Notes under the pieces: generated by a model | The model's database searches: none | Told to the model about the DNA's origin: nothing | The model's input: only the letters and a program-made list of their open reading frames with translations | From: Acidobacteria bacterium SCN 69-37 | Lineage (GTDB): Bacteria > Acidobacteriota > Vicinamibacteria > Vicinamibacterales > SCN-69-37 | Assembly (NCBI GenBank): GCA_001724025.1 | Contig: MEDJ01000001.1 | Span: 62,001 to 126,000 of the forward strand | Direction of reading: 5' to 3' | Length of the DNA: 64,000 bases | Made by a program: the position numbers and the translations under genes | Part shown: piece after piece, positions 1 through 64,000 of the stretch | How the letters are laid out: each line of letters starts with the position of its first letter | Numbering within the stretch: the first letter of the stretch is position 1

Positions 1-1499
1 ACGCGCACCAGCGCCCGCGCCCATCGACGGCTGAGGCTGGCTTCGATGCCTGCGGCCGTGACGTCGCGCACGTTCGTCGCCTGGAACCGCCCGGCGGGGG
101 AGGCGCGGACGAAATCGATGACGTCCTCGTCCCACCGCCGGAACACCGATGTCGAGGCCGTCCAGGCGCCGCGCGTCCAGTCGAGCCCGCCGTCGATCGT
201 CCAGCCGTGCTCGGGACGCAGGTCGGCATTCCCGAGAGTGTTCGGGTCGTCGTAGAACCTGTCGGTGAACGTGGGCACGCGGAAGGCGTGGCCGGCCGAA
301 GCCCGCGCGCGCAGCGTGGGGGCCAGGCTCGTGACGACCGAGGCCGTCGGACTGAGCGCGTGGCCGAACGACGAATACGCGTCGATCCGCAGGCCGGCCT
401 GCAGCGTCGTGCGCGTGGCCATCACCGCCTGCACCTCCGCGAACGCCGCGGCCCGCGTGTCCGCGTGCCTGCCGAGGTTGGAAGATCGCACGCGATCGCT
501 TCCGGCCGAGGCCCCGACAGCGAACACCGCCGCGTGCAGGACGCGCCGGGCCTCGATCGATCCATCGACGGCCATCGTGCGATGGCGATTCTCCGAGACG
601 CCGGGGCGGTTGATGTCCCACTGGAAGTGATCGCGGTGATGACGCGCCACCACCTGCGTCACCGTCGTCCAGGCCGACAGCGCGCGCTGGTAGCGGCCGG
701 CCGCGATCGTCTGCTCGGTCCACTCCTTCGACGGGGAATTGCCGTAGAACCCGTTCGCCCCGAACGCGCGCCGCTGGTGTCGGACGTCCAGCGTCAGGCC
801 ACGGACGACGTCGCCGCGGATGGCCGCACCGCCCTGGGCCCAGTCGCGATCGACCATGAATCCGTCGCTGCGATTCGCCCAGCCGGCCACGGTCCAGCCG
901 TCGGGCAGCGCGCCGCCGGCCGCAGACGCCTGCGCATCGACCAGGCCGTGCTGGCCAACGGCCACCGTGGCGAGCGCGTGCGGATCCCGCCGCGTGATGA
1001 CGTTGATCGTGCCGCCGAGCGCGTCGGCCCCGTGCACCGCCGATCCCGCACCGGCCACGATCTCCACGCGATCGATGGCCACGGCCGGCAGCGGGATCTC
1101 ACCGTTGTGGTGGCCGCTCTGGCTGTTGTTGAGCCGCATGCCGTCGGCCAGCACCAGGTGCTGATTGAAGGTGGCGCCCCGGATCGAAAAGTCGGTCTGC
1201 ACGTCGCGCGGGCCGCGCGCCCGCGCATCGACGCCTGGGACGAGTCGCAGCGCCTCGACAATCGACCGCAGGCCCAGTTGATCGACGTCGGCCCACGTCA
1301 CCGTGGCCACGGACTTCGCGACGGATGCCGACGCCACCGGGGCGACGGTGGCCGTGACGAACACGTCCTGCCGCACGCGCGGCGCGTCGTCCTGTGAGGC
1401 CGGCGCGGCCTGGGCGAGGACGTGGCGCGGACCGGCCAGGATGCAGGCGAGGGAGAAGAACGCCGCGGCGATCGGCGCGCGGGCACGCAGGGCGGACAT
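1..1499 (-). CDS. TonB-dependent outer-membrane receptor, C-terminus cut by window edge
   Basis: Read on the minus strand from ATG at 1499, this frame stays open to base 1, so at least 499 residues are present and the C-terminal barrel is missing. It opens with a signal peptide (MSALRARAPIAAAFFSL..., cleavage near VLAQA). A plug domain follows, with TATVAPV, LRLVPGVDAR, SIRGATFNQHLVLADGMR, VEIVAGAGSAVHGADALGG and TINVITRR. Further on, VIDFVRASPAGRFQATNV then VRDVTAAGIEASL is typical beta-barrel sequence of BtuB-like receptors. Such receptors import scarce ligands (cobalamin, siderophores, sugars) across the outer membrane with TonB energy. The ligand cannot be read from sequence. No neighbour within the window suggests a transport partner. 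Confidence 0.9.
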   Translation of the reverse strand, partial: MSALRARAPIAAAFFSLACILAGPRHVLAQAAPASQDDAPRVRQDVFVTATVAPVASASVAKSVATVTWADVDQLGLRSIVEALRLVPGVDARARGPRDVQTDFSIRGATFNQHLVLADGMRLNNSQSGHHNGEIPLPAVAIDRVEIVAGAGSAVHGADALGGTINVITRRDPHALATVAVGQHGLVDAQASAAGGALPDGWTVAGWANRSDGFMVDRDWAQGGAAIRGDVVRGLTLDVRHQRRAFGANGFYGNSPSKEWTEQTIAAGRYQRALSAWTTVTQVVARHHRDHFQWDINRPGVSENRHRTMAVDGSIEARRVLHAAVFAVGASAGSDRVRSSNLGRHADTRAAAFAEVQAVMATRTTLQAGLRIDAYSSFGHALSPTASVVTSLAPTLRARASAGHAFRVPTFTDRFYDDPNTLGNADLRPEHGWTIDGGLDWTRGAWTASTSVFRRWDEDVIDFVRASPAGRFQATNVRDVTAAGIEASLSRRWARALVR

Positions 1500-1576
1500 C
1501 AGCCGGTCACTGTAACAGACGACACGGGCCTCTGGCCGCGACGGTGAGGCTGCTGAAACAGCCAGCACCCTCGAGT

Positions 1577-1648
1577 TCGACGCCAGAAGCCAGACGCCAG
1601 ACGTGAGGAACCTGGCCCGATTCGTCAACTTCTGGCTGCTGGCGTCGA
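1577..1648. repeat. Imperfect inverted repeat of CCAGAAG type
   Basis: The left arm 1577-1596 (TCGACGCCAGAAGCCAGACG) pairs with the right arm 1629-1648 at 18 of 20 positions across a 32-base loop. The motif AGAAGCCAGA recurs in the repeat block at 33733-33906, so both loci may carry one dispersed repeat family. Confidence 0.65.
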
Positions 1649-1693
1649 CCTTCTGGCTTGGGAGCCTGCGTTCTCCAGCAGGCTCCTGCCGCT

Positions 1694-1802
1694 GAGCCCT
1701 CAGCGCTCGCGCTGCGCGAACTTCAGGCTTTGAAGGCGTGGGGCCCCACCCCCACGCCGCTGGCCGGCACTGTCGCCGAGCCCTCAGCGCTCGCGCTACG
1801 CG
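1694..1802. repeat. Pair of 25-base direct repeats
   Basis: Copies at 1694-1718 and 1778-1802 share GAGCCCTCAGCGCTCGCGCT followed by G or A and then CGCG. They are offset by 84 bases. The second copy runs directly into the presumed acyP promoter. Function unknown. Confidence 0.65.
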
Positions 1803-1819
1803 CTCGGCTTCGGGCTGTC

Positions 1820-1831
1820 TATACTGTGAGG
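1820..1831 (+). promoter_or_regulatory. Probable -10 box of acyP
   Basis: TATACT at 1820-1825 lies six bases before the acyP ATG at 1832, so transcription would begin at or next to the start codon, giving a leaderless or nearly leaderless message. No convincing -35 is seen. Confidence 0.45.
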
Positions 1832-2107
1832 ATGCTCGAGGCGCGTCGATACGTCATCCGGGGTGACGTGCAGGGTGTAGGCTTCCGGTGGTTCACCGAG
1901 CAGGCCGCGCGCGTCGAGGGACTGCACGGGTGGGTCGCCAATCGTCCCGACGGCGCGGTCGAGGTGGCCGCCGAGGGAGACCGCGAGGCGCTGCGGCGCT
2001 TCGAGTCGCGCCTGCGGCAGGGGCCGCCGCGCAGCCGCGTCGACGAGGTGATGGTCGACGACGACGTGCCGTCGGGGCGCGCCAGCGGGTTCGTGATTCG
2101 AACGTGA
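1832..2107 (+). CDS. acyP: Acylphosphatase
   Basis: This 91-residue cytosolic enzyme hydrolyses carboxyl-phosphate bonds of acylphosphates. The family signature is complete: RGDVQGVGFRWFTEQAA carries the phosphate-binding loop and catalytic Arg, and GWVANRPDGAVEV carries the catalytic Asn. The length equals the usual 90-100 residues. The open frame extends upstream to 1658, but the ATG at 1832 gives the normal N-terminus and follows a TATACT box at once. The gene ends at 2107, 20 bases before the preferred apt start. A GTG at 2104 in the apt frame would overlap the stop codon, so the two genes are probably one transcript. Confidence 0.92.
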   Translation: MLEARRYVIRGDVQGVGFRWFTEQAARVEGLHGWVANRPDGAVEVAAEGDREALRRFESRLRQGPPRSRVDEVMVDDDVPSGRASGFVIRT

Positions 2108-2127
2108 GAGAGCGAGACGAAACGGTC

Positions 2128-2643
2128 ATGCAGCTATTGAAGGATCGCATCCGGCACGTGCCGGACTTCCCGAAGCCGGGCATTCTGTTCTACGACGTCA
2201 CCACGCTGCTGAAGGATCCCGAGGGATTCCATCTCGCGGTCGATGAGATGGCGGCATCCCACGTGGGCCGGGACATCGACATGGTCGTGGGCATCGAGAG
2301 CCGCGGGTTCATCTTCGGCGCCGCGGTGGCCGATCGCATCAAGGCCGGCTTCGCCCCGGTCCGCAAGCCCGGCAAGCTGCCCTCGACGACGAAGCGTGCG
2401 GCCTACGACCTGGAGTACGGCACCGACGCACTCGAGATTCACGACGATGCCGTGCAGAAGGGGCAGCGCGTGCTGGTGGTCGACGACCTGCTCGCCACGG
2501 GCGGGACGGCCGCGGCCACGGTCGGGCTGATTCGCGATCTCGGCGCCGAGGTCATCGGCGTGCAGTTCCTGATCGAACTCGTCGGCCTCAACGGCCGGCA
2601 GCGACTGCCGAACGAGCAGATCGGCGTCGTCCTGCAATACTGA
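2128..2643 (+). CDS. apt: Adenine phosphoribosyltransferase
   Basis: This 171-residue purine-salvage enzyme converts adenine and PRPP to AMP. The type I phosphoribosyltransferase PRPP loop VLVVDDLLATGGTAAA is intact, and the N-terminal IRHVPDFPKPGILFYDVTTL and GIESRGFIFGAAVA are diagnostic for Apt. Length matches the family. ATG 2128 gives the canonical N-terminus (MQLLKDRIRHVPDFP). A GTG at 2104 in the same frame would add eight residues and couple translation to acyP. A hairpin at 2651-2671 follows the stop. Confidence 0.96.
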   Translation: MQLLKDRIRHVPDFPKPGILFYDVTTLLKDPEGFHLAVDEMAASHVGRDIDMVVGIESRGFIFGAAVADRIKAGFAPVRKPGKLPSTTKRAAYDLEYGTDALEIHDDAVQKGQRVLVVDDLLATGGTAAATVGLIRDLGAEVIGVQFLIELVGLNGRQRLPNEQIGVVLQY

Positions 2644-2650
2644 CCCGCGC

Positions 2651-2671
2651 GTCCCCGCCACTGGCGGGGAC
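2651..2671 (+). terminator. Hairpin after apt
   Basis: GTCCCCGCCA (2651-2660) pairs perfectly with TGGCGGGGAC (2662-2671). There is no T-run after it, so it is at best an atypical terminator or a 3'-end stabiliser between apt and the tRNA. Confidence 0.5.
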
Positions 2672-2718
2672 GGCGCACACGCCTCGGCGCCAGACGCCGG
2701 GGCGGCCATCTCCCTCAG

Positions 2719-2795
2719 GCGCCCGTAGCTCAGCTGGATAGAGCACCGCCCTCCTAAGGCGGGGGTCACACGTTCAAATCGTGTCGGGCGCACCA
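2719..2795 (+). tRNA. tRNA-Arg, anticodon CCT
   Basis: A complete 77-base cloverleaf. The acceptor stem is GCGCCCG (2719-2725) with CGGGCGC (2785-2791). The D arm is GCTC/GAGC with AGCTGGATA. The anticodon stem CCGCC/GGCGG encloses CTCCTAA, giving anticodon CCT, which reads AGG. The variable loop is five bases, and the T arm is ACACG-TTCAAAT-CGTGT. Discriminator A and an encoded CCA close the gene at 2795. No integrase or duplicated 3' end lies beside it. Confidence 0.97.
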
Positions 2796-2910
2796 CTATT
2801 TCTCCCTGCAGAATATGCAAGAACATGGCGACGGCCGTTCCACGCGGACGTAAGCTGTCGGGAACTTCCAACGCCGGCCCGCCGGTACGACGACAACGAG
2901 GAGCGACGAG

Positions 2911-3714
2911 ATGATGCGACGTCTGATCACGACCTGTGCCTGCGTCCTGGCGAGCGCCACGATGGCCCACGCGCAACTGGCCGAGACCTACACGCTGCCA
3001 CGACCGGCCGCGTGCTGCCTGCTGAACACCGCCACCTCGCTGGCCGAGCAGCTGCAGGACTGGAACCAGCTCGGGCGCTACCACGACGCCAACCAGGACC
3101 TGCTGCGCGCGCCCGCCGATCCGCGGCGGGTCGTGTTCCTCGGCGATTCGATCACCGACGGCTGGCGCCTCGGCGAGTCGTTTCCCGGCCAACCGTACGT
3201 GAACCGCGGCATCAGCGGTCAGACGACGGCGCAGATGCTCGTGCGGTTCTACCAGGACGTGATCGCGCTGAAGCCGGCGGCGGTCATCCTGCTGGCGGGC
3301 ACGAACGACATTGCGCGCAACAACGGTCCGCAGACGCTCGAGATGGTGCAGCAGAACATCATGGCGATGACCGAGCTGGCGCGCGGGCACGGCATCAAGG
3401 TCGTGCTCTGCGGCCTGCTGCCGATCTCCGACCGCACGATGCTGCCGGCCACGGGGCGCGAAGGTGGGGCAGCGCCACGGCCCCGCGTCCAGTCGACGGC
3501 GCGTCCGCCGGCCGACATCCTGCGCTTCAATGCGTGGCTGAAGACCTACGCGGCCCAGACCGGGGCGGGCTATGCGGACTACTACACTGCAACCGTGGAT
3601 GCCGACGGGTTCCTGCGCGAGGGCACGACGAACGACGGCCTGCACCCGAACGCGGCCGGGTACGCGCTGATGGTGCCGGTGGCCAGTACGGCCCTGGCCG
3701 ACGCGCTGCGGTAG
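2911..3714 (+). CDS. Exported SGNH/GDSL-family hydrolase
   Basis: This 267-residue protein has a signal peptide (MMRRLITTCACVLASATMAHAQ). The SGNH blocks appear in order: FLGDSITDGWRLG (block I, nucleophile Ser), NRGISGQTTAQML (block II, Gly), LLAGTNDIARN (block III, Asn) and DGLHPNAAGYALM (block V, Asp-His). The family includes carbohydrate acetylesterases, lipases and platelet-activating-factor acetylhydrolase-like enzymes. Export suggests an action on extracytoplasmic esters, possibly acetylated polysaccharide. A Pro/Arg-rich insertion (GREGGAAPRPRVQSTARPP) precedes block V. The gene stands alone between the tRNA and a TPR gene, and its substrate cannot be read from sequence. Confidence 0.85.
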   Translation: MMRRLITTCACVLASATMAHAQLAETYTLPRPAACCLLNTATSLAEQLQDWNQLGRYHDANQDLLRAPADPRRVVFLGDSITDGWRLGESFPGQPYVNRGISGQTTAQMLVRFYQDVIALKPAAVILLAGTNDIARNNGPQTLEMVQQNIMAMTELARGHGIKVVLCGLLPISDRTMLPATGREGGAAPRPRVQSTARPPADILRFNAWLKTYAAQTGAGYADYYTATVDADGFLREGTTNDGLHPNAAGYALMVPVASTALADALR

Positions 3715-3834
3715 GGCAGCCGTCCCACACGGTCCGTCGCCATGGGCCGGTCCGCTGTGCGATACTGCCTGACTGACGTCAACTGAAGAGGCCGGCCGAT
3801 CCGGGTCCGGTCCTGGCCGCGAGACCGACAGACC

Positions 3835-4557
3835 ATGGATGCGAAGCACCGCCACGAATTGAAGCAGGACGAGTTCACCCTGGCCACGATGACCTTGGCC
3901 GATCGGCTGGCCGAGTACCGGACGCCGCTCCTGATTGGCGCCGGTGTGGTCGTGCTCGTCGCACTCGTTGTCGGCGGCGTCACGGTCTATCGCAGCCAGC
4001 AGGCCAACAAGGCGGGCGCGGCCCTCGGGATCGCGATGGCCACGGCCGAGGCGCCCATCGTCCCGGCGCCCACGCTGCCGGGCGCCACGCAGACGCCGGG
4101 CTCGTTTCCGACGTTGACGGCGCGCGCCGACGCGGCCGCCGAGGCCTTCACCAACGTCGTCACGACGTATCCCGGGACCGACGCGGCGCACGCCGCGCAG
4201 TTCCAGCTGGCCGCGCAGATGCTCGCGGGCGGCAAGGCCGCCGAGGCCGAGCAGGCCTACGCGGCGGTGGCGGCGGGCGAGGGCCGCACGCTGCGCGGTC
4301 AGGCCGCGAAGCTCGGCCAGGCCGAGGCGCTGCTCGCGCTGGGGCGCCACGACGAAGCGCTGACGATCTACACCGACTTGGCGGCGGCGCGTGACGGGGC
4401 GCTGCCGGTCGACGGCGTGCTCATGCAGCTGGCGCGCGCCTCACAGCGCGCCGGCAAGACCGCCGAAGCCCGCGCCGCCTTCCAGCGCGTTGTCGACGAG
4501 TTCCCCGAATCGCCGTACACGCCGGCCGCACAGGCCGAGATGGCCGCGTTGAACTGA
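3835..4557 (+). CDS. Membrane-anchored TPR protein, YfgM-like
   Basis: A 240-residue protein with a short cytoplasmic N-terminus (MDAKHRHELKQDEF) and one membrane segment at about residues 25-48 (PLLIGAGVVVLVALVVGGVTV). An alanine-rich helical repeat domain follows, with TPR-like units such as AAEAFTNVVTTYPGTDAAHAAQFQLA and KTAEARAAFQRVVDEFPESPYTPAAQAEM. The layout resembles YfgM and other TPR_21 proteins that assist folding or assembly at the inner membrane. That role is inferred from architecture only. It converges on mutS across a hairpin at 4566-4585. Confidence 0.65.
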   Translation: MDAKHRHELKQDEFTLATMTLADRLAEYRTPLLIGAGVVVLVALVVGGVTVYRSQQANKAGAALGIAMATAEAPIVPAPTLPGATQTPGSFPTLTARADAAAEAFTNVVTTYPGTDAAHAAQFQLAAQMLAGGKAAEAEQAYAAVAAGEGRTLRGQAAKLGQAEALLALGRHDEALTIYTDLAAARDGALPVDGVLMQLARASQRAGKTAEARAAFQRVVDEFPESPYTPAAQAEMAALN

Positions 4558-4565
4558 GCACGGAG

Positions 4566-4585
4566 CCCGAGGCGTCAGCCTCGGG
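4566..4585. terminator. Palindromic hairpin between convergent genes
   Basis: CCCGAGGC (4566-4573), loop GTCA, GCCTCGGG (4578-4585). It lies between the convergent TPR gene and mutS, so it can serve both strands. It resembles the hairpin at 55043-55064, whose inner arms are also CCGAGGC/GCCTCGG, and may belong to a dispersed palindrome family. Confidence 0.55.
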
Positions 4586-4599
4586 GAAACACCCGTCCG

Positions 4600-7248
4600 T
4601 TACCCTTCGCTGTCGCGTTTCAATTCCGCCAGGAGATTCAGGGCGTCGAGCGGCGTGAGGCTGTTGGGATCGATCTGCCGCAGCCGTTCGACCACCGGGT
4701 GCGTCTCGACCGGGGCCTGGAACAGCGTGAGCTGACGCTGTTCGGCCGCCGGCAGGCCGCTCAGGCTGGGGCGCCCCCCGCGCTGCAGTTCGTCCGTCTC
4801 GAGCGACTTGAGGATTTCCGCCGCGCGCCGCACCACCGTCGGCGGCAGGCCCGCCAGCCGCGCGACCTGAATCCCGTAGCTGCGATCGGATCGGCCCGGC
4901 ACGATCTTGTGCAGGAAGATGATCTCGTCGCGGAACTCGCGCGCCGCCACGTGCTGGTTGACGACGCCCGGCAGGCCGTCGGCCAGGTCGGTGAGCTCGT
5001 GATAGTGCGTGGCGAAAATCGTCTTGGGCCGCGCGCGATCGTTCGACGCGAGGTGCTCGGCCACGGCCCAGGCCAGGCTCAGGCCGTCGAAGGTCGCCGT
5101 TCCGCGGCCGATCTCGTCCAGAATCACCAGGCTCCGACTCGTGGCGGCGTGCAGGATGGCGGCAGTCTCCTGCATCTCCACCATGAACGTCGACTGCCCG
5201 CGCGCGATGTTGTCGGAGGCCCCGACACGCGCGAAGATGCGATCGACAATCGCCAGCTTCGCCTGCTTGGCCGGGACGAACGAGCCGGCCTGGGACATCA
5301 GCGCGAGCAGCGCCACCTGTCGCAGGTACGTCGACTTGCCGCCCATGTTCGGGCCGGTCAGGATGACGACCTGTGACGTGCTGCCGTCGAGGTGGACGTC
5401 GTTCGGCACGAACGCACCCGCCACGTGCCGCTCGACGATGGCGTGCCGGGCGTCGACGGCGTGGAACTCGTCGCCCTCGTGCAGGAATGGTTTCGTGAAG
5501 TTGTACGACGTGGCGACGTCGGCCAGCGCGGCGAGCACGTCGAGGCAGGCCACGGCGCGCGCCGTCTCGAGCAGGCGCGCGGCCTCGGCGGCCACGTCGC
5601 GCCGCAGCTGCTCGAACAGTTCCACTTCGCGGGCCACGAGCCGCTCGTCGGCGCCGAGGATCTTCTCCTCGTAGTCCTTCAGCGCCGGCGTCATGAACCG
5701 CTCGCCGCCGGCGACGGTCTGCTTCCTGATGTAGTCGGCCGGTACAGCGCCGAGGTTCGACTTCGAAATCTCGATGTAGTAGCCGAAGACGCGGTTGTAG
5801 CGGATCTTGAGCGAGCTGACGCCCGTCCGCGCACGTTCGGCGTCTTCCATCGCGGCGATGGCCTCGCGGCCGCCGCGGCTGATCGCGCGAATCTCGTCGA
5901 GGTCGCGATCGACACCGTCGCGAATCAGCCCGCCGTCGCGCGCGAGCACGGGCGGCTCGTCGATGAGCGTCGACGCAATGCGATCGCGCACGTCGGCCAG
6001 TTCGTCGATGCCGGCCGCCAGGCTGGCCGTCAGCGGCGCCTTCAGGTCGGCGATGACGCTGCGGACGCGCGGCAGCAGGCGCAGCGATTCGGCCAGCGAG
6101 GCGAGATCGCGCGGTCCCGCGATGCCCATCGACACGCGCGCAGTGAGCCGTTCGAGATCGTGGATGCTCCGCAGCGCCTCGCGCAGCTTGCCGCGCTCGG
6201 CCGATCGGAACGCGAAGTCCTCGACCGCATCGAGCCGGTCCTGGATGGGCGCCAGCGTGACGAGCGGACGCACCAGCCACTGGCGGAGCAGACGGCCGCC
6301 CATGGCCGTGACCGTGCGATCCACCTCGTCGAGCAGCGATCCGCGCCGGCCGCCCTCCACGCCCTCGATGACGTTGAGGTGGCGCAGCGTCACCGGATCG
6401 ATCAGCACGGCATCGGCGGCCACGCGCATCGTGATGTCGCGTACGTGCGTCAGTTCGGTGCGCTGCGTCTCGCCGAGATAGGCGAGCACGGCGCCGGCCG
6501 CCGACACCGCGGCGGGCGCGCGATCGAGCCCGTGCCCGACGAGCGACGCCGTCCGCAACTGCTGACACAGCACTTCGGTGGCGCGCGTGATCTCGAACGT
6601 CCACGGATCGACCCGCGTCACGCGGGCGTCGGGCACGTGCGTCACGAACGTGGAGACGTCGACGCCCTCGGCCGTCAGCAGTTCCCGCGGCCGCAGCAGC
6701 GAGAGCTCGGCGGCCAGCGCCGCGTCGCGGTCGGCGCCCGTGAACTCGGCGGCGGAGAACTCGCCGGTCGACACGTCGAGGCACGCCAGGCCCCAGGTCT
6801 GGCCCCCCGGCCCCGTTGCGGCCAGGGCCACCAGGAAGGCCGGCTCACGCGCCTCGAGGTAGCCCGCGTCGGTGAACGTCCCCGGCGACACCACCCGCGT
6901 AACCTCGCGCTTGACGACGCCCTTGGCTTTCTTCGGGTCCTCGACCTGATCGCAGATCGCCACGCGGTAGCCCTTGCGGACCAGGCGCGCGAGATAGCCG
7001 TCGACGGCGTGCCAGGGCAGGCCGCACATCGGGATGGCCGTCCCGTGCGCGTCCTTGGCGCGGGAGGTGAGCGTCAGCTCGAGCACGCGCGAGGCCGTCA
7101 GCGCGTCCTCGTAGAACATCTCGTAGAAGTCGCCCATGCGGAAGAACAGGATCGCGTCGCGATACTGCCGCTTGGCGTCGAGGTACTGCCGCATCGCCGG
7201 CGTGACGGTGGCGGCCGGTGCTGGTGAAGGGGTGGGCGTGGATGACAC
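4600..7248 (-). CDS. mutS: DNA mismatch repair protein MutS
   Basis: MutS recognises mismatches and small loops and starts repair with MutL. At 882 residues it has normal length and all landmarks. The mismatch-reading Phe-x-Glu lies at residues 41-43 (MGDFYEMFYEDAL). The core and lever follow, then the ATPase with Walker A GPNMGGKS at 632-639, the motif DNIARGQSTFMVEM, Walker B LVILDEIGRGT and the switch histidines in ATHYHELTDL. Translation from ATG 7248 adds a 17-residue Pro/Thr/Ala-rich leader before MRQYLDAKRQY; an internal start at the second Met is possible. It is divergent from tsaB-rimI. No mutL is visible. Confidence 0.98.
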   Translation of the reverse strand: MSSTPTPSPAPAATVTPAMRQYLDAKRQYRDAILFFRMGDFYEMFYEDALTASRVLELTLTSRAKDAHGTAIPMCGLPWHAVDGYLARLVRKGYRVAICDQVEDPKKAKGVVKREVTRVVSPGTFTDAGYLEAREPAFLVALAATGPGGQTWGLACLDVSTGEFSAAEFTGADRDAALAAELSLLRPRELLTAEGVDVSTFVTHVPDARVTRVDPWTFEITRATEVLCQQLRTASLVGHGLDRAPAAVSAAGAVLAYLGETQRTELTHVRDITMRVAADAVLIDPVTLRHLNVIEGVEGGRRGSLLDEVDRTVTAMGGRLLRQWLVRPLVTLAPIQDRLDAVEDFAFRSAERGKLREALRSIHDLERLTARVSMGIAGPRDLASLAESLRLLPRVRSVIADLKAPLTASLAAGIDELADVRDRIASTLIDEPPVLARDGGLIRDGVDRDLDEIRAISRGGREAIAAMEDAERARTGVSSLKIRYNRVFGYYIEISKSNLGAVPADYIRKQTVAGGERFMTPALKDYEEKILGADERLVAREVELFEQLRRDVAAEAARLLETARAVACLDVLAALADVATSYNFTKPFLHEGDEFHAVDARHAIVERHVAGAFVPNDVHLDGSTSQVVILTGPNMGGKSTYLRQVALLALMSQAGSFVPAKQAKLAIVDRIFARVGASDNIARGQSTFMVEMQETAAILHAATSRSLVILDEIGRGTATFDGLSLAWAVAEHLASNDRARPKTIFATHYHELTDLADGLPGVVNQHVAAREFRDEIIFLHKIVPGRSDRSYGIQVARLAGLPPTVVRRAAEILKSLETDELQRGGRPSLSGLPAAEQRQLTLFQAPVETHPVVERLRQIDPNSLTPLDALNLLAELKRDSEG

Positions 7249-7299
7249 GAGAACGCGGAGCGACTGGCGCGTGAACGATCGTCGGGCGGAACTTCGCGG

Positions 7300-7307
7300 A
7301 GTATAAC
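7300..7307. promoter_or_regulatory. Overlapping divergent -10 elements between mutS and tsaB-rimI
   Basis: The 68-base divergent gap contains AGTATAAC. On the plus strand TATAAC (7302-7307) ends nine bases before the tsaB ATG at 7317. On the minus strand the same bases read TATACT (7305 to 7300), which would place the mutS start about 45 bases upstream of its ATG. Neither strand has a strong -35. Confidence 0.45.
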
Positions 7308-7316
7308 ATTGCCCCG

Positions 7317-8501
7317 ATGATCGTCCTGGCTCTCGAGACGGTGACGCGCGCCGGCAGCGTGGCCCTCTGGCACGACGGCACCATCGACGCGCGCGTCGGC
7401 AGCCCGTCGCACAGCCACGCCGAACGGCTGCCCGGGGATCTGCTGGCCCTGCTCGAGGCGCACGGCCTGACGACGACGGACGTCGACGTGTACGCGGTGG
7501 TCACGGGCCCCGGGTCGTTCACGGGCCTGCGCGTCGGGATTGCCGCGACGCAGGGGCTGGCGCTGGCCGGTGAACGGCGCGCGCTCGGGATTCCGACGCT
7601 CGAGGCGCTGACTGCCGCCTGGCGGCTCCACGCCGACGGCAGCGCCCAGGTGCTGGCCTGTCTCGACGGCCAGCGGGGCGAGGTTTTCACGAGCCTCATT
7701 GACGTGATCGCCGAGCAGCCGCTCGAGGCCTGCCAGGTCCTGGTCGCCCCGGGCGTCGGCGCGCCCGACGTCACCGCGACGCGCATGGCCACGGCTGTCG
7801 ATCCGTCACGGCCGCTCGTGATCGTCGGCGACGGGGCCGTGCGGTACGCCGACGTCTGGCGTCGACGCCTGCCATCGGCGGAACTGCTCGACACGCCGCG
7901 TCCGCTGGCCGAGGCCGCCGCCGGACTGGCGGCGGCGCGGGCCGATCAGGCCGGTGCGCCGCACGGCCTGCGCGCGGTCTACCTGCGACGGCCCGACGTG
8001 GAGATCGCCCGCGACCGCGCCGTGGCCGCAGCCGACGGTCCGACGGGCGGCTGGACGATCCGCCGGGCGGCCACCGCCGCCGACCTGGTCGCCGTCGAAG
8101 CGCTGCAGCACGCCACGTTCACCAACCCCTGGAACGCCGACGCGATTCGCTGGGAACTGGAGCACACCGACGTCGCCCGTCTGTACCTGCTGCAGGATCG
8201 CGAGGGGCGCATCATCGCGTATTGCGCGTGCTGGATCGTGTTCGACGAACTGCACATCAACAGCCTGGCCGTCGATCCGGCATCGCGCCGGCTCGGCGTG
8301 GCACGCCACCTCCTGCGGCACGTGATGGCCGAGGCCGCGGCGGCCGGCGTGACGGCGGCCACGCTCGAGGTCCGTGCCTCGAACGAACCGGCCCGCCAGC
8401 TGTACGCGGCGCTCCACTTCGAGGTCGAGGGCCTCCGGCGCGACTACTATCGCGAGCCGCGGGAGGACGCGCTCATCCTCTGGAACCGGCGGATGCCGTA
8501 G
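7317..8501 (+). CDS. tsaB-rimI: TsaB-RimI fusion: tRNA t6A factor and N-acetyltransferase
   Basis: One 394-residue reading frame joins two proteins that are usually separate neighbours. Residues 1 to about 235 are TsaB (IVLALETVTRAGSVAL, VVTGPGSFTGLRVGIA, ALGIPTLEAL), the partner of TsaD in making N6-threonylcarbamoyladenosine at tRNA position 37. Residues 245-394 are a GNAT acetyltransferase of the RimI type (ELHINSLAVDPASRRLGVA with the acetyl-CoA loop, then NEPARQLYAALHFEVEG), which acetylates N-terminal amines such as that of ribosomal protein S18. No stop or frameshift lies between the domains. Such fusions occur in several phyla. Confidence 0.93.
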   Translation: MIVLALETVTRAGSVALWHDGTIDARVGSPSHSHAERLPGDLLALLEAHGLTTTDVDVYAVVTGPGSFTGLRVGIAATQGLALAGERRALGIPTLEALTAAWRLHADGSAQVLACLDGQRGEVFTSLIDVIAEQPLEACQVLVAPGVGAPDVTATRMATAVDPSRPLVIVGDGAVRYADVWRRRLPSAELLDTPRPLAEAAAGLAAARADQAGAPHGLRAVYLRRPDVEIARDRAVAAADGPTGGWTIRRAATAADLVAVEALQHATFTNPWNADAIRWELEHTDVARLYLLQDREGRIIAYCACWIVFDELHINSLAVDPASRRLGVARHLLRHVMAEAAAAGVTAATLEVRASNEPARQLYAALHFEVEGLRRDYYREPREDALILWNRRMP

Positions 8502-8604
8502 GTGGTCGAGCGTGGTCGCGCGGCCCGGCCGGCGGACTGCTAGACTTAGCGACCGAGATGTCGTGCCCGAGGTCCCACCCCGTGCCCGTCGTCCGGAACG
8601 TCGC

Positions 8605-9252
8605 GTGACGATCGATTCTGCCGCTCTTCCGTTCGTGGCCCTCGCGGCCGTCCCGGCCCTGGGGCTCTGGTTCCTGGGAGCGCCGGCCGTGGCCGTGTGG
8701 CTGGCCCTGCTGCTGCCGGTGGCGATTGCGCTGTTCTTCCGCGATCCGGAGCGGGTGAGTCCGACGGATCCGACCCTGGTGCTGTCGCCGGCCGATGGCC
8801 AGGTGATGCACGCCGGCCCGGCCCGGCCCGCGGAAGCGCCGCACGGCGACTGGCAGCAGGTCACCATCTTCCTCTCGGTCCTCGACGTGCACATCAACCG
8901 GACGCCGGTGACCGGACGCGTGGAGCGCATCGAGTACATTCCCGGCTCGTTCAAGCCGGCCTTCCGCCACGACTCGCACGCCAACGAGCGTTCCGAAATC
9001 TGGATCGACCACGCCGGCGTCCCGATCGTCGTCAGGCAGGTGGTCGGGCTGCTGGCGCGTCGCGTCGTGTGCCGCCTGACCGTGGGCGACGAGCTGCGAC
9101 CCGGACAGCGGATCGGGTTGATGAAGTTCGGGTCCCGGATGGACGTGTTCGTCCCGCTCTCGGCGTCGCTGCGCGTCACGGCAGGCGAGCGGGTGACGGC
9201 GGGTGTGACGGTGCTCGCCCAGCTCGAGACGACGCAGGAGCCGCGAGGATGA
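8605..9252 (+). CDS. psd: Phosphatidylserine decarboxylase, short form
   Basis: This 215-residue membrane-associated enzyme makes phosphatidylethanolamine from phosphatidylserine. It begins with two hydrophobic segments (LPFVALAAVPALGLWFLGA and AVWLALLLPVAIALFF). The catalytic fold follows: FRDPERV, SPADGQVMHAGP, LSVLDVHINRTPVTG, and near the C-terminus KFGSRMDVFVP. The Ser of the GS pair is where the proenzyme cleaves itself to form the pyruvoyl group. The size matches the small group also called archaetidylserine decarboxylase-like. GTG 8605 is the chosen start; GTG 8563 in the same frame would add 14 residues. Its stop overlaps the ATG of pssA. Confidence 0.92.
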   Translation: MTIDSAALPFVALAAVPALGLWFLGAPAVAVWLALLLPVAIALFFRDPERVSPTDPTLVLSPADGQVMHAGPARPAEAPHGDWQQVTIFLSVLDVHINRTPVTGRVERIEYIPGSFKPAFRHDSHANERSEIWIDHAGVPIVVRQVVGLLARRVVCRLTVGDELRPGQRIGLMKFGSRMDVFVPLSASLRVTAGERVTAGVTVLAQLETTQEPRG

Positions 9253-10028
9253 TCGACAACGGAACCCCACGCCGGACGACCGGCGACGTGCGCCACTACC
9301 GGCGCGGCATCTTCCTGCTCCCGAGCATCATCACGGTCGGGAACATGTTCTGCGGCTACGCGTGCGTGGTCTTCGCCATGCGCAACGAGCTGACGACGGC
9401 CGCCCCGTTCATCGGGTTCGCGGTGGTCCTCGACATGCTCGACGGCCGCATCGCGCGGCTGACGAACACGACGAGCGCGTTCGGACTGGAGTTCGACTCG
9501 CTGGCCGACGTGATCTCGTTCGGCCTGGCGCCGGCCATCCTGGCGTTCGCGTGGGGCCTGTCCGAACTGGGGCGCGTGGGCTGGGCGGCCGGCTTCGTGT
9601 TCGTGACCGCCGCGGCGATGCGCCTGGCGCGCTTCAACATCCAGACGCAGGCGCCGCTCGCCGACAAGCGCTACTTCATCGGCATGCCCTCGCCGGCCGC
9701 CGCCGGAGTCACCGCCGCGACCGTCTATGCGTGGCCGTACCCGCTCGTCGGCCCGCAGGCCGTGGCGGCCGTGGCCCTGGTCCTCATCCCGGCCATCCTG
9801 ATGGTGAGCACGATCCGGTTCCGCAGCTTCAAATCGATCAACTTCGGGTGGACGCCGTCCTACATCAACATCCTGCTGGTGGCCGGCCTGATCGCGCTCA
9901 TCGCCACCGAGCCGCGCATCACGCTGGTGGTGATCTCGTACGGCTACCTGCTGTCGGCGTTCATCGAGATGGCGCTCACACGGAATCGCCCGTCGGAGCC
10001 GGTGGCTCCGCCGCCGCCCGCAGCGTAA
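9249..10028 (+). CDS. pssA: CDP-diacylglycerol--serine O-phosphatidyltransferase
   Basis: This 259-residue integral membrane enzyme joins serine to CDP-diacylglycerol, giving the substrate of the upstream psd product. The CDP-alcohol phosphatidyltransferase signature DG-x2-AR-x8-G-x3-D-x3-D is present, beginning DMLDGRIARL and ending GLEFDSLADVISFG. Several membrane helices follow (GWAAGFVFVTAAAM, AVAAVALVLIPAILMV, YINILLVAGLIALIA). Start ATG 9249 overlaps the psd stop (ATGA), a sign of translational coupling. The 3' end overlaps the convergent kinase gene by 53 bases. Confidence 0.93.
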   Translation: MIDNGTPRRTTGDVRHYRRGIFLLPSIITVGNMFCGYACVVFAMRNELTTAAPFIGFAVVLDMLDGRIARLTNTTSAFGLEFDSLADVISFGLAPAILAFAWGLSELGRVGWAAGFVFVTAAAMRLARFNIQTQAPLADKRYFIGMPSPAAAGVTAATVYAWPYPLVGPQAVAAVALVLIPAILMVSTIRFRSFKSINFGWTPSYINILLVAGLIALIATEPRITLVVISYGYLLSAFIEMALTRNRPSEPVAPPPPAA

Positions 10029-13000
10029 CGGTCACCGTCGTGCCCTCGCCGGGCGCGCTCGCGATGGTCACGGTGCCGCCCTCGCGCTCGATGTTCCGTT
10101 TCGCGTTCGCCAGGCCGAGGCCCGATCCCCCGGTCTTCGTCGAGAAGTACGGCTCGAAGGCATGAGCGGCCGCCGTCTCGTCCATGCCCACGCCCGTGTC
10201 GGTCAGCCGCAGTTCCACGCGGCCGTCGTCCTGGCGGCCGGTGATCGTCAGCGTGCCGCCGCCGGGCATGGCCTGGACCGCGTTCTCGACGAGGTTCGTC
10301 AGCGCGCGGGCGAGGAGCGTCCTGTCGGCCAGCACGGGCGGCAGATCCGCGGGGAACGCGAGATCGAACGTCACGCGCGTCCCGATGCCCACGCGGTACG
10401 GCTCGACGATCTCCTGGAGCAGCGCCGCCAGGCCGATCGTCGTCGGCCGTGACACGGGCTCGCCCGCGAAGTTGGCGAACTCCGAGGCGATCTGCCGCAG
10501 CAGCCGCACCTGCGTGAGGATCGTGCCGACGCACTGATCGAGGATCCGGCCGAGCGGCCTGTCGCGATCGTCGTGGACGTGCTGCAGGTGCTCGGCGGCC
10601 AGTTGCACGGGTGTCAGGGGATTCTTGATTTCGTGCGCGACCTGCCGCGCCATCTCGTTCCACGCCTTCAGCTGGTTCGCCCGCGCCAGTTCGGCGCGCT
10701 GTTCCCCGAGCGTGCCGGCCATCCTGTTGAAATCGTCGACGAGCCGGCGCAGTTCGTCGGCCGTGTCGGTGGTGACTCTTACGTCCAGATTGCCCGCGGC
10801 GATCTGGCGCGTGGCCCGGCTGAGGCGCGCCACCGGATCCGAGATGCGGCCGGCCAGCGACGCGCCGACACCCGCGGCGAAGAGGACGACGAAGACCGCG
10901 CCGACGAGGACGCGGCGATTCAGCGTGTCGAGCTCGCGTTCCATCTCGCGCTGGCGCGGGGCGAGCGGCACGGTCAGCACGGCGTCACGCCCCCACGTGG
11001 CGACGGGCGCCGCGGCCACGATGTAGCGCGACGCGCCGACGGTGTCCTCCACCACGAACGACGGCCGGCGTTCGAGCGCCACGGCACGGTAGACGGCGGC
11101 GGGCGTGCGGGTGGGCAGGAACCCGGCGTCGAACAGGTCGCGCTGGCTCGTGAACTCGAGCTCCGATCCCTCGAAGAGGTTGACGTCGTGGCCGGTGACG
11201 AGACGGATCCACACCATCAGGTCGTCGTTCGGCACGAGGCGTTCGCCCGTGGTCCGATCGGCGGGGACTGCCAGTTCCTGGAAGACGCGGCTCGCCACGG
11301 TGACGGTGGTCGAGGCTTCGTATTCCACGTCGGCGCGGAACTGCGCCGTCATGTAGCCGCCGAAGGCCACGGCGGCGGCCAGGACGGGCACCACGGCCAC
11401 GGCGACGAATGAGATGAAGAGCTTCCTGTAGAAACTCGTGCGGACTTCCTCGAACAGGCGCCGCAGCGGCGCGTGCGGCCGGCGCGCCAGCATCGCGTGC
11501 AGCACGAGCCCCACCTGCCACAGCACGAAGAACGCCACCGCGAGCACGGCGATTTCGGCCAGGCGCGTGGCGTGTTCGACGAGCGTCACGCGCGGCACAC
11601 CCAGCGCGTAGATCCCCTCGCGGTCCTGCGAGAAGTGCACGTCGTACCAGCGATCGTCGGACGCGAGCGGCAGCCAGAACGCCTCGCCCGTCCGGTAGAG
11701 GCGATCGAACGTCTCGGGCGGTACGGCCCAGGCGGCGCGTTCGGACGAGAAGAACGGCTGACCGCTCCAGCCGTACACCGCCAGCCGCACGTCGCGCAGC
11801 CGCGGCTGCTGCGAATCGAGGCCGAGGACTTCGGCGTACGGACTCGGGGACGAGACGAACGGCAGCGCCTGGTAATCCTTGCCGGCCATGTGCAGGACGA
11901 TGCCGCCGAGCAGTCGGCCCTCGTCGTCGCACACCGCGCGTTCGGCGCGCAGCATCTGCCGCTCCTCGGCGCCCACCGGGATGACGTGCCCGAAGACTTC
12001 CCACGTGCAGTTCGAGCCCTCCCATGGCTGCAGCGTGGCGCGATACTCAGGCAGGTTGAACGCGAAGCGACTGACGAGTGCGCGGTCGGGCCCGTACAGC
12101 TCGACGTCCGACACGACCCGCGATCGCTGCAGACCGATCTGGTTCCAGACGTAGTTCGCGGCGCGGCTGTCGCCCGCCGACGGCGCGCTGACGAGTTGGA
12201 CCAGCGAAGGGAGCGCATCGACGCGCACCTGCGCCCGGCCGAGCTCGGCCCACAGTTCACGCCGATGGCCGGCGGTTGCCGGCGCGTAGCGCGTCTCGAT
12301 CACCTCGCGCGTGGCGCGCGTGACCGTCTGCGCGGCCAGCGGATAGAGCGTCGCGAGCGGGACGAGGCCGGCCAGCAGCGTCGAGGCGAGCCGCACCGAC
12401 TGTGTCGCATGACGATACATGCGATGGAACGCGGCCAGCGCCAGGGCAGAGACGAGCGCGACGACGGCAATCGCCGGGAGCGTGGGGCCCGCAAAATCCG
12501 CGACGGAGGCCGGCACCAGCGGCAGGGCGATGACCGGGGCGATCCAGCAGGCCGCGGCCGCGATCGTCCGTCGGTTCACGGGCAGCAGGCGCCAGCGAAT
12601 GGCCAACGCCGCGAGGACGGCGGCCACACTCCACGCCATTGCCGTTTCGAGCAGCAGCAGCGTCCCGGCCGACAGCGTCTGGAGCGGGGCCACGGGGAAG
12701 AGGACGAACGGGCCCCTGTCGAGCACGGCCAGCGTGACCCACAGCCGCAGCAGGCGCGCCACCCCCTCGAGCCCGAGGGCCAGCAGGAAGCCGCCGGCCA
12801 GGTGTTCGACCACGAACTGCCAGGCGGGCAGGCCGACGGCGCGGCGTCGGGCCGCGTGCCACCAGAGCGCGGCGGGCATCTGCGTCACGCCGACGAGCAG
12901 GCCGGCCGCCAGGAGGCACGCGCGCACGGGCAGCGGCAGGCCGGCCATCCACGCCAGGCCGGCGGCGCCGGCAGCCACGGCCACGGCGCCGACGCCGAGC

Positions 13001-13824
13001 GCCGTCTGCCGGCCCCAGCGGCCGCGCACGCCCGTGGGCGGCGGACGCCGATCGTGCCAGCGGGCGAGTCCGATCGACACGCCCGCCAGGAGCGGCACGA
13101 GCGCCAGCGCCAGCACGCGCATCAGCGCGAGGCGCCTGTACGCCGTCAGATCGGCCAGATGGTGTCGGACGTCCACCAGCGGCGTGCCGAGGGCGCTGAC
13201 CACGGTGCGGCCGCCGGCCGTGTCGGACGCCGCGACGGCCGCGTCGTCGTGCTCCGCGATCGGGATGGCGCCGTAGGGGGTCTGGATGCGCCGGTCGGCA
13301 GGCGCGAGCACCGTCTCGGCGACGGCCACGGCGACGGTCGTGCCGTCGACCTGCACCGGGTCGACGGCCACCAGGCGGAGGCCGGCGTACCCGGGCGCGA
13401 CGAACACGGCCGACGGTCCGGCCAGACGATCGACGGTCAGGTTCTGCTCGCCAGGCCCGTCGCTCCACGCGAGCACGCGATAGTCCGCCGGACCGGCGCC
13501 GGGCACATACACCGTGACCGCCACGGGCCGCCGGCTGTCGCCGGCGGCCAGCACACGCAGACGTTCGAAGAGGGCCGGCAACCTGTCGCGCGCCCCGGCG
13601 GCCTCGGTAATCAGCGGGCCCTCGTCGGCCACGCGAGCCGACAGGCCGCGGACGGCCCCGGCCTGCGCCAGCACCACGCGCCGCACGTGATCATCGGCGC
13701 GGTCGGCCAGCCCGGCGTCCGAGAGACCAAAGCGAACCACCGCCCACGTCAGGCCCACGATCAGCAGCCCGAGCGACACGCCGACGGTGGCGATCGCGAT
13801 CCGTGACGACGTGACTCGCGTCAA
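9976..13824 (-). CDS. Large NtrY-like membrane histidine kinase with three candidate sensor regions
   Basis: 1282 residues. From the N-terminus: a membrane helix (10-30) and a first extracytoplasmic domain (about 35-230); seven or eight helices between about 233 and 500; a second extracytoplasmic domain (about 505-770); two more helices (near 780-800 and 830-855); a third sensor domain (about 860-965); a helix at 972-992; HAMP; then the kinase core. H-box AHEIKNPLTPVQLAAEH has His1064, N-box NLVENAVQAM has Asn1181, and the ATP lid has DTGVGMD and GGSGLGLANAK. The core resembles NtrY, which controls sigma-54 genes with NtrX. No response regulator lies in the window. The start is a TTG directly downstream of a symmetrical -10. 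Confidence 0.85.
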   Translation of the reverse strand: MTRVTSSRIAIATVGVSLGLLIVGLTWAVVRFGLSDAGLADRADDHVRRVVLAQAGAVRGLSARVADEGPLITEAAGARDRLPALFERLRVLAAGDSRRPVAVTVYVPGAGPADYRVLAWSDGPGEQNLTVDRLAGPSAVFVAPGYAGLRLVAVDPVQVDGTTVAVAVAETVLAPADRRIQTPYGAIPIAEHDDAAVAASDTAGGRTVVSALGTPLVDVRHHLADLTAYRRLALMRVLALALVPLLAGVSIGLARWHDRRPPPTGVRGRWGRQTALGVGAVAVAAGAAGLAWMAGLPLPVRACLLAAGLLVGVTQMPAALWWHAARRRAVGLPAWQFVVEHLAGGFLLALGLEGVARLLRLWVTLAVLDRGPFVLFPVAPLQTLSAGTLLLLETAMAWSVAAVLAALAIRWRLLPVNRRTIAAAACWIAPVIALPLVPASVADFAGPTLPAIAVVALVSALALAAFHRMYRHATQSVRLASTLLAGLVPLATLYPLAAQTVTRATREVIETRYAPATAGHRRELWAELGRAQVRVDALPSLVQLVSAPSAGDSRAANYVWNQIGLQRSRVVSDVELYGPDRALVSRFAFNLPEYRATLQPWEGSNCTWEVFGHVIPVGAEERQMLRAERAVCDDEGRLLGGIVLHMAGKDYQALPFVSSPSPYAEVLGLDSQQPRLRDVRLAVYGWSGQPFFSSERAAWAVPPETFDRLYRTGEAFWLPLASDDRWYDVHFSQDREGIYALGVPRVTLVEHATRLAEIAVLAVAFFVLWQVGLVLHAMLARRPHAPLRRLFEEVRTSFYRKLFISFVAVAVVPVLAAAVAFGGYMTAQFRADVEYEASTTVTVASRVFQELAVPADRTTGERLVPNDDLMVWIRLVTGHDVNLFEGSELEFTSQRDLFDAGFLPTRTPAAVYRAVALERRPSFVVEDTVGASRYIVAAAPVATWGRDAVLTVPLAPRQREMERELDTLNRRVLVGAVFVVLFAAGVGASLAGRISDPVARLSRATRQIAAGNLDVRVTTDTADELRRLVDDFNRMAGTLGEQRAELARANQLKAWNEMARQVAHEIKNPLTPVQLAAEHLQHVHDDRDRPLGRILDQCVGTILTQVRLLRQIASEFANFAGEPVSRPTTIGLAALLQEIVEPYRVGIGTRVTFDLAFPADLPPVLADRTLLARALTNLVENAVQAMPGGGTLTITGRQDDGRVELRLTDTGVGMDETAAAHAFEPYFSTKTGGSGLGLANAKRNIEREGGTVTIASAPGEGTTVTVTLRAAAEPPAPTGDSV

Positions 13825-13845
13825 TGCGAGGTACTATACCCGGCG
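13825..13845. promoter_or_regulatory. Shared symmetrical -10 element for two divergent genes
   Basis: Only 21 bases separate the TTG of the kinase gene (13824, minus) from the GTG of the membrane-protein gene (13846, plus). Within them TACTATA reads TACTAT (13832-13837) or TATACC (13835-13840) on the plus strand and TATAGT (13838 to 13833) on the minus strand. Each box ends five to eight bases from the facing start codon, so both messages would be leaderless or nearly so. No good -35 is visible on either strand. Confidence 0.5.
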
Positions 13846-14898
13846 GTGCCGCACCGTGCCGCACCACCAATGGCGCCTCTCCGGCTTCGTGCCGCCATCA
13901 CGCGCGGCTTCCTCATCGTGGCGGCCAACTGGCCGATCGTCCTGATCGACTTTGCCGTCGGATCGCTGGCCCGGCTGGCGTTGATCCTGCCCGTTGTCGG
14001 CGGCGCACTGATCGTGGCCGCCATCGCGGGCAGCGATGTCAGCCAGCTGCTGTCGGCCGGCATCTTCGAGACAGCCGACCTCGTCGTCGGATCGCTCGCC
14101 ACGGCGCCGGCCGCCCTCGCCGCGTTCCTGGTGGCCGTCGCCCTCGTCGCCGTGGGCGGCGAGGCGCTGCAGTTCGTCGTCAAGTCGGGCACGCTCACGA
14201 TGATCGTCGACGCCGATCGCCAGGCCGGGGAGATCCAGCGGTTGCCGTTCCAGGACGACACGCTGCGTCGCGCCCGCGCTTTCCGGCTGGAGCGACTGGT
14301 GGACGCGGCGCGACGGTTCACCCGACGCGGGCTCATCCTCGCCTCGTGGCTCGGCCTGGCGTACGGCGTGGTCGGCGTCGTGTATCTGGCGTTGCTGCTG
14401 CGGGGGCTGCCCGGTGCGGCCTCGACATGGTCGGCGGCCTGGTCGGCGCTGGTGCTCGGCGCGACGAGTGCGGCCGTGGTCGCCATTGCCGGCGCTAACC
14501 TGGCCTACACGCTGCTGCGGGTCGTCATCGTGACCGACGACTGCGGTGTGGGCGTGGCCGTGGGCCGCCTGATCCGCTTCGCGATCGAGGATGCCCGCCA
14601 GGTGCTGGGCGTCTTCGCGGTGATTGGCGGGATCGAACTCGTGGCCGCGGCCGTGGCGCTGCTGGCGGCCGCCGCACTGGCGCCGATCGCGTATCTGCCC
14701 ATCATCGGCCTGCTGGTGCTGCCGCTGCAGGCCGCGGTCTGGCTGCTGCGTGCGCTGCTGTTCGAGGCGCTGACGCTGACGAGCCTGGCGGCGTACGAGA
14801 CGCAATACCGACGGTTCGCCGCAACGCGCTGGCCCTCCGCGACGATCAGTGAGGAACCTGACGGGACGGAGCCGCCGTGGCCGGGAGATCCGGCGTGA
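13846..14898 (+). CDS. Polytopic membrane protein of unknown function
   Basis: A 350-residue protein with about six hydrophobic segments: ANWPIVLIDFAVGSLARLALILPVV, AALAAFLVAVALVAVGG, LILASWLGLAYGVVGVVYLALLL, AAWSALVLGATSAAVVAIAG, VLGVFAVIGGIELVAAAVALLA and YLPIIGLLVLPLQAAVWLL. I recognise no catalytic motif, and the arrangement is that of generic bacterial membrane proteins without assigned role. GTG 13846 would suit a leaderless message; ATG 13870 in the same frame (MAPLRLRAAITRG) is an equally possible start. It is divergent from the NtrY-like kinase and overlaps the convergent beta-propeller gene by 53 bases. Confidence 0.6.
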   Translation: MPHRAAPPMAPLRLRAAITRGFLIVAANWPIVLIDFAVGSLARLALILPVVGGALIVAAIAGSDVSQLLSAGIFETADLVVGSLATAPAALAAFLVAVALVAVGGEALQFVVKSGTLTMIVDADRQAGEIQRLPFQDDTLRRARAFRLERLVDAARRFTRRGLILASWLGLAYGVVGVVYLALLLRGLPGAASTWSAAWSALVLGATSAAVVAIAGANLAYTLLRVVIVTDDCGVGVAVGRLIRFAIEDARQVLGVFAVIGGIELVAAAVALLAAAALAPIAYLPIIGLLVLPLQAAVWLLRALLFEALTLTSLAAYETQYRRFAATRWPSATISEEPDGTEPPWPGDPA

Positions 14899-16093
14899 CC
14901 GGGGCCGGCAGCTGCGTGAGGCGCGGGCCGGGGACGACCGGGAGTTTCGGGAGAATCGGCAGCGCCTGCGACGGGCCGAGGCGATAGGCGGTCAGGCGCC
15001 GCTGCGCTCCGGGCGTCAGCGTCAGGCTGACCAGGGTGCGGCCATCCAGACTGACAGCCGCGCGTTCGAGCAGCGGTGGTGTGGTCAGACCGGGCACGCC
15101 CAGGCGATGGAGCGTGCGTCCGGTCTGGCGATCGACGACCACGAACTCGCCCGTGGTGAGCGCGACGAACACCGCCGAGTCGTTCTGCCACGGCCCGGCC
15201 GCCGGACGATGGCCGAGCGCGATCGGCGAGCCCATCGCGCCGTTCAGGCGGTTGAAACTCCGCAGACTGTTGTCGAGCAGCGCCACGCGCACGACGGCAT
15301 CGGTGACCACGGGATCGCCCGACGCCGGCGTGCGGAGTGCAAAGCACCAGCGCTCGCGGCCGTTGCGATCGTCGAAGGCGCAGAAGCTGCCGTTCGCCAG
15401 ACCGGCGTAGACCATGGGCGGCTCGGCCGCCACGCCGCGTGCCGCCCCGGCCAGCGCGACGTTCCAGCGCACGGCTCCCGTCGCCCGTTCGATGGCCACG
15501 AGGCGCCCGTCCTGCTGGGCGATCACCACGAGGGTCGTACCGAGCGCCGCGGTCGCCGACGGCGGAGCGGTGAGCCCGACGCGCCAGAGCGGCGTGCCGG
15601 TGTCGAGGTCGCGGAGCAGGGCGTCGGTCTCGCTCAGCATCAGCAGGTGCCGGCCGTCTGTGACAAGGCGCACGCTGGCCCCCGTCGTCTCGGTGACCCA
15701 GCGCGTGCGGCCGGTGGCGGCATCGAGCGCGTACGCGTGGTCGCCGGACACGCCCAGCACCAGCGGGCCGGCGGCCGCGAGGGTCTGCCAGTTCGAGGAC
15801 TGATGACGCCAGAGCACCGCGCCCGTGGAGACGCGCCGAACTTCGAGCGGGGTGTCGGGTCCCGCCAGCGCGATGACGTCAGACGACGCCGCCAGCAGCA
15901 GATCCCCCGTGAGATCGAGATCGTGACTCCAGGCCGGCGCCCACACGTCGCGCGGGGCCGGTCTGGCGGCCGTCGTCGCCTGGGGTACGCCTTGCCCTCC
16001 CGGCGGCGATGGCGGCGGCACGGCGGGAAGTTGAAGCCCGAATGCCAGCAGCACACCGCAACATCCTGTGCGTGCCGACTTGGTCACCCGCAT
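14846..16093 (-). CDS. Exported PQQ-like beta-propeller repeat protein
   Basis: A 415-residue protein with a signal peptide ([25 protein letters not shown]) and a series of PQQ/YVTN-type blades. Each blade ends in an A-x-D-x-x-T/N-G-x-x-x-W pattern: [47 protein letters not shown] and [13 protein letters not shown]. Such propellers act as scaffolds, as in BamB, or as quinoprotein folds; there is no clear quinone site, so a scaffold role is likelier. A Pro-rich C-terminal tail follows. ATG 16093 is preferred because the signal peptide starts there; the frame is open to 16168. It is divergent from guaA. Confidence 0.7.
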
Positions 16094-16098
16094 ATAAT
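16093..16098 (+). promoter_or_regulatory. -10 box of guaA
   Basis: A perfect TATAAT at 16093-16098 lies 54 bases before the guaA GTG start at 16153, in the gap to the divergent beta-propeller gene. No good -35 is seen at the right distance. On the minus strand the same bases read ATTATA and overlap the start codon of the propeller gene. Confidence 0.5.
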
Positions 16099-16152
16099 AG
16101 CGGCGTTCCCACGGGGCCCTGGCCTCGTCCTTGCGTTCGCACCCTGCCACCC

Positions 16153-17688
16153 GTGACACATCAGACAATTCTTGTTCTCGATTTCGGCTCGCAGTACACG
16201 CAATTGATCGCGCGACGCCTGCGTGAGCTCTCCGTCTATACGGAGATCGTGCCGCCGACGATTGCCGCGGCCGACCTGGCGCGCCGGCAGCCGATCGGGT
16301 TGATCCTGTCGGGCGGACCGAGCAGCCTCTCGGATCCCGGGTCGCCGCGGATCGATCCGGCCATCTTCGACATGGGCGTGCCGGTGCTCGGGATCTGCTA
16401 CGGCATGCAGTTGATGACGCACACGCTCGGCGGGGCGGTCGGCCGGGCCACGAGCCGCGAATACGGCCATGCCGAGGTGGACGTCGACGGTCAGGTGCCG
16501 CTGTTTCGCGGCATCCCGTCGCGCCTGCGCGTCTGGGCCAGCCACGGCGACTTCGTCGAGCGCGCGCCCGACGGCTTCGTGGTCAGTGCCACGTCGGCCA
16601 ATGCGCCCGTGGCGGGCATCGCCTGTGCCGAGCGCGGCCTGTACGGCCTGCTGTTCCACCCGGAGGTCGTGCACTCCGAGTCGGGGACCGAGGTGCTGCG
16701 CAACTTCGCGTTCACCGTGTGCGGGGCGCGCGGCGACTGGACGATGGCCGGGTTCATCGAGGAGAGCCTGGCCACGATTCGCGCGAAGGTGGGCGAGGGG
16801 CGGGTCGTGTGCGGCCTGTCGGGCGGGGTCGACTCGACGGTGGTCGCCGTGCTGCTGCACCGCGCGATTGGCGATCGGCTCACGTGTATCTTCGTCGACA
16901 ACGGGCTGCTGCGGCTGAACGAGGCCGAACAGGTGCGCACGCGGTTCGAACGGCTCGGCCTGCCGCTCGAGTTCGTCGATGCCAGCGATCTGTTCCTCGA
17001 GCGCCTGGCCGGCGTGACCGATCCCGAGCGGAAGCGTAAGATCATCGGAGCGGCCTTCATCGACGTGTTCGAGCAGCGCGCGCGCGACCTGGGCCACTTC
17101 GATTTCCTCGCGCAGGGCACGCTCTATCCGGATGTGATCGAGAGCGTGTCGGTGCTGGGGCCGTCGGCGGTCATCAAGAGCCACCACAACGTGGGCGGAC
17201 TGCCGGAGCGGATGCGGTTCACGCTCGTCGAGCCGCTGCGCGAACTGTTCAAGGACGAGGTCCGCGCGCTCGGGACGGAACTGGGGCTCGATGATGAATT
17301 CGTGTGGCGCCAGCCGTTCCCCGGGCCGGGTCTGGCCGTGCGGCTGATCGGGGCCCTGACACGCGAACGGCTCGACCTGCTGCGCCGGGCCGATGCCGTG
17401 GTCGCCGAGGAAGTGCGGCGGGCCGGCTGGTACCGGCGGCTGTGGCAGTCGTTCGCGGTGCTGCTGCCCGTGCAGAGCGTGGGCGTGATGGGCGATGGCC
17501 GCACGTACGAATACACGGTCGCGATCCGCGCCGTCGAGAGCCGCGACGGGATGACGGCCGACTGGGCCCGGCTCCCGCACGATCTGCTGGCCACCATCTC
17601 GTCGCGGATCGTGAACGAGGTGCGCGGCATCAACCGGGTGGTCTACGACATCAGCTCCAAGCCGCCGGCCACGATCGAATGGGAGTAG
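16153..17688 (+). CDS. guaA: GMP synthase (glutamine-hydrolysing)
   Basis: GuaA aminates XMP to GMP using glutamine and ATP in the cytosol. At 511 residues it is full length. The class I amidotransferase domain has its Cys in [13 protein letters not shown] and its His-Glu pair in [13 protein letters not shown]. The ATP pyrophosphatase domain has the P-loop [17 protein letters not shown], and the dimerisation domain ends in the conserved [16 protein letters not shown]. The open frame begins at 16009, but GTG 16153 gives the normal N-terminus ([18 protein letters not shown]). A perfect 30-base palindrome follows the stop. Confidence 0.98.
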
Positions 17689-17693
17689 AACGG

Positions 17694-17723
17694 CGTAGGG
17701 GCGACGCATGCGTCGCCCCTACG
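17694..17723. repeat. Perfect 30-base palindrome after guaA
   Basis: CGTAGGGGCGACGCA (17694-17708) is followed directly by its exact reverse complement (17709-17723). It sits in the guaA-dnaE gap and can fold into a long hairpin on either strand. The sequence looks like a dispersed palindromic element; it may also act as a transcription terminator, although no T-run follows. Confidence 0.75.
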
Positions 17724-17758
17724 GGCATCATCGCGCGCGGATGGACGGCCAGAAGCGA

Positions 17759-17765
17759 AGGAGGT
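17759..17765 (+). promoter_or_regulatory. Strong Shine-Dalgarno fixing the dnaE start
   Basis: AAGGAGGT ends at 17765, ten bases before ATG 17776. It overlaps the in-frame GTG 17764, which therefore cannot be the start. This supports the N-terminus MSKDFVHLHLH. Confidence 0.7.
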
Positions 17766-17775
17766 GGCAGCGTAT

Positions 17776-20700
17776 ATGTCTAAAGACTTTGTCCACCTCC
17801 ATCTGCACACCGAGTTCTCGCTGCTCGACGGCGCCTGCCGGATCGGCGAGATGCTCGATCGGGTGGCCGAGCTGAAGATGCCGGCCGTGGCGGTGACCGA
17901 GCACGGGAACATGTTCTCGGCCGTCACGTTCCACGATCAGGCCCGCAAGCGCGGCGTGAAGCCGATTCTCGGCTGCGAAGTGTACGTCGCGCCCGGCGAT
18001 CGCCGGGACAAGTCGGGCACGCCCGGCGAGACGGCCAACCATCTCGTGCTGCTCGCCGAGAACGACGAGGGCTACCACAACCTGATCCGCCTGGTGTCGT
18101 CGGGCTACACCGAGGGCTTCTACTACAAGCCGCGCATCGACAAGGCGTTGCTGGCCCAGCACGCGGGCGGGCTCATCGGCCTGAGCAGTTGCCTGAAGGG
18201 GGAAGTGGCCACCGGCATCCGCACCGATCAGATCAAGCGGGCGGTGGAAGCCGCGGCCACCTACCGCGACATCCTCGGCGCGGGGAACTTCTTTCTCGAG
18301 ATGCAGAACCAGGGCGTCCCCGACCAGGCCAAGGTGAACACCGGCCTGGTGCCGATCGCGCGCGATCTCGACATGCCGCTGATCTGCACGAACGACGTGC
18401 ACTACCTCCGCCAGACCGACCAGCACCCGCACGACATCCTGCTGTGCATCGGCACCGGCAAGAGCGCGAGCGACGCCAAGCGGCTCAAGTATCACGGCGA
18501 CCAGTTCTTCCTGAAGACGGCGGAAGAAATGTGGTCCGTCTTCGGCGATTACCCGGAGGCGCTGGCCAACACGCTGCACATCGCCGAGCGCTGCAACGTG
18601 ACCCTGGCGAGCGGCGCGGCCTATCTGCCGAACTTCGACGTGCCCGACGGGTTCGACGTCGATTCCTACTTCGAGCACGTCGTGCAGCAGGGGTTCGAGG
18701 AGCGGCTGCCGCGCTGGAAGGCGATGGAGGCGCGCGGCGAACTCCGGCACTCGATCGACGAATACGCGCAGCGCGTGCAGTTCGAGATCGGCATCATCAA
18801 GAAGATGCGCTATCCCGGATACTTCCTGATCGTCTGGGATTTCATCCGGTACGCGCGCGAGCAGCATATCCCCGTCGGCCCGGGCCGCGGCTCGGCGGCC
18901 GGCAGCCTCGTGGCCTACTGCATGCGGATCACGGACGTCGATCCGCTGCACTTCGACCTGTACTTCGAGCGCTTCCTGAACCCCGAGCGTGTCTCGCTGC
19001 CCGATATCGACATCGACTTCTGCGAGCGCCGCCGCGGCGAGGTTATCGACTACGTCACGCGCAAGTACGGCCGCGAGAACGTCGCGCAGATCATCACGTT
19101 CGGCACGATGAAGGCCAAGGCCGTCATCCGCGACGTGGCGCGCGTGATGGAGATTCCGATCTCCGAGGCCGACAAGGTCGCCAAGCTCGTGCCGCCCGCG
19201 CTCGACATGACGCTCGACATGGCCCTCAAGGAAAGCCCGGGCCTGGCCGATCTCGAGAAGCGCGATCCGAAGGTGCACGAACTGCTGGCCGTGGCCAGGC
19301 GGCTCGAGGGCATGACCCGCCACGCCTCGGTCCACGCCGCCGGCGTCGTCATCGCGCCGAAGCCGCTCACCGAGTTCGTCCCGCTCTACCGCAGTCCGAA
19401 GGACGAGGGCATCGTCACGCAGTGGGCGATGAAGGAGATCGAGCGCGTCGGTCTCCTCAAGATGGACTTCCTCGGCCTCAGCACGCTGACGCTCCTCGAC
19501 GATGCGGTCTCGCACATCAAGGAGACGACGGGCGAGACCATCGACCTGGCGCAGCTGCCGATCGACGACGAGAAGAGCTACCAGCTGTTCCAGGCCGGGC
19601 AGACGCACGGCGTGTTCCAGTTCGAGAGCTCGGGCATGCGCGACACGCTGCGCAAGGCGCGGCCGACCTGTCTCGAGGATCTGATCGCGCTCAACGCGCT
19701 GTACCGTCCGGGGCCGCTGCGTGGCGGCGTCGTCGACGACTACATCAACCGCAAGCACGGCCGCGTCGACATCAAGTACGAAGTCGCGAGCATGGAGTCC
19801 GTGCTCAAGGAGACGTACGGCGTCATCGCGTACCAGGAGCAGGTCATGCGCCTGGCCAGCGAACTGGCCGGGTTCACGCTGGGCGAGGCCGACGAACTGC
19901 GCCGCGCGATGGGCAAGAAGGACGCGGCGAAGATGCAGGCGCAGCGCGATCGCTTCATGCGCGGCTGCGCCGAACGCCACATCCCGGAAAAGAAGGCGCA
20001 GAAGGTCTTCGAGTTCATCGAGTTCTTCGCTGGGTACGGCTTCAACAAGTCGCACTCGACCACCTACGCGGTGCTCGCCTACCAGACCGCGTACCTCAAG
20101 GCGAACTATCCGCAGCACTTCATGGCCGCGCTGCTGACGATCGAAGCGCAGAGCTCGGATAAGGTCAGCCTGTATCTCACCGAGTGTCGCGAACTCGGCG
20201 TCCCCGTGCTGCCGCCCGACATCAACCGCAGCGACTGGCGCTTCATCGTCGAGCCCGAGGGGGTGCGGTTCGGCCTGGGCGCCGTCAAGGGTGCGGGCGA
20301 GAGCGCGATTCGATCGATCCTGGCCGCACGCGACGCGCAGGGCGGCCGCATCACGTCGATCTTCAAGCTCGTCGAGGACATCGACCTGCGGCTGGCCAAC
20401 AAGAAGGTGTTCGAGTGTCTCACCAAGGCCGGCGCGTTCGACGCGCTCTGCCCGCCCTCGTGTGACGGCTACCTCGCGTGGCGGCCACGCCTGCTCGCGG
20501 GGCTCGACCGCATCCTCGATCACGGCAGCCGCCAGCAGAAGGATCGCGAGCAGGGGCAGTCGCAGCTGTTCGGCAGCGACGACCCGGCCTCGGCGCCCGA
20601 CGACGACGCGAGTCTGCCGGTGGTGGCGCCGTGGACGGAAACCGAGGCGCTGGCGTTCGAGAAGGAGGCGCTCGGGCTGTTCATGAGCGGCCACCCGCTC

Positions 20701-21267
20701 CAGCGCTACACCGAGGCGATCGAGGCGAGCGGCGCGCGACGGCTGCAGGAACTGACCGCGTCGGATCCCGACTGCGCCGTGGCCGGCATGGTGGCGGGCC
20801 TGCGACCGCTCAAGACGAAGCGCGGCGACCGCATGTGCGTGTTCATGCTCGAAGACGACGCGGCGAAGGTCGAGGCCGTGGTGTTTCCCGAGACCTTCTC
20901 GCGCTGCGGTGCACTGGCCGTCAACGACGCCCTGGTGCTGGTGAAGGGCAAGTACGAGCGTGACGAGGAATCGAGCCGCCTCGTGGTCTCCGAGATCATC
21001 CCGCTCGACGTGATTCGCGAGCGGACCGTCAAGGCGGTCGAGATACGATTGACGGGCCGCGGCCTGGTGCGGACGACCATGCGGGAACTGGCGGACGTGC
21101 TCGACAGGCATCCGGGCGATCGCCGCGTGTCGGTGGTCGTCGACACCGACGGCACGTCGGCCCCGCAGCGGGTGCGCGTGGCCACGGCCCGTCGCATCAA
21201 GCCGAGCGACCTGTTCGTGAAGGACGTCGAGGCGCTCTGCGGCCCGGGCGCCGTGGTTCTGAAGTAG
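17776..21267 (+). CDS. dnaE: DNA polymerase III alpha subunit
   Basis: DnaE is the replicative polymerase. The protein has 1163 residues, the usual size. The PHP domain opens it (FVHLHLHTEFSLLDGACR, AVTEHGNMF, GCEVYVAPGDRRDKSG). The polymerase palm carries GPGRGSAAGSLVAYCM and the catalytic carboxylates in LPDIDIDFCERRR. ASVHAAGVVIAPKPL, ALYRPGPLRGG and the fingers segment GYGFNKSHSTTYAVLAYQ follow, then the helix-hairpin-helix region and an OB fold (AVAGMVAGLRPLKTKRGDRM). A strong Shine-Dalgarno fixes ATG 17776. accA starts 18 bases after the stop. Confidence 0.98.
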   Translation: MSKDFVHLHLHTEFSLLDGACRIGEMLDRVAELKMPAVAVTEHGNMFSAVTFHDQARKRGVKPILGCEVYVAPGDRRDKSGTPGETANHLVLLAENDEGYHNLIRLVSSGYTEGFYYKPRIDKALLAQHAGGLIGLSSCLKGEVATGIRTDQIKRAVEAAATYRDILGAGNFFLEMQNQGVPDQAKVNTGLVPIARDLDMPLICTNDVHYLRQTDQHPHDILLCIGTGKSASDAKRLKYHGDQFFLKTAEEMWSVFGDYPEALANTLHIAERCNVTLASGAAYLPNFDVPDGFDVDSYFEHVVQQGFEERLPRWKAMEARGELRHSIDEYAQRVQFEIGIIKKMRYPGYFLIVWDFIRYAREQHIPVGPGRGSAAGSLVAYCMRITDVDPLHFDLYFERFLNPERVSLPDIDIDFCERRRGEVIDYVTRKYGRENVAQIITFGTMKAKAVIRDVARVMEIPISEADKVAKLVPPALDMTLDMALKESPGLADLEKRDPKVHELLAVARRLEGMTRHASVHAAGVVIAPKPLTEFVPLYRSPKDEGIVTQWAMKEIERVGLLKMDFLGLSTLTLLDDAVSHIKETTGETIDLAQLPIDDEKSYQLFQAGQTHGVFQFESSGMRDTLRKARPTCLEDLIALNALYRPGPLRGGVVDDYINRKHGRVDIKYEVASMESVLKETYGVIAYQEQVMRLASELAGFTLGEADELRRAMGKKDAAKMQAQRDRFMRGCAERHIPEKKAQKVFEFIEFFAGYGFNKSHSTTYAVLAYQTAYLKANYPQHFMAALLTIEAQSSDKVSLYLTECRELGVPVLPPDINRSDWRFIVEPEGVRFGLGAVKGAGESAIRSILAARDAQGGRITSIFKLVEDIDLRLANKKVFECLTKAGAFDALCPPSCDGYLAWRPRLLAGLDRILDHGSRQQKDREQGQSQLFGSDDPASAPDDDASLPVVAPWTETEALAFEKEALGLFMSGHPLQRYTEAIEASGARRLQELTASDPDCAVAGMVAGLRPLKTKRGDRMCVFMLEDDAAKVEAVVFPETFSRCGALAVNDALVLVKGKYERDEESSRLVVSEIIPLDVIRERTVKAVEIRLTGRGLVRTTMRELADVLDRHPGDRRVSVVVDTDGTSAPQRVRVATARRIKPSDLFVKDVEALCGPGAVVLK

Positions 21268-21285
21268 CCGAGGAGTGTGAGATCC

Positions 21286-22296
21286 ATGCCGGAGTTGCTG
21301 GACTTCGAAGAACCGGTGGCCGTCCTGCTGAAGGAAATCGAGGCCATGGGACTGATGCCGCAGACGCCCGAGCGGCGGGCGGCCATCGCCCAGCTCGAAA
21401 CGCGCGTCACCGATCTGCGCACCGAGATCTTCCGGACGCTGAAACCGTGGCAGCGCGTGCAGGTGGCGCGGCACCCGAGCCGGCCGAGCATGCTCGACTA
21501 TGTCGACATGCTCTTCACGGACTTCACCGAGGTGCACGGCGACCGCCGCTTCGCCGACGACAAGGCCATCGTCACCGGCTTCGCGTTCTTCCACGGGGAG
21601 CCGGTGGCCGTCATCGGCCACCAGAAGGGGCGCGACACGAAGGCCAAGATCTACAGGAACTTCGGCTACGCGAAGCCCGAGGGCTACCGCAAGGCGCTGC
21701 GCGTCATGCAGCTGGCCCACAAGTTCAAGCGGCCGATCGTCGTCTTCATCGACACGCCGGCGGCCTATCCGGGAATCGAATCGGAAGAACGCGGCGTGGC
21801 CGAGGCCATCGCGCTGAACCTGCGCGAGATGACCCTGCTCGACGTCCCGATCGTCGTGCTCGTTTCCGGCGAGGGCGGCAGCGGCGGCGCACTCGGTATC
21901 GCCGTGGGCGACCGCGTGCTGATGCAGGAGTTCAGCGTGTACAGCGTCATCCCGCCGGAAGGCTGCGCGGCCATCCTGTGGCGCGACGCCGCGCGGAAGG
22001 TGGACGCGACCGAGGCGCTGAAGATCACGGCTCCCGACCTGCTGCAGATGGGCATCATCGACGAGATCATTCCGGAACCGGCGGGCGGCGCCCACCAGGA
22101 TCACGCGGCCGCGGCCGCGCTCGTCGACGAGGCACTCGTCCGTCACCTCGACGAACTGCGCGCGATGGACGACGCGACACGGCTGAACGCGCGGTACGAC
22201 AAGTTCCGCGGCATGGGCCGGCTGGGCCACGCCTTCATCGATGACGGCCCGGGAGAGACCACACCGACGACGGACGGGGACGGACGGGCTGGTTGA
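21286..22296 (+). CDS. accA: Acetyl-CoA carboxylase carboxyltransferase subunit alpha
   Basis: AccA forms, with AccD, the carboxyltransferase that makes malonyl-CoA for fatty acid synthesis. It has 336 residues. Landmarks are LDFEEPVAVLLKEIE at the N-terminus, WQRVQVARHPSRPSMLDY, VHGDRRFADDKAIVTG, IGHQKGRDTKAKIYRNFG, VVFIDTPAAYPGIESEERG and the oxyanion glycines VSGEGGSGGALGI. ATG 21286 follows AGGAG at 21271-21275; a GTG at 21277 would lie too close to it. The stop overlaps the recJ start by one base (TGATG). No accD lies in the window. Confidence 0.97.
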   Translation: MPELLDFEEPVAVLLKEIEAMGLMPQTPERRAAIAQLETRVTDLRTEIFRTLKPWQRVQVARHPSRPSMLDYVDMLFTDFTEVHGDRRFADDKAIVTGFAFFHGEPVAVIGHQKGRDTKAKIYRNFGYAKPEGYRKALRVMQLAHKFKRPIVVFIDTPAAYPGIESEERGVAEAIALNLREMTLLDVPIVVLVSGEGGSGGALGIAVGDRVLMQEFSVYSVIPPEGCAAILWRDAARKVDATEALKITAPDLLQMGIIDEIIPEPAGGAHQDHAAAAALVDEALVRHLDELRAMDDATRLNARYDKFRGMGRLGHAFIDDGPGETTPTTDGDGRAG

Positions 22297-24032
22297 TGCT
22301 GCGCCGGATCTGGGAGGAAGTCCCGTGCGACGCCGGCCCCGTGGCGGCGGTCGTCGAGGCGCTCGGGATTCCGCCGGTCATTGCCCGGATCCTGTGTCAG
22401 CGCGGATTCTCGACGCCCGAAGACGCCGGCCGGTTCCTCGAACCGAGCCTGGCCCAGCTGCACGATCCCTACACACTCGTCGACATGCGCGTGGCCGTCG
22501 ACCGGCTGCTCGCGGCGGTTGCACGACACGAGCCGATTGCCATCCACGGCGACTACGACGTCGACGGCATGACGGCCACCGTGATCCTGAGACGGGCGCT
22601 CGAAATGCTCGGCGCCGAGGTCACGCACTTCGTCCCCGATCGCCTGAAGGATGGCTACGGCCTGCAGCCGGCGACGATCGAACGGCTGCACGCGGGCGGC
22701 GCGCGCGTGATCGTGTCCGTCGACTGCGGTATCCGCGCGGCCGAAGCCGCGCAGCGGGCGCGGGATCTCGGCATCGATCTGATCATCACGGATCACCACG
22801 AGCCCGACGCGACGCTGCCGTCGGCGCTGGCCGTGATCAACCCGAAGCGGCCCGACTGCGCGTACCCGGAAAAGATGCTCGCCGGCGCCGGCGTGGCGCT
22901 GAAGCTGGTGCAGGCGCTGCTGACCAGCGGCGGACGCGGGTCGGAATGGCTCCCGGCCTTCGTGAAGATGGCTGCCATCGGCACGCTGGCCGACGTCGTC
23001 CCGCTGACGGGGGAGAACCGCGTCATCGCCAGTTGCGGCCTGCAGGGCCTGTCGAGCGGGCCGCACGCGCCGGGGCTCGAGGCGCTGCTGGCCGAGAGCG
23101 GCCTGGTCGGGCGGGCGCTCGACGCTTTCGACGTCGGCTTCCGCCTGGCGCCGCGGCTCAATGCGGCGGGCCGGATGAATTCGCCGGATCTCGCGCTCGA
23201 CCTGCTGCTGCTCCGCGGCCGCGAAGAGGCGGTCCGCGAGAAGGCGCGTGAGCTGGCGCGGCGGCTCGGCGAGGAGAACACGCGCCGGCAGGAACAGGAA
23301 GCGGCGATCCTCGCCGAAGCCCGCCGATCGATCGAGAAGGATCCGCAGGTCGGCGCGCAGAACCTCCTGATCGTGGCCGGCGAAGGCTGGCATCGCGGCG
23401 TCATCGGCATCGTCGCCTCGAAGATCGTGGATGCGTATCACAAGCCGGCGCTCGTGCTGTCGATCGAGGACGGCGTGGCGCGCGGGTCGGGCCGCAGCAT
23501 TCCCGGCTTCGACCTGCTCGCCGGGCTCGAGTCGTGTGCGGACGTGTTCCTCCAGTTCGGCGGGCACAAGCAGGCGGCCGGCGTCACGCTCGAGGCTGCG
23601 CGGATCGCGGAACTGCGCGATCGTCTGGCCCGCCACGCCAACGACCGGCTCGGGCCCGAGGATCTGATCCCGCGCCTGCGAATCGATGCCGCACTCGGCC
23701 TGCGCGAGATTTCGGGCGACGTCGTGCGCGGCCTGGCCCGGCTCGGCCCGTTCGGTGCGGCCAATCCGAAGCCGATCTTCCGCGCGGCCCCCGTCGACCT
23801 GGTCGCGTCGCCGCGCAAGCTGAAGGATCGACACCTCGCATTGATGGTGAAGCAGACAGGCCGGGCCTTCCGGGCGATGGCCTGGCGTTTCGCCGATCGC
23901 GAAAGCTACCTGACGACGAACCGATCCGGCCTGGAACTGGCGTACTCGCTGGGCGAATCCGTATTCCGCGGCGAACGGACGACGGAGTTGACGGTGGCCG
24001 ACATCCGGATGCCGGCCGAGGTTCCCGTGTGA
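22296..24032 (+). CDS. recJ: Single-stranded-DNA exonuclease RecJ
   Basis: RecJ degrades single-stranded DNA 5' to 3' in RecF-pathway recombination and mismatch repair. The 578-residue protein has the DHH phosphoesterase motifs AIHGDYDVDGMTA (motif I), SVDCGIRAAEAA, IITDHHEPDATLP (DHH), AGVALKLVQALL and AAIGTLADVVPLTGENR. The DHHA1 domain has GEGWHRGVIGIVASKI and GSGRSIPGFDLL, then FGGHKQAAGVTL and a C-terminal OB domain (LGPFGAANPKPIFRA). ATG 22296 overlaps the accA stop by one base; the stop overlaps the GTG of the next gene. Tight coupling suggests one operon from accA onward. Confidence 0.97.
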   Translation: MLRRIWEEVPCDAGPVAAVVEALGIPPVIARILCQRGFSTPEDAGRFLEPSLAQLHDPYTLVDMRVAVDRLLAAVARHEPIAIHGDYDVDGMTATVILRRALEMLGAEVTHFVPDRLKDGYGLQPATIERLHAGGARVIVSVDCGIRAAEAAQRARDLGIDLIITDHHEPDATLPSALAVINPKRPDCAYPEKMLAGAGVALKLVQALLTSGGRGSEWLPAFVKMAAIGTLADVVPLTGENRVIASCGLQGLSSGPHAPGLEALLAESGLVGRALDAFDVGFRLAPRLNAAGRMNSPDLALDLLLLRGREEAVREKARELARRLGEENTRRQEQEAAILAEARRSIEKDPQVGAQNLLIVAGEGWHRGVIGIVASKIVDAYHKPALVLSIEDGVARGSGRSIPGFDLLAGLESCADVFLQFGGHKQAAGVTLEAARIAELRDRLARHANDRLGPEDLIPRLRIDAALGLREISGDVVRGLARLGPFGAANPKPIFRAAPVDLVASPRKLKDRHLALMVKQTGRAFRAMAWRFADRESYLTTNRSGLELAYSLGESVFRGERTTELTVADIRMPAEVPV

Positions 24033-26188
24033 GATGGCAACCGCTGGCCCGCTGGGCCGTGGCGGCGGCGGGCGTGGCCACGGCCGTGGTGCTGTACACG
24101 CAGACGCGAGAGCGGCCGCCTGTCGACCGGCCGACGGTGGCCACGCCTGCCGATCCCGAGGCGGCCATGCAGTCGTCGGGTGGTACGACGATGCGGCTGC
24201 GCAACGGGGCCGTCGAGATCGAGATCGTGCACGAGGGCGAGACCGTCTACCCCGATGGCCGGACGCTCTGGAAGAAGGCCCGGTTTCGCGTAGGGGACGG
24301 CACGACGCTCGGTGCCGATGAGGTGGAAGCCTCGGGCGAAATGGTCGACGGTCAGCCCGCGGACCTGAAGCTGCGCGGCGCCGTGGAGATGCACACGCCC
24401 GAGGGCGCGTCGATTCAGGCCACGGAGGCGACCTACAACCACGGCACCGGCATCGCGATTCTGCCGGGGCCGGTGACGTTCACGCGCGGTCGGATCAGCG
24501 GCAGCGGCACGGGCGGTGAATATCATCGCGATACAGGTGTCTTCAACGTGCTCGCGGATGCGGCCGTCGAGACGGCAGCCGACGAGCAGGGGGGGCGCGT
24601 CACGGCCACCGCCCGGTCGATGACCTTCAATCGCGCCACGCTCGCGTTGCTCTTCGATACCGACGCGCGCATCGTCCACGAGACCCAGACGATGACGGGG
24701 GAGCGGGCGACGCTATATCTGGCCGAGGATCAGGATCAGTTTCGGGTGATCGAGCTGCGGGGCCGCGCGGCGGTCGTGCCCGTGCCGGGGCAGGAGGCCT
24801 CGGTGCCCGAGATGCACGCGCGCGACATCGACCTGGCGTTCTACGAGGGCACGCAGCAACTCGAGCGCGCGGTCCTGGTCGGCGGATCGAGCATGATCCT
24901 CGTCGAAAACGGCGGTCGCCGGTCGATCGAGGCGGCCGACATCGCGCTCGGCACGGCGACCGACGGCCGCACGGTGACGTCACTCGAAGCGCACGAACAC
25001 GTCATCGTCCGGACACCGGCGCAGTCCGGGCAGCGCGCACGGACGATCACCGCCGCCAACCTGACGACCACCGGCAACGAGAAGGGCCTGACAACGGCAA
25101 CGTTCACCGGCGGCGCACGATTCACGGAGATCGTGCCCGGCAGCGGCAATGCCGGGCCGTCGGAGCGCACGGGGCGATCACAGACGCTGGCCATGAAACT
25201 CGACGGCCAGCTCGACAACATCCAGTCCGCGCAGTTCCAGCAGAACGTCGAGTTCCACGATGGCGACGTGTCGGGTGACGGCGACATCGGCGACTACGAC
25301 GCGGAATCCGGACGGCTCGTGCTGCGTCCCGGCCGTGTGCCGACGCGCTGGCCGCACGTCGAGTCCGGCCGCGTCACCGTCGACGCGCGCGAATTGATCG
25401 ACATCGAGCTCGACAGCGAGAAGGTTCACGCACGCGGGGACGTGCGCACCGTGAGCGTGGGCGAGGGCGGCACAAGCCGCGGCCGCGGGGCCGGCGCCTC
25501 GTCGTCGAGCGGACTGATCGATCCTGGCGAGACGATGCTCGGGTTCGCGACCGAGTTCTGGTACGACGGCACCGAGGAGCGCGCGCGGTATCGCGGCAGC
25601 GAGACGGCGCTGGCGCGCGTGACGCAGGGCGATACCCGGATCGCCGCGGTCGAGATCGAACTCGTCGAATCGACCGAGGATCTGACGGCCAGCGGCCGCG
25701 TGGACTCGACGTTCACGGCGGCGGCGGCCGGGCAGTCGGGACCGCCGCGCACGTATCGCGTCACCGCCGAGACGCTGGCCTATCGCCAGCAGCCGCGCAC
25801 CGCCACGTACACCGGATCGCCGGTGGTCCTGATGGCGCCGGACGGTGTGACGCGGGCGCGGACGATGGTGATGACCCTGGCTGCCGAGAGCCGGACGCTG
25901 GAGCGCCTGGACGCGCAGACGGACGTGCACGCCGTGATGCCGCAGGGCCGCGAGGCGCTGGCCGAGTCGCTCTTGTACGAGGCGCCCATCGACCGCTACA
26001 CTCTGCGGGGCGTCCCCGGCCGGCCACTCGTGCTCCGCGCCGAGGGGGACACGCCGGGGACGTGTTCGCAATCGGTGGGGCTGATGGTCTATTTCACGAG
26101 CGGCGAGCCACCGGTCTTCCCGGCGCGGGAGAATCCGGGACAGGTCGTGCGGACCACGGTTTCGTGTACCGGTCCCCTGAAACGATGA
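24029..26188 (+). CDS. Fused LptC-LptA-like LPS export protein with extended OstA region
   Basis: A 719-residue protein anchored by one N-terminal helix ([20 protein letters not shown]). Beta-strand repeats with spacing typical of the LptC and OstA/LptA fold follow: [88 protein letters not shown] and [19 protein letters not shown]. LptC and LptA normally total about 370 residues in two genes; here one chain is nearly twice that, so it could build a longer periplasmic bridge. The role is supported by lptB immediately downstream, with ATGA overlap. GTG 24029 overlaps the recJ stop. Confidence 0.78.
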
Positions 26189-26913
26189 TGGCCAGACTGC
26201 GGACCGAACAGCTCACCAAGGCCTTTGGCGGCCGCACGGTCGTGCGCGCCGTCGATCTGCACGTCTCGTCGGGCGAGGTCGTCGGCCTGCTCGGCCCGAA
26301 CGGGGCGGGGAAGACGACGACGTTCAGCATGGTCGTGGGGCTCGTGGGGCCGGATTCCGGTCGTGTCCTGCTCGACGATCACGACGTGACGGCCGATCCG
26401 ATGTACATCCGCGCGCGGAAGGGGATCGGGTATCTGCCGCAGGAACCGTCGATTTTCCGCGGCCTGACGGTCGAAGAGAACGTGATGGCGATTCTCGAGA
26501 CGCTGCCGATGGGGATGGCGGCGCGGCGGGCCCGGCTCTCCGCCCTGCTCGACGAGCTCGGCCTCACCAGCCTGGCGCGATCGAAGGCGTACACGCTGTC
26601 GGGCGGCGAGCGTCGCCGGGTGGAAATCACGCGTGCGCTGGTCAACGAACCGAAGTTCATCCTGCTCGACGAACCGTTCGCGGGGATCGATCCGATTGCG
26701 GTGGGCGAAATCCAGAAGATCATCGCCCACCTGCGCGATCGCGGCATCGGCGTCCTGATCACGGATCACAACGTCCGCGAGACGCTCCGGATCACCGATC
26801 GTGCATACATCGTGCACGACGGATCGGTCTTCCGCAGCGGCACCCCGGGCAGCCTGGCCGCCGATGACGACGTGAAGCGGACGTATCTCGGCGCCGATTT
26901 CCGGCTCGATTGA
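26185..26913 (+). CDS. lptB: LPS export ABC transporter ATP-binding protein LptB
   Basis: This 242-residue cytosolic ATPase drives LPS extraction by LptF and LptG. Walker A is [16 protein letters not shown], the Q-loop is [19 protein letters not shown] (typical of LptB), the ABC signature is [15 protein letters not shown], Walker B is [16 protein letters not shown] and the switch His is in [10 protein letters not shown]. Two ATGs stand in tandem at 26185 and 26188; the first overlaps the upstream stop as ATGA. Its membrane partners are encoded 18 kb away as a fused gene at 45439-47787. Confidence 0.97.
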
Positions 26914-26981
26914 GGGTGGTGGGCATGACGCGGGCGGCCCAGTGGTCTAAGATGGACCAATAGCACGGAATTCCTGACGAC

Positions 26982-28418
26982 ATGGCCATCCAGCAGAAAC
27001 TCCAGGCGCGGCTCAGCCAGAAACTGATCCTGACGCCATCGCTCCAGCAGGCTATCAAGCTGCTGCCGATGTCCACGCTCGAACTGGCTGAGCTGCTCAA
27101 CCAGGAGATGGTGGAGAACCCGCTGCTCGAGGAGATCCCGACCGACGATCCGGTCGCCCAGGAGCAGGAACAGGCGCAGGCGGCCGAGGTCCCGGAACCG
27201 GAGAAGAAGCCCGACGAGAAGACGGATCCCTGGGACGATCAGGATTACGAGTATTTCTTCGGGGAATACCTCGATGACGGCTATCGATCGCGGCAGCCGC
27301 AGGAAGTGAAGGAACTGCCGCCGATCGAGAACACGCTCTCGAGCAAGGGGTCGCTGGCCGATCACCTCATGTGGCAGCTCAGCCTGCAGGCGGCCGACGA
27401 CCTCACGCGCGAGGTTGGCGCGGCCATCATCGGCAACATCGACGACGACGGGTACCTGGTCGCATCGGTGAACGAGATTGCGGGACTCGGGCCGTGGGAA
27501 GTGGCCGACGTCGAGCGGGCGCTCGAGCACGTGCACACGTTCGATCCCGTCGGGGTGGGGGCGCGCGACCTGCAGGAGTGCCTGCTGCTGCAGCTCCGAC
27601 CGCTCGGGCTGGAAGGATCGCCCGTCGAGACGCTCATCCGCGATCACCTGCGGCTGCTGCAGAACCATCGCATTCCCGATCTCGCGAAGGCGCTGGGCTG
27701 CGACATCGAAGAGATCAAGCAGCACATCGAGGTGATCAAGGGCCTCGATCCGAAGCCGGGGTCACGCTACAGTCCGGCCGATTCGCAGTACGTGATCCCG
27801 GACGTCTACATCGTGAAGACCGACGACGGCTATCGCGCGATGCTGAACGAGGACGGGCTGCCGCAGCTGCGCATCAGCCCGGTCTACCGGCGGCTGCTCG
27901 ACAAGGGTGGCGAGAACAGCGAGGAGACGCGCGCGTACGTGAAGGACAAGTTCCGCGCGGCGCTCTGGCTGCTGAAGTCGGTCGACCAGCGGCAGAAGAC
28001 GATCCTGAAGGTCGGCAACAGCATCATCAACTTCCAGCGGGCGTTCCTCGATCACGGCATCGAGCACCTGCGTCCGCTGGTGCTGCGCGACGTGGCCAAC
28101 GACATCGGCATGCACGAGTCGACGGTCTCGCGCGTGGTCAACAACAAGTACGTCCACACGCCGCAGGGCGTCTACGAGCTGAAGTTCTTCTTCCACAGCG
28201 GTATCAGCAGCGCCTACGGCGAGAGCGTCTCGTCGGTGACGATCAAGCAGCGGATCCGGAAGATCATCGAGGCCGAGGATCCGAAGCGTCCGCTGAGCGA
28301 CTCGAAGATCATGAACGTCCTGCAGCAGGAAGGCCTCGAGCTCGCGCGGCGCACGATCGCGAAATACCGCGAGGAACTGAAGATCCCGACGTCGAACCAG
28401 CGCAAGGTACTCTACTGA
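26982..28418 (+). CDS. rpoN: RNA polymerase sigma-54 factor
   Basis: Sigma-54 directs polymerase to -24/-12 promoters and needs AAA+ activators. The protein has 478 residues. Region I is Gln/Leu-rich (MAIQQKLQARLSQKLILTPSLQQAIKLLPM). Region II is an acidic linker (PTDDPVAQEQEQAQAAEVPE). The core-binding domain holds FDPVGVGARDLQECLLLQL. The DNA-binding part has the helix-turn-helix VANDIGMHESTVSRVVNNKY and the RpoN box ARRTIAKYREELKIPTSNQRK. It heads the common cluster rpoN-hpf-hprK-rapZ-PTS. The upstream gap of 68 bases shows no strong promoter. Confidence 0.98.
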   Translation: MAIQQKLQARLSQKLILTPSLQQAIKLLPMSTLELAELLNQEMVENPLLEEIPTDDPVAQEQEQAQAAEVPEPEKKPDEKTDPWDDQDYEYFFGEYLDDGYRSRQPQEVKELPPIENTLSSKGSLADHLMWQLSLQAADDLTREVGAAIIGNIDDDGYLVASVNEIAGLGPWEVADVERALEHVHTFDPVGVGARDLQECLLLQLRPLGLEGSPVETLIRDHLRLLQNHRIPDLAKALGCDIEEIKQHIEVIKGLDPKPGSRYSPADSQYVIPDVYIVKTDDGYRAMLNEDGLPQLRISPVYRRLLDKGGENSEETRAYVKDKFRAALWLLKSVDQRQKTILKVGNSIINFQRAFLDHGIEHLRPLVLRDVANDIGMHESTVSRVVNNKYVHTPQGVYELKFFFHSGISSAYGESVSSVTIKQRIRKIIEAEDPKRPLSDSKIMNVLQQEGLELARRTIAKYREELKIPTSNQRKVLY

Positions 28419-28442
28419 GTTCCCCCCAGCAGGGCAGGTGCC

Positions 28443-28988
28443 ATGACACTGACAGTGACCGGTCGTCGTATCGATATCTCTCCCCTCGTCCGACAGCAGA
28501 TCCAGGCGAAGATCGACAGGCTCGATCGCCTGCTGCGCGGGGATGCCGTGTCGACGCAGGTCGTGCTGACCGGCGAGCGCCAGGGAATATTGTGCGAGAT
28601 CACGCTGCGCATCCGCGGCGACCGGACCCTGGTCGGGGTGGGCCGGCACACGCGCATCATCACGGCCGTCGGCCAGGCGCTGGAGAAGATCAAGCAGCAG
28701 GCGCAGCGGTTGACGGATCGCCGGAAGACGCTGCGTCGCACCGGGGACAAGCCGGCCGAGGTCGAGGCCCGGCCGAAGCCGGCCAGCCGCGGCACCGCGC
28801 GCGCATCGACGGCGACGACCGTGGTGCGGGCGCGCCGGTACGCGGTGAAGTCCATGACCGCCGAGGAGGCGGCCGCGCGCCTCGGGACCGCGGCGTTCCT
28901 CGTCTTCAGGCAGGCCACCAGCGGACGCGTGGCCGTGGTGTTCCGTCGCCCCGACGGCAAGGCCGGGCTGATCGAGCCCGAAGACTGA
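28443..28988 (+). CDS. hpf: Long-form ribosome hibernation promoting factor
   Basis: A 181-residue cytosolic protein. The N-terminal S30AE domain (TLTVTGRRIDISPLVRQQIQAKIDRLDRLL) binds the decoding centre of idle ribosomes. A linker rich in Pro, Ala and Thr leads to the C-terminal dimerisation domain (VVRARRYAVKSMTAEEAAARL, then VAVVFRRPDGKAGLIEPED), which marks the long form that makes 100S dimers. It follows rpoN by 24 bases and precedes hprK by 13, the standard order in bacteria with a nitrogen-type or regulatory PTS. Confidence 0.94.
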   Translation: MTLTVTGRRIDISPLVRQQIQAKIDRLDRLLRGDAVSTQVVLTGERQGILCEITLRIRGDRTLVGVGRHTRIITAVGQALEKIKQQAQRLTDRRKTLRRTGDKPAEVEARPKPASRGTARASTATTVVRARRYAVKSMTAEEAAARLGTAAFLVFRQATSGRVAVVFRRPDGKAGLIEPED

Positions 28989-29001
28989 GCGAGCTGACGA
29001 G

Positions 29002-29979
29002 ATGTCCGCCGGGGTAAGCGTCGGGACGCTGGTCGGCCTGCGCGGCGAGGCCAGCGGCCTGAGCCTCGACGTGCTCGCCGGTGCGGCCGGCCTCGAGCGC
29101 CGCATCACGATGCCCTTCCTCCAGCGGATGGGCCTGGCGCTGGCCGGCGTCGACGAATTCCTGCGGCCCGGCCGTGCCCTGATCTTCGGCGAGAGCGAGA
29201 TCCGCTTCCTCGAGCGGATGGACGTGCCGGCCCGTCGCACGGCGCTTGCCGCGGTCTTCGCGCACGACCTGCCGTGCGTCGTCCTCACCGCCGGCCTGGA
29301 GCCGCTGCCCGAGTTGATCGACGCGGCGGAAACGACGGGGATTCCGCTGCTGCGATCGAGCCTGGTCACGGCCATGGCCATGGCGCGGCTGACCATGCTG
29401 CTCGAAGATCGGCTGGCGCCGAGCGAAGTGCAGCACGGCGTGCTGCTCGACGTGCTCGGGCTCGGGGTCATGGTCACGGGCGAGAGCGGCATCGGCAAGA
29501 GCGAGTGCGCGCTCGATCTCGTCGTGCGCGGCCATCGTCTGGTCGCCGACGATACCGTCGAGATCCGCTGTCGCGGCGGGGCGATTCTCGTGGGGCGCTG
29601 CCCCGAGTTCACCCGGCACCACATGGAAATCCGCGGGCTGGGCATCGTGAACGTCACGGACCTGTTCGGCGTGTCGGCCACGCGCACCTCGAAGCGCATC
29701 GAGCTCGTGGTGCGGCTGGAGCGCTGGGACAGCGGCCGTGAATACGATCGCCTCGGCCTCGAATCCGAACGTATCGATGTCCTTGGGGTCGCAGTGCCAC
29801 TTGTCACGATTCCCGTGGCCACGGCCAGGAACCTGGCGATGCTCGTCGAGGTGGCGGTCCGCACGCACCTGCTGCGGTCGCGCGGACGGCACGCGGCACG
29901 CCTGCTCGCGTCGCGGCTCGAGCAGCGGCTCGAGGCGCTCGCGGAACGGCCCCAGAATCTCGAGGCGGAGGAGCCATGA
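29002..29979 (+). CDS. hprK: HPr kinase/phosphorylase
   Basis: HprK phosphorylates and dephosphorylates the regulatory serine of HPr. It has 325 residues. The N-terminal domain is TLVGLRGEASGLSLDVLAG and onward. The catalytic domain has the P-loop VMVTGESGIGKSECALDL, LVADDTVEIR, and the HprK signature MEIRGLGIVNVTDLFG. The partner serine is conserved in the HPr encoded downstream (DGKSILG). The stop overlaps rapZ by four bases. Confidence 0.96.
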   Translation: MSAGVSVGTLVGLRGEASGLSLDVLAGAAGLERRITMPFLQRMGLALAGVDEFLRPGRALIFGESEIRFLERMDVPARRTALAAVFAHDLPCVVLTAGLEPLPELIDAAETTGIPLLRSSLVTAMAMARLTMLLEDRLAPSEVQHGVLLDVLGLGVMVTGESGIGKSECALDLVVRGHRLVADDTVEIRCRGGAILVGRCPEFTRHHMEIRGLGIVNVTDLFGVSATRTSKRIELVVRLERWDSGREYDRLGLESERIDVLGVAVPLVTIPVATARNLAMLVEVAVRTHLLRSRGRHAARLLASRLEQRLEALAERPQNLEAEEP

Positions 29980-30878
29980 CCACGCGTGACACTACGCCCC
30001 CCGTGGCCGGCGAGGCCTCGTTCGTCGTGGTCACCGGATTTTCCGGGGCGGGAAAATCGCACGCGATCCGGGCGCTCGAGGATCTCGGCTACTACTGCGT
30101 CGACAACCTCCCGATCGCCCTGCTGCCGACGTTCGCCGATCTCTCGCTGAACTCGACGCACATCGGCCGGCGCGCGGCGGTGGTCATCGACGTGCGCGAA
30201 CGCGACGCCATCGGCCAGTTTCCGGCCGCCTATCGCCGACTGCAGCGGCTGGGCGGCCCGCGGGTCCGGCTGCTGTTCCTCGAGGCCGACGAGCGGATCC
30301 TGCTGCGGCGCTTCAGTGAGACGCGACGGCCGCACCCGCTGGCCGGCACGGGCTCGGTGGCCGACGGCCTGGCGGCCGAGCGACAACTGCTGGCGCCCAT
30401 CCGTCGGCTCGCCGATCAGGTCGTCGACACGACCGGCCTGACCGTGCACGAGCTGCGGCGCCGGGTGCGCGAGCTGCTCGACCACACGGAGAGCCACACG
30501 GCGCTCGTCGTGACCCTGCTCAGCTTCGGGTTCCGCCGCGGCGTGCCGGCCGACGCCGACCTGGTGTTCGACGTGCGATTCCTGCCGAATCCGCACTTCG
30601 TACCGTCGCTGCGCCGGTGGACCGGCCGGAACGCGCGCGTGTCCCGCTACGTGCTGCGTACCAAGCCGGCGATCCGCTTCATGAAGCTGACGACCGATCT
30701 GCTGCGCTTCCTGATCCCGCAGTACATTGCGGAAGGCAAGGCGTACCTGACGATTGCGATCGGCTGCACCGGCGGCAAGCATCGGTCCGTGGCCCTGGTC
30801 GAGGCCTTTGCCAAGCGGCTCCGCACGACGAAGGGGATCGACCTGCGCGTGCGTCATCGCGACGAACGCGACAGCTAG
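29976..30878 (+). CDS. rapZ: RNase adapter protein RapZ
   Basis: RapZ is an ATP/GTP-binding protein that in Escherichia coli senses glucosamine-6-phosphate and recruits RNase E to GlmZ; in other phyla its target is not settled. The 300-residue chain has Walker A VVTGFSGAGKSHAIRALED, then GYYCVDNLPIALLPTFADL. The C-terminal domain has SFGFRRGVPADADLVFDVRFLPNPHF and IAIGCTGGKHRSVALVE. All are family hallmarks. Overlap with hprK and the downstream EIIA gene place it in the PTS regulatory cluster. Confidence 0.96.
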   Translation: MTTRDTTPPVAGEASFVVVTGFSGAGKSHAIRALEDLGYYCVDNLPIALLPTFADLSLNSTHIGRRAAVVIDVRERDAIGQFPAAYRRLQRLGGPRVRLLFLEADERILLRRFSETRRPHPLAGTGSVADGLAAERQLLAPIRRLADQVVDTTGLTVHELRRRVRELLDHTESHTALVVTLLSFGFRRGVPADADLVFDVRFLPNPHFVPSLRRWTGRNARVSRYVLRTKPAIRFMKLTTDLLRFLIPQYIAEGKAYLTIAIGCTGGKHRSVALVEAFAKRLRTTKGIDLRVRHRDERDS

Positions 30879-30911
30879 GGTCCAGCCGGGCCGACGTGAG
30901 AGCGCAGATCC

Positions 30912-31364
30912 ATGGTCAAACAAGGTGAAATCGGCGTCGTCGTGGTGACACACGGTCAGCTGGCGACCGAACTGCTGAATGCCGCTGAGATGATCGTCGG
31001 CGATCTCCCGAGGTTCGTGGCGTTGTCGATCGGCTGGCACGACGAGGTGACCGTGGCGCGGGAAGCGCTCGGCCGGGCCATCGACCGCGTGCGCGCCGGC
31101 GGCGAGGGCCCCGTGCTGATCCTGACGGACATGTTCGGCGGCACGCCGTCGAACCTCGGTCTGTCGTTCCTCAAGGAAGGCGAGATCGAGGTCGTCACCG
31201 GCGTGAATCTGGCCATGCTGATCAAGCTGGCGCGGACGTCGCACTACGACGACCTGCTGACATTCGCCCGCGAACTGTGCGAAGGCGGGCGCGAGGCCAT
31301 CCGCGTCGCGTCCGACCTGCTGCGCACGACGCCGTCCCCTCGCGATCCCGAGGTCCCCGAGTGA
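30912..31364 (+). CDS. PTS mannose-family EIIA domain protein
   Basis: A 150-residue stand-alone EIIA of the mannose type. The phosphorylated His is in GVVVVTHGQLATELLNAAE, and the conserved loops VLILTDMFGGTPSNLGLSFL and VVTGVNLAMLIKLA follow. No EIIB, EIIC or EIID is encoded nearby, so it probably serves as a regulatory phosphoacceptor. It ends inside the start of the HPr gene (GTGA overlap). Confidence 0.93.
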   Translation: MVKQGEIGVVVVTHGQLATELLNAAEMIVGDLPRFVALSIGWHDEVTVAREALGRAIDRVRAGGEGPVLILTDMFGGTPSNLGLSFLKEGEIEVVTGVNLAMLIKLARTSHYDDLLTFARELCEGGREAIRVASDLLRTTPSPRDPEVPE

Positions 31365-31630
31365 GTCGCGGTGAGGTGGTGGTCGTCAACCGCCTGGGCC
31401 TGCACGCGCGGGCGGCCGCCCGGTTCGTCCAGATGGCGGCCCAGTACCGAGCCGCGGTCCGGGTATCGGCCGGCGGGCGCGTCATGGACGGCAAGAGCAT
31501 CCTGGGCCTGCTGCTCCTGGCGGCAGCCCAGGGCACGCACCTGACCATCGAAACCGACGGCGCAGACGAGGACGCCGCGCTGGCCGCGCTGCGCGCGCTG
31601 GTCGAGCGGGGGTTCGAGGAGGCACGATGA
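31361..31630 (+). CDS. ptsH: Phosphocarrier protein HPr
   Basis: An 89-residue phosphocarrier. The active-site His is in VVNRLGLHARAAARFVQMA and the HprK target Ser in VMDGKSILGLLLL, so both phosphorylation inputs are kept. GTG 31361 overlaps the EIIA stop; the frame is open upstream to 31277, but starting there would add about 28 Arg-rich residues unlike any HPr. The stop overlaps the ptsI start by four bases. Confidence 0.95.
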   Translation: MSRGEVVVVNRLGLHARAAARFVQMAAQYRAAVRVSAGGRVMDGKSILGLLLLAAAQGTHLTIETDGADEDAALAALRALVERGFEEAR

Positions 31631-33366
31631 CCCGTCTGCACGGACGAGGGGTCTCGGCAGGCGTGGCCGTGGGAGGCGCGGTCGTGGTGGTGCGCGAGGC
31701 CACCCAGATCCGCTACCGGCTGGCGGCCAGCGGCGTCGATCGCGAGCGGCAGCGGCTGCGGGCCGCCCGCGACCGGACCCGGCGCGATCTCGAGGAGATC
31801 TCGGAACGGCTCGCGCGGACGATTGGGCCGGCGCAGGCGTCGATCTTCGCGGCCCAGGGCCTGATGCTCGACGATCCGCTGCTGCTGAAGCGGGCTGACG
31901 AACTCATCCGCACCGATCGGATCAACGCGGAGTGGGCCATCGAGCGCGTGATTGGCGATCTCCAGGCCACGTTGGCGCGCGAGGGGGACGAGTGGCTGCG
32001 CGAGCGCGGCGGCGACGTGGCCGACGTCGGGGGCCGACTGCAGCGGAACCTGCGGCCCGAGCACGCCTCGCTGGCCGATCGCATCCTCGACATCCCGCCG
32101 CCCGTGGTGCTCGTGGCCGACGAACTGCCGCCGTCCGTGGCCGCGCAGCTCGACTGGTCTCACGTGACCGGTCTCGTCTGCGACGCGGGCAGCCCGACGA
32201 GCCACACGATCATCCTCGTCCGGTCGCTCGGTGTGCCCGCGGTCGTCGGGGCCGGCCGGGCCACGCACCTCGTCGCCCCCGGACAGACCATCGCTCTCGA
32301 TGGCGTCACCGGTGACGTGGTCGTCGATCCCGACGATGACGTCCTCGAAGGGTGGCGGCACAGGGCGGCGCTGGCGGCGTCGGCCGCCCACGCGTTCGAT
32401 GCGCTGCGCGACAGGCCGGCCACGACCGCCGACGGCACGCACATCCGGCTCGAGGCCAACCTCGAGATCGCCGACGAGGTCGCCAGGGTCCGCGACGCCG
32501 GCGCCGAGGGCATCGGACTGTTCCGTTCCGAGTTCCTGCTCGACATGGACGGCGCCGATGAAGAGGCCCAGACCGCCACGTACCGCAGCCTGCTGGCAAC
32601 GATGGCGCCGCTGCCGGTGACGATCCGGACCTTCGACGCGGCAGGGGACTGGCGGTCGGTCGCCACGCGCGGCCCGGCCCACCGCGACAGGTTCGGCGTG
32701 CGCGGGATCCGCACGGTGCGGCACCGCGACGAGCGGTTCCGGACGCAGATTCGCGCCCTGCTCAGGGCCGCCGACGCCGGCGTCCTGCGCATCCTGCTGC
32801 CGTTCGTGACCACCGGCGACGAACTGCGCGGCGCGCGGACCGTCATCGAGGAGATCGCGCGCGATCTGGGCGTGGCCACCGTGCCGATCGGCGCCATGAT
32901 CGAGGTCCCGGCCGCCGCGCTCACGATTGACGCCCTGGCCGAACACGCCGAGTTTCTCAGCGTGGGGACCAATGATCTGATTCAATACACACTGGCTGTC
33001 GACAGGACCGACGACAGGCTGGCGCGCGAATACGCGGCCACATCACCGGCGGTCCTGCGCCTGCTGCGCACCTCGGCGGTCCAGGCCCGGCGGTCGCACT
33101 GCGAGGTCTCGGTGTGCGGCGAGATGGCCGCCGATCCGCTGCTGGTGCCGCTGCTGGTCGGGTTGGGCTTCCGGCGGTTCAGCATGGCGCCGGCCGCCAT
33201 TCTCGGGGTCAAACACGCGCTGTCCGCGCTCGACGTCCGTCAGGCCGTGATGCTGGCCCGACAGGCGGTCCTGGCGCGATCGGCGCACGAAGTCGATCAG
33301 TTACTGGCCTCGATGGCGAAGTCGATGCGCGAGGCCGTGGACAGTTCTGCCAAGGAGCCGGCATGA
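31627..33366 (+). CDS. ptsI: PTS enzyme I (phosphoenolpyruvate-protein phosphotransferase)
   Basis: Enzyme I takes phosphate from phosphoenolpyruvate and passes it to HPr. It has 579 residues. The phosphohistidine domain has CDAGSPTSHTIILVRSLGVPAVVG with the active His. The PEP-binding barrel has EGIGLFRSEFLLDM, FGVRGIRTVRHRDERF, GAMIEVPAAALT, LSVGTNDLIQYTLAVDRTD and the catalytic Cys in EVSVCGEMAADPLLV. ATGA overlaps link it to HPr upstream and to the cupin downstream. Confidence 0.97.
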   Translation: MTRLHGRGVSAGVAVGGAVVVVREATQIRYRLAASGVDRERQRLRAARDRTRRDLEEISERLARTIGPAQASIFAAQGLMLDDPLLLKRADELIRTDRINAEWAIERVIGDLQATLAREGDEWLRERGGDVADVGGRLQRNLRPEHASLADRILDIPPPVVLVADELPPSVAAQLDWSHVTGLVCDAGSPTSHTIILVRSLGVPAVVGAGRATHLVAPGQTIALDGVTGDVVVDPDDDVLEGWRHRAALAASAAHAFDALRDRPATTADGTHIRLEANLEIADEVARVRDAGAEGIGLFRSEFLLDMDGADEEAQTATYRSLLATMAPLPVTIRTFDAAGDWRSVATRGPAHRDRFGVRGIRTVRHRDERFRTQIRALLRAADAGVLRILLPFVTTGDELRGARTVIEEIARDLGVATVPIGAMIEVPAAALTIDALAEHAEFLSVGTNDLIQYTLAVDRTDDRLAREYAATSPAVLRLLRTSAVQARRSHCEVSVCGEMAADPLLVPLLVGLGFRRFSMAPAAILGVKHALSALDVRQAVMLARQAVLARSAHEVDQLLASMAKSMREAVDSSAKEPA

Positions 33367-33725
33367 GTGACGTGACGAAGGTGGAGAAGCCCTGGGGCTA
33401 CGAGTTGCACTGGGCGAAGACGGATCGCTACGTGGGAAAGGTGATCCACGTGAATGCGGGCCACGCGTTGAGCCTGCAGTATCACAACCAGAAGGACGAG
33501 ACGATCTTCCTCTGGACCGGCAAGCTGCTGTTCGAGATGGAAATCGATGGCCGTCTGGTGGGACGCGAGATGCTCCCCGGCGAGTCGGTCCACATCACGC
33601 CCAAGACGGTGCACCGGATGACCGCTATCGAGGAGTCGGACATCTTCGAAGTCTCGACCCCCGAACTGCACGACGTCGTCCGGCTCGAGGACCGATACGG
33701 GAGGTCGGACAAGGAGAGCAAGTGA
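33363..33725 (+). CDS. Cupin-domain protein, mannose-6-phosphate isomerase type II-like
   Basis: A 120-residue single cupin. KPWGYELHWAKTDRYVGKVIHV and LSLQYHNQKDETIFLWTG carry the metal-binding His and Glu residues of motif 1; PGESVHITPKTVHRMTA is motif 2. The closest known forms are the C-terminal domains of type II mannose-6-phosphate isomerase/GDP-mannose pyrophosphorylase. Alone and coupled to ptsI (ATGA), it could act on a sugar phosphate linked to PTS control, but no substrate can be named. A repeat block follows at once. Confidence 0.75.
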   Translation: MSDVTKVEKPWGYELHWAKTDRYVGKVIHVNAGHALSLQYHNQKDETIFLWTGKLLFEMEIDGRLVGREMLPGESVHITPKTVHRMTAIEESDIFEVSTPELHDVVRLEDRYGRSDKESK

Positions 33726-33732
33726 ATAGAGC

Positions 33733-33906
33733 AACTGAGAAGTTAGAAGGAGAAGTTAGAAGGAGAAGTTAGAAGTAAGAAGCCAGAAGTGTGCGGAAAG
33801 TGGGAAGTTAGAAGTTGGAACTGAGAAGCAACTCCTCGTTCTCCCTTCTAACTTCCCACTTCGAACTTTCCAAAACTTCTGGCTTCGAACTTCTAACTTC
33901 TCAGTT
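33733..33906. repeat. AGAAG-type repeat block with long inverted repeat
   Basis: Three exact tandem 13-mers GAGAAGTTAGAAG (33737-33749, 33750-33762, 33763-33775) open the block, followed by variants AGAAGCCAGAAG and GGGAAGTTAGAAG. The second half is the pyrimidine-rich counterpart, so arm 33733-33749 pairs perfectly over 17 bases with 33890-33906. Base composition is far less GC-rich than the neighbours. No open frame of note. AGAAGCCAGA also occurs at 1577-1648. Confidence 0.85.
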
Positions 33907-33942
33907 CATTCCGTTCTGAGCCGCCAGGCTCAGAACGGAATG
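33907..33942 (-). terminator. Perfect 16-bp hairpin covering the ssb stop codon
   Basis: Arms 33907-33922 and 33927-33942 pair at all 16 positions with loop GCCA. The right arm holds the last codons and stop of ssb, so the conserved C-terminal tip is encoded inside the stem. No T-run follows, so intrinsic termination is uncertain. Confidence 0.6.
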
Positions 33943-34406
33943 TCGTCGTCGCTCGGCGCGTCGAACTGGCCGCTGTCGGCCGGGGCGGAGTCATCGCTGT
34001 AGCGGTCGCGGTCCCGCGATCCACCGCCGCCGCCCTGGGAGCCGGACCGGAAGCCACCACCGCCGCCCCCGCCAGGGCCGCTGCTGAGCAGCACCACCTT
34101 GTCGGCCCGAATCTCCGTCGTCTTGGCCGGCTTGCCTTCCTTGTCCGTCCACTCGCGCGTCTGGATGCGCCCTTCGACGTAGATCTGCTTGCCCTTCGTC
34201 AGATATTCGTGGATCGATTCGGCGGTCTTGCCCCAGATGACCACGCGGTGCCACTGCGTGTCCTCGCGACGCTGCCCGTCGCGGTCGGTGAACTTCTCGG
34301 TCGTGGCGAGACTGACAGTCGCCACCGGTGTGCCGCCGGCCGTGAACCGCATCTCGGCATCACGGCCGAGATTGCCGACGAGAATCGCTTTGTTGACGCT
34401 GCCCAT
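33930..34406 (-). CDS. ssb: Single-stranded DNA-binding protein
   Basis: A 158-residue SSB. The OB fold covers about residues 1-110 (SVNKAILVGNLGRDAEMRF, DTQWHRVVIWGKTAESIHEYL, GKQIYVEGRIQTREWTDKEG). A Gly/Arg/Ser-rich flexible linker follows. The C-terminal tip DAPSDDDIPF is the partner-binding peptide found in SSBs. ATG 34406 gives the canonical N-terminus; the frame is open upstream to 34556. It is the last gene of the leftward tol-pal run, 17 bases after cpoB. Confidence 0.97.
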   Translation of the reverse strand: MGSVNKAILVGNLGRDAEMRFTAGGTPVATVSLATTEKFTDRDGQRREDTQWHRVVIWGKTAESIHEYLTKGKQIYVEGRIQTREWTDKEGKPAKTTEIRADKVVLLSSGPGGGGGGGFRSGSQGGGGGSRDRDRYSDDSAPADSGQFDAPSDDDIPF

Positions 34407-34423
34407 GTGACGGTCCTGACTCC

Positions 34424-35356
34424 CTATTGGGGCTTGACGCCCATCGCTTCCAGCCGCTGACGCGCCTGGATCGCCGAAATTTCGTTCGGATATTCCTTGA
34501 TGACCTCCTGGTACGCCCGCTGCGCGTTGGCGCGCTGGCCGACGTCGGCATAGCACCAGCCGATCATGTAGAGCCCCTCGTGCCGCCGTTCGGACGTCGG
34601 GAAGTTGTCGACGAACTTCTGGTACTCCGGCAACGCACTGCGGCAGTCCTTCTTGCTGTTGAACGACTCGCCAATCATCAACTGCGCGTCGGCCGCCACC
34701 GGAGAATCCGGGTAGTCGTTGATGACGTCGCGGAATCCCTCGATGGCGCTGTCGTAGCGCTGGCTGCCGTAGTCGGCCATGGCCTGCTGATAGACGTAGC
34801 TGGCCGACTGGGGCAGCACGACCGGGCTCAACGGGCCCTGAGCCGTGGATGCCGGCGGGGCACTGTCCGACGGTGGTGTCGTCGAGGGGGGCGCGGCCGA
34901 CGTCTGCGGCGACGACGGGGCGCCACCGCTCGTGGGTGGGGCGGCCGACGGATCGACGGGCGGCTGCAGCAGGCCGACCAGGGCATTGATCTGATCGGTC
35001 AGCCGACGCACGCCCTCGCGAATCGCCGAGAACTCCTGCGAGAGCTGCGACACGCGGACGGTGTTGTCGTCGAGCCGCTCCCGAATCGTCGCCACCGTTG
35101 TCGCCAGTTGATTGATGAGGAGCTGCTGGTCGGCGAAGCCCTTCACGCTGGCGGCGGTGGTGGCGTCGAGCCGCTTGTTGGTCTCTGCGATCTGCGCATC
35201 GAGCCGGTTCACCGACAACTGCAGCCGGCTGACCTGCTCCTGCAGTATGCGGAGATCGGCGTTCATCTGCAGGTGCTCCCGGTTCTGGGCCACGGCAGGC
35301 GTCGTGCCGAGCACCAGGAGACAGGCGGCGACCGTCAACGTCGTTCGCATCACCAT
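34424..35356 (-). CDS. cpoB: Tol-Pal system coordinator CpoB (YbgF)
   Basis: About 310 residues with a signal peptide (MRTTLTVAACLLVLGTTPAVAQ). A coiled coil spans roughly residues 30-110 (ADLRILQEQVSRLQLSVNRLDAQIAET) and would trimerise. A Pro/Ser/Ala-rich linker leads to three TPRs (YVYQQAMADYGSQRYDSAIEGF, AQLMIGESFNSKKDCRSALPEY, LYMIGWCYADVGQRANAQRAY). CpoB links outer-membrane constriction to murein synthesis. A GTG at 35359 and ATGs at 35356 and 35350 compete as start. Confidence 0.92.
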   Translation of the reverse strand: MVMRTTLTVAACLLVLGTTPAVAQNREHLQMNADLRILQEQVSRLQLSVNRLDAQIAETNKRLDATTAASVKGFADQQLLINQLATTVATIRERLDDNTVRVSQLSQEFSAIREGVRRLTDQINALVGLLQPPVDPSAAPPTSGGAPSSPQTSAAPPSTTPPSDSAPPASTAQGPLSPVVLPQSASYVYQQAMADYGSQRYDSAIEGFRDVINDYPDSPVAADAQLMIGESFNSKKDCRSALPEYQKFVDNFPTSERRHEGLYMIGWCYADVGQRANAQRAYQEVIKEYPNEISAIQARQRLEAMGVKPQ

Positions 35357-35360
35357 CACT

Positions 35361-35957
35361 TTACTTCGCCGTCAGCATGAAATGCGCCCGCCGGTTCTTC
35401 GACCAGGCCGACTCGTCGTGGCCCGGATCGAACGGAAATTCCTTGCCGTAGCTGACCGTGCGGAGCCGCTGCGCCGCGATCCCCAGGGAGATCAGGTAGG
35501 TCCGCGCCGCCAGGGCCCGGCGATCACCGAGGGCGAGATTGTACTCGGCCGAGCCGCGCTCGTCCGAGTGCCCCTCGATCGTCACGATCCAGGTCCCATA
35601 GGACCGGAGCACCTCGGCGTTGGCGGCCAGGGCCTTCTTGCCCGCGTCCGAGAGCTCGTCGCTGTCGTACGTGAAGAAGACCGGCTGCAGCGGCGACTCC
35701 GCCGAACTGTTGATCTCGTCGATCGACTTGCTGTCCCACGCGTCGAGCGGCGCCGACGTCACCGTCGACTCGATCGGGACCGGGGGCGGATCGGGCGGAC
35801 GCACGGGCGTGTCGGGCGACGAGTTGGCCGACGGGAACGCCGCGGGCATGGATCCGGGCGGCGGCGCACTGGCCAGCTGGGGCTTCTTCTTACCGCAGCC
35901 GGCCACGACCAGGGCCAGCGAGAGAACGACGATCGGGATGACGGCGATGCGCTTCAT
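35361..35957 (-). CDS. pal: Peptidoglycan-associated lipoprotein Pal
   Basis: A 198-residue outer-membrane lipoprotein. The signal peptide MKRIAVIPIVVLSLALVVAGC ends in a lipobox (VAGC). A Pro-rich linker precedes the OmpA-like domain (VFFTYDSDELSDAGKKALAANAEVL, TIEGHSDERGSAEYNLALGDRRA, VSYGKEFPFDPGHDESAWSKNRRAHF), which binds meso-diaminopimelate in murein through the conserved Asp and Arg. ATG 35957 is fixed by the lipoprotein signal; the frame is open to 36098. It lies 29 bases after tolB. Confidence 0.96.
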   Translation of the reverse strand: MKRIAVIPIVVLSLALVVAGCGKKKPQLASAPPPGSMPAAFPSANSSPDTPVRPPDPPPVPIESTVTSAPLDAWDSKSIDEINSSAESPLQPVFFTYDSDELSDAGKKALAANAEVLRSYGTWIVTIEGHSDERGSAEYNLALGDRRALAARTYLISLGIAAQRLRTVSYGKEFPFDPGHDESAWSKNRRAHFMLTAK

Positions 35958-35986
35958 GGCGTAGATCCTTTGACGGGCGGACACGC

Positions 35987-37399
35987 TCAGCGGCCGGGAA
36001 TCGGCTGCCAGTTCGGATACGTATTGTTGCCAGTGGTCGTCAGGCGCCGGACGTTCTGTCCGGTCCGATCCATGACGGCAATTTCCTGCCGCCCCCACCG
36101 GGTGGTGAAGAACGCGATGTGACGGCCGTTGGGCGAGACCGACGGGCTCTCGCTCGTACCCGCCCCGGCGGTGAGGACCTTCACGCCCGGGTTCGCGAAG
36201 TCCCAGATCCCGATCTCGGATCCGGGGCTGCCGATCGTGAAGGCGATGAAGTTGAGCGACGACCAGGTCGGCCTGTCGATCCGCTCGGACGTGATGCGAC
36301 GCGTTCCGGTGCCCGTCAGGTTGATCGTGTAGAGCTGGGGAATCCCGGCACGGTCGGAGGTGAATGCGAGTTGCGTGCCGTCGGGCGACCAGGTCGGCGA
36401 TCCCTCATCGGCGCCCCGGAAGGTCGTCAGGTTCCGCAGTCCCGTACCGTCGCGATTGACCACCCAGATGTCCTGATCGCCCGTACGGTTCGACATGAAC
36501 GCGAGCATCGACCCGTCGGGCGACCAGGCCGCGAGCTGGTTGTGGATCGCCTCGGTCCCGGCGGCCGGCCGCTGCAGACCGCGCCCCGGCTGCGCGAGGT
36601 TCGCCACGTAGACGTCGGGAAAGCCTGTCGAGTACGACGTGTAGGCGAGCAGACTGCCGCCGGGCGCCCACGCCGGGCTGATGTTGATCGACCGGTTCGC
36701 GGTGAACCGCATCTGGTTCGCCCCGTCGTAGTCGGCGATGTAGATCTCCTTGCTGGCGGCCGCGCTCTGGTTCGGCCGCCCGCCCACGCGCACGGCGTCG
36801 CGATCGGACGTGAAGGCGATGCGCGTCCGCGCCACGCCCTGGACGCGCCGCACCTCCCAGTGGAAGTCGTCGGCAATCTGGTGCGCGCAGTCGCGCGGGC
36901 CGCGTGCCGTCTGCAGGCCGCACTGGTACTTTTTGCCGAAATATTGCGCGCCCGGCGCCGCCCCCCGCACGGACACGAGCCGCAGCTCCACCACCAGGTT
37001 GCCGCCGCTCGGATACGCGTTGCCGTGCAGGACGACGTCCGCGCCGGCATCCGCCCACTGCTGATAGGGAATGGCCGCCACAGGTGTGACTGGAATACCT
37101 GCAGTGGTCGTGCGCGGGATCAGGTAGTACTCGCGCTCGAAGTTCAGGTCGTCCCACAGCACGTCGGCCACCGTCTTCGCGGTGGCCGCCATCGTCGGAT
37201 CGCCTGGCCGCATCACGAAGTCCGGCAGCCCGAGCCGCGGGTGTGCGCCGGGGTTGCTGAGCGCGAGCGCGATCTCGTCCACCTGCTGTTGCTGGACGAT
37301 CGGCTCGGCGCTGACGAGGCCGTCAGCCAGCGCGCCGCCGGTCACGGCGACGCCAACGCCGGCTGCGGCGACGAGCAGGGTACGCAGGGTCCTGTTCAT
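35987..37399 (-). CDS. tolB: Tol-Pal system beta-propeller protein TolB
   Basis: A 470-residue periplasmic protein with signal peptide (MNRTLRTLLVAAAGVGVAVTGGALA). An N-terminal alpha/beta domain (WADAGADVVLHGNAYPSGGNLVVELRL) precedes a propeller of TolB/PD40 blades: RIAFTSDRDAVRVGGRP, QMRFTANRSINISPAWAPGGSLLAY, AAWSPDGSMLAFMSNRTGDQDIW, PTWSPDGTQLAFTSDRAGIPQLY and ESPSVSPNGRHIAFFTTRWG. TolB docks on Pal and is displaced by TolA. It starts 4 bases after the tonB/tolA stop. Confidence 0.95.
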   Translation of the reverse strand: MNRTLRTLLVAAAGVGVAVTGGALADGLVSAEPIVQQQQVDEIALALSNPGAHPRLGLPDFVMRPGDPTMAATAKTVADVLWDDLNFEREYYLIPRTTTAGIPVTPVAAIPYQQWADAGADVVLHGNAYPSGGNLVVELRLVSVRGAAPGAQYFGKKYQCGLQTARGPRDCAHQIADDFHWEVRRVQGVARTRIAFTSDRDAVRVGGRPNQSAAASKEIYIADYDGANQMRFTANRSINISPAWAPGGSLLAYTSYSTGFPDVYVANLAQPGRGLQRPAAGTEAIHNQLAAWSPDGSMLAFMSNRTGDQDIWVVNRDGTGLRNLTTFRGADEGSPTWSPDGTQLAFTSDRAGIPQLYTINLTGTGTRRITSERIDRPTWSSLNFIAFTIGSPGSEIGIWDFANPGVKVLTAGAGTSESPSVSPNGRHIAFFTTRWGRQEIAVMDRTGQNVRRLTTTGNNTYPNWQPIPGR

Positions 37400-37403
37400 G
37401 GCA

Positions 37404-38228
37404 TTACTGTCCGAAAGGAAACGTGAGATTGATGGTCAGCCGCGGGTTCGTGTACGCCGCGGGTAACGGGGGCAGCCGGGCCTCGGTGACGGCGTTGCGC
37501 GCCGCACGATCCAGCGTGCTGTATCCGCTGGGCTTCTGGACGACGGCATTCGTAATGGCGCCGCTGCGCTCGATGCTGAACCGGACGACGGTGGTGCCGC
37601 GATCCGGGACGTTCTTGTTCCAGAGGCTGTCGATGGCCGCCAGGACGATCTCCAGGTATTCGGGGCAACAGAAATCCGCCAGATTCGTTTCGCCCCCGCT
37701 GAACCGCCCGCCCGAGGCCAGCCCGGCCCCCTGGCCGCTCGCCCCCGTATCGACCGTCGTGTTGCCGCGCGTGACCTGACTGCCGGTCACGGGCGGCCGG
37801 GTGGTCGTCCGCGGCGCGTTGGCCTGCGGCCTGGCCGTCGTGGTCGGGGCCGCCGGACGCGGCGGGGCCGCCGACACGGGCGGCGGCGTGCGCTGCGGCG
37901 CGCGGACGGCTGGGGCCGCCGTCGGCGTCGGGTCCGGGGGCGTCGGCGGCGTGGGCCGTTCCGTCTGCGGACGCGGCGGCGTGGGCGCCACCTGTTCCAC
38001 CGTTCGCCCCCCGATGTTGGTCTGGCCCCCCGTGACGGGCCCCGGCGTCCCGCCGAGGTTGATCCGCATCACCTCGTGCGGCTCCGGTTCGGTCGCCCAC
38101 CACGAACGCGGGGTGAACAGCACGAACGCGACGAGCCCGATGTGTGCCGCGATCGACCACGAGATCACTCGATTGAGCCGCCGCAGATCGGCGGGTGAGG
38201 GATCGAACATGGACGAAACGGCAGACAT
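37404..38228 (-). CDS. TonB/TolA-like energy transducer
   Basis: A 274-residue protein with one membrane helix (ISWSIAAHIGLVAFVLF, about residues 22-40). A long Pro/Thr/Ala-rich periplasmic linker (about 60-165) follows, then a TonB-type C-terminal domain (VVRFSIERSGAITNAVVQKPSGYSTLD, PRLTINLTFPFG). Between tolR and tolB it takes the TolA position and probably does that job. The adjacent cysteines in ADFCCPEYLE are unusual. ATG 38228 starts seven bases after the tolR stop. Confidence 0.88.
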   Translation of the reverse strand: MSAVSSMFDPSPADLRRLNRVISWSIAAHIGLVAFVLFTPRSWWATEPEPHEVMRINLGGTPGPVTGGQTNIGGRTVEQVAPTPPRPQTERPTPPTPPDPTPTAAPAVRAPQRTPPPVSAAPPRPAAPTTTARPQANAPRTTTRPPVTGSQVTRGNTTVDTGASGQGAGLASGGRFSGGETNLADFCCPEYLEIVLAAIDSLWNKNVPDRGTTVVRFSIERSGAITNAVVQKPSGYSTLDRAARNAVTEARLPPLPAAYTNPRLTINLTFPFGQ

Positions 38229-38235
38229 CGTTCGA

Positions 38236-38706
38236 TCACCGCCCCCGGGCCGGCTGCGTCTGGACGCTGACCTGCGTGATACCGGCGGCGCGCAGTTCGT
38301 CCCACACGCGGATGGCCTCGGCCATCGTGATGCCGCCGTCGGTGGCAATGATGACGTTCTTCTCGCTGCGCGCGTCGACGGCCTGCCGCGCGCGCTCGGC
38401 CAGGAACTGGAACGGCACGGATTCGCTGCCGATCAGCACCCGCTGATCCTGCCGGAACGACAGCGGAATCGTCACCATGACCGGGGCCTCGATGGGACGC
38501 GACTGCCGCGACTCGGGCAACTGGACGGGGTAGCCCTGCTGCATCATCGGCGCGGCCACCATGAAAATGACGAGCAGTACCAGCATCACGTCGACCAGCG
38601 GCACGACGTTGATTTCGGCCAGCGAACTCGACACGCGCACGGATCGCGTCCGGCGGCGGCCGCCGCCGCGGCCCGACGCGGACGGAATCGGATCGAGTTT
38701 CGGCAT
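38236..38706 (-). CDS. tolR: Biopolymer transport protein TolR/ExbD
   Basis: A 156-residue protein with one N-terminal membrane helix (INVVPLVDVMLVLLVIFMVAAPMM). The helix contains the essential proton-path Asp of the ExbD/TolR family. The periplasmic domain follows (VLIGSESVPFQFLAERARQAV, NVIIATDGGITMAEAIRVWDELRAAG). With TolQ it forms the proton channel that powers the TolA-like protein. It starts one base after the tolQ stop. Confidence 0.95.
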   Translation of the reverse strand: MPKLDPIPSASGRGGGRRRTRSVRVSSSLAEINVVPLVDVMLVLLVIFMVAAPMMQQGYPVQLPESRQSRPIEAPVMVTIPLSFRQDQRVLIGSESVPFQFLAERARQAVDARSEKNVIIATDGGITMAEAIRVWDELRAAGITQVSVQTQPARGR

Positions 38707-38707
38707 G

Positions 38708-39478
38708 TCAGGTGAAGTTCCGCTCGGCAATGGTGAGGAATTCCATCGAGAAGTCGTCCATCTCGTTGGCGGCCTTCTTCACCTGGCCGGTGATGTCGTT
38801 ATAGAAGTAGACGGCCGGAATCGCGGCAAACAACCCGGCCCCCGTGGCCACGAGCGCTTCGGCAATCGGCGGCGCCACGACGGCCAGACTCGTCGATCCC
38901 TGCGATCCGATCCCCTGAAAGGCCATGATGATCCCCCACACCGTCCCGAACAGGCCGATATAGGGCGTGATGGAAGCAGTCGTGGCCAGGAACGAGACCC
39001 GGTGCTCGAGTTTCGAGACCTCGACGGTCGACGCCCGCAGCAGAGCCCGATCCACGGCATCGAGACTCTTCAGCGTTGGACGCGTGCCACCGGTCTCCGG
39101 CCGGCTGTCGGCGCCTCCGCGCAACTGCGCGTTGAGTTCCGCGTAGCCAGCCTGGAACAGCCCGACCAGCGGGCTGGCCGCCAGCGTCGTACAGACAGCC
39201 TGGACCTCCGAAAACCGGCTGCTCTTGCGGAACACGTCCAGAAAGGTGGCGCTCTGCCGGGCCGCCTTCTTCAGCTGCGCGTTCTTGTAGAAAATGATGC
39301 CCCACGAGACCGCAGAGAACAGCAGCAGAATCAGCAACACGATCTTGCCGATGACGCTGCCTTCAAGGATGAGGGACAGGATGTCGATGGACGACGATGC
39401 CGTCTCGGCAGACGAGCCAACGGCAGGGTCCTGGAGCGCCAGGAACAGGAAGCCAGACAAGCGCAACACGCCCTCCAC
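38708..39478 (-). CDS. tolQ: Proton channel protein TolQ/ExbB
   Basis: A 256-residue inner-membrane protein with three helices (GSVIGKIVLLILLLFSAVSWGIIFY, SFLATTASITPYIGLFGTVWGIIMAF and LVATGAGLFAAIPAVYFYNDI). The last two contain the MotA/TolQ/ExbB channel signature. It opens the leftward tolQ-tolR-tonB/tolA-tolB-pal-cpoB-ssb run and is divergent from recN across 106 bases. Confidence 0.95.
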   Translation of the reverse strand: MEGVLRLSGFLFLALQDPAVGSSAETASSSIDILSLILEGSVIGKIVLLILLLFSAVSWGIIFYKNAQLKKAARQSATFLDVFRKSSRFSEVQAVCTTLAASPLVGLFQAGYAELNAQLRGGADSRPETGGTRPTLKSLDAVDRALLRASTVEVSKLEHRVSFLATTASITPYIGLFGTVWGIIMAFQGIGSQGSTSLAVVAPPIAEALVATGAGLFAAIPAVYFYNDITGQVKKAANEMDDFSMEFLTIAERNFT

Positions 39479-39584
39479 AGTCAGTTGTGGTGATGCGCCG
39501 CTGGGAACAGCGCGAACCCCAGCAGCGTAACACGCAGCCGATCAGCTGTCAAAGGTTTGATACTATGGGAGTTCCGGTTTCGAC

Positions 39585-41276
39585 ATGCTTCGCTTTCTCG
39601 GTGTCCGACATCTGGCCGTCATCGAACACCTCGAGGTGGAGTTCACCCCGGGGTTGAATCTCCTCACGGGCGAAACGGGTGCGGGCAAGTCCGTGCTCAT
39701 GGAGGCCGTCTCGCTGCTCGTCGGCGGGCGCGCCAGCGCCGATCTGGTACGCACCGGCCAGGACCTGGCCGCGGTCCAGGCCATCTTCGATCTGCCCACG
39801 GCCGAAGTCGTCGTCAGGCGGGAAGTCGCGGCCCAGGGACGCAGCCGGGCCTTCATCGACGACCAGCTGGTCACGTCGGCGGCCCTGCGCGACTGGGGGC
39901 GGACGGTCGTGGATCTTCACGGGCAGCACGAGCACCAGCGCCTGCTCGATCCCGCGAGCCACCTCGACGTGCTCGACGCGTACGCCGGACACGAGGCGCT
40001 CGTCACCCGAACCGGGGAGGCGCACGCGGCGTGGAAGGCGGCGGTCGGACGCCTGGACCGGGCGCGGCTCGGCGGTCGCGAAAAGCAGGCGCGCATCGAG
40101 ATCGCCACGTTTCACCTGGATGAAATCGACGCCGTTGCGCCACACCCCGACGAAGATGCGCGGCTCGAGGCCGAGCGTGTCGTGCTCGCGAACGCCGATC
40201 GCCTGACGCGTCTGTCGAATGAGGCCTACGCCGCGCTGTACGACGGCGACGACGCGGTGCTGGCCGGACTCGCGACGGTCTGGCGTCGGGTCGCCGACCT
40301 GGCGGACCTCGATGCCCGCTTCCGGCCGTACGTCGAGCAGCGCGACATCGTGAAGCCGATGCTCGAGGATCTGGCGCACGTCCTCCGCTCGTACGCCGCC
40401 GATCTCGACGCGTCGCCCGACCGTCTCCAGGCCGTCGAAGACCGGCTCGCGGCGCTCGAGCGTCTCATGCGCAAGCACGGGCCCACGCTCGCCGACGTCC
40501 TGGCCAGGCGTGACGCGCTCCGCGCCGAACTCGACGAACTGGGTGCCGGCGAGGACCAGTTGGCCAGGCTCGAGGCCGATGAAACCCGCGCGCGCCAGGC
40601 CTTCCTCGACGACGCCACCAGCCTGTCCCAGGCGCGACGTCGGGCGGCCGCCGCGCTGGGAAAGGCCCTGGCGCACGAACTGTCGGCCCTGGCCATGCCC
40701 GGCTGCCAGGTCGATCTGCGGGTGCGCCAGGCTCCGGACGCCGCGCAGTGGACCGCGTCCGGGATCGACGACGTCGAGTTCTACCTGTCGCCGAATCCCG
40801 GGGAGGACCTGCGGCCGCTGGCGCGCATCGCGTCGGGCGGCGAACTCTCCCGCGTCATGCTGGCTCTCCACACGCTGGCGGCCACGGGCACGGAGGGGCA
40901 TACCCTCGTCTTTGACGAGGTCGACGCCGGGATTGGCGGCGTGGCCGCCGACGCGGTTGGCGCTCGGCTCCAGGCGCTGGCGCAGCGGTATCAGGTGCTC
41001 TGCATCACCCACCTGCCGCAGATCGCCGCCAGGGCTGGCGCCCATTTCCACATCGCCAAGAAAGTGCGCAGCGGCCGGACGAGCTCGACGCTCATCCGGC
41101 TCGACGAGGCCGGCCGCGAGCGCGAAATCGCCCGGATGATCGCCGGCGCCGACGTCACACCGCAGGTGCTGGCCTCGGCGCGCGAGCTGCTCGCCGGGCG
41201 AGGCGAAAGTAAAGCTACGGCGAAAGGCGAAAGTGCCGCCGGGGCGAAAGCGAAGGGACGCAAGCGTGGCACGTAA
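39585..41276 (+). CDS. recN: DNA repair protein RecN
   Basis: RecN is an SMC-like ATPase for double-strand-break repair. It has 563 residues. Walker A is NLLTGETGAGKSVLMEAVSLLVGGRASADLVR, with VDLHGQHEHQRLLDPASHLDVLDAYAG typical of RecN. A coiled-coil middle follows, then the signature LARIASGGELSRVMLAL and Walker B TLVFDEVDAGIGG, and QVLCITHLPQIAARAG. The Lys-rich tail overlaps the start of miaB by 11 bases. Confidence 0.97.
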   Translation: MLRFLGVRHLAVIEHLEVEFTPGLNLLTGETGAGKSVLMEAVSLLVGGRASADLVRTGQDLAAVQAIFDLPTAEVVVRREVAAQGRSRAFIDDQLVTSAALRDWGRTVVDLHGQHEHQRLLDPASHLDVLDAYAGHEALVTRTGEAHAAWKAAVGRLDRARLGGREKQARIEIATFHLDEIDAVAPHPDEDARLEAERVVLANADRLTRLSNEAYAALYDGDDAVLAGLATVWRRVADLADLDARFRPYVEQRDIVKPMLEDLAHVLRSYAADLDASPDRLQAVEDRLAALERLMRKHGPTLADVLARRDALRAELDELGAGEDQLARLEADETRARQAFLDDATSLSQARRRAAAALGKALAHELSALAMPGCQVDLRVRQAPDAAQWTASGIDDVEFYLSPNPGEDLRPLARIASGGELSRVMLALHTLAATGTEGHTLVFDEVDAGIGGVAADAVGARLQALAQRYQVLCITHLPQIAARAGAHFHIAKKVRSGRTSSTLIRLDEAGREREIARMIAGADVTPQVLASARELLAGRGESKATAKGESAAGAKAKGRKRGT

Positions 41277-42633
41277 GTACTTCATCGAGACGTTCGGCTG
41301 CCAGATGAATTATCACGACTCGGAGCGGCTCTCGGGCCTGCTCGAGTCCGAGGGATACGAGCGGATCGAGGACGAGGGGCACGCCGACCTCGTTGTCATC
41401 AACACCTGCAGCGTGCGCGAGAAGGCCGAGGAGAAGCTCTATTCGCGCCTCGGCGAAGTCCGCGAGGCCGCCCGGGAAGCCGGCACGCACCCGACCATTG
41501 CCGTCACCGGCTGCGTGGCGCAGCAGGAGGGCGACAAGTTGCTCAAGCTCGGCGCTGCCATCGACGTCGTTGTCGGCACGCAGAGCCTGAAGCGGCTGCC
41601 GGCCCTCGTCGACGAAGCGCGCTCCCGGCACGAGCGACGCGTCGACATCAATCCGTACGAGGACGTGTCGTTCCCGCTCGGCCTCGTGCGACACTCCGAC
41701 CCGGTCCGCGCCTGGGTCACCATCATCGAGGGCTGCAACGAGTTCTGCGCATTCTGCGTGGTGCCGTATACGCGCGGTCACGAGCGGATGCGGCCGGCGG
41801 CAGACATCCTCGCCGAGGTACGCCAGGCCGTCGACGCCGGGCGTTCCGAGATCCAGCTCCTGGGGCAGATCGTCAATCACTACCAGGCGCCCGACGATCC
41901 CGCGTGCGATTTCGCCGCCCTGCTCGAGCGCGTGGCCGCCATCCCCGGCGTGGTCCGGATCCGGTTCGCGAGCCCGCACCCGCGGCACGTCACCCCTCGG
42001 CTGATTGCCGCGATTCGCGATATCCCTGCCGTCTGCCGCCACCTGCACCTGCCCGTACAGAGCGGCTCGACCCGCATGCTTCAGGCCATGCGTCGCCGGC
42101 ACACCCGCGAGTTCTACCTCGACCTCATCGACCGGCTGCGCGCCGAGATTCCCGCCATCGCCCTCAGTACCGACCTGATCGTCGGGTTCCCTGGCGAGAC
42201 CGCGCAGGATTTCGAGGACACCCTGAGCCTGGTCGATGCGGCGGACTACCACTACGCCTTCTCGTTCAAGTATTCGCCACGTCCCAGCACGCTGGCCTCG
42301 AAGCGCATGCCGGACGACGTGCCGGAAGCGGAGAAGACGCGCCGGATCGTGGCCCTGCAAGCATTGCAGCGCGACAAACAGTTCGCGCGACACACGCGCA
42401 CGGTCGGCACTGTCGAAACCGTACTCGTCGACTCCGTCTCGCGGCGCCGCGCCACGGACCTTGCCGGCCGAACCGAGGGCAGCGTCGTCGTCAACTTTGC
42501 AGGGCCGTCCGAGTGGATTGGCCGGCTGTTGCGCGTCCAGATCACCGAGGCGGCGCCCAACAGCCTGCGCGGCCAGGCGCTCGACGCGACCGACCTGATT
42601 CACGCCCGCGCCGGCGACGGCCCGCACGCGTAA
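41266..42633 (+). CDS. miaB: tRNA-2-methylthio-N6-dimethylallyladenosine synthase MiaB
   Basis: MiaB is a radical-SAM enzyme that adds a methylthio group to i6A37 of tRNA. It has 455 residues. The N-terminal UPF0004 domain holds the auxiliary-cluster cysteines (ETFGCQMNYHDSERL, INTCSVREKAEEKLYSRLG, AVTGCVAQQEGD). The radical-SAM cluster is EGCNEFCAFCVVPYTRG (CxxxCxxC), and a TRAM domain ends the chain. LLGQIVNHY replaces the usual LLGQNVNSY. GTG 41266 after AAGGGA is the likely start, inside the end of recN. Confidence 0.95.
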   Translation: MARKYFIETFGCQMNYHDSERLSGLLESEGYERIEDEGHADLVVINTCSVREKAEEKLYSRLGEVREAAREAGTHPTIAVTGCVAQQEGDKLLKLGAAIDVVVGTQSLKRLPALVDEARSRHERRVDINPYEDVSFPLGLVRHSDPVRAWVTIIEGCNEFCAFCVVPYTRGHERMRPAADILAEVRQAVDAGRSEIQLLGQIVNHYQAPDDPACDFAALLERVAAIPGVVRIRFASPHPRHVTPRLIAAIRDIPAVCRHLHLPVQSGSTRMLQAMRRRHTREFYLDLIDRLRAEIPAIALSTDLIVGFPGETAQDFEDTLSLVDAADYHYAFSFKYSPRPSTLASKRMPDDVPEAEKTRRIVALQALQRDKQFARHTRTVGTVETVLVDSVSRRRATDLAGRTEGSVVVNFAGPSEWIGRLLRVQITEAAPNSLRGQALDATDLIHARAGDGPHA

Positions 42634-42675
42634 CGCTCACGGACCGGCTCGACAGCCACAGCAGGAGACGCCGTC

Positions 42676-43158
42676 ATGCTCATCGAAATGCACATCAAAG
42701 GGCTGATGATCGACCCCGTGACGAACATGCCCATCGTCATCCTGCGCGATGAAAGCGGGGAGCGCACGCTGCCGATCTGGGTCGGCCCCGTCGAAGCGAA
42801 CGCCATCGCCATGCAGGTCGAAAACATCGAGCCCCCGCGGCCGATGACGCACGATCTCGTCCGGAACCTGCTGTTCGATCTCGGCGCCACGCTGACGCGC
42901 GTGATCATTGCCGACCTGCGGGACGGCACGTACTACGCCTACCTCCAACTCGATCGCGACGGAGACGTCCTGCACATCGACGCCAGGCCGAGCGACGCGC
43001 TGGCGCTGGCGCTCCGCACGCGTGCGCCGGTCTTCGTTTCCACCACGGTCATGGACCGAATCGAGGCCGCCGACGAGCCGGCGGGGGAGGCCGACAACGA
43101 GCGTCTGCAGCGATGGCTCGAAAGTCTCGACCCTGACGACCTCGGCTACAAGATGTAG
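42676..43158 (+). CDS. Bifunctional-nuclease-domain (DUF151) protein
   Basis: A 160-residue protein built on the BFN domain: MHIKGLMIDPVTNMPIVILRDESGERTLPIWVG, EANAIAMQVE, RPMTHDLVRNLLFDLGATLTRVIIAD, YYAYLQL and IDARPSDALALALRTRAPVFVS. The family is named after a plant nuclease; bacterial members are common but their biochemical role is unsettled. Its neighbours are miaB (42 bases upstream) and parA, which has its own promoter just past the stop. Confidence 0.85.
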   Translation: MLIEMHIKGLMIDPVTNMPIVILRDESGERTLPIWVGPVEANAIAMQVENIEPPRPMTHDLVRNLLFDLGATLTRVIIADLRDGTYYAYLQLDRDGDVLHIDARPSDALALALRTRAPVFVSTTVMDRIEAADEPAGEADNERLQRWLESLDPDDLGYKM

Positions 43159-43168
43159 TGCGGTTTTC

Positions 43169-43197
43169 TTGACAGGCCCCAACACGGCCCCTAGAAT
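43169..43197 (+). promoter_or_regulatory. Consensus sigma-70 promoter of parA
   Basis: TTGACA (43169-43174), a 17-base spacer and TAGAAT (43192-43197). The expected transcription start is near 43204. The first in-frame ATG of parA (43196) lies inside the -10 box and would not be transcribed, so ATG 43235 is the likely start. Confidence 0.8.
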
Positions 43198-43234
43198 GGC
43201 CGTGCTCGACCCCTCCCCGCAGAACAAGGCAGAC

Positions 43235-43990
43235 ATGGTCATATCGATCGCCAACCAGAAGGGCGGCGTTGGCAAGACGACGACCGCCATCAATCTTGCG
43301 GCGGCGCTGGCGCTTCGGAACAAGCGGACGCTGCTCATCGATCTCGATCCGCAAGCCAACAGCACCATGTCCTACCTGGACATGACGACCGTCGAACGAT
43401 CGGTCTACGACGTGCTCACGGATCGCACGCTGGCCCTGGCCGACGTCATCCAACCCGCCAGTCAGCCCAACCTCTGGGTCGCGCCATCGCGGATTGCGCT
43501 GGCCAAACTCGAGGCCAGGCTGGTGGGGGAGATCGATGCGCACTACAAGCTGAAGGATCTGCTGGCCGCCGTGCAGGCCGACTACGACGCGGTGGTCATC
43601 GACTGCCCGCCGGCGCTCGGGCTGCTGACCGTCAATGCCCTCGTGGCGTCGACGCATCTGCTGATTCCGATTCAATCCTCCTATTTCGCACTCGAGGGTA
43701 CGGACGACCTGCTCGAGACCATCGAGAAGGTCCGTTCGCGGGCCAATCCGAACCTGCGGATCCTCGGGGTCGTGATCACCATGCACGACCGCCGCACGGC
43801 GCTGGCCCGGGACATCCGCAACCAGATCGACAAAGTTTTTGGGGACAAGGTGTTTCGCACGGTGATTACGAAGAGCGTTCGGCTGGAGGAAAGCCCGGCC
43901 TACAAGGAATCCATCTTCAAGTTCGCGCCGGACTCGTCTGGCGCAACCGAGTACTACCGACTCTGCGAGGAGGTCATGGATCGTGTCTAA
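43235..43990 (+). CDS. parA: Chromosome-partitioning ATPase ParA (Soj)
   Basis: ParA is a Walker-type ATPase that moves ParB-parS complexes on the nucleoid. From ATG 43235 it has 251 residues, the chromosomal size without an N-terminal helix-turn-helix. The deviant Walker A is ANQKGGVGKTTTAINLA with both Lys residues, followed by LLIDLDPQANSTMSYLD, VVIDCPPALGLLTVNAL, IPIQSSYFALEGTDDLLETI and GVVITMHDRRTALARDI. A longer frame starts at ATG 43196, but that codon lies in the -10 box. The stop overlaps parB by eight bases. Confidence 0.95.
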   Translation: MVISIANQKGGVGKTTTAINLAAALALRNKRTLLIDLDPQANSTMSYLDMTTVERSVYDVLTDRTLALADVIQPASQPNLWVAPSRIALAKLEARLVGEIDAHYKLKDLLAAVQADYDAVVIDCPPALGLLTVNALVASTHLLIPIQSSYFALEGTDDLLETIEKVRSRANPNLRILGVVITMHDRRTALARDIRNQIDKVFGDKVFRTVITKSVRLEESPAYKESIFKFAPDSSGATEYYRLCEEVMDRV

Positions 43991-44810
43991 GCGCGGCCTT
44001 CCGGTCTCTCTGAAGATGCGCCACGACGAACATTACGTCGACGCGCTGACCAACTCCGCGGGCACGCCCATCGGCCGCCTGGTGCCGATCGATGCGGTCG
44101 AACCCAATCCCGATCAGCCCCGCCAGGTCATGGGCGACCTGTCCGACCTGATGAGTTCGATCTCGGAAAAGGGCATCATCGAACCGCTCGTGGTCCGTCA
44201 ACGCGGCAGCCGCTACCAGATCGTGGCCGGCGAGCGCCGATACCAGGCGGCGGTCCGGGTGGGCCTGCGGGAACTGCCAGTCGTCATCCGTGACGTCGAC
44301 GACACGGAGATCATCGAGGTGGCGCTCGTCGAGAACATCCAGCGGAAAGATCTCGGCCCATTCGAAGAAGCCGAAGCCATGAGCAGCCTGGCTGAACGAT
44401 GCGGCTACACGCACGAAGACCTCGCCAAGCGGCTCGGAAAGTCGCGCACGACAATCACTGAAGCCCTGGCCCTTGCTGATATGCCGGTCGAGGTTCGCAA
44501 TCTGTGTCGGCTGGCCGACATTTCCTCTAAGTCATTGCTTTTACAGATAGTTAGGCAGAAGACACCAGAGAAAATGATCGCCTTCATCGAGCAGCTGACT
44601 CGCGAAGGCCAGTCGCACGCACCCACGCGGGAAGTGGCCAGGCGCGTGGCCGCCAAGCCGAAGCCAGGGCGCCCGAAGGCCTACGTCTTCCAGTATCGCC
44701 CCACGGAGAAGACCTTCAACCTGCGCCTGCAGTTCCGCAAGGCCGACGTCGACAAGACGGAAGTCATCGCGGCGCTCGAAGGCATCCTGGCTGAACTTCG
44801 CGCCCAGTAG
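43983..44810 (+). CDS. parB: Chromosome-partitioning protein ParB (Spo0J)
   Basis: A 275-residue ParB. The CTPase/N-engagement domain has the C-motif VAGERRYQAAVRVGL and LVENIQRKDLGPFEEAEAMSSL. The helix-turn-helix parS reader is THEDLAKRLGKSRTTITEALAL. A basic linker (VAAKPKPGRPKAYVFQYRP) leads to the C-terminal dimer domain (NLRLQFRKADVDKTEVIAAL). GTG 43983 overlaps the parA stop. A short stretch near 44515-44575 is T-rich and uses rare TTA and ATA codons. A hairpin at 44822-44857 ends the operon. No parS site was found by eye. Confidence 0.95.
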   Translation: MSKRGLPVSLKMRHDEHYVDALTNSAGTPIGRLVPIDAVEPNPDQPRQVMGDLSDLMSSISEKGIIEPLVVRQRGSRYQIVAGERRYQAAVRVGLRELPVVIRDVDDTEIIEVALVENIQRKDLGPFEEAEAMSSLAERCGYTHEDLAKRLGKSRTTITEALALADMPVEVRNLCRLADISSKSLLLQIVRQKTPEKMIAFIEQLTREGQSHAPTREVARRVAAKPKPGRPKAYVFQYRPTEKTFNLRLQFRKADVDKTEVIAALEGILAELRAQ

Positions 44811-44821
44811 ACAAGCCGCAA

Positions 44822-44857
44822 ATCGCAGGAGCGGCCCACCAGTCGTTCCTGCGATTC
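44822..44857 (+). terminator. Hairpin after parB
   Basis: AATCGCAGGA (44822-44831) pairs with TCCTGCGATT (44848-44857), extended inward by GCG/CGT including one G-T pair, for 13 pairs around a ten-base loop. It begins 11 bases after the parB stop and is the probable end of the parAB message, though no T-run follows. Confidence 0.6.
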
Positions 44858-45438
44858 GACAACCCGACAGACCAGACACACATCAGAAGCGCGCCGCCAG
44901 GACCGCAAGACGCAGCCGAACACCACACAACGTCCGCCAAGCAAGGCGCCGCAATCGCAACAACGCGTTTGACCGGCGACGAACGTCACGGCCCGCACAA
45001 CGAGACCGCGCCGGCCGAGCCCATACAGCGCCCTGAATATTCATCCAAGACTCAGCGAGCCACGCCATGGCCACGCACTCGACGACAGCCGCAGGCAGAT
45101 GCGCGACGCTGCCGAGACTCAACAGCGTCGCGTCCGGCCAAGCTCCGCGCGTCGCAGCACGGCAACGCCAGCCTCGACGATCAGTCCCTCGAGACACCGC
45201 CGCCGAAGCAACGGGCACCGGAAGACCGGGCAGATTCGAAGCCGAGCCACGCGATCCGACCATTAAGTCAACATAACATGTCTTATCAGACATTAACGAA
45301 CCTCCACGCAAAACAAGGTTGTGGATGGATTGTGTGGAGAGGTTCGGCAGCGAGCGATGCCGGCCGCCGGGACCGCCAAGCGACGATGGCGCCACGGAAT
45401 CGGCGCGCATGTGGCCCGTGTTATCGTGGCCCTCGGCT
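44858..45438. other. Long non-coding gap rich in A and C on the plus strand
   Basis: About 580 bases without a convincing gene. Much of the plus strand from 44858 to about 45240 is rich in A and C and poor in T, unlike coding DNA here. Small open frames exist on both strands but show no family motif. Near 45260-45310 the sequence becomes AT-rich, with a perfect 6-bp inverted repeat at 45278-45293, and probably holds the lptFG promoter. Confidence 0.55.
45278..45293. promoter_or_regulatory. Operator-like inverted repeat upstream of lptFG
   Basis: ATGTCT, spacer TATC, AGACAT: a perfect 6-bp dyad in an AT-rich island 146 bases before the lptFG start. It could bind a regulator; none can be named from the sequence. 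Confidence 0.35.
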
Positions 45439-47787
45439 GTGAAAACGCTCGACCGGTACCTGATTCGCGAGATCGTTCCGCCGTTCGGCCTGGCCCTCGG
45501 CCTGTTCACGTTCCTGCTCGCCGTCAAGCCGATGCTGGAATACACGCAGGACCTGCTGGTCAAAGGCGTCCCGCTGCAGACCATCGGGTTCCTGCTCCTG
45601 ATGCTCCTGCCGCAGTCGCTCGGCGTCACCATTCCCATGGCGCTGCTGACAGGCATCCTGATGGGCCTCGGACGGCTGTCAGCCGACCGCGAGGCCGTGG
45701 CCATGCTGGCCTGCGGCGTCAGCCCGATGCGCCTGCTGCGACCGGTCCTGGTCCTGGCCCTGGCGGCCGGGGCCGTCAACATGTACCTGCTCATCAGGCT
45801 GGTGCCCGACGCCAATCAGCAGTTCCGCGTCGAGACCTTCCGTCTGCTGGCCCAGATGGGTGAGAACGACATCCGTCCCGGACAGGTCTTCGAGGGGTTC
45901 CCACAGAAAGTGATCCGGGTTGGCGACGTCCGGCCCGGAGGCGGCTGGGTGGATGTCCTGCTGGCCGACACGAGCCAGCCCGGGCCGCCGGCGCTCACGC
46001 TCGCGGCCCAGGGGTACCTCGAGGCCGACCCGGTCCGCCGCGAAGTGGCCATCGTCCTCCCCGGCGAGTCGACCCGGTACCTGCCAGGTGCCGATGGGGT
46101 CTACGACGTGGCCGTGGGGCGCGACGTCCGCCTGACCGTCTCGGCCGAGTCGGTCTTCGGCCCCGGAGACATCACCGTGTCCCGCGGACGGGCCGAGATG
46201 ACCATTGCCGACCTGCGGCGCGTGGAGGCCGAGAAGATCGCCAACGGCGTCTCGCCACACCCGGAGGTCATGCACAGGCACCAGATGTTCTCGTTCCCGG
46301 TCGCGTGCCTGGTGTTCGCCCTCATGGGGGTCGCGCTCGGGCTGCATACCCGCAAGGAAGGCAAGCTCGGGGGCCTGACGCTGGGGCTGGGCGTGATCGC
46401 CCTGTACTACGCGGTCATGATGATCTTCGAGGACCTGACCAAGGGCGGGCAGTTCTCCCCCTACTGGGCCCGGTGGATGCCGAACATCATCGTAGGGGCC
46501 CTGGCCGTCGTGGCGCTGCGGGCGCGGATGCGCCAGTCAGGCCGCGAGTGGACCATTGCTCTACCGGCCTGGCTCACCTTTCGTCGCGGCCGCCGCCACA
46601 GCACCGCCCACGCCGGCCCCGTCGATGCGTCGCCCACGGACGGCCGGATCGTCATCGTGCTGCGCATTCCCGACATCCGACTCCCCCGTCTCCGGCTGCT
46701 CGATCGATACGTGGCCCGGCACTATCTGAACGTCGCCACGCTGTCGTTCGTCGGCATGCTGGTCCTGTTTTTCATCGGCACGCTGATCGACAAGTCCGAG
46801 CGGCTGTTCAAGGGCGAAGCCACAGCCGCGATGCTGTTCGAGTATCTCTATCTGTCGACGCCGCAGTTCATCGTGCACGTCGCGCCCATGGCAACGCTCG
46901 TCGCGGTGCTCGCCACGATTGGCGGCCTGACGCGGACCGGTGAGCTGACCGTGATGCGTGCCTGTGGCGTCAGCCTGTACCGGATCGGGCTCCCGCTGCT
47001 GGCCCTGGCCGTTGTCTGGGGGACCGGCCTGTTCATGCTCGACGACCGCGTGCTGGCGCACGCCAACCTGCGCGTGCAGGCCCTCGAGCAGCGGATTCGG
47101 GGTCTCAGCGAGGATGCCACCGCGCCGCCGCCAGCCGTCTCGAACTGGCGATGGGGCCACAACGGCCTCCTCTACTACTACACGACGTTCGATCCCTCGG
47201 CACGCACACTGCACGGCCTCTCGGTCTTCGAGCGGCCGGCCGACGGCGCGCATCGGCTCGCCCGCCACGTCGTCGTCTCGCGCGCGACGTATGCGGAGGG
47301 TCACTGGACCGCGGCCGATGGCTGGGAACAGACGTTCGGCGTGCCGGGCAAGGACGTCCCCGTGCGGTCCGACTTCACGTCCCGCCCGCTCGCGGGAATC
47401 GCCTCGCCAGAGGACCTGGCGGAAGTCGAGGCTCAGACAGCGCGCCTGATGACCTACGGCAACCTGCGGCAGTACGCCGCCGAGATGGTGGCCGGCGGCA
47501 TGACCGCGCTCGATGCCCGCGTGGAACTCGCCCGCCGCGTGGCCTTTCCCTGCGTGACGCTCGTGATGACGGTGCTCGGGATTGCGTTCGGCGTGAGCAC
47601 GGGTCGGCACGGCGCCCTCTACGGCGTCGGGCTCGCGCTCGTGCTCGGCGCCGGCTACTGGCTGGCCGACACCTTCTTTGTCGCGATTGGTCAGGCAGGC
47701 CTGCTGGCGCCCTGGCTGTCGGCGTGGGCCGCGAACCTGCTGTTCGCCGCCCTGGCCCTCTATGCGGTCTTCACGGTCCGGACGTGA
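45439..47787 (+). CDS. lptFG: Fused LptF-LptG LPS export permease
   Basis: One 782-residue frame holds two YjgP/YjgQ permeases that are normally separate. The first starts VKTLDRYLIREIVPPFGLALGLFTFLLAV and includes MLLPQSLGVTIPMALLTGILMGLGRLSADREAVAMLACGVS, then ALMGVALGLHTRKEGKLGG. A linker around residue 400 (RRGRRHSTAHAGPVDASPTDG) leads to the second, LRLLDRYVARHYLNVATLSFVGMLVLFF, APMATLVAVLATIGGLTRTGELTVMRACGVS and a second permease end. Each half has the N- and C-terminal helices that flank a periplasmic jellyroll domain. GTG 45439 gives the standard N-terminus; an upstream ATG at 45409 is possible. With LptB and LptCA (24029-26913) this completes the inner-membrane LPS exporter. Confidence 0.9.
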   Translation: MKTLDRYLIREIVPPFGLALGLFTFLLAVKPMLEYTQDLLVKGVPLQTIGFLLLMLLPQSLGVTIPMALLTGILMGLGRLSADREAVAMLACGVSPMRLLRPVLVLALAAGAVNMYLLIRLVPDANQQFRVETFRLLAQMGENDIRPGQVFEGFPQKVIRVGDVRPGGGWVDVLLADTSQPGPPALTLAAQGYLEADPVRREVAIVLPGESTRYLPGADGVYDVAVGRDVRLTVSAESVFGPGDITVSRGRAEMTIADLRRVEAEKIANGVSPHPEVMHRHQMFSFPVACLVFALMGVALGLHTRKEGKLGGLTLGLGVIALYYAVMMIFEDLTKGGQFSPYWARWMPNIIVGALAVVALRARMRQSGREWTIALPAWLTFRRGRRHSTAHAGPVDASPTDGRIVIVLRIPDIRLPRLRLLDRYVARHYLNVATLSFVGMLVLFFIGTLIDKSERLFKGEATAAMLFEYLYLSTPQFIVHVAPMATLVAVLATIGGLTRTGELTVMRACGVSLYRIGLPLLALAVVWGTGLFMLDDRVLAHANLRVQALEQRIRGLSEDATAPPPAVSNWRWGHNGLLYYYTTFDPSARTLHGLSVFERPADGAHRLARHVVVSRATYAEGHWTAADGWEQTFGVPGKDVPVRSDFTSRPLAGIASPEDLAEVEAQTARLMTYGNLRQYAAEMVAGGMTALDARVELARRVAFPCVTLVMTVLGIAFGVSTGRHGALYGVGLALVLGAGYWLADTFFVAIGQAGLLAPWLSAWAANLLFAALALYAVFTVRT

Positions 47788-47832
47788 TCGGTCGCCCCGC
47801 GGGCGACTCCCGGTGTGTGCGGCGGGCTGCTG

Positions 47833-49584
47833 TCAGTCCAGCCGATTGACACCGAGCGTCACGTCAGACAGCCAGAACCGGCCCGTCGTTCCCGGACGCG
47901 CGTTGATCGTGTCGACGACGAACAGCAGTGATTGGAGGGGCGTGACGATCGGCCGCCGCTGCGTGGGACGATCCGCCGGCTCGAAATCCTGCAGCCGCAA
48001 CTCGATCCGCGTTGGCGTGGTGCCCACGTAGACGGACGTCCGCCAGCGCTGCGCCACCCGACCCCGTCCTTCCGGAAGCCGCACCTGCACGGACATCCGC
48101 ATCGGCGCACTGGCGGCCGCGGTGAAGGCCACGGTCTCGATGCCGCGCTCATTGCCCGGATCGTGCACGAGTGCGACGTACTGTCCGCGCGGCGATCCGG
48201 CCCCGAGGTCGTAGGCGAACTGCAGTCGTCCGGCGTCGAGACCGATGGTGCCGGTCGACAGCGCATCGTGCTCCGTCGTCCAGGCTGACGGGTCGAGCGG
48301 CACGGCCTCCGCGTGCACGACGCCTGTCGGTTCCCCACCTCCCCCGCCGCGCCCTCCCCTGCCACGCCCGCCGAACGGCCCGCCCTCTGGCTCGCCCCCC
48401 TCGATCACGATCGGGTTCGACACGATCCACGGGATTCCCGATGATGGCAACGAGGCTTCGATGCGGTACACGCCAGGCTGCGCAATACCGGCAACAACCA
48501 GGCTGCCCTGGCCGGTGCGGTGCGGCAGGCCGTCACGCACCAGTGTCAGGTGCGCGCCAGGCAACAGCGGCAGGCGTGCGGTGAACGTCACCGGATCGGA
48601 CGACTCGGGTAGACGCGTTCCCATGACGTAGTGGTGTCCGTCCCGTTCGGCCGAGAACTCGAGGGCCGAAGGCCAGGCGTAGGCCCGCACCGTCGAGTAC
48701 GTGCGTCCCGCGATCAACGCGCTCAACACCGCACGCGCATCCGCTGCCGCATCGCCGGAAAGCGGTGCGTCGGTCACCACCGTCTGTGTGAGCGTGCGGA
48801 ACATCGTTTCGTACGAGGGGTGCTCGAAGCCGGCGGTGCGGCGGGGCTCTTCCTGCTCGCGCCACGGGATGTTCGCGTGCGCATCGAGCGCAGCCAGGCC
48901 GATCACCGACCGGCTCCGTGCGGTGGCGTCCCATCGCTGAAGCGATCGCACCGGCCTGGAGAACAACGCTGCAATCGCCTCGGGCGGCCGCACGATCGCG
49001 TGCAGCGCGGTGCGCACGAGTGCGGCCGTCGACTCGTCGCGCCACTCGGAGTCGACGTTGAGCCACTCGAAGCCGTCCACGGGAATGCCGGCATTGCCGC
49101 GCCACGCCAGTTCGCCGCGCGGCGAGTCGGGGTGCGCGACGATCGCCACGCCGCCCTGCCTGTGGATGTCGTCGACGACATCGCGTGCAGGACCGGCGAG
49201 CGGATAGGGTGATGCTTTCGTCAATCCCAGCGCCACGATGTGCCCCTCGCGCGAATTGACTTCGACGGCGTCGATCACGAGCACGCCGTGGCGATAAGCC
49301 GGAGCGTCCGGCTCGCGGGTGGCGTCGCCGTGATCGGTCAGGATCACGAACGCCAGTCCCGCGCGGCTCGCGGCGCGGGCGATGTCGTCCACCGATCCAG
49401 TCCCATCGGATCGCACGCTGTGGAGGTGATAGGCACCGGCAACGTGCGTGGGCGGTGGGGCGCCATCCAGCCGCAACGCCGGCGGTGGCAGCGTGGCCAA
49501 TCCATAGACGACGATCGCGGCCGTGATGGCCGTGGTCGCCAGGAGAGCAGTGCGCAGGCCGCGACGGACGTGCAAGGCAGTCAC
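47833..49584 (-). CDS. Exported PHP-domain metal-dependent phosphoesterase-like protein
   Basis: About 583 residues with an N-terminal membrane or signal helix (RTALLATTAITAAIVVYGLATL). A PHP domain follows: GAYHLHSVRSDGTGSVDDIARAA with the HxH metal ligands, FVILTDHGDATREPD, and GGVAIVAHPDSPRG. The C-terminal half is beta-rich (LPLLPGAHLTLVRDGLPHRTG) and contains a Gly/Arg tract (GGRGRGGRGGGGG), then a carbohydrate-module-like region (GRLQFAYDLGAGSPRGQYV). GTG 49584 is preferred over TTG 49611. It lies just after xerD. Substrate unknown. Confidence 0.75.
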   Translation of the reverse strand: MTALHVRRGLRTALLATTAITAAIVVYGLATLPPPALRLDGAPPPTHVAGAYHLHSVRSDGTGSVDDIARAASRAGLAFVILTDHGDATREPDAPAYRHGVLVIDAVEVNSREGHIVALGLTKASPYPLAGPARDVVDDIHRQGGVAIVAHPDSPRGELAWRGNAGIPVDGFEWLNVDSEWRDESTAALVRTALHAIVRPPEAIAALFSRPVRSLQRWDATARSRSVIGLAALDAHANIPWREQEEPRRTAGFEHPSYETMFRTLTQTVVTDAPLSGDAAADARAVLSALIAGRTYSTVRAYAWPSALEFSAERDGHHYVMGTRLPESSDPVTFTARLPLLPGAHLTLVRDGLPHRTGQGSLVVAGIAQPGVYRIEASLPSSGIPWIVSNPIVIEGGEPEGGPFGGRGRGGRGGGGGEPTGVVHAEAVPLDPSAWTTEHDALSTGTIGLDAGRLQFAYDLGAGSPRGQYVALVHDPGNERGIETVAFTAAASAPMRMSVQVRLPEGRGRVAQRWRTSVYVGTTPTRIELRLQDFEPADRPTQRRPIVTPLQSLLFVVDTINARPGTTGRFWLSDVTLGVNRLD

Positions 49585-49612
49585 CTTACTAGAGCCCCCG
49601 GAAGCGATCAAT

Positions 49613-50554
49613 TCACCGACGACGATGGAACGTGTCGTACACGAGCCTGAGGCGCGCCTCCAGCACGTGCGTGTAAATCTGCGTCGTCGACAGGTCCGCG
49701 TGACCGAGCATGGCCTGGATGGCGCGCAGGTCGGCGCCGCGTTCCAGCAGGTGCGTGGCGAACGAGTGGCGCACGACGTGCGGACTGAGCGGCGACGTCA
49801 CGCCGGCGGTCCGGCCATGGGCCTTGAGGATCTTCCAGAATCCGCTGCGGGTGAGCTGCGTGCCACCGCGCGCGTTGACGAACACCCAGGGACTCTCGCG
49901 CTGCCTGGTGAGCGTCGGACGACTCTCGACCAGATACCGTCGGAGCCACGTCGCGGCTTCGGCCCCGAGCGGCACGATCCGTTCCTTGTGTCCTTTCCCC
50001 ACACACTGGAGCCAGCCATCGTCGAGCCGGAGATCGGTCAGGCGCAGCCCGACGAGTTCGGAGACACGCAGCCCCGTGGCATAGAGGACCTCGATCAACG
50101 CCCTGTCGCGCAGGCCGCCGGGTGTGGCGACGTCCGGTGCGGCGATCAGACGATCGACCTCGTCGACCGAGAGGAACCGCGGCAACGCGCTCAGGCGACG
50201 CGGCGCCTGCAGGTCGTCGGCCGGATTGGTCGCCAGGTGACCGGTGACGGTCAGGAATCTGTAGAAGCTGCGAAGGGCCGCGACGAACCGCGCGGCAGAC
50301 GATGCCGCGAGCCCGCCGGCCATCGCCTCGCGCACGCACGCCTCGAGATCCTGGCGGGCCAGGACCACGGGCGTCAGCCCACGCCGATCCGCCCAGGCCG
50401 CCAGGCGCGCCAGGTCTCGTCGATACGCCTCGAGCGTGTTGTCCGCCACGCGGCGCTCCACCTCGAGATGACGCAGATAGGCGCCAATCGCCCGATCGAC
50501 GGCTGGGGGATCGGCCGCCGGAGGCCTGGGAGATGCAGACACGCCGATGATCAT
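49613..50554 (-). CDS. xerD: Tyrosine recombinase XerC/XerD
   Basis: A 313-residue recombinase. The N-terminal SAM-like core-binding domain is VDRAIGAYLRHLEVERRVADNTLEAYRRDL. The catalytic residues are complete: Arg in YATGLRVSELVGL, Lys in VGKGHKERIVPLG, HxxR in SPHVVRHSFATHLLERG, His in AMLGHADLSTTQIYTHV and the Tyr nucleophile in the same segment. Size and absence of a linked element favour the chromosomal dimer-resolution enzyme over a phage integrase. XerD is likelier than XerC from the overall pattern. Confidence 0.9.
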   Translation of the reverse strand: MIIGVSASPRPPAADPPAVDRAIGAYLRHLEVERRVADNTLEAYRRDLARLAAWADRRGLTPVVLARQDLEACVREAMAGGLAASSAARFVAALRSFYRFLTVTGHLATNPADDLQAPRRLSALPRFLSVDEVDRLIAAPDVATPGGLRDRALIEVLYATGLRVSELVGLRLTDLRLDDGWLQCVGKGHKERIVPLGAEAATWLRRYLVESRPTLTRQRESPWVFVNARGGTQLTRSGFWKILKAHGRTAGVTSPLSPHVVRHSFATHLLERGADLRAIQAMLGHADLSTTQIYTHVLEARLRLVYDTFHRRR

Positions 50555-50676
50555 GCCCTGCCCGCGTCCGCGACGCTACAGGCCGACCATGGTCGTGGTC
50601 CGGTCGCCGGCCGGCCGCGCCGTTGCAGCCGCGCCCCCGTGGGAGTAGGCTTAGCCTTTTCCCGCAGCACTCACGC

Positions 50677-51621
50677 ATGGCCTATCAATCGAAGTGGCAG
50701 CATCTGCCCACCGAAGCCATCAATCCCGACACGCTCGGCATCGATCGCATGCCGACGCTCGACATCATCGATCTCGTCGTCCAGGAAGATCGCAAGGTGG
50801 TGGCGGCCGTGCAGCGCGAGCGCGAGCGCATCGCCCACGGGGTGGAAATCATCGTGTCGGCGCTGCGCAAGGGCGGACGCCTGGTGCTCGTGGGCGCCGG
50901 CACGAGCGGGCGGCTCGGCGTGATCGAGGCGACCGAGATGCCGACCACGTTCGGGACGCCGGCGCGGCTCGTCCACGCGATCATGGCCGGCGGCCAGGGC
51001 GCCGTGTTCCGCACGCGCGAAGGCGCCGAGGACAACTTCGAAGAAGGCGCGCGCAGCATGGCCCGCGCGCGTATCACCAAGCGCGACGTCGTCATCGGCG
51101 TCTCGGCCAGCGGGATCACCCAGTTCGTACGAGGCGCCCTGACGGGAGCCCGCAAGAAGGGCGCGCGCATCGTCTTCGTCACCTGCTGGCCCGGGACGGA
51201 GTTGCAGAACTTCGTGGACCTGATCATCGCGCCGGCCGTGGGGCCCGAGGTGATTGCGGGATCGACGCGCCTGAAGGCCGGCACCGCCACGAAGATGGTC
51301 CTGAACATGTTGACGACCATCTCGATGATCCGTATCGGCAAGACCTACGGCAACCTGATGGTCGATATCCACGTCGGCTCCGAGAAGGCGCGCGACCGCG
51401 CGCGGCGCATCGTCGCCACCGTGACGGGCGGTACGCAGGACGAAGCCACCGTTTGGCTGAAGAAAGCCCGGTGGAACGTGAAGGCCGCCCTGTTGATGAA
51501 GCTGACGGGCGTGACCTACGCGCAGGCGGTCCGGCGGCTCAAGACTGCCGAGGACTCGGTACGCACGGCGCTCGGCAAGGATCTCGAACAGAGCCTGCAG
51601 GATGCCCGCGAGCCTTCCTGA
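50677..51621 (+). CDS. murQ: N-acetylmuramic acid 6-phosphate etherase
   Basis: MurQ cleaves the lactyl ether of MurNAc-6-phosphate to give GlcNAc-6-phosphate in murein recycling. The 314-residue SIS-domain protein has LPTEAINPDTLGIDRMPTLDII, VGAGTSGRLGVIEATEMPTTFG with the catalytic Glu, VIGVSASGITQFVRGAL, GPEVIAGSTRLKAGTATKMVLNMLTT and a C-terminal helical domain (NVKAALLMKLTGVTYAQA). ATG 50677 gives the canonical start. The last 20 bases overlap a serine hydrolase gene. Confidence 0.95.
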   Translation: MAYQSKWQHLPTEAINPDTLGIDRMPTLDIIDLVVQEDRKVVAAVQRERERIAHGVEIIVSALRKGGRLVLVGAGTSGRLGVIEATEMPTTFGTPARLVHAIMAGGQGAVFRTREGAEDNFEEGARSMARARITKRDVVIGVSASGITQFVRGALTGARKKGARIVFVTCWPGTELQNFVDLIIAPAVGPEVIAGSTRLKAGTATKMVLNMLTTISMIRIGKTYGNLMVDIHVGSEKARDRARRIVATVTGGTQDEATVWLKKARWNVKAALLMKLTGVTYAQAVRRLKTAEDSVRTALGKDLEQSLQDAREPS

Positions 51622-52702
51622 TCCCGCGTTTCCCCTGACCCGATCCGTCCTCGACGCGGCCGTAGCCGCGCACGCGTTTCCCGGCGCCACCATCGAGGTC
51701 GGCCGCGCGGCCGGTCCGATCTGGACCGCTGCCGTCGGCGCCCTGCGCTACGACGCGGACGCCCCCGCCACCACACCGGAAACCGTCTTCGATCTCGCCT
51801 CGCTCACCAAGGTGATCGCGACCACCTCGTTCGCAATGCGGCTGGCGGCTGCGGGCCGGCTCGATCTCGACGCGCCCATCCACACGCGGCTCACAGGATG
51901 GACGGCAGATGACGGGCGCGCGGACATCCGCGTGCGGCATCTCCTCGATCATGCCTCCGGACTGCCCGCGCATGCGCGGCTGTGGGAACAGGCACGCGGC
52001 CGCCGGGCCTACGAGGCGGCGTTTCGCGCGCTCCCGATGGAGGCCGCGCCGGGGACGCGATCTGTGTACTCGGATGTCGGGTTCATGCTGCTCGGATTCA
52101 TTCTCGAGGGTGCCGCCGCGCAACCACTCGACGCGCAGATGCTCGAACTCGCGTCGGCGCTCGCGCTCGGCGATCTCCGCTATCTGCCGCCGGACGCCTG
52201 GAAGGTGCGCACGGCACCGACCGAGTTCGATCCGTGGCGGCAGCGACTGCTCGTGGGCGAGGTCCATGACGAGAATGCCGCGGCCCTTGGCGGCGTGGCC
52301 GCACACGCCGGGCTGTTCGGCACCGCCCCGGCCGTCGGACGGTTTGCGCAGGTCGTGCTGCGGGCGATGGCCGGGACCGATGCCGCGGCCACGGCGGCCC
52401 TGCCCCTGATGCCGCTGTTTGCCGCGAAGACCGGCGTGCCCGGCAGTTCGCGGGCGCTCGGCTGGGACACGATGCTGCCGACGTCGTCGTGCGGCACACG
52501 GATGTCGCCCCGCGCCATCGGCCACACGGGGTTCACCGGAACCTCGCTCTGGATCGATCCTGCACGAGATCTCTATGTGGTGCTACTGACCAATCGCGTG
52601 CACCCTACGCGCGCGAACGACACAGCGCTACCGATTCGAGCCAGAGTGCACGATGCCGTAAGTGAGGATCTGGAGCGGGATTCCTCTCGACATCCGGGCT
52701 GA
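51602..52702 (+). CDS. Class C beta-lactamase-related serine hydrolase
   Basis: A 366-residue member of the beta-lactamase/penicillin-binding-protein-like family. The nucleophile motif SxxK is FDLASLTKVIATTSF, the YxN-type motif is YSDVGFMLLGFIL (Asp in place of Asn), and the third box is GHTGFTGTSLWIDP. HLLDHASGLPAHARLW is the usual linking segment. No signal peptide is evident from ATG 51602. The start lies inside murQ, as with YbbE beside murQ in Bacillus, so a role in murein or muropeptide turnover is likely. Confidence 0.85.
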   Translation: MPASLPDPAFPLTRSVLDAAVAAHAFPGATIEVGRAAGPIWTAAVGALRYDADAPATTPETVFDLASLTKVIATTSFAMRLAAAGRLDLDAPIHTRLTGWTADDGRADIRVRHLLDHASGLPAHARLWEQARGRRAYEAAFRALPMEAAPGTRSVYSDVGFMLLGFILEGAAAQPLDAQMLELASALALGDLRYLPPDAWKVRTAPTEFDPWRQRLLVGEVHDENAAALGGVAAHAGLFGTAPAVGRFAQVVLRAMAGTDAAATAALPLMPLFAAKTGVPGSSRALGWDTMLPTSSCGTRMSPRAIGHTGFTGTSLWIDPARDLYVVLLTNRVHPTRANDTALPIRARVHDAVSEDLERDSSRHPG

Positions 52703-52837
52703 GGCCGTTCGCGGGTCGGGCTCAACGACGTCGAAAACACGGACGACAGTGGGACAGTGACCGGCGGAAATGAACGTAGTGCTGCCGGACAGTCTGTGTT
52801 GATATCGCCGGTCTTGACATACATGCTTTATACGGAG

Positions 52838-52881
52838 CGCACGGGCTTCAGCCCGTGCGGGCACGCCAGGGGCTGAAGCCC
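52838..52881. repeat. Two palindromic units of the GGGCTTCAGCCC family
   Basis: A perfect hairpin CGCACGGGCT-TC-AGCCCGTGCG (52838-52859) is followed by an inverted partial copy, GGGGCTGAAGCCC (52869-52881), which continues GTGGCC. Opposite orientation of the two units suggests a paired REP-like element. Confidence 0.7.
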
Positions 52882-52921
52882 GTGGCCTCCGACTGCAGAA
52901 GGAGAGCAGGCTCCTGGTGTT

Positions 52922-53070
52922 CTGACTCAGAAATTCGCCGATGAATGCCGGAGCGCGGCGGCCAGCCGACCAGGCGAGCCGAGTTGAGAATACTGGTGGT
53001 ATTCGAGCGAGCCGCAACGCCGGTGACCGGGATGCCCCACCCGGCATTCGACAGCGAATCGCTGAGTCAG
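52922..53070. mobile_element. Candidate MITE with about 30-bp terminal inverted repeats
   Basis: The left end reads CTGACTCAG, two bases, ATTCGC, four bases, GAATGCCGG. The reverse complement of the right end (53041-53070) reads CTGACTCAG, two bases, ATTCGC, four bases, GAATGCCGG. Thus 24 of 30 positions match in blocks of 9, 6 and 9. A perfect internal hairpin GAATAC/GTATTC lies at 52988-53004. The 149-bp element encodes nothing. No target-site duplication is clear. Confidence 0.6.
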
Positions 53071-53074
53071 CACA

Positions 53075-53743
53075 CTAGACGCCACCCCGGCCGCCGCGTG
53101 CGCCTGGCGGTGTAATCGGCTCGAACGGTCCGTCCGTCGCCCCGCGACCGCCGCGCCCCCCGCCACCAGTCCCCCTGCCGCCGCCCTGACGTCCGCCACC
53201 GCCCCCACGTCCGTCACCTGACGGCATGAAGACGGCCCCGCCCCCCGCCCGCTGCTGCTCGAGCGTGAAATCGAACGCCCACTGCGAGTAGGTCTGCTGG
53301 TTGTTGTAGATCCGGATCGACGTCTCATTGCTGGTGCTGCGCACGCCGATGATGCCACCCTGGAGTCCCCCGCCGCCGAACGTCGAGCCGCCCGCGGCCG
53401 TCGCGCCGGCCACGGGCAGGAAGTCCTTGCCCGTGATCGGGTCCAGATATTTCCTGCGCAGGAACCGCTGATTGACCAGGGTGTCGAGGTTGGGCGGCAG
53501 GCTCTGGCCGTTCTTCTGTCGGTAGAGGTAGATCGCCCGCGCAATGGCCTCGCCCCGGAAGATGAGCTCGGCTTCCTTCTCGCGCTGCACCTGCTGGCGC
53601 CAGGCCGGCAACGCCGCGCCCATCCACACGGCGGTGACCGCCATGGCCACGAGCAGGGCGACCATCACGAATCCCCCGTCGTCCAACCGTGTGCGGCCGG
53701 GGGCCGGTGACGCGGCGTCGGCACCTTGACCGGTCCTTTTCAT
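53075..53743 (-). CDS. Atypical type II secretion/pilus pseudopilin lacking Glu5
   Basis: A 222-residue protein with a prepilin leader (MKRTGQGADAASPAPGRTRLDDGG). The mature hydrophobic helix is FVMVALLVAMAVTAVWMGAALPAW. Position 5 is Ala, not the Glu conserved in major pilins, which is a feature of tip-type pseudopilins such as GspK. REKEAELIFRGEAIARAIYLYRQKNG and LPPNLDTLVNQRFLRRKYLDPITGKDF resemble GspG-like proteins. The C-terminal 50 residues are Gly/Arg-rich. Its ATG overlaps the in-frame ATG 53742 of the facing lipoprotein frame. Confidence 0.75.
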   Translation of the reverse strand: MKRTGQGADAASPAPGRTRLDDGGFVMVALLVAMAVTAVWMGAALPAWRQQVQREKEAELIFRGEAIARAIYLYRQKNGQSLPPNLDTLVNQRFLRRKYLDPITGKDFLPVAGATAAGGSTFGGGGLQGGIIGVRSTSNETSIRIYNNQQTYSQWAFDFTLEQQRAGGGAVFMPSGDGRGGGGGRQGGGRGTGGGGRGGRGATDGPFEPITPPGARGGRGGV

Positions 53744-53754
53744 GAACGTACTAT
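53726..53754 (+). promoter_or_regulatory. Sigma-70-like promoter of the Ig/PKD lipoprotein gene
   Basis: TTGACC (53726-53731), a 17-base spacer and TACTAT (53749-53754). The expected start near 53761 lies after the first in-frame ATG (53742), so ATG 53769 is the likely start of the lipoprotein. The promoter overlaps the beginning of the opposite pseudopilin gene. Confidence 0.65.
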
Positions 53755-53768
53755 CCGTATCGACTCGC

Positions 53769-55004
53769 ATGCTAGCACACCGATTCGCCCGTCCCTGGCG
53801 CCCACTCACGATGCCGTTCACGGTGGCGATCGCCTGCGGGCTGCTCGCCGCCTCGTGCAACAAGATGCCGCTGGTCGCCCCGACAGGCACGGCCATCGTG
53901 CTCATGGCCGATGCGGAGACAGTCCCCGTCGACGGCGGCACCACAATCACGGCGGTGCTCATCGAGGGCGCGCTCACCGGCAGCGGCACGGACGGCAGCA
54001 CCACGGCAGCCGGCACGGGGACGCCCGTCCACAACGGGACGGTGGTCACGTTTACGACGACGCTCGGTCGCATCGAGCCGGCGGAAGCGAAGACGACAGC
54101 CGGTCGGGCCACGGTTCGCCTGGTGGCCGACGGGCGGTCGGGCATCGCCACGGTCACGGCCTTCTCCGGCGGCGCGGGCCAGACGCTCGAGGTCACCATC
54201 GGGGCGGCGGCCGTGCGCTACGTGGCCATGACCGCCGAGCCGCAATCGTTGCCAGGCACTGGCGGCAGCACCACGATCACGGCGCGCATCGAAGACACCC
54301 ACGGCAATGGCCTCAACGGCGTGCCCGTCACCTTCTCTACCACCAAGGGATCACTCAGCCGGACGAGTGGCGTCTCGAACAGCGCCGGGCTCGTCACCAC
54401 AACCTTGACGACAACGCAGGAGGCCATAGTCACGGCCTCGGCAGGATCGGCCATCGGCGACGTCACCGTCACCATCAAGCCGCGGACCGCCGTGGCGATT
54501 TCCGCCCCGGCGTCGGCCACGGTGGCCGTGCCCGCCACCTTCGTCATCACGCCCGGTGCCGAAAGTGTCCTGACCAACGTCGTCGTCTCGTTTGGCGACG
54601 GGCAATCGCAGGCGCTCGGCGAGATCACGGCGGCCACGCAGGTGGCGCACGTCTTCCGGACGCCGGGTGTGGCGACGATTACCGCTACGGCTACCGACAG
54701 CGAGGGCGGCACGGGCACGGCAACCGCACAGGTGGCCGTCGCCCCGTTGCAGTTGTCGCTCGCCGTATCGCCGTCAACGGTTCAGGCGAACTCACTGGTG
54801 ACGTTTACCGCCACGCCTTCGGCCGGGGCCGTCATCGAGCGGTACGAGTGGAACTTCAACGACGGCCGCGGCACGGTAATCACCGGCCCGATCGCCTACG
54901 TCGCCTACCCCTCGTCCGGGTCGCGTCCGGTCTCCGTCCGGGCGATCCCACTCGGCGGCGGCACGCCAGCCGAAGCCACGGCCGTCGTCAACGTCGTCAA
55001 CTGA
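53769..55004 (+). CDS. Lipoprotein with Ig-like (Big) and PKD domains
   Basis: About 411 residues. A basic N-terminus and hydrophobic stretch end in a lipobox (TVAIACGLLAASCNK). Two bacterial Ig-like (invasin-type) domains follow: IVLMADAETVPVDGGTTITAVLIE with VVTFTTTLGRIEPAEAKTTAGRATV, and TAEPQSLPGTGGSTTITARIEDTHGNGLNGVPVTFSTTKGSLS. Two PKD-like repeats end the protein (VVVSFGDGQSQALG, and YEWNFNDGRGTVITG). Such proteins sit at the cell surface as adhesins or structural parts. It lies on the opposite strand within the pilus/secretion cluster. Confidence 0.78.
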   Translation: MLAHRFARPWRPLTMPFTVAIACGLLAASCNKMPLVAPTGTAIVLMADAETVPVDGGTTITAVLIEGALTGSGTDGSTTAAGTGTPVHNGTVVTFTTTLGRIEPAEAKTTAGRATVRLVADGRSGIATVTAFSGGAGQTLEVTIGAAAVRYVAMTAEPQSLPGTGGSTTITARIEDTHGNGLNGVPVTFSTTKGSLSRTSGVSNSAGLVTTTLTTTQEAIVTASAGSAIGDVTVTIKPRTAVAISAPASATVAVPATFVITPGAESVLTNVVVSFGDGQSQALGEITAATQVAHVFRTPGVATITATATDSEGGTGTATAQVAVAPLQLSLAVSPSTVQANSLVTFTATPSAGAVIERYEWNFNDGRGTVITGPIAYVAYPSSGSRPVSVRAIPLGGGTPAEATAVVNVVN

Positions 55005-55042
55005 TGACGACCGCGCGAGAACCGATCGCACCAGAGTCCCTT

Positions 55043-55064
55043 CCCCGAGGCTGAAGCCTCGGGG
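55043..55064. terminator. Palindromic hairpin after the lipoprotein gene
   Basis: CCCCGAGGCT, GA, AGCCTCGGGG: ten perfect pairs (55043-55064), 38 bases after the stop. It shares its inner arms with the hairpin at 4566-4585 and probably belongs to the same repeat family. Downstream, GCAGTCGTGCGGC occurs twice (55069 and 55102 regions) and GTCGTACCTG twice near 55204-55231. Confidence 0.6.
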
Positions 55065-55236
55065 CTCCAGCAGTCGTGCGGCGCGCCTCCGCCCTCCGGC
55101 AGTCGTGCGGCCGCCGGCTGCGGCCGTGCGTGTGGCCCGATCGGAAGCGACGCCTATCGAGCGATCGTCCGACTCGCGGAACGCGGGGTGAACCTGTCGC
55201 TCGTCGTACCTGTCGTCCCCGTCGTACCTGAGGTCT

Positions 55237-55680
55237 TTACCAGTCTGCGTAGCGACTGCCGTCGAGTGCCGTGTCTGGCGAGCCACTCTTGACGTCGTAG
55301 ATCCCCGTCGTCGTGGACACGGTGCCCGGCTCGGACGGCGCGGGAATCGTCTGCCAGGTGCTCGTGCTGTTGGTGAGCTGATCGAGCGGGACGGCGCGCA
55401 GGTAACCCTCGGACACCAGCGCCCCGAGTGAGTCGGGATACTTCGCCTTGTCGGCGTAGTACTGATCGATCGCGTCGCGCATGATCGTCAGGTTCGATCG
55501 CAGCGTCGCTTCCTTGGCGGTGAGCACCGAGTTGCGATACTGCATCATCGCCACGGACGCGAGGATCATGATCAGCGACAGCACCACGAGCAGTTCGATG
55601 AGCGTCCAGCCGCCCTCGGTCGTCCCGCGTAGGCGCTGCTGCCGGCGCACGTGCATCCTATCGACGATCATCCTCACCAT
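55237..55680 (-). CDS. GspG-type pseudopilin
   Basis: A 147-residue protein with a basic prepilin leader ending in Gly (LRGTTEGG) and the mature start WTLIELLVVLSLIMILASVAMM with Glu5. The variable domain follows (YRNSVLTAKEATLRSNLTIMRDAIDQYYADKAKYPDSLGALVSEGYL), and SPDTALDGSRYADW at the end matches the C-terminus of GspG, the major pseudopilin of type II secretion. AAGG precedes ATG 55680; ATGs at 55671 and 55656 are alternatives. It starts six bases after the next pseudopilin gene. Confidence 0.92.
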   Translation of the reverse strand: MVRMIVDRMHVRRQQRLRGTTEGGWTLIELLVVLSLIMILASVAMMQYRNSVLTAKEATLRSNLTIMRDAIDQYYADKAKYPDSLGALVSEGYLRAVPLDQLTNSTSTWQTIPAPSEPGTVSTTTGIYDVKSGSPDTALDGSRYADW

Positions 55681-55686
55681 GCCGCC

Positions 55687-56169
55687 TTACCAGTCACGGT
55701 ACGGGGTACCGTCGAGGCCCACGCCCGGCGCTTTCGAATAGACGTCGAACACGCTCTCGCCTCCCCACGTCGTGGCGTCCGGCGCGTCGGTGTAGGCCCG
55801 CAGTCCCCAGTCGGCGCGTCCGGTCATCGGATCCGCCGGAATCCGCCGCAGGAACCGCTTGCGGCGATCGCTGGCGTCATTCGTATAGGCGACGCCCTCG
55901 ACGAGCGTCTCGAGACTCGGTGGATAGTTCTCGGCCGTGATGCTGATACCGATGGTGGAGATGCGGCCAGCGTCGGCCCAGCGCTTGAAGTCGTCGATGG
56001 CCGTGCGCATCTCGCGGAGGTCCCGGCGCAGCTCGGTTTCCTTCTGGCGCCGGATCGACACGCGCGCGATGGGCAGGGCGGCCGACGCCAGCACCATCAT
56101 CACCGCCGTGGCCACGACAAGTTCGATGAAGGTGAAACCCGGCGACGAACGCTGGAGCCAGCGACGCAT
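55687..56169 (-). CDS. Second GspG-like pseudopilin
   Basis: A 160-residue protein: leader MRRWLQRSSPG, mature helix FTFIELVVATAVMMVLASAALPIAR with Glu5, then RRQKETELRRDLREMRTAIDDFKRWADAG, YPPSLETLVEGVAYTND, KRFLRRIPADPMTGRADWGLR and a C-terminus GVGLDGTPYRDW like that of the neighbouring GspG. GGAGGG before ATG 56169 fixes the start. Two related pseudopilins in tandem suggest duplication. Confidence 0.9.
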   Translation of the reverse strand: MRRWLQRSSPGFTFIELVVATAVMMVLASAALPIARVSIRRQKETELRRDLREMRTAIDDFKRWADAGRISTIGISITAENYPPSLETLVEGVAYTNDASDRRKRFLRRIPADPMTGRADWGLRAYTDAPDATTWGGESVFDVYSKAPGVGLDGTPYRDW

Positions 56170-56188
56170 CAATCCCTCCGCCTCTCCC

Positions 56189-58585
56189 CTACTGCACCGT
56201 GATGCGCGTGGCCGCGAACTCGATCGGGATCGCCAGGCCCTTCGACGTCGTGGCCACTCCCGTGATGCGGATCTCCGTGCTGCCCGCCTCGCCCGCGCGG
56301 AACGAGATGGCCGCCAGCAGGCCGTTGCCCGTGGCACCCGCGCCCACCGTCGGCCGCGCGAATGCCAGATCGATCCGCCCGGCCGTCGCGTCAATCCCCG
56401 GCACGAACGAACTCTGTGCCCCGCCCTGTCCCATGAACGATCCCGGCGTGACGGTCGGCTCGCGCACGACCGACGGATCGTAGGTGACTGTCAGCGACAG
56501 CGTCGCGAGATCGCTGGCGCCGACGACCTGAATCGGCATCGTGTACGGGCCACCGCCGGCCAGCAGGCCACCCGACGGCCCTGGCGAGGGCGGCGTGGCC
56601 AGCACACGGGTCACGGCGCTGGTCGGCACGGCCGGAGCCGGCGTCACCGGCACGATCGCCGCAGCCGGCGAATTCGGCGAGGCGGGCACAAGTTCACCGG
56701 CGGGTGCCGGCACCGTCGGCGCCGGCACAGTGGGGGCCGCGTCAGGGACCGCCGCGCCGCCCGTGGTCGGGGCAATGCCGAGCGCCTCGGGCGTCAGCAG
56801 CGCGGGCGTGGGCGACGTCGAAATGTTCTGCCCGGTCCCGACATACATCGGCCGCACGTCGTCAGCCGTCAGTCCATGCCCGCGTACGATCCGCGGCGTG
56901 ATGATCATGACGATGTCCGTCTGATCGTTGCGGCTCGTGGTGCCACCGAGAATGTTGCGGATGAGCGGGATGTTGCTCAAGCCGGGCGCCGAGCGCGTCG
57001 TCGTATTGTCCTCGTCGAGCAGCAGACCGGCAATGATCGTCGACTCACCATCGCGCAGGCGCGTCGACGTGCTCGCCTTGCGGCTGATGATCGTGGGAAA
57101 CGACTGGCCGGCCACTTCGATATTGGCCCCGAGCCCGCTCTTCTCCAGGATCATGTCTCCCAGCACGATTTCATCGTCGTACGTCACCGTCGGCGTGAAT
57201 TTCAGGTTGACGCCCACCGGCTGATAGGTGACCGACGTCGTCGGGATGTTCGCCACGCCGTTGCCGCCCGCGCTGAAGAACGACGTCTGCGGAATCGGCA
57301 CGTCCTGCCCCATCGTCAGCGTGACCTGCTTGCCCGAGGAGCCGCGCGTCGATGGCTTCGAGAGCGTCCGCGTGCTCGAGTTGGACTCGAGCAACCGCAC
57401 GAGCGCACTGGGCGTGGTGGCATAGAAGTCCGCCGCACTGATGCCCTGCGAAATCGTGTTCAGGTTGAACGGCGGCGGCGTGGCCGGTGGTAACGTGCCG
57501 GCGGCCGAGCCCGGACCTACCTCGGGCGAGAACGCGAACCCGAACGCCCACTGCGACAGGTCGAGCCCAATCTGCCGCAGGAAGTTGCGGTTCACCTCGA
57601 GGATTTCCGCTTCGATCTGTACCTCGGGGACGGCGCGATCGTTCGCGCGGACGAACGTCTCGATGACCGCGAGCACCGGCGCCGTCGCGACGACCGAGAT
57701 CGTATTGGCCGCGTCGTTCGGGGTCACGACCGGCCTGACCGCCACCTGCGTGGTGCCAAATAGACTGCCGATCTGCCCGGCGAGCTGCGTGGCATTGGCG
57801 CTCGACAGGTAGAAGTTCTGCAGGTAGCGGTCCTCGTACTGCACGCGTTTCTGCGGCGTGTCCTGGTAGACGAAGATCGTCCGGGCGTTCTGGACCTTGA
57901 AGGTCAGCGTATTCGCCTGCAGGACCTGGTTGAGGACTTCCTCGAGCGGCGCTTCCTGGACGTCGATCGGATACGGCCGTCCGAGCGAGGCCTCGAGGCC
58001 CTGGTCGTAGTTGATATTGATGCCCGTCAACTGCCCGATCGTGCCGAGAATGTCGCGCACCGACGCATTCTGGAACCGCATCGCCGGGACCGGCGCGCGC
58101 GGATCGAGCCGCGGAATCGCCGACTGGGTCGCCTGGGCCCGAAGCGCGTCGACGGCCGGCAGGGGACGCGCCGCCTCGATCTGTTCCCGCACCCGCCGCT
58201 CGAGTTCGTGCGCCTTCTGCGCGGCGAGCACGTTGGACGGGTCGAGATCGGCCGCCAGCCGGTACTCCGCGATGGCGCCGGGCAGCTGCTCCTGTTCTTC
58301 GAGCTGCCGCGCGCGGGTCACGTGCTCGGCCGAAGCCATCCGGGTCGCCCGCTCGAGCTTGATGCGCAGGTCCGTCCGGCCCGGCGATCGCCTGAGCGCC
58401 TCGCGGTAGAAGGTCACCGCCGTATCCCAGTCGGCCTCGCGCTCGGCGGTCGTCGCCGACCGCACGGCCCGCCCCGTGGCGCACCCGCTGACCAGGGCCA
58501 GCACCAGCAGCACGGCCACCACGCTGCCACGGCGGACGACGGGTCCAGGATCACGACGGTGTGCTGACAAAACCTGAATCCCCAT
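56189..58585 (-). CDS. Secretin (PilQ/GspD) lipoprotein with C-terminal cohesin-like domain
   Basis: A 798-residue outer-membrane secretin. The lipoprotein signal ends VLALVSGC. TPRs follow (DWDTAVTFYREALRRSPG, LPGAIAEYRLAADLDPSN), then a secretin/TonB short domain (MRFQNASVRDILGTIGQLTGININYD), an N-domain (AVRPVVTPNDAANTISVVA) and the secretin core (VEIQ-type VPEVQIEAEILEVNRNFLRQIG, VNLKFTPTVTYDDEIVL, ESTIIAGLLLDED, IPLIRNILGG, DIVMIITPRIV). After a Pro/Ala linker, the last ~120 residues (YTMPIQVVGASDLATLSLTVTYDPSVV) look like a cohesin-type beta-sandwich. ATG 58585 is preferred; the frame opens at 58630. Confidence 0.9.
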   Translation of the reverse strand: MGIQVLSAHRRDPGPVVRRGSVVAVLLVLALVSGCATGRAVRSATTAEREADWDTAVTFYREALRRSPGRTDLRIKLERATRMASAEHVTRARQLEEQEQLPGAIAEYRLAADLDPSNVLAAQKAHELERRVREQIEAARPLPAVDALRAQATQSAIPRLDPRAPVPAMRFQNASVRDILGTIGQLTGININYDQGLEASLGRPYPIDVQEAPLEEVLNQVLQANTLTFKVQNARTIFVYQDTPQKRVQYEDRYLQNFYLSSANATQLAGQIGSLFGTTQVAVRPVVTPNDAANTISVVATAPVLAVIETFVRANDRAVPEVQIEAEILEVNRNFLRQIGLDLSQWAFGFAFSPEVGPGSAAGTLPPATPPPFNLNTISQGISAADFYATTPSALVRLLESNSSTRTLSKPSTRGSSGKQVTLTMGQDVPIPQTSFFSAGGNGVANIPTTSVTYQPVGVNLKFTPTVTYDDEIVLGDMILEKSGLGANIEVAGQSFPTIISRKASTSTRLRDGESTIIAGLLLDEDNTTTRSAPGLSNIPLIRNILGGTTSRNDQTDIVMIITPRIVRGHGLTADDVRPMYVGTGQNISTSPTPALLTPEALGIAPTTGGAAVPDAAPTVPAPTVPAPAGELVPASPNSPAAAIVPVTPAPAVPTSAVTRVLATPPSPGPSGGLLAGGGPYTMPIQVVGASDLATLSLTVTYDPSVVREPTVTPGSFMGQGGAQSSFVPGIDATAGRIDLAFARPTVGAGATGNGLLAAISFRAGEAGSTEIRITGVATTSKGLAIPIEFAATRITVQ

Positions 58586-58636
58586 GCAGATGTTCACACA
58601 TTCTCGTATCGGCCCGTCCACGCGGCGCATCGCCCC

Positions 58637-59221
58637 TCAACCGCCCAGCGGCAGCGTCCGGATACCGGATCCATCCAGGTACGACACCACCACAGACTGT
58701 ACCCCGACCTTCACGACCCGGTACCGCCCGTCGACGATGTCGCCCTCGAACGCCTGATAGAGCGCATTCGTCCCGAGATCCTTCAGCGTCACCAGCGGAC
58801 GTCCCCCGGCTTCCGTGATGGTCAGGCCCGCCAGCCGCAACGGAATCGGCGGAGGCCCCTGCGGCACCGGGGGAGGCGGTGGCGCGGGCGGCCCGAACGC
58901 TCCCCCGGGCTGCGGCGTCGTGATGAAGGCCGATCCCGGCGCCGACGGTTCGTTCCGCACCCCGAAGGCAAAAGGATTGCGACCGGCCTCGTCCAGCGCC
59001 GGCGTCGCCCTGAGCGCGTCGAGCTTCAAAGGATCGGGCAACGGCAACTGACCGCCCGGCCCCGTCCCTGGTCCCGCGGTCCCCGACGGATTGGACGTTG
59101 TCACGCGGCTGCCAGCCGGGCCCCGGAAGTACCAGAGCACGCCGATCAGGATGATCAGCAGCACCGCCAGCCGCGCGATCTGCCGCGTGCGCTCGGGCCC
59201 CGGGGGTGGCAGCAGTTCCAT
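58637..59221 (-). CDS. PilP/GspC-like assembly protein
   Basis: A 194-residue protein with an N-terminal membrane helix (QIARLAVLLIILIGVLWYFRG). A Pro/Gly-rich linker follows (SGTAGPGTGPGGQLPLPDPLKLDAL), then NPFAFG and a small beta domain (IPLRLAGLTITEAGGRPLVTLKDLGTNALYQAFEGDIVDGRYRVVKVGVQSVVVSYLDG). The homology-region fold is that of PilP/GspC, which connects the inner-membrane platform with the secretin. ATG 59221 overlaps the pilO stop. Confidence 0.82.
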   Translation of the reverse strand: MELLPPPGPERTRQIARLAVLLIILIGVLWYFRGPAGSRVTTSNPSGTAGPGTGPGGQLPLPDPLKLDALRATPALDEAGRNPFAFGVRNEPSAPGSAFITTPQPGGAFGPPAPPPPPVPQGPPPIPLRLAGLTITEAGGRPLVTLKDLGTNALYQAFEGDIVDGRYRVVKVGVQSVVVSYLDGSGIRTLPLGG

Positions 59222-59805
59222 CAGCGGGCCGGCTCGGTAACGAAGAAGGTGGACACGATCAGCGAGACCTCGAGCATCCCGGCCGTGCCCTGCGGCGTAT
59301 TGGCGGGTTGCGTCAAGGCCAGCCGTTCGACGACGAGGAATTCGTCGGCGGCCTCGACGGCATGGAGGAACCGCCGGATGTCGGCGTAGCGGCCGCGCAG
59401 CGTCACGTCCGCCGAGGCACGCGACAACGGGCTCTCGCGCACCGGCTCCCACGTGAAATTGGCGGCCCGATACTCGAGTCCCGCATCGCGCGCGGCCTGC
59501 TGCAGCCAGCGGCGCGTCGTCCGCTCGGCCACCACGAACGTCGAGGGCAGCACGTCGCCGTAAAAAGCCTGGAGTTCCCGATCGGCCCGATCGCGACTCG
59601 CCGCCGCGTTCCGGGCCTGCCGATCGAGCTGCCGCGCCGTGGCGAGGTTCAGCGTCGCGTCCTGCGCGTCGCGCTCGGCGGTGGCCACGCTGCGTCCGAG
59701 CGGCAGTACCACGACGACGAAGAGCACCACGTTCGCGGCGGCCACCACGAGGAGCGGCAGCAGGACGCGCCGGTGTTCGGCATAGATTCGCCGCCAGAGA
59801 TTCAT
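59221..59805 (-). CDS. pilO: Type IV pilus assembly protein PilO-like
   Basis: A 194-residue bitopic protein: short cytoplasmic head (MNLWRRIYAEHRR), membrane helix (VLLPLLVVAAANVVLFVVVVLPLG), coiled coil (VATAERDAQDATLNLATARQLDRQARNAAASRD) and a ferredoxin-like periplasmic domain (VTLRGRYADIRRFLHAVEAADEFLVVERLAL). It pairs with PilN in the inner-membrane alignment subcomplex. Overlaps of four bases on one side and one to three on the other tie it to pilN and pilP. Confidence 0.88.
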   Translation of the reverse strand: MNLWRRIYAEHRRVLLPLLVVAAANVVLFVVVVLPLGRSVATAERDAQDATLNLATARQLDRQARNAAASRDRADRELQAFYGDVLPSTFVVAERTTRRWLQQAARDAGLEYRAANFTWEPVRESPLSRASADVTLRGRYADIRRFLHAVEAADEFLVVERLALTQPANTPQGTAGMLEVSLIVSTFFVTEPAR

Positions 59806-60389
59806 GGGCGCACCGCCGCCGCAGGCGTCGCCTGGCCCCGAGACGACAGATAGGACGCCTGCACCACGGCCTGGTACGTGCCGCCCGCGTCGGCCCGCTG
59901 CTCCACCGGCGCGACGTCGTAGAAGCCGCCCGCGGCAATCAGCGCCTCCACGAACGCGTCGAGGTCGTCCAGGTCGCGGGCCACCACGGCCATCGCGATG
60001 CGGAACTCGCCACGATCGGGCCGCGGGGCAATCGAGGTGAGCCGCACACCTGGCGGCAGCGTCTCCTCGAGTTGCGCGAGCAGCCGCGTCCACGAGAACG
60101 TGCGCTGATCGATCAGCGCATTCGCCTCGTGCGTCGACGCGGTGAGACGGGTCAGCGTCTCGCGATCGATCCGCTGCTGCAGCGCCGCGGCCTCCGACCG
60201 GATACGCGTCGCTTCCCGCACCTCGGCCTCGATCTGCGTGCGCACCGTCGATCGCTCGGCCGACAGGCTGTAGAGCCGGCTGACAGTGAAGACCGTGGCC
60301 GCCGCGACGACCACGGCGGCCAGCGCGATGGCCACGGTGACGAGCCGGTCGTTGTAGAACGGCCGGCTGGAGAGGTTGCCCCTCAGCAT
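59802..60389 (-). CDS. pilN: Type IV pilus assembly protein PilN-like
   Basis: A 195-residue protein with the PilN N-terminus that contacts PilM (MLRGNLSSRPFYNDR). A membrane helix follows (LVTVAIALAAVVVAAATVFTV), then a coiled coil (EVREATRIRSEAAALQQRIDRE) and the periplasmic domain (LLAQLEETLPPGVRLTSIAPRPDRGEFRIAMAVVARDLDDLDAFVEAL). The motif NLSSRPF corresponds to the NLLPWR segment of other PilN proteins. Confidence 0.88.
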   Translation of the reverse strand: MLRGNLSSRPFYNDRLVTVAIALAAVVVAAATVFTVSRLYSLSAERSTVRTQIEAEVREATRIRSEAAALQQRIDRETLTRLTASTHEANALIDQRTFSWTRLLAQLEETLPPGVRLTSIAPRPDRGEFRIAMAVVARDLDDLDAFVEALIAAGGFYDVAPVEQRADAGGTYQAVVQASYLSSRGQATPAAAVRP

Positions 60390-60396
60390 GACGCCC

Positions 60397-61356
60397 TCAC
60401 GCCGGCCTCGCCGGAATGGCGCGGTGCTCGCGCACGAGCACGCCCACGGGTGCCGCGAGCGCGTCCAGCACATCGGCCGACGGCGCGGCCAGCCCTTCGA
60501 CCGTCGTCGCCGGGCGCACGTCGACGATATCGACCGGCGCGTCGAGGCGCTCGCCGATCTGGCGTCGCGCGTCCTCGCCGCGCGCCCCGGCGCCCGAGAG
60601 CCACACCCTGCCGAAACCGCCGCCGCCGAGCCGGTCCTCGTGATACATCGCCGTCTGGTGCACGAGCGATCCCAGCGGTTCGTCATCGGCGTGCAGCCGG
60701 TGCCTGTAGAACATCAGCGATGTCCCGCGCAGGATGGCGAGCGTCGTCGCCTCGGCGGCCAGATGGACGACGAGCCAGTCGCGCTCGTCGGCAGGCGCGG
60801 CGGCCAGAACGGCATTGATGACGTTGAAACTCGCCAGATCCACGAGACCTGCATGAATGCCGAGGCCGGCCACGAGCTGCTCGTATTCGGCCAGGACATC
60901 GCGACGCGCCATGACGGCGGCAACCGTCGGCCGCCCGCCGTCGCTCCCGGCCGGCACGTACGACACTGCGGCCGTCTCGAGCGGGAACGGCGCGGACTTG
61001 CGCAACTGCCAGGTCACCAGCTGATCGCGATCCTGCGCCCGGGCGGGCAATTGATCGAAGGTGAGCAGTGAGACGCGCGCCACGCTGTCGGGCACGATCA
61101 ACGCGGCCCGGCGTGCGGCTGTCAGACCGGCGCGTTCGAGCGCGCGGCGAATCGCCTCGCGCACCACGTCGGGCGTCCCGACGTTGAGGCCCGTCAGTGC
61201 CGGCACGATGGCGCCCTCGGGCAGTCCTTCGCCCGCGTACGCGGTCACGGCGCCCCCGCCGGGGGCCACTTCCACCACCGTCACCCGGCGGGCGGCGATC
61301 TCGATGGCGATCGCGGGGGGTGCCGGCGTCAGCCAGCCACGCAGGTTCACGCGCAC
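60397..61356 (-). CDS. pilM: Type IV pilus assembly protein PilM-like
   Basis: A 319-residue actin-like cytosolic protein (AIAIEIAARRVTVVEVAPGGGAV, ALIVPDSVARVSLLTFDQLPAR, DLASFNVINAVLAA, DWLVVHLAAEATTLAILRGTSLMFYR, RVWLSGAGARGEDARRQIGERL). The ATPase fold of the FtsA/PilM family is visible. PilM binds the tail of PilN and joins the inner-membrane complex to PilB. GTG 61356 begins one base after the pilB stop. The nucleotide-binding motifs are degenerate. Confidence 0.87.
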   Translation of the reverse strand: MRVNLRGWLTPAPPAIAIEIAARRVTVVEVAPGGGAVTAYAGEGLPEGAIVPALTGLNVGTPDVVREAIRRALERAGLTAARRAALIVPDSVARVSLLTFDQLPARAQDRDQLVTWQLRKSAPFPLETAAVSYVPAGSDGGRPTVAAVMARRDVLAEYEQLVAGLGIHAGLVDLASFNVINAVLAAAPADERDWLVVHLAAEATTLAILRGTSLMFYRHRLHADDEPLGSLVHQTAMYHEDRLGGGGFGRVWLSGAGARGEDARRQIGERLDAPVDIVDVRPATTVEGLAAPSADVLDALAAPVGVLVREHRAIPARPA

Positions 61357-61357
61357 C

Positions 61358-63004
<1,647 letters not shown>

Positions 63005-63007
63005 GGG

Positions 63008-64000
63008 TCAGCTCGACAGCGACGACAACTCGAACAACGGCATATAGAGCGACAGCAGCAGGCCCGCGATGATGACGCCCATCACGACCAGCATGACGGG
63101 CTGGATCAGGTTCGAGAACCGCGTCAGGCTCGTCTGGTTCTCTTCATCATAGAAGTCCGCCACGCTCGTCAGCATGTCGGCCAGCGCGCCCGTCGACTCG
63201 CCCACCTCGACCATCTCGACCGCCACGTGCGGGAACAGGTCGCGCCGGGCCAGCGCGCCCGACAGGCTGCTGCCCTCGCGTACGTCACGCGCCACGTGCG
63301 CCAGGTGCGCGGCAATCGCCTGGTTACCCGTCGATCGCGCCGCGATCTCGAGCGCGTTGACGAGCGGGATGCCGCCGTAGAGCAGCGTCGCCAGCGTGCG
63401 TGACGTCTGCGCCGTGGCGAACCGGCGGGCCAGCGGCCCGAAATACGGGATCTTCAGGATCCAGCCATGGATCCGGCGACGCTGAGCCGGCTGCCGCACC
63501 CACCAGGTGATCGCCACCGCGATTGCCGCGACGGACAGGCCGATGGCCCCGGCGCTGGCCACCAGGTTCGTCGAGATGGCCACGATGATCTGCGTCGGCA
63601 GCGGCAGCGCGGCGCCCCGGAACTGCGCGTAGAACGCCGCGAACTCCGGCACCACCTGGAAGACGATCAGGCCGACGACGACCATCGACAGGACCAGCAG
63701 GATGACCGGATAGATCAACGCCGAAATGACCTGGCTGCGCGCCGACTGCAGCACCTTCATATGCTGCACGTACCGCCGCAACACCTGCTCGAGACTGCCA
63801 CTCTTCTCGCCCGCCATCAACGACGCCGTGTAGATCGGCGAGAACAGCCGCTGTGCGTCGAACGCATCCGACAGCGCGGCGCCCGACCGCACCCGCTCGT
63901 GGATGTCGTTGAGCGCGGCGCGGAACGTCGCGTTCGGCACCCGCTTGCGCAGGATGTCGAGCGACTGCACCAGTGGCAGCCCGGCCTTCAGCAGCGTGGC
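63008..64000 (-). CDS. pilC: Type IV pilus/type II secretion platform protein PilC/GspF, N-terminus cut by window edge
   Basis: At least 330 residues of a polytopic inner-membrane protein. The first residues in the window (ATLLKAGLPLVQSLDILRKRV) belong to the start of the first T2SSF domain, so some N-terminal residues lie beyond base 64000. Helices include SALIYPVILLVLSMVVVGLIVFQVV, LVASAGAIGLSVAAIAVAITWWV and LIQPVMLVVMGVIIAGLLLSLYMPLFE. The second T2SSF domain has RRFATAQTSRTLATLLYGGIPLVNALEIA. PilC is the platform on which PilB works. Confidence 0.95.
   Translation of the reverse strand, partial: ATLLKAGLPLVQSLDILRKRVPNATFRAALNDIHERVRSGAALSDAFDAQRLFSPIYTASLMAGEKSGSLEQVLRRYVQHMKVLQSARSQVISALIYPVILLVLSMVVVGLIVFQVVPEFAAFYAQFRGAALPLPTQIIVAISTNLVASAGAIGLSVAAIAVAITWWVRQPAQRRRIHGWILKIPYFGPLARRFATAQTSRTLATLLYGGIPLVNALEIAARSTGNQAIAAHLAHVARDVREGSSLSGALARRDLFPHVAVEMVEVGESTGALADMLTSVADFYDEENQTSLTRFSNLIQPVMLVVMGVIIAGLLLSLYMPLFELSSLSS

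Follow-up and report, generated by a model that had tools for sequence, protein, structure and literature searches.

LptF and LptG, the permeases of the lipopolysaccharide (LPS) exporter, are described as separate proteins in the literature that was searched. A locus of Acidobacteria bacterium SCN 69-37, located in a stretch of 64,000 nucleotides that was analyzed as a whole (referred to as the window), raises the question whether both permeases can be made and used as a single chain. The evidence given below speaks for such an arrangement: very probably, LptFG is a single-chain permease that has LptB2 and a one-piece LptC-LptA bridge as its partners.

Both permeases lie in one open reading frame

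The forward strand between positions 45439 and 47787 translates to 782 residues, with a single stop codon at the end and none internally. The surrounding stop-to-stop frame comprises 836 codons, within which the GTG at 45439 is a plausible start. A search with PF03739 (LptF_LptG) gave two matches within the one protein (448.6 bits and E = 1.9e-134 for the whole protein). When scored separately, the halves reached 240.5 and 217.6 bits, both above the gathering cut-off of 27.9. Both permeases are complete and reside in one uninterrupted frame, with LptF before LptG. This confirms the original prediction, which had claimed a single frame and proposed the PF03739 search as a check. The gene and its parts are as follows.

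45439..47787, + strand: lptFG, fused LPS-export permease, 782 aa, with a putative GTG start (translation, PF03739, AlphaFold2)
45439..46533, + strand: LptF half, residues 1-365, with PF03739 at 6-360 and glutamate E85 (profile, tree, PDB chains, fold match)
46534..46689, + strand: inter-domain linker, residues ~366-417, predicted to be disordered and cytoplasmic, basic (low pLDDT, variability, charge)
46690..47784, + strand: LptG half, residues 418-782, with glutamate E502 (profile, tree, PDB chains, fold match)

The genome (4.43 Mb, 100% complete) yielded no further PF03739 copy, fused or unfused. Hence, the second, unfused lptF/lptG pair that the original prediction had named as possible counterevidence did not turn up in this search.

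Assignment of the halves to LptF and LptG

The best family for the first half was TIGR04407 (LptF equivalog), and for the second half TIGR04408 (LptG equivalog). Taken alone, the halves stayed below the respective NCBIfam cut-offs (174.3 versus 230 bits and 194.3 versus 240 bits), indicating that both are divergent. The whole chain scored 272.6 bits with TIGR04407, a value that passes only by summing both halves, and 310.8 bits with TIGR04408. Phylogenetic analysis, with E. coli and Fusobacterium as the only outgroups, placed all sampled F halves in a clade with the LptF proteins of these two organisms (support 0.77 at the node with E. coli), and the G halves in a clade with their LptG proteins (support 0.87-0.97). 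In line with this assignment, all LptF chains of the PDB matched the profile best at positions 6-378, corresponding to the first half, and all LptG chains at positions 422-780, corresponding to the second. In 101 proteins, the pairwise distances among the F halves were tightly correlated with those among the G halves (Mantel r 0.95, a value reached in none of 2000 permutations), which indicates that the halves travel together and co-evolve. In E. coli and in Fusobacterium, lptF and lptG are separate genes that overlap by one base.

Predicted fold, coupling residues and linker

AlphaFold2 modeled the whole LptFG chain with a pLDDT of 89.4 and a pTM of 0.84. The linker appeared disordered, with low pLDDT in blocks 371-410. 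Structural comparison aligned the LptF half with 9dok_F (Z 24.8, rmsd 5.5, 353 residues) and the LptG half with 6mjp_G (Z 29.1, rmsd 4.6, 352 residues). In E. coli, the glutamates E84 of LptF and E88 of LptG are crucial for the coupling to LptB (PMC5082905). E84 aligns with E85 and E88 with E502 of the fused protein, and both residues are invariant across 101 sequences.

Comparison of 113 distinct linkers revealed lengths from 24 to 155 residues, with a median of 51 and quartiles of 46 and 55. The linker is poorly conserved, the majority residue accounting for 37% compared to 57% in the permease halves (101 sequences). In 94% of the loci it carries a positive net charge, which is what a cytoplasmic segment would be expected to have. 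The hydrophilic linker of the original prediction was thereby recovered as a basic and variable segment of ~50 residues. If the halves share the six-helix topology of the solved LptF and LptG structures, both linker ends would be cytoplasmic. In E. coli-type exporters, TM1 of LptG and TM5 of LptF line a gate at which the helix of LptC is placed (PMC6744409), and on the same topology the linker would have to run near this lateral gate.

Some loci deviate in length. The longest linker (L150, 155 aa) contains two extra hydrophobic stretches, so that an added membrane hairpin is possible, and similarly long frames were observed in other members of the same family (f33; G166, G266, G288, G302). In seven loci (L144, L146, L147, L151, L152, L154, L155) an insertion of up to ~100 residues separates two profile-matched parts of the LptF half, and probably falls in the periplasmic domain. 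Two loci of one genus carry a long insertion in the LptG half (L163 and L168; genus g121, family f36).

The joined frame is found throughout Acidobacteriota

PF03739 matches were present in 141 of 149 genomes of the class, mostly as pairs within one frame of some 730-900 codons. When the phylum was searched with a profile built on the fused protein, 196 of 199 genomes matched. Weak, partial or missing cases were re-examined with PF03739, and two more families were added. Of the 77 Acidobacteriota families sampled, 76 have both permeases in a single open frame; in f76, a contig end cuts the second half. In the 77th family (f61, G243) the LptF half runs off the contig. Even in the most divergent family (f38), all PF03739 fragments lie within one frame of about 730-815 codons. 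The order F then G was observed in every locus examined in detail, and the joined frame is also present in single-contig assemblies such as G029, G064, G158 and G174. Chance can be excluded, since hundreds of genomes contain this two-domain frame. The original prediction had viewed the fusion within Vicinamibacteria; the fusion itself holds, but this scope was too narrow, as it spreads through the phylum. By parsimony, a single fusion event in the phylum ancestor would be the simplest explanation of the distribution.

Several loci stood out during this comparison. The only unfused permease seen is a stand-alone LptG-like gene of 361 aa beside tilS (L145, G160 contig 48). The genome in question (75% complete, 3% contamination) also holds a fused copy, and contamination is the suspected source of the stand-alone gene. 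Duplicate or tandem fused lptFG genes were noticed at L025, L027 and L098 and in G126, G163 and G287; a duplicate might possibly be a paralogous exporter for another lipid. In G127 contig 24 and G008 contig 84, the frame breaks inside a permease half, away from the junction, owing to sequencing errors or decay. Six loci (L067, L080, L087, L088, L097, L141) come from public contigs whose titles name Acidimicrobiia, Cyanobacteria or Bifidobacterium breve; they carry Acidobacteriota lptFG of the Vicinamibacteria type, and these titles look wrong. In a plasmid collection, tblastn retrieved 13 records; all of these matched no more than a part of one half, and none covered 80% of the query. Viral contigs gave no LptFG match.

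One chain or two proteins

Based on the sequence, we infer that LptFG is produced as one polypeptide. Three other explanations for the joined frame were considered. Firstly, the whole chain might be made and then be cut in the linker, yielding LptF and LptG, with the fusion only securing equal synthesis of both. A poorly conserved linker that is predicted to be disordered and could be accessible to cytoplasmic proteases would suit such a processing step. However, no conserved motif was found in the middle of the linker, and its narrow length range favors a tether over a cleavage site. We therefore consider cleavage very unlikely.

Secondly, the frame might be open and still give rise to two proteins, if LptG started at an internal codon of the linker. 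An in-frame start codon preceded by a Shine-Dalgarno-like match of at least 4 bases was detected in 38 of 113 linkers, and in the window the GTG at 46657 is an in-frame candidate. Outside the linkers, however, individual internal codons of the genes reach the level of at least 4 bases 12% of the time, and linkers usually offer several candidates, so that the 38 cases represent no clear excess. The GTG at 46657, which is the sole candidate in the linker of the window, has only a 3-base match, and an in-frame ATG, GTG or TTG is entirely missing from 8 of the 113 linkers. As evidence against internal initiation the scan itself is weak, because the start of lptF seldom shows such a match either (22 of 113). 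The stronger argument is that an internal start leaves unexplained why the frame has been kept over long times through a linker of variable length. With the frame kept phylum-wide and some linkers devoid of any start codon, the frameshift or internal initiation near 46600, which the original prediction had raised against itself, is without support. Two separately initiated proteins are thus highly improbable.

Finally, the frame might appear joined through a mistake in sequencing or assembly, with a stop codon lost or the frame shifted between adjacent genes; only a small change would be needed where the genes overlap by one base, as in E. coli and Fusobacterium. This explanation is refuted for the phylum by the joined frame in independent genomes of 76 families, single-contig assemblies included, and deserves practically no credence. 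We thus retain the single-chain LptFG permease as the preferred reading. A fixed 1:1 ratio of LptF to LptG can reasonably be expected from such a fusion.

LptC and LptA are joined as well

A second fusion, of LptC and LptA, had been predicted in the same window at 24029-26188, and was verified as a protein of 719 aa with matches to PF06835 as well as PF03968. The two adjoining exporter genes are as follows.

24029..26188, + strand: lptCA, 719 aa, with N-terminal membrane helix, LptC domain and LptA/OstA-like beta groove (PF06835, PF03968, AlphaFold2)
26185..26913, + strand: lptB, exporter ATPase (TIGR04406, PF00005)

PF06835 (LptC) scored 22.1 bits in the LptCA protein of the window, compared to a cut-off of 21, and TIGR04409 stayed below its cut-off (32.3 versus 38). 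In 8 of 9 LptCA relatives, PF06835 reached 41-72 bits and was placed at the N-terminal end. PF03968 (LptA/OstA) matched the protein of the window in three stretches, with 49 bits exceeding the cut-off of 20.4, while the LptA equivalog TIGR03002 remained below its threshold (36.2 versus 71.7). In nine relatives, 2-5 PF03968 stretches per protein were counted. Of the predicted weld of LptC and LptA at a fixed 1:1 ratio, the fusion was borne out, but a plain 1:1 ratio was not, as each chain contains several LptA-like stretches.

The AlphaFold2 model of LptCA (pLDDT 85.4, pTM 0.71) consists of a helix at residues 3-26 followed by an almost unbroken beta array from 47 to 712. LptC could be aligned over 140 residues within the stretch 44-193 (Z 12.6), and LptA with the stretches 124-253 and 604-711 (Z 11.8 and 8.6, respectively). 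The list of structural neighbors obtained with VIA-align also contained MORN-repeat and OspA proteins, which form long beta arrays and were not taken as relatives. Judged by the model, the bridge would probably come as one piece that starts at the inner membrane and extends across a large part of the periplasm.

lptCA is situated directly upstream of lptB, with the stop and start codons overlapping in ATGA at 26185, and LptCA homologues of about 650-870 aa adjoin lptB in distant families. In the window, the order at 24029-28985 is lptCA, lptB, rpoN and hpf, followed by hprK and a rapZ-like gene; recJ is located upstream. The LptCA profile matched 166 of 199 genomes; none of the matches fell in family f38 and some others, which may be due to divergence and was not taken as absence. 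A second LptCA copy was not found with this profile in the genome of the window. A genome scan with PF03968 missed even the LptCA protein of the window, so its sensitivity does not suffice to rule out a separate LptA.

Further exporter components were sought in the same genome. LptB scored 353 bits with TIGR04406 (LPS_export_lptB), above the cut-off of 240, and also matched PF00005. Of the lipid A pathway only lpxC was searched for, and it was found with 319.5 bits (cut-off 187). For LptD (PF04453), a frame of 922 aa (G000:C19:188826) scored 19.5 bits, which is below the gathering score of 22.4; LptD is still likely to be encoded in the genome.

A model of the exporter

According to the proposed model, the six-helix bundles of LptF and LptG would pack together into a pseudo-heterodimer that rests on an LptB dimer. 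On the cytoplasmic side, the basic linker of ~50 residues would lead from helix 6 of LptF to helix 1 of LptG, passing near the gate formed by TM1 of LptG and TM5 of LptF. ATP hydrolysis by LptB2, relayed via both kept coupling glutamates, would drive the extraction of LPS, which would then move over the LptC domain into the continuous LptA-like groove of LptCA and towards LptD. Besides fixing the stoichiometry of F and G, the fusion may stand in for the translational coupling exerted by overlapping lptF-lptG genes elsewhere. There is about an even chance, in our estimate, that the exporter of Acidobacteriota is consolidated and phylum-diagnostic in a broader sense, with three kinds of protein (LptFG, LptB and LptCA) instead of five making up its inner-membrane and periplasmic parts, and both fusions dating back to the phylum ancestor.

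A survey of 903 genomes published in 2022 reported lptF/lptG as "apparently lacking in Acidobacteria" and drew on gene distributions of this kind for arguments about the origins of the outer membrane (PMC8871954). Probably, this gap is caused by the fusion together with divergent halves that fall below the equivalog cut-offs. In the open-access literature that was searched, which lacks most subscription journals, neither a natural fusion of LptF with LptG nor one of LptC with LptA turned up; two-domain entries may already exist in database annotation. A phylum of abundant soil bacteria appears to run its LPS exporter with a covalently joined permease, in which subunit order and stoichiometry would be naturally fixed. 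The joined LptFG is a candidate shared derived character of Acidobacteriota. It would also supply structural and single-molecule studies of the lipid extractor with a single-chain construct that already exists, and LptB2FG is regarded as a new antibiotic target (PMC10794137).

Comparison with known systems

The LptB2FG complexes of E. coli, Klebsiella, Vibrio, Acinetobacter and Pseudomonas (6MHU, 5L75, 6MJP, 8FRL, 5X5Y) served for comparison. LptFG shares with them both permease folds, the orthologous order F then G, the coupling glutamates and the partner LptB. Unlike in those systems, where LptF and LptG are separate chains encoded by separate and often overlapping genes, both are joined here in one frame by a linker of ~50 residues. 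The Lpt cluster of Negativicutes and Halanaerobiales likewise departs from the two standard permease genes (Antunes et al. 2016, PMC5007114). These diderm Firmicutes, however, have a single LptF/G homologue and not a two-domain fusion, as well as two separate OstA-domain proteins of ~200 aa, which are maybe LptA and LptC (PMC5007114).

LptCA resembles the E. coli proteins in combining the helix and beta-jellyroll of LptC with the beta-jellyroll of LptA. Whereas LptC and LptA are separate in E. coli, LptCA is a single chain of 719 aa that comprises the membrane helix, the LptC domain and the LptA-like groove. LetB is a tunnel built of MCE domains and is unrelated to the beta groove of LptCA. 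With the LetB-type tunnel, in which one polypeptide bridges the inner and outer membrane for lipid traffic (PMC8727689), LptCA would share this single-chain layout.
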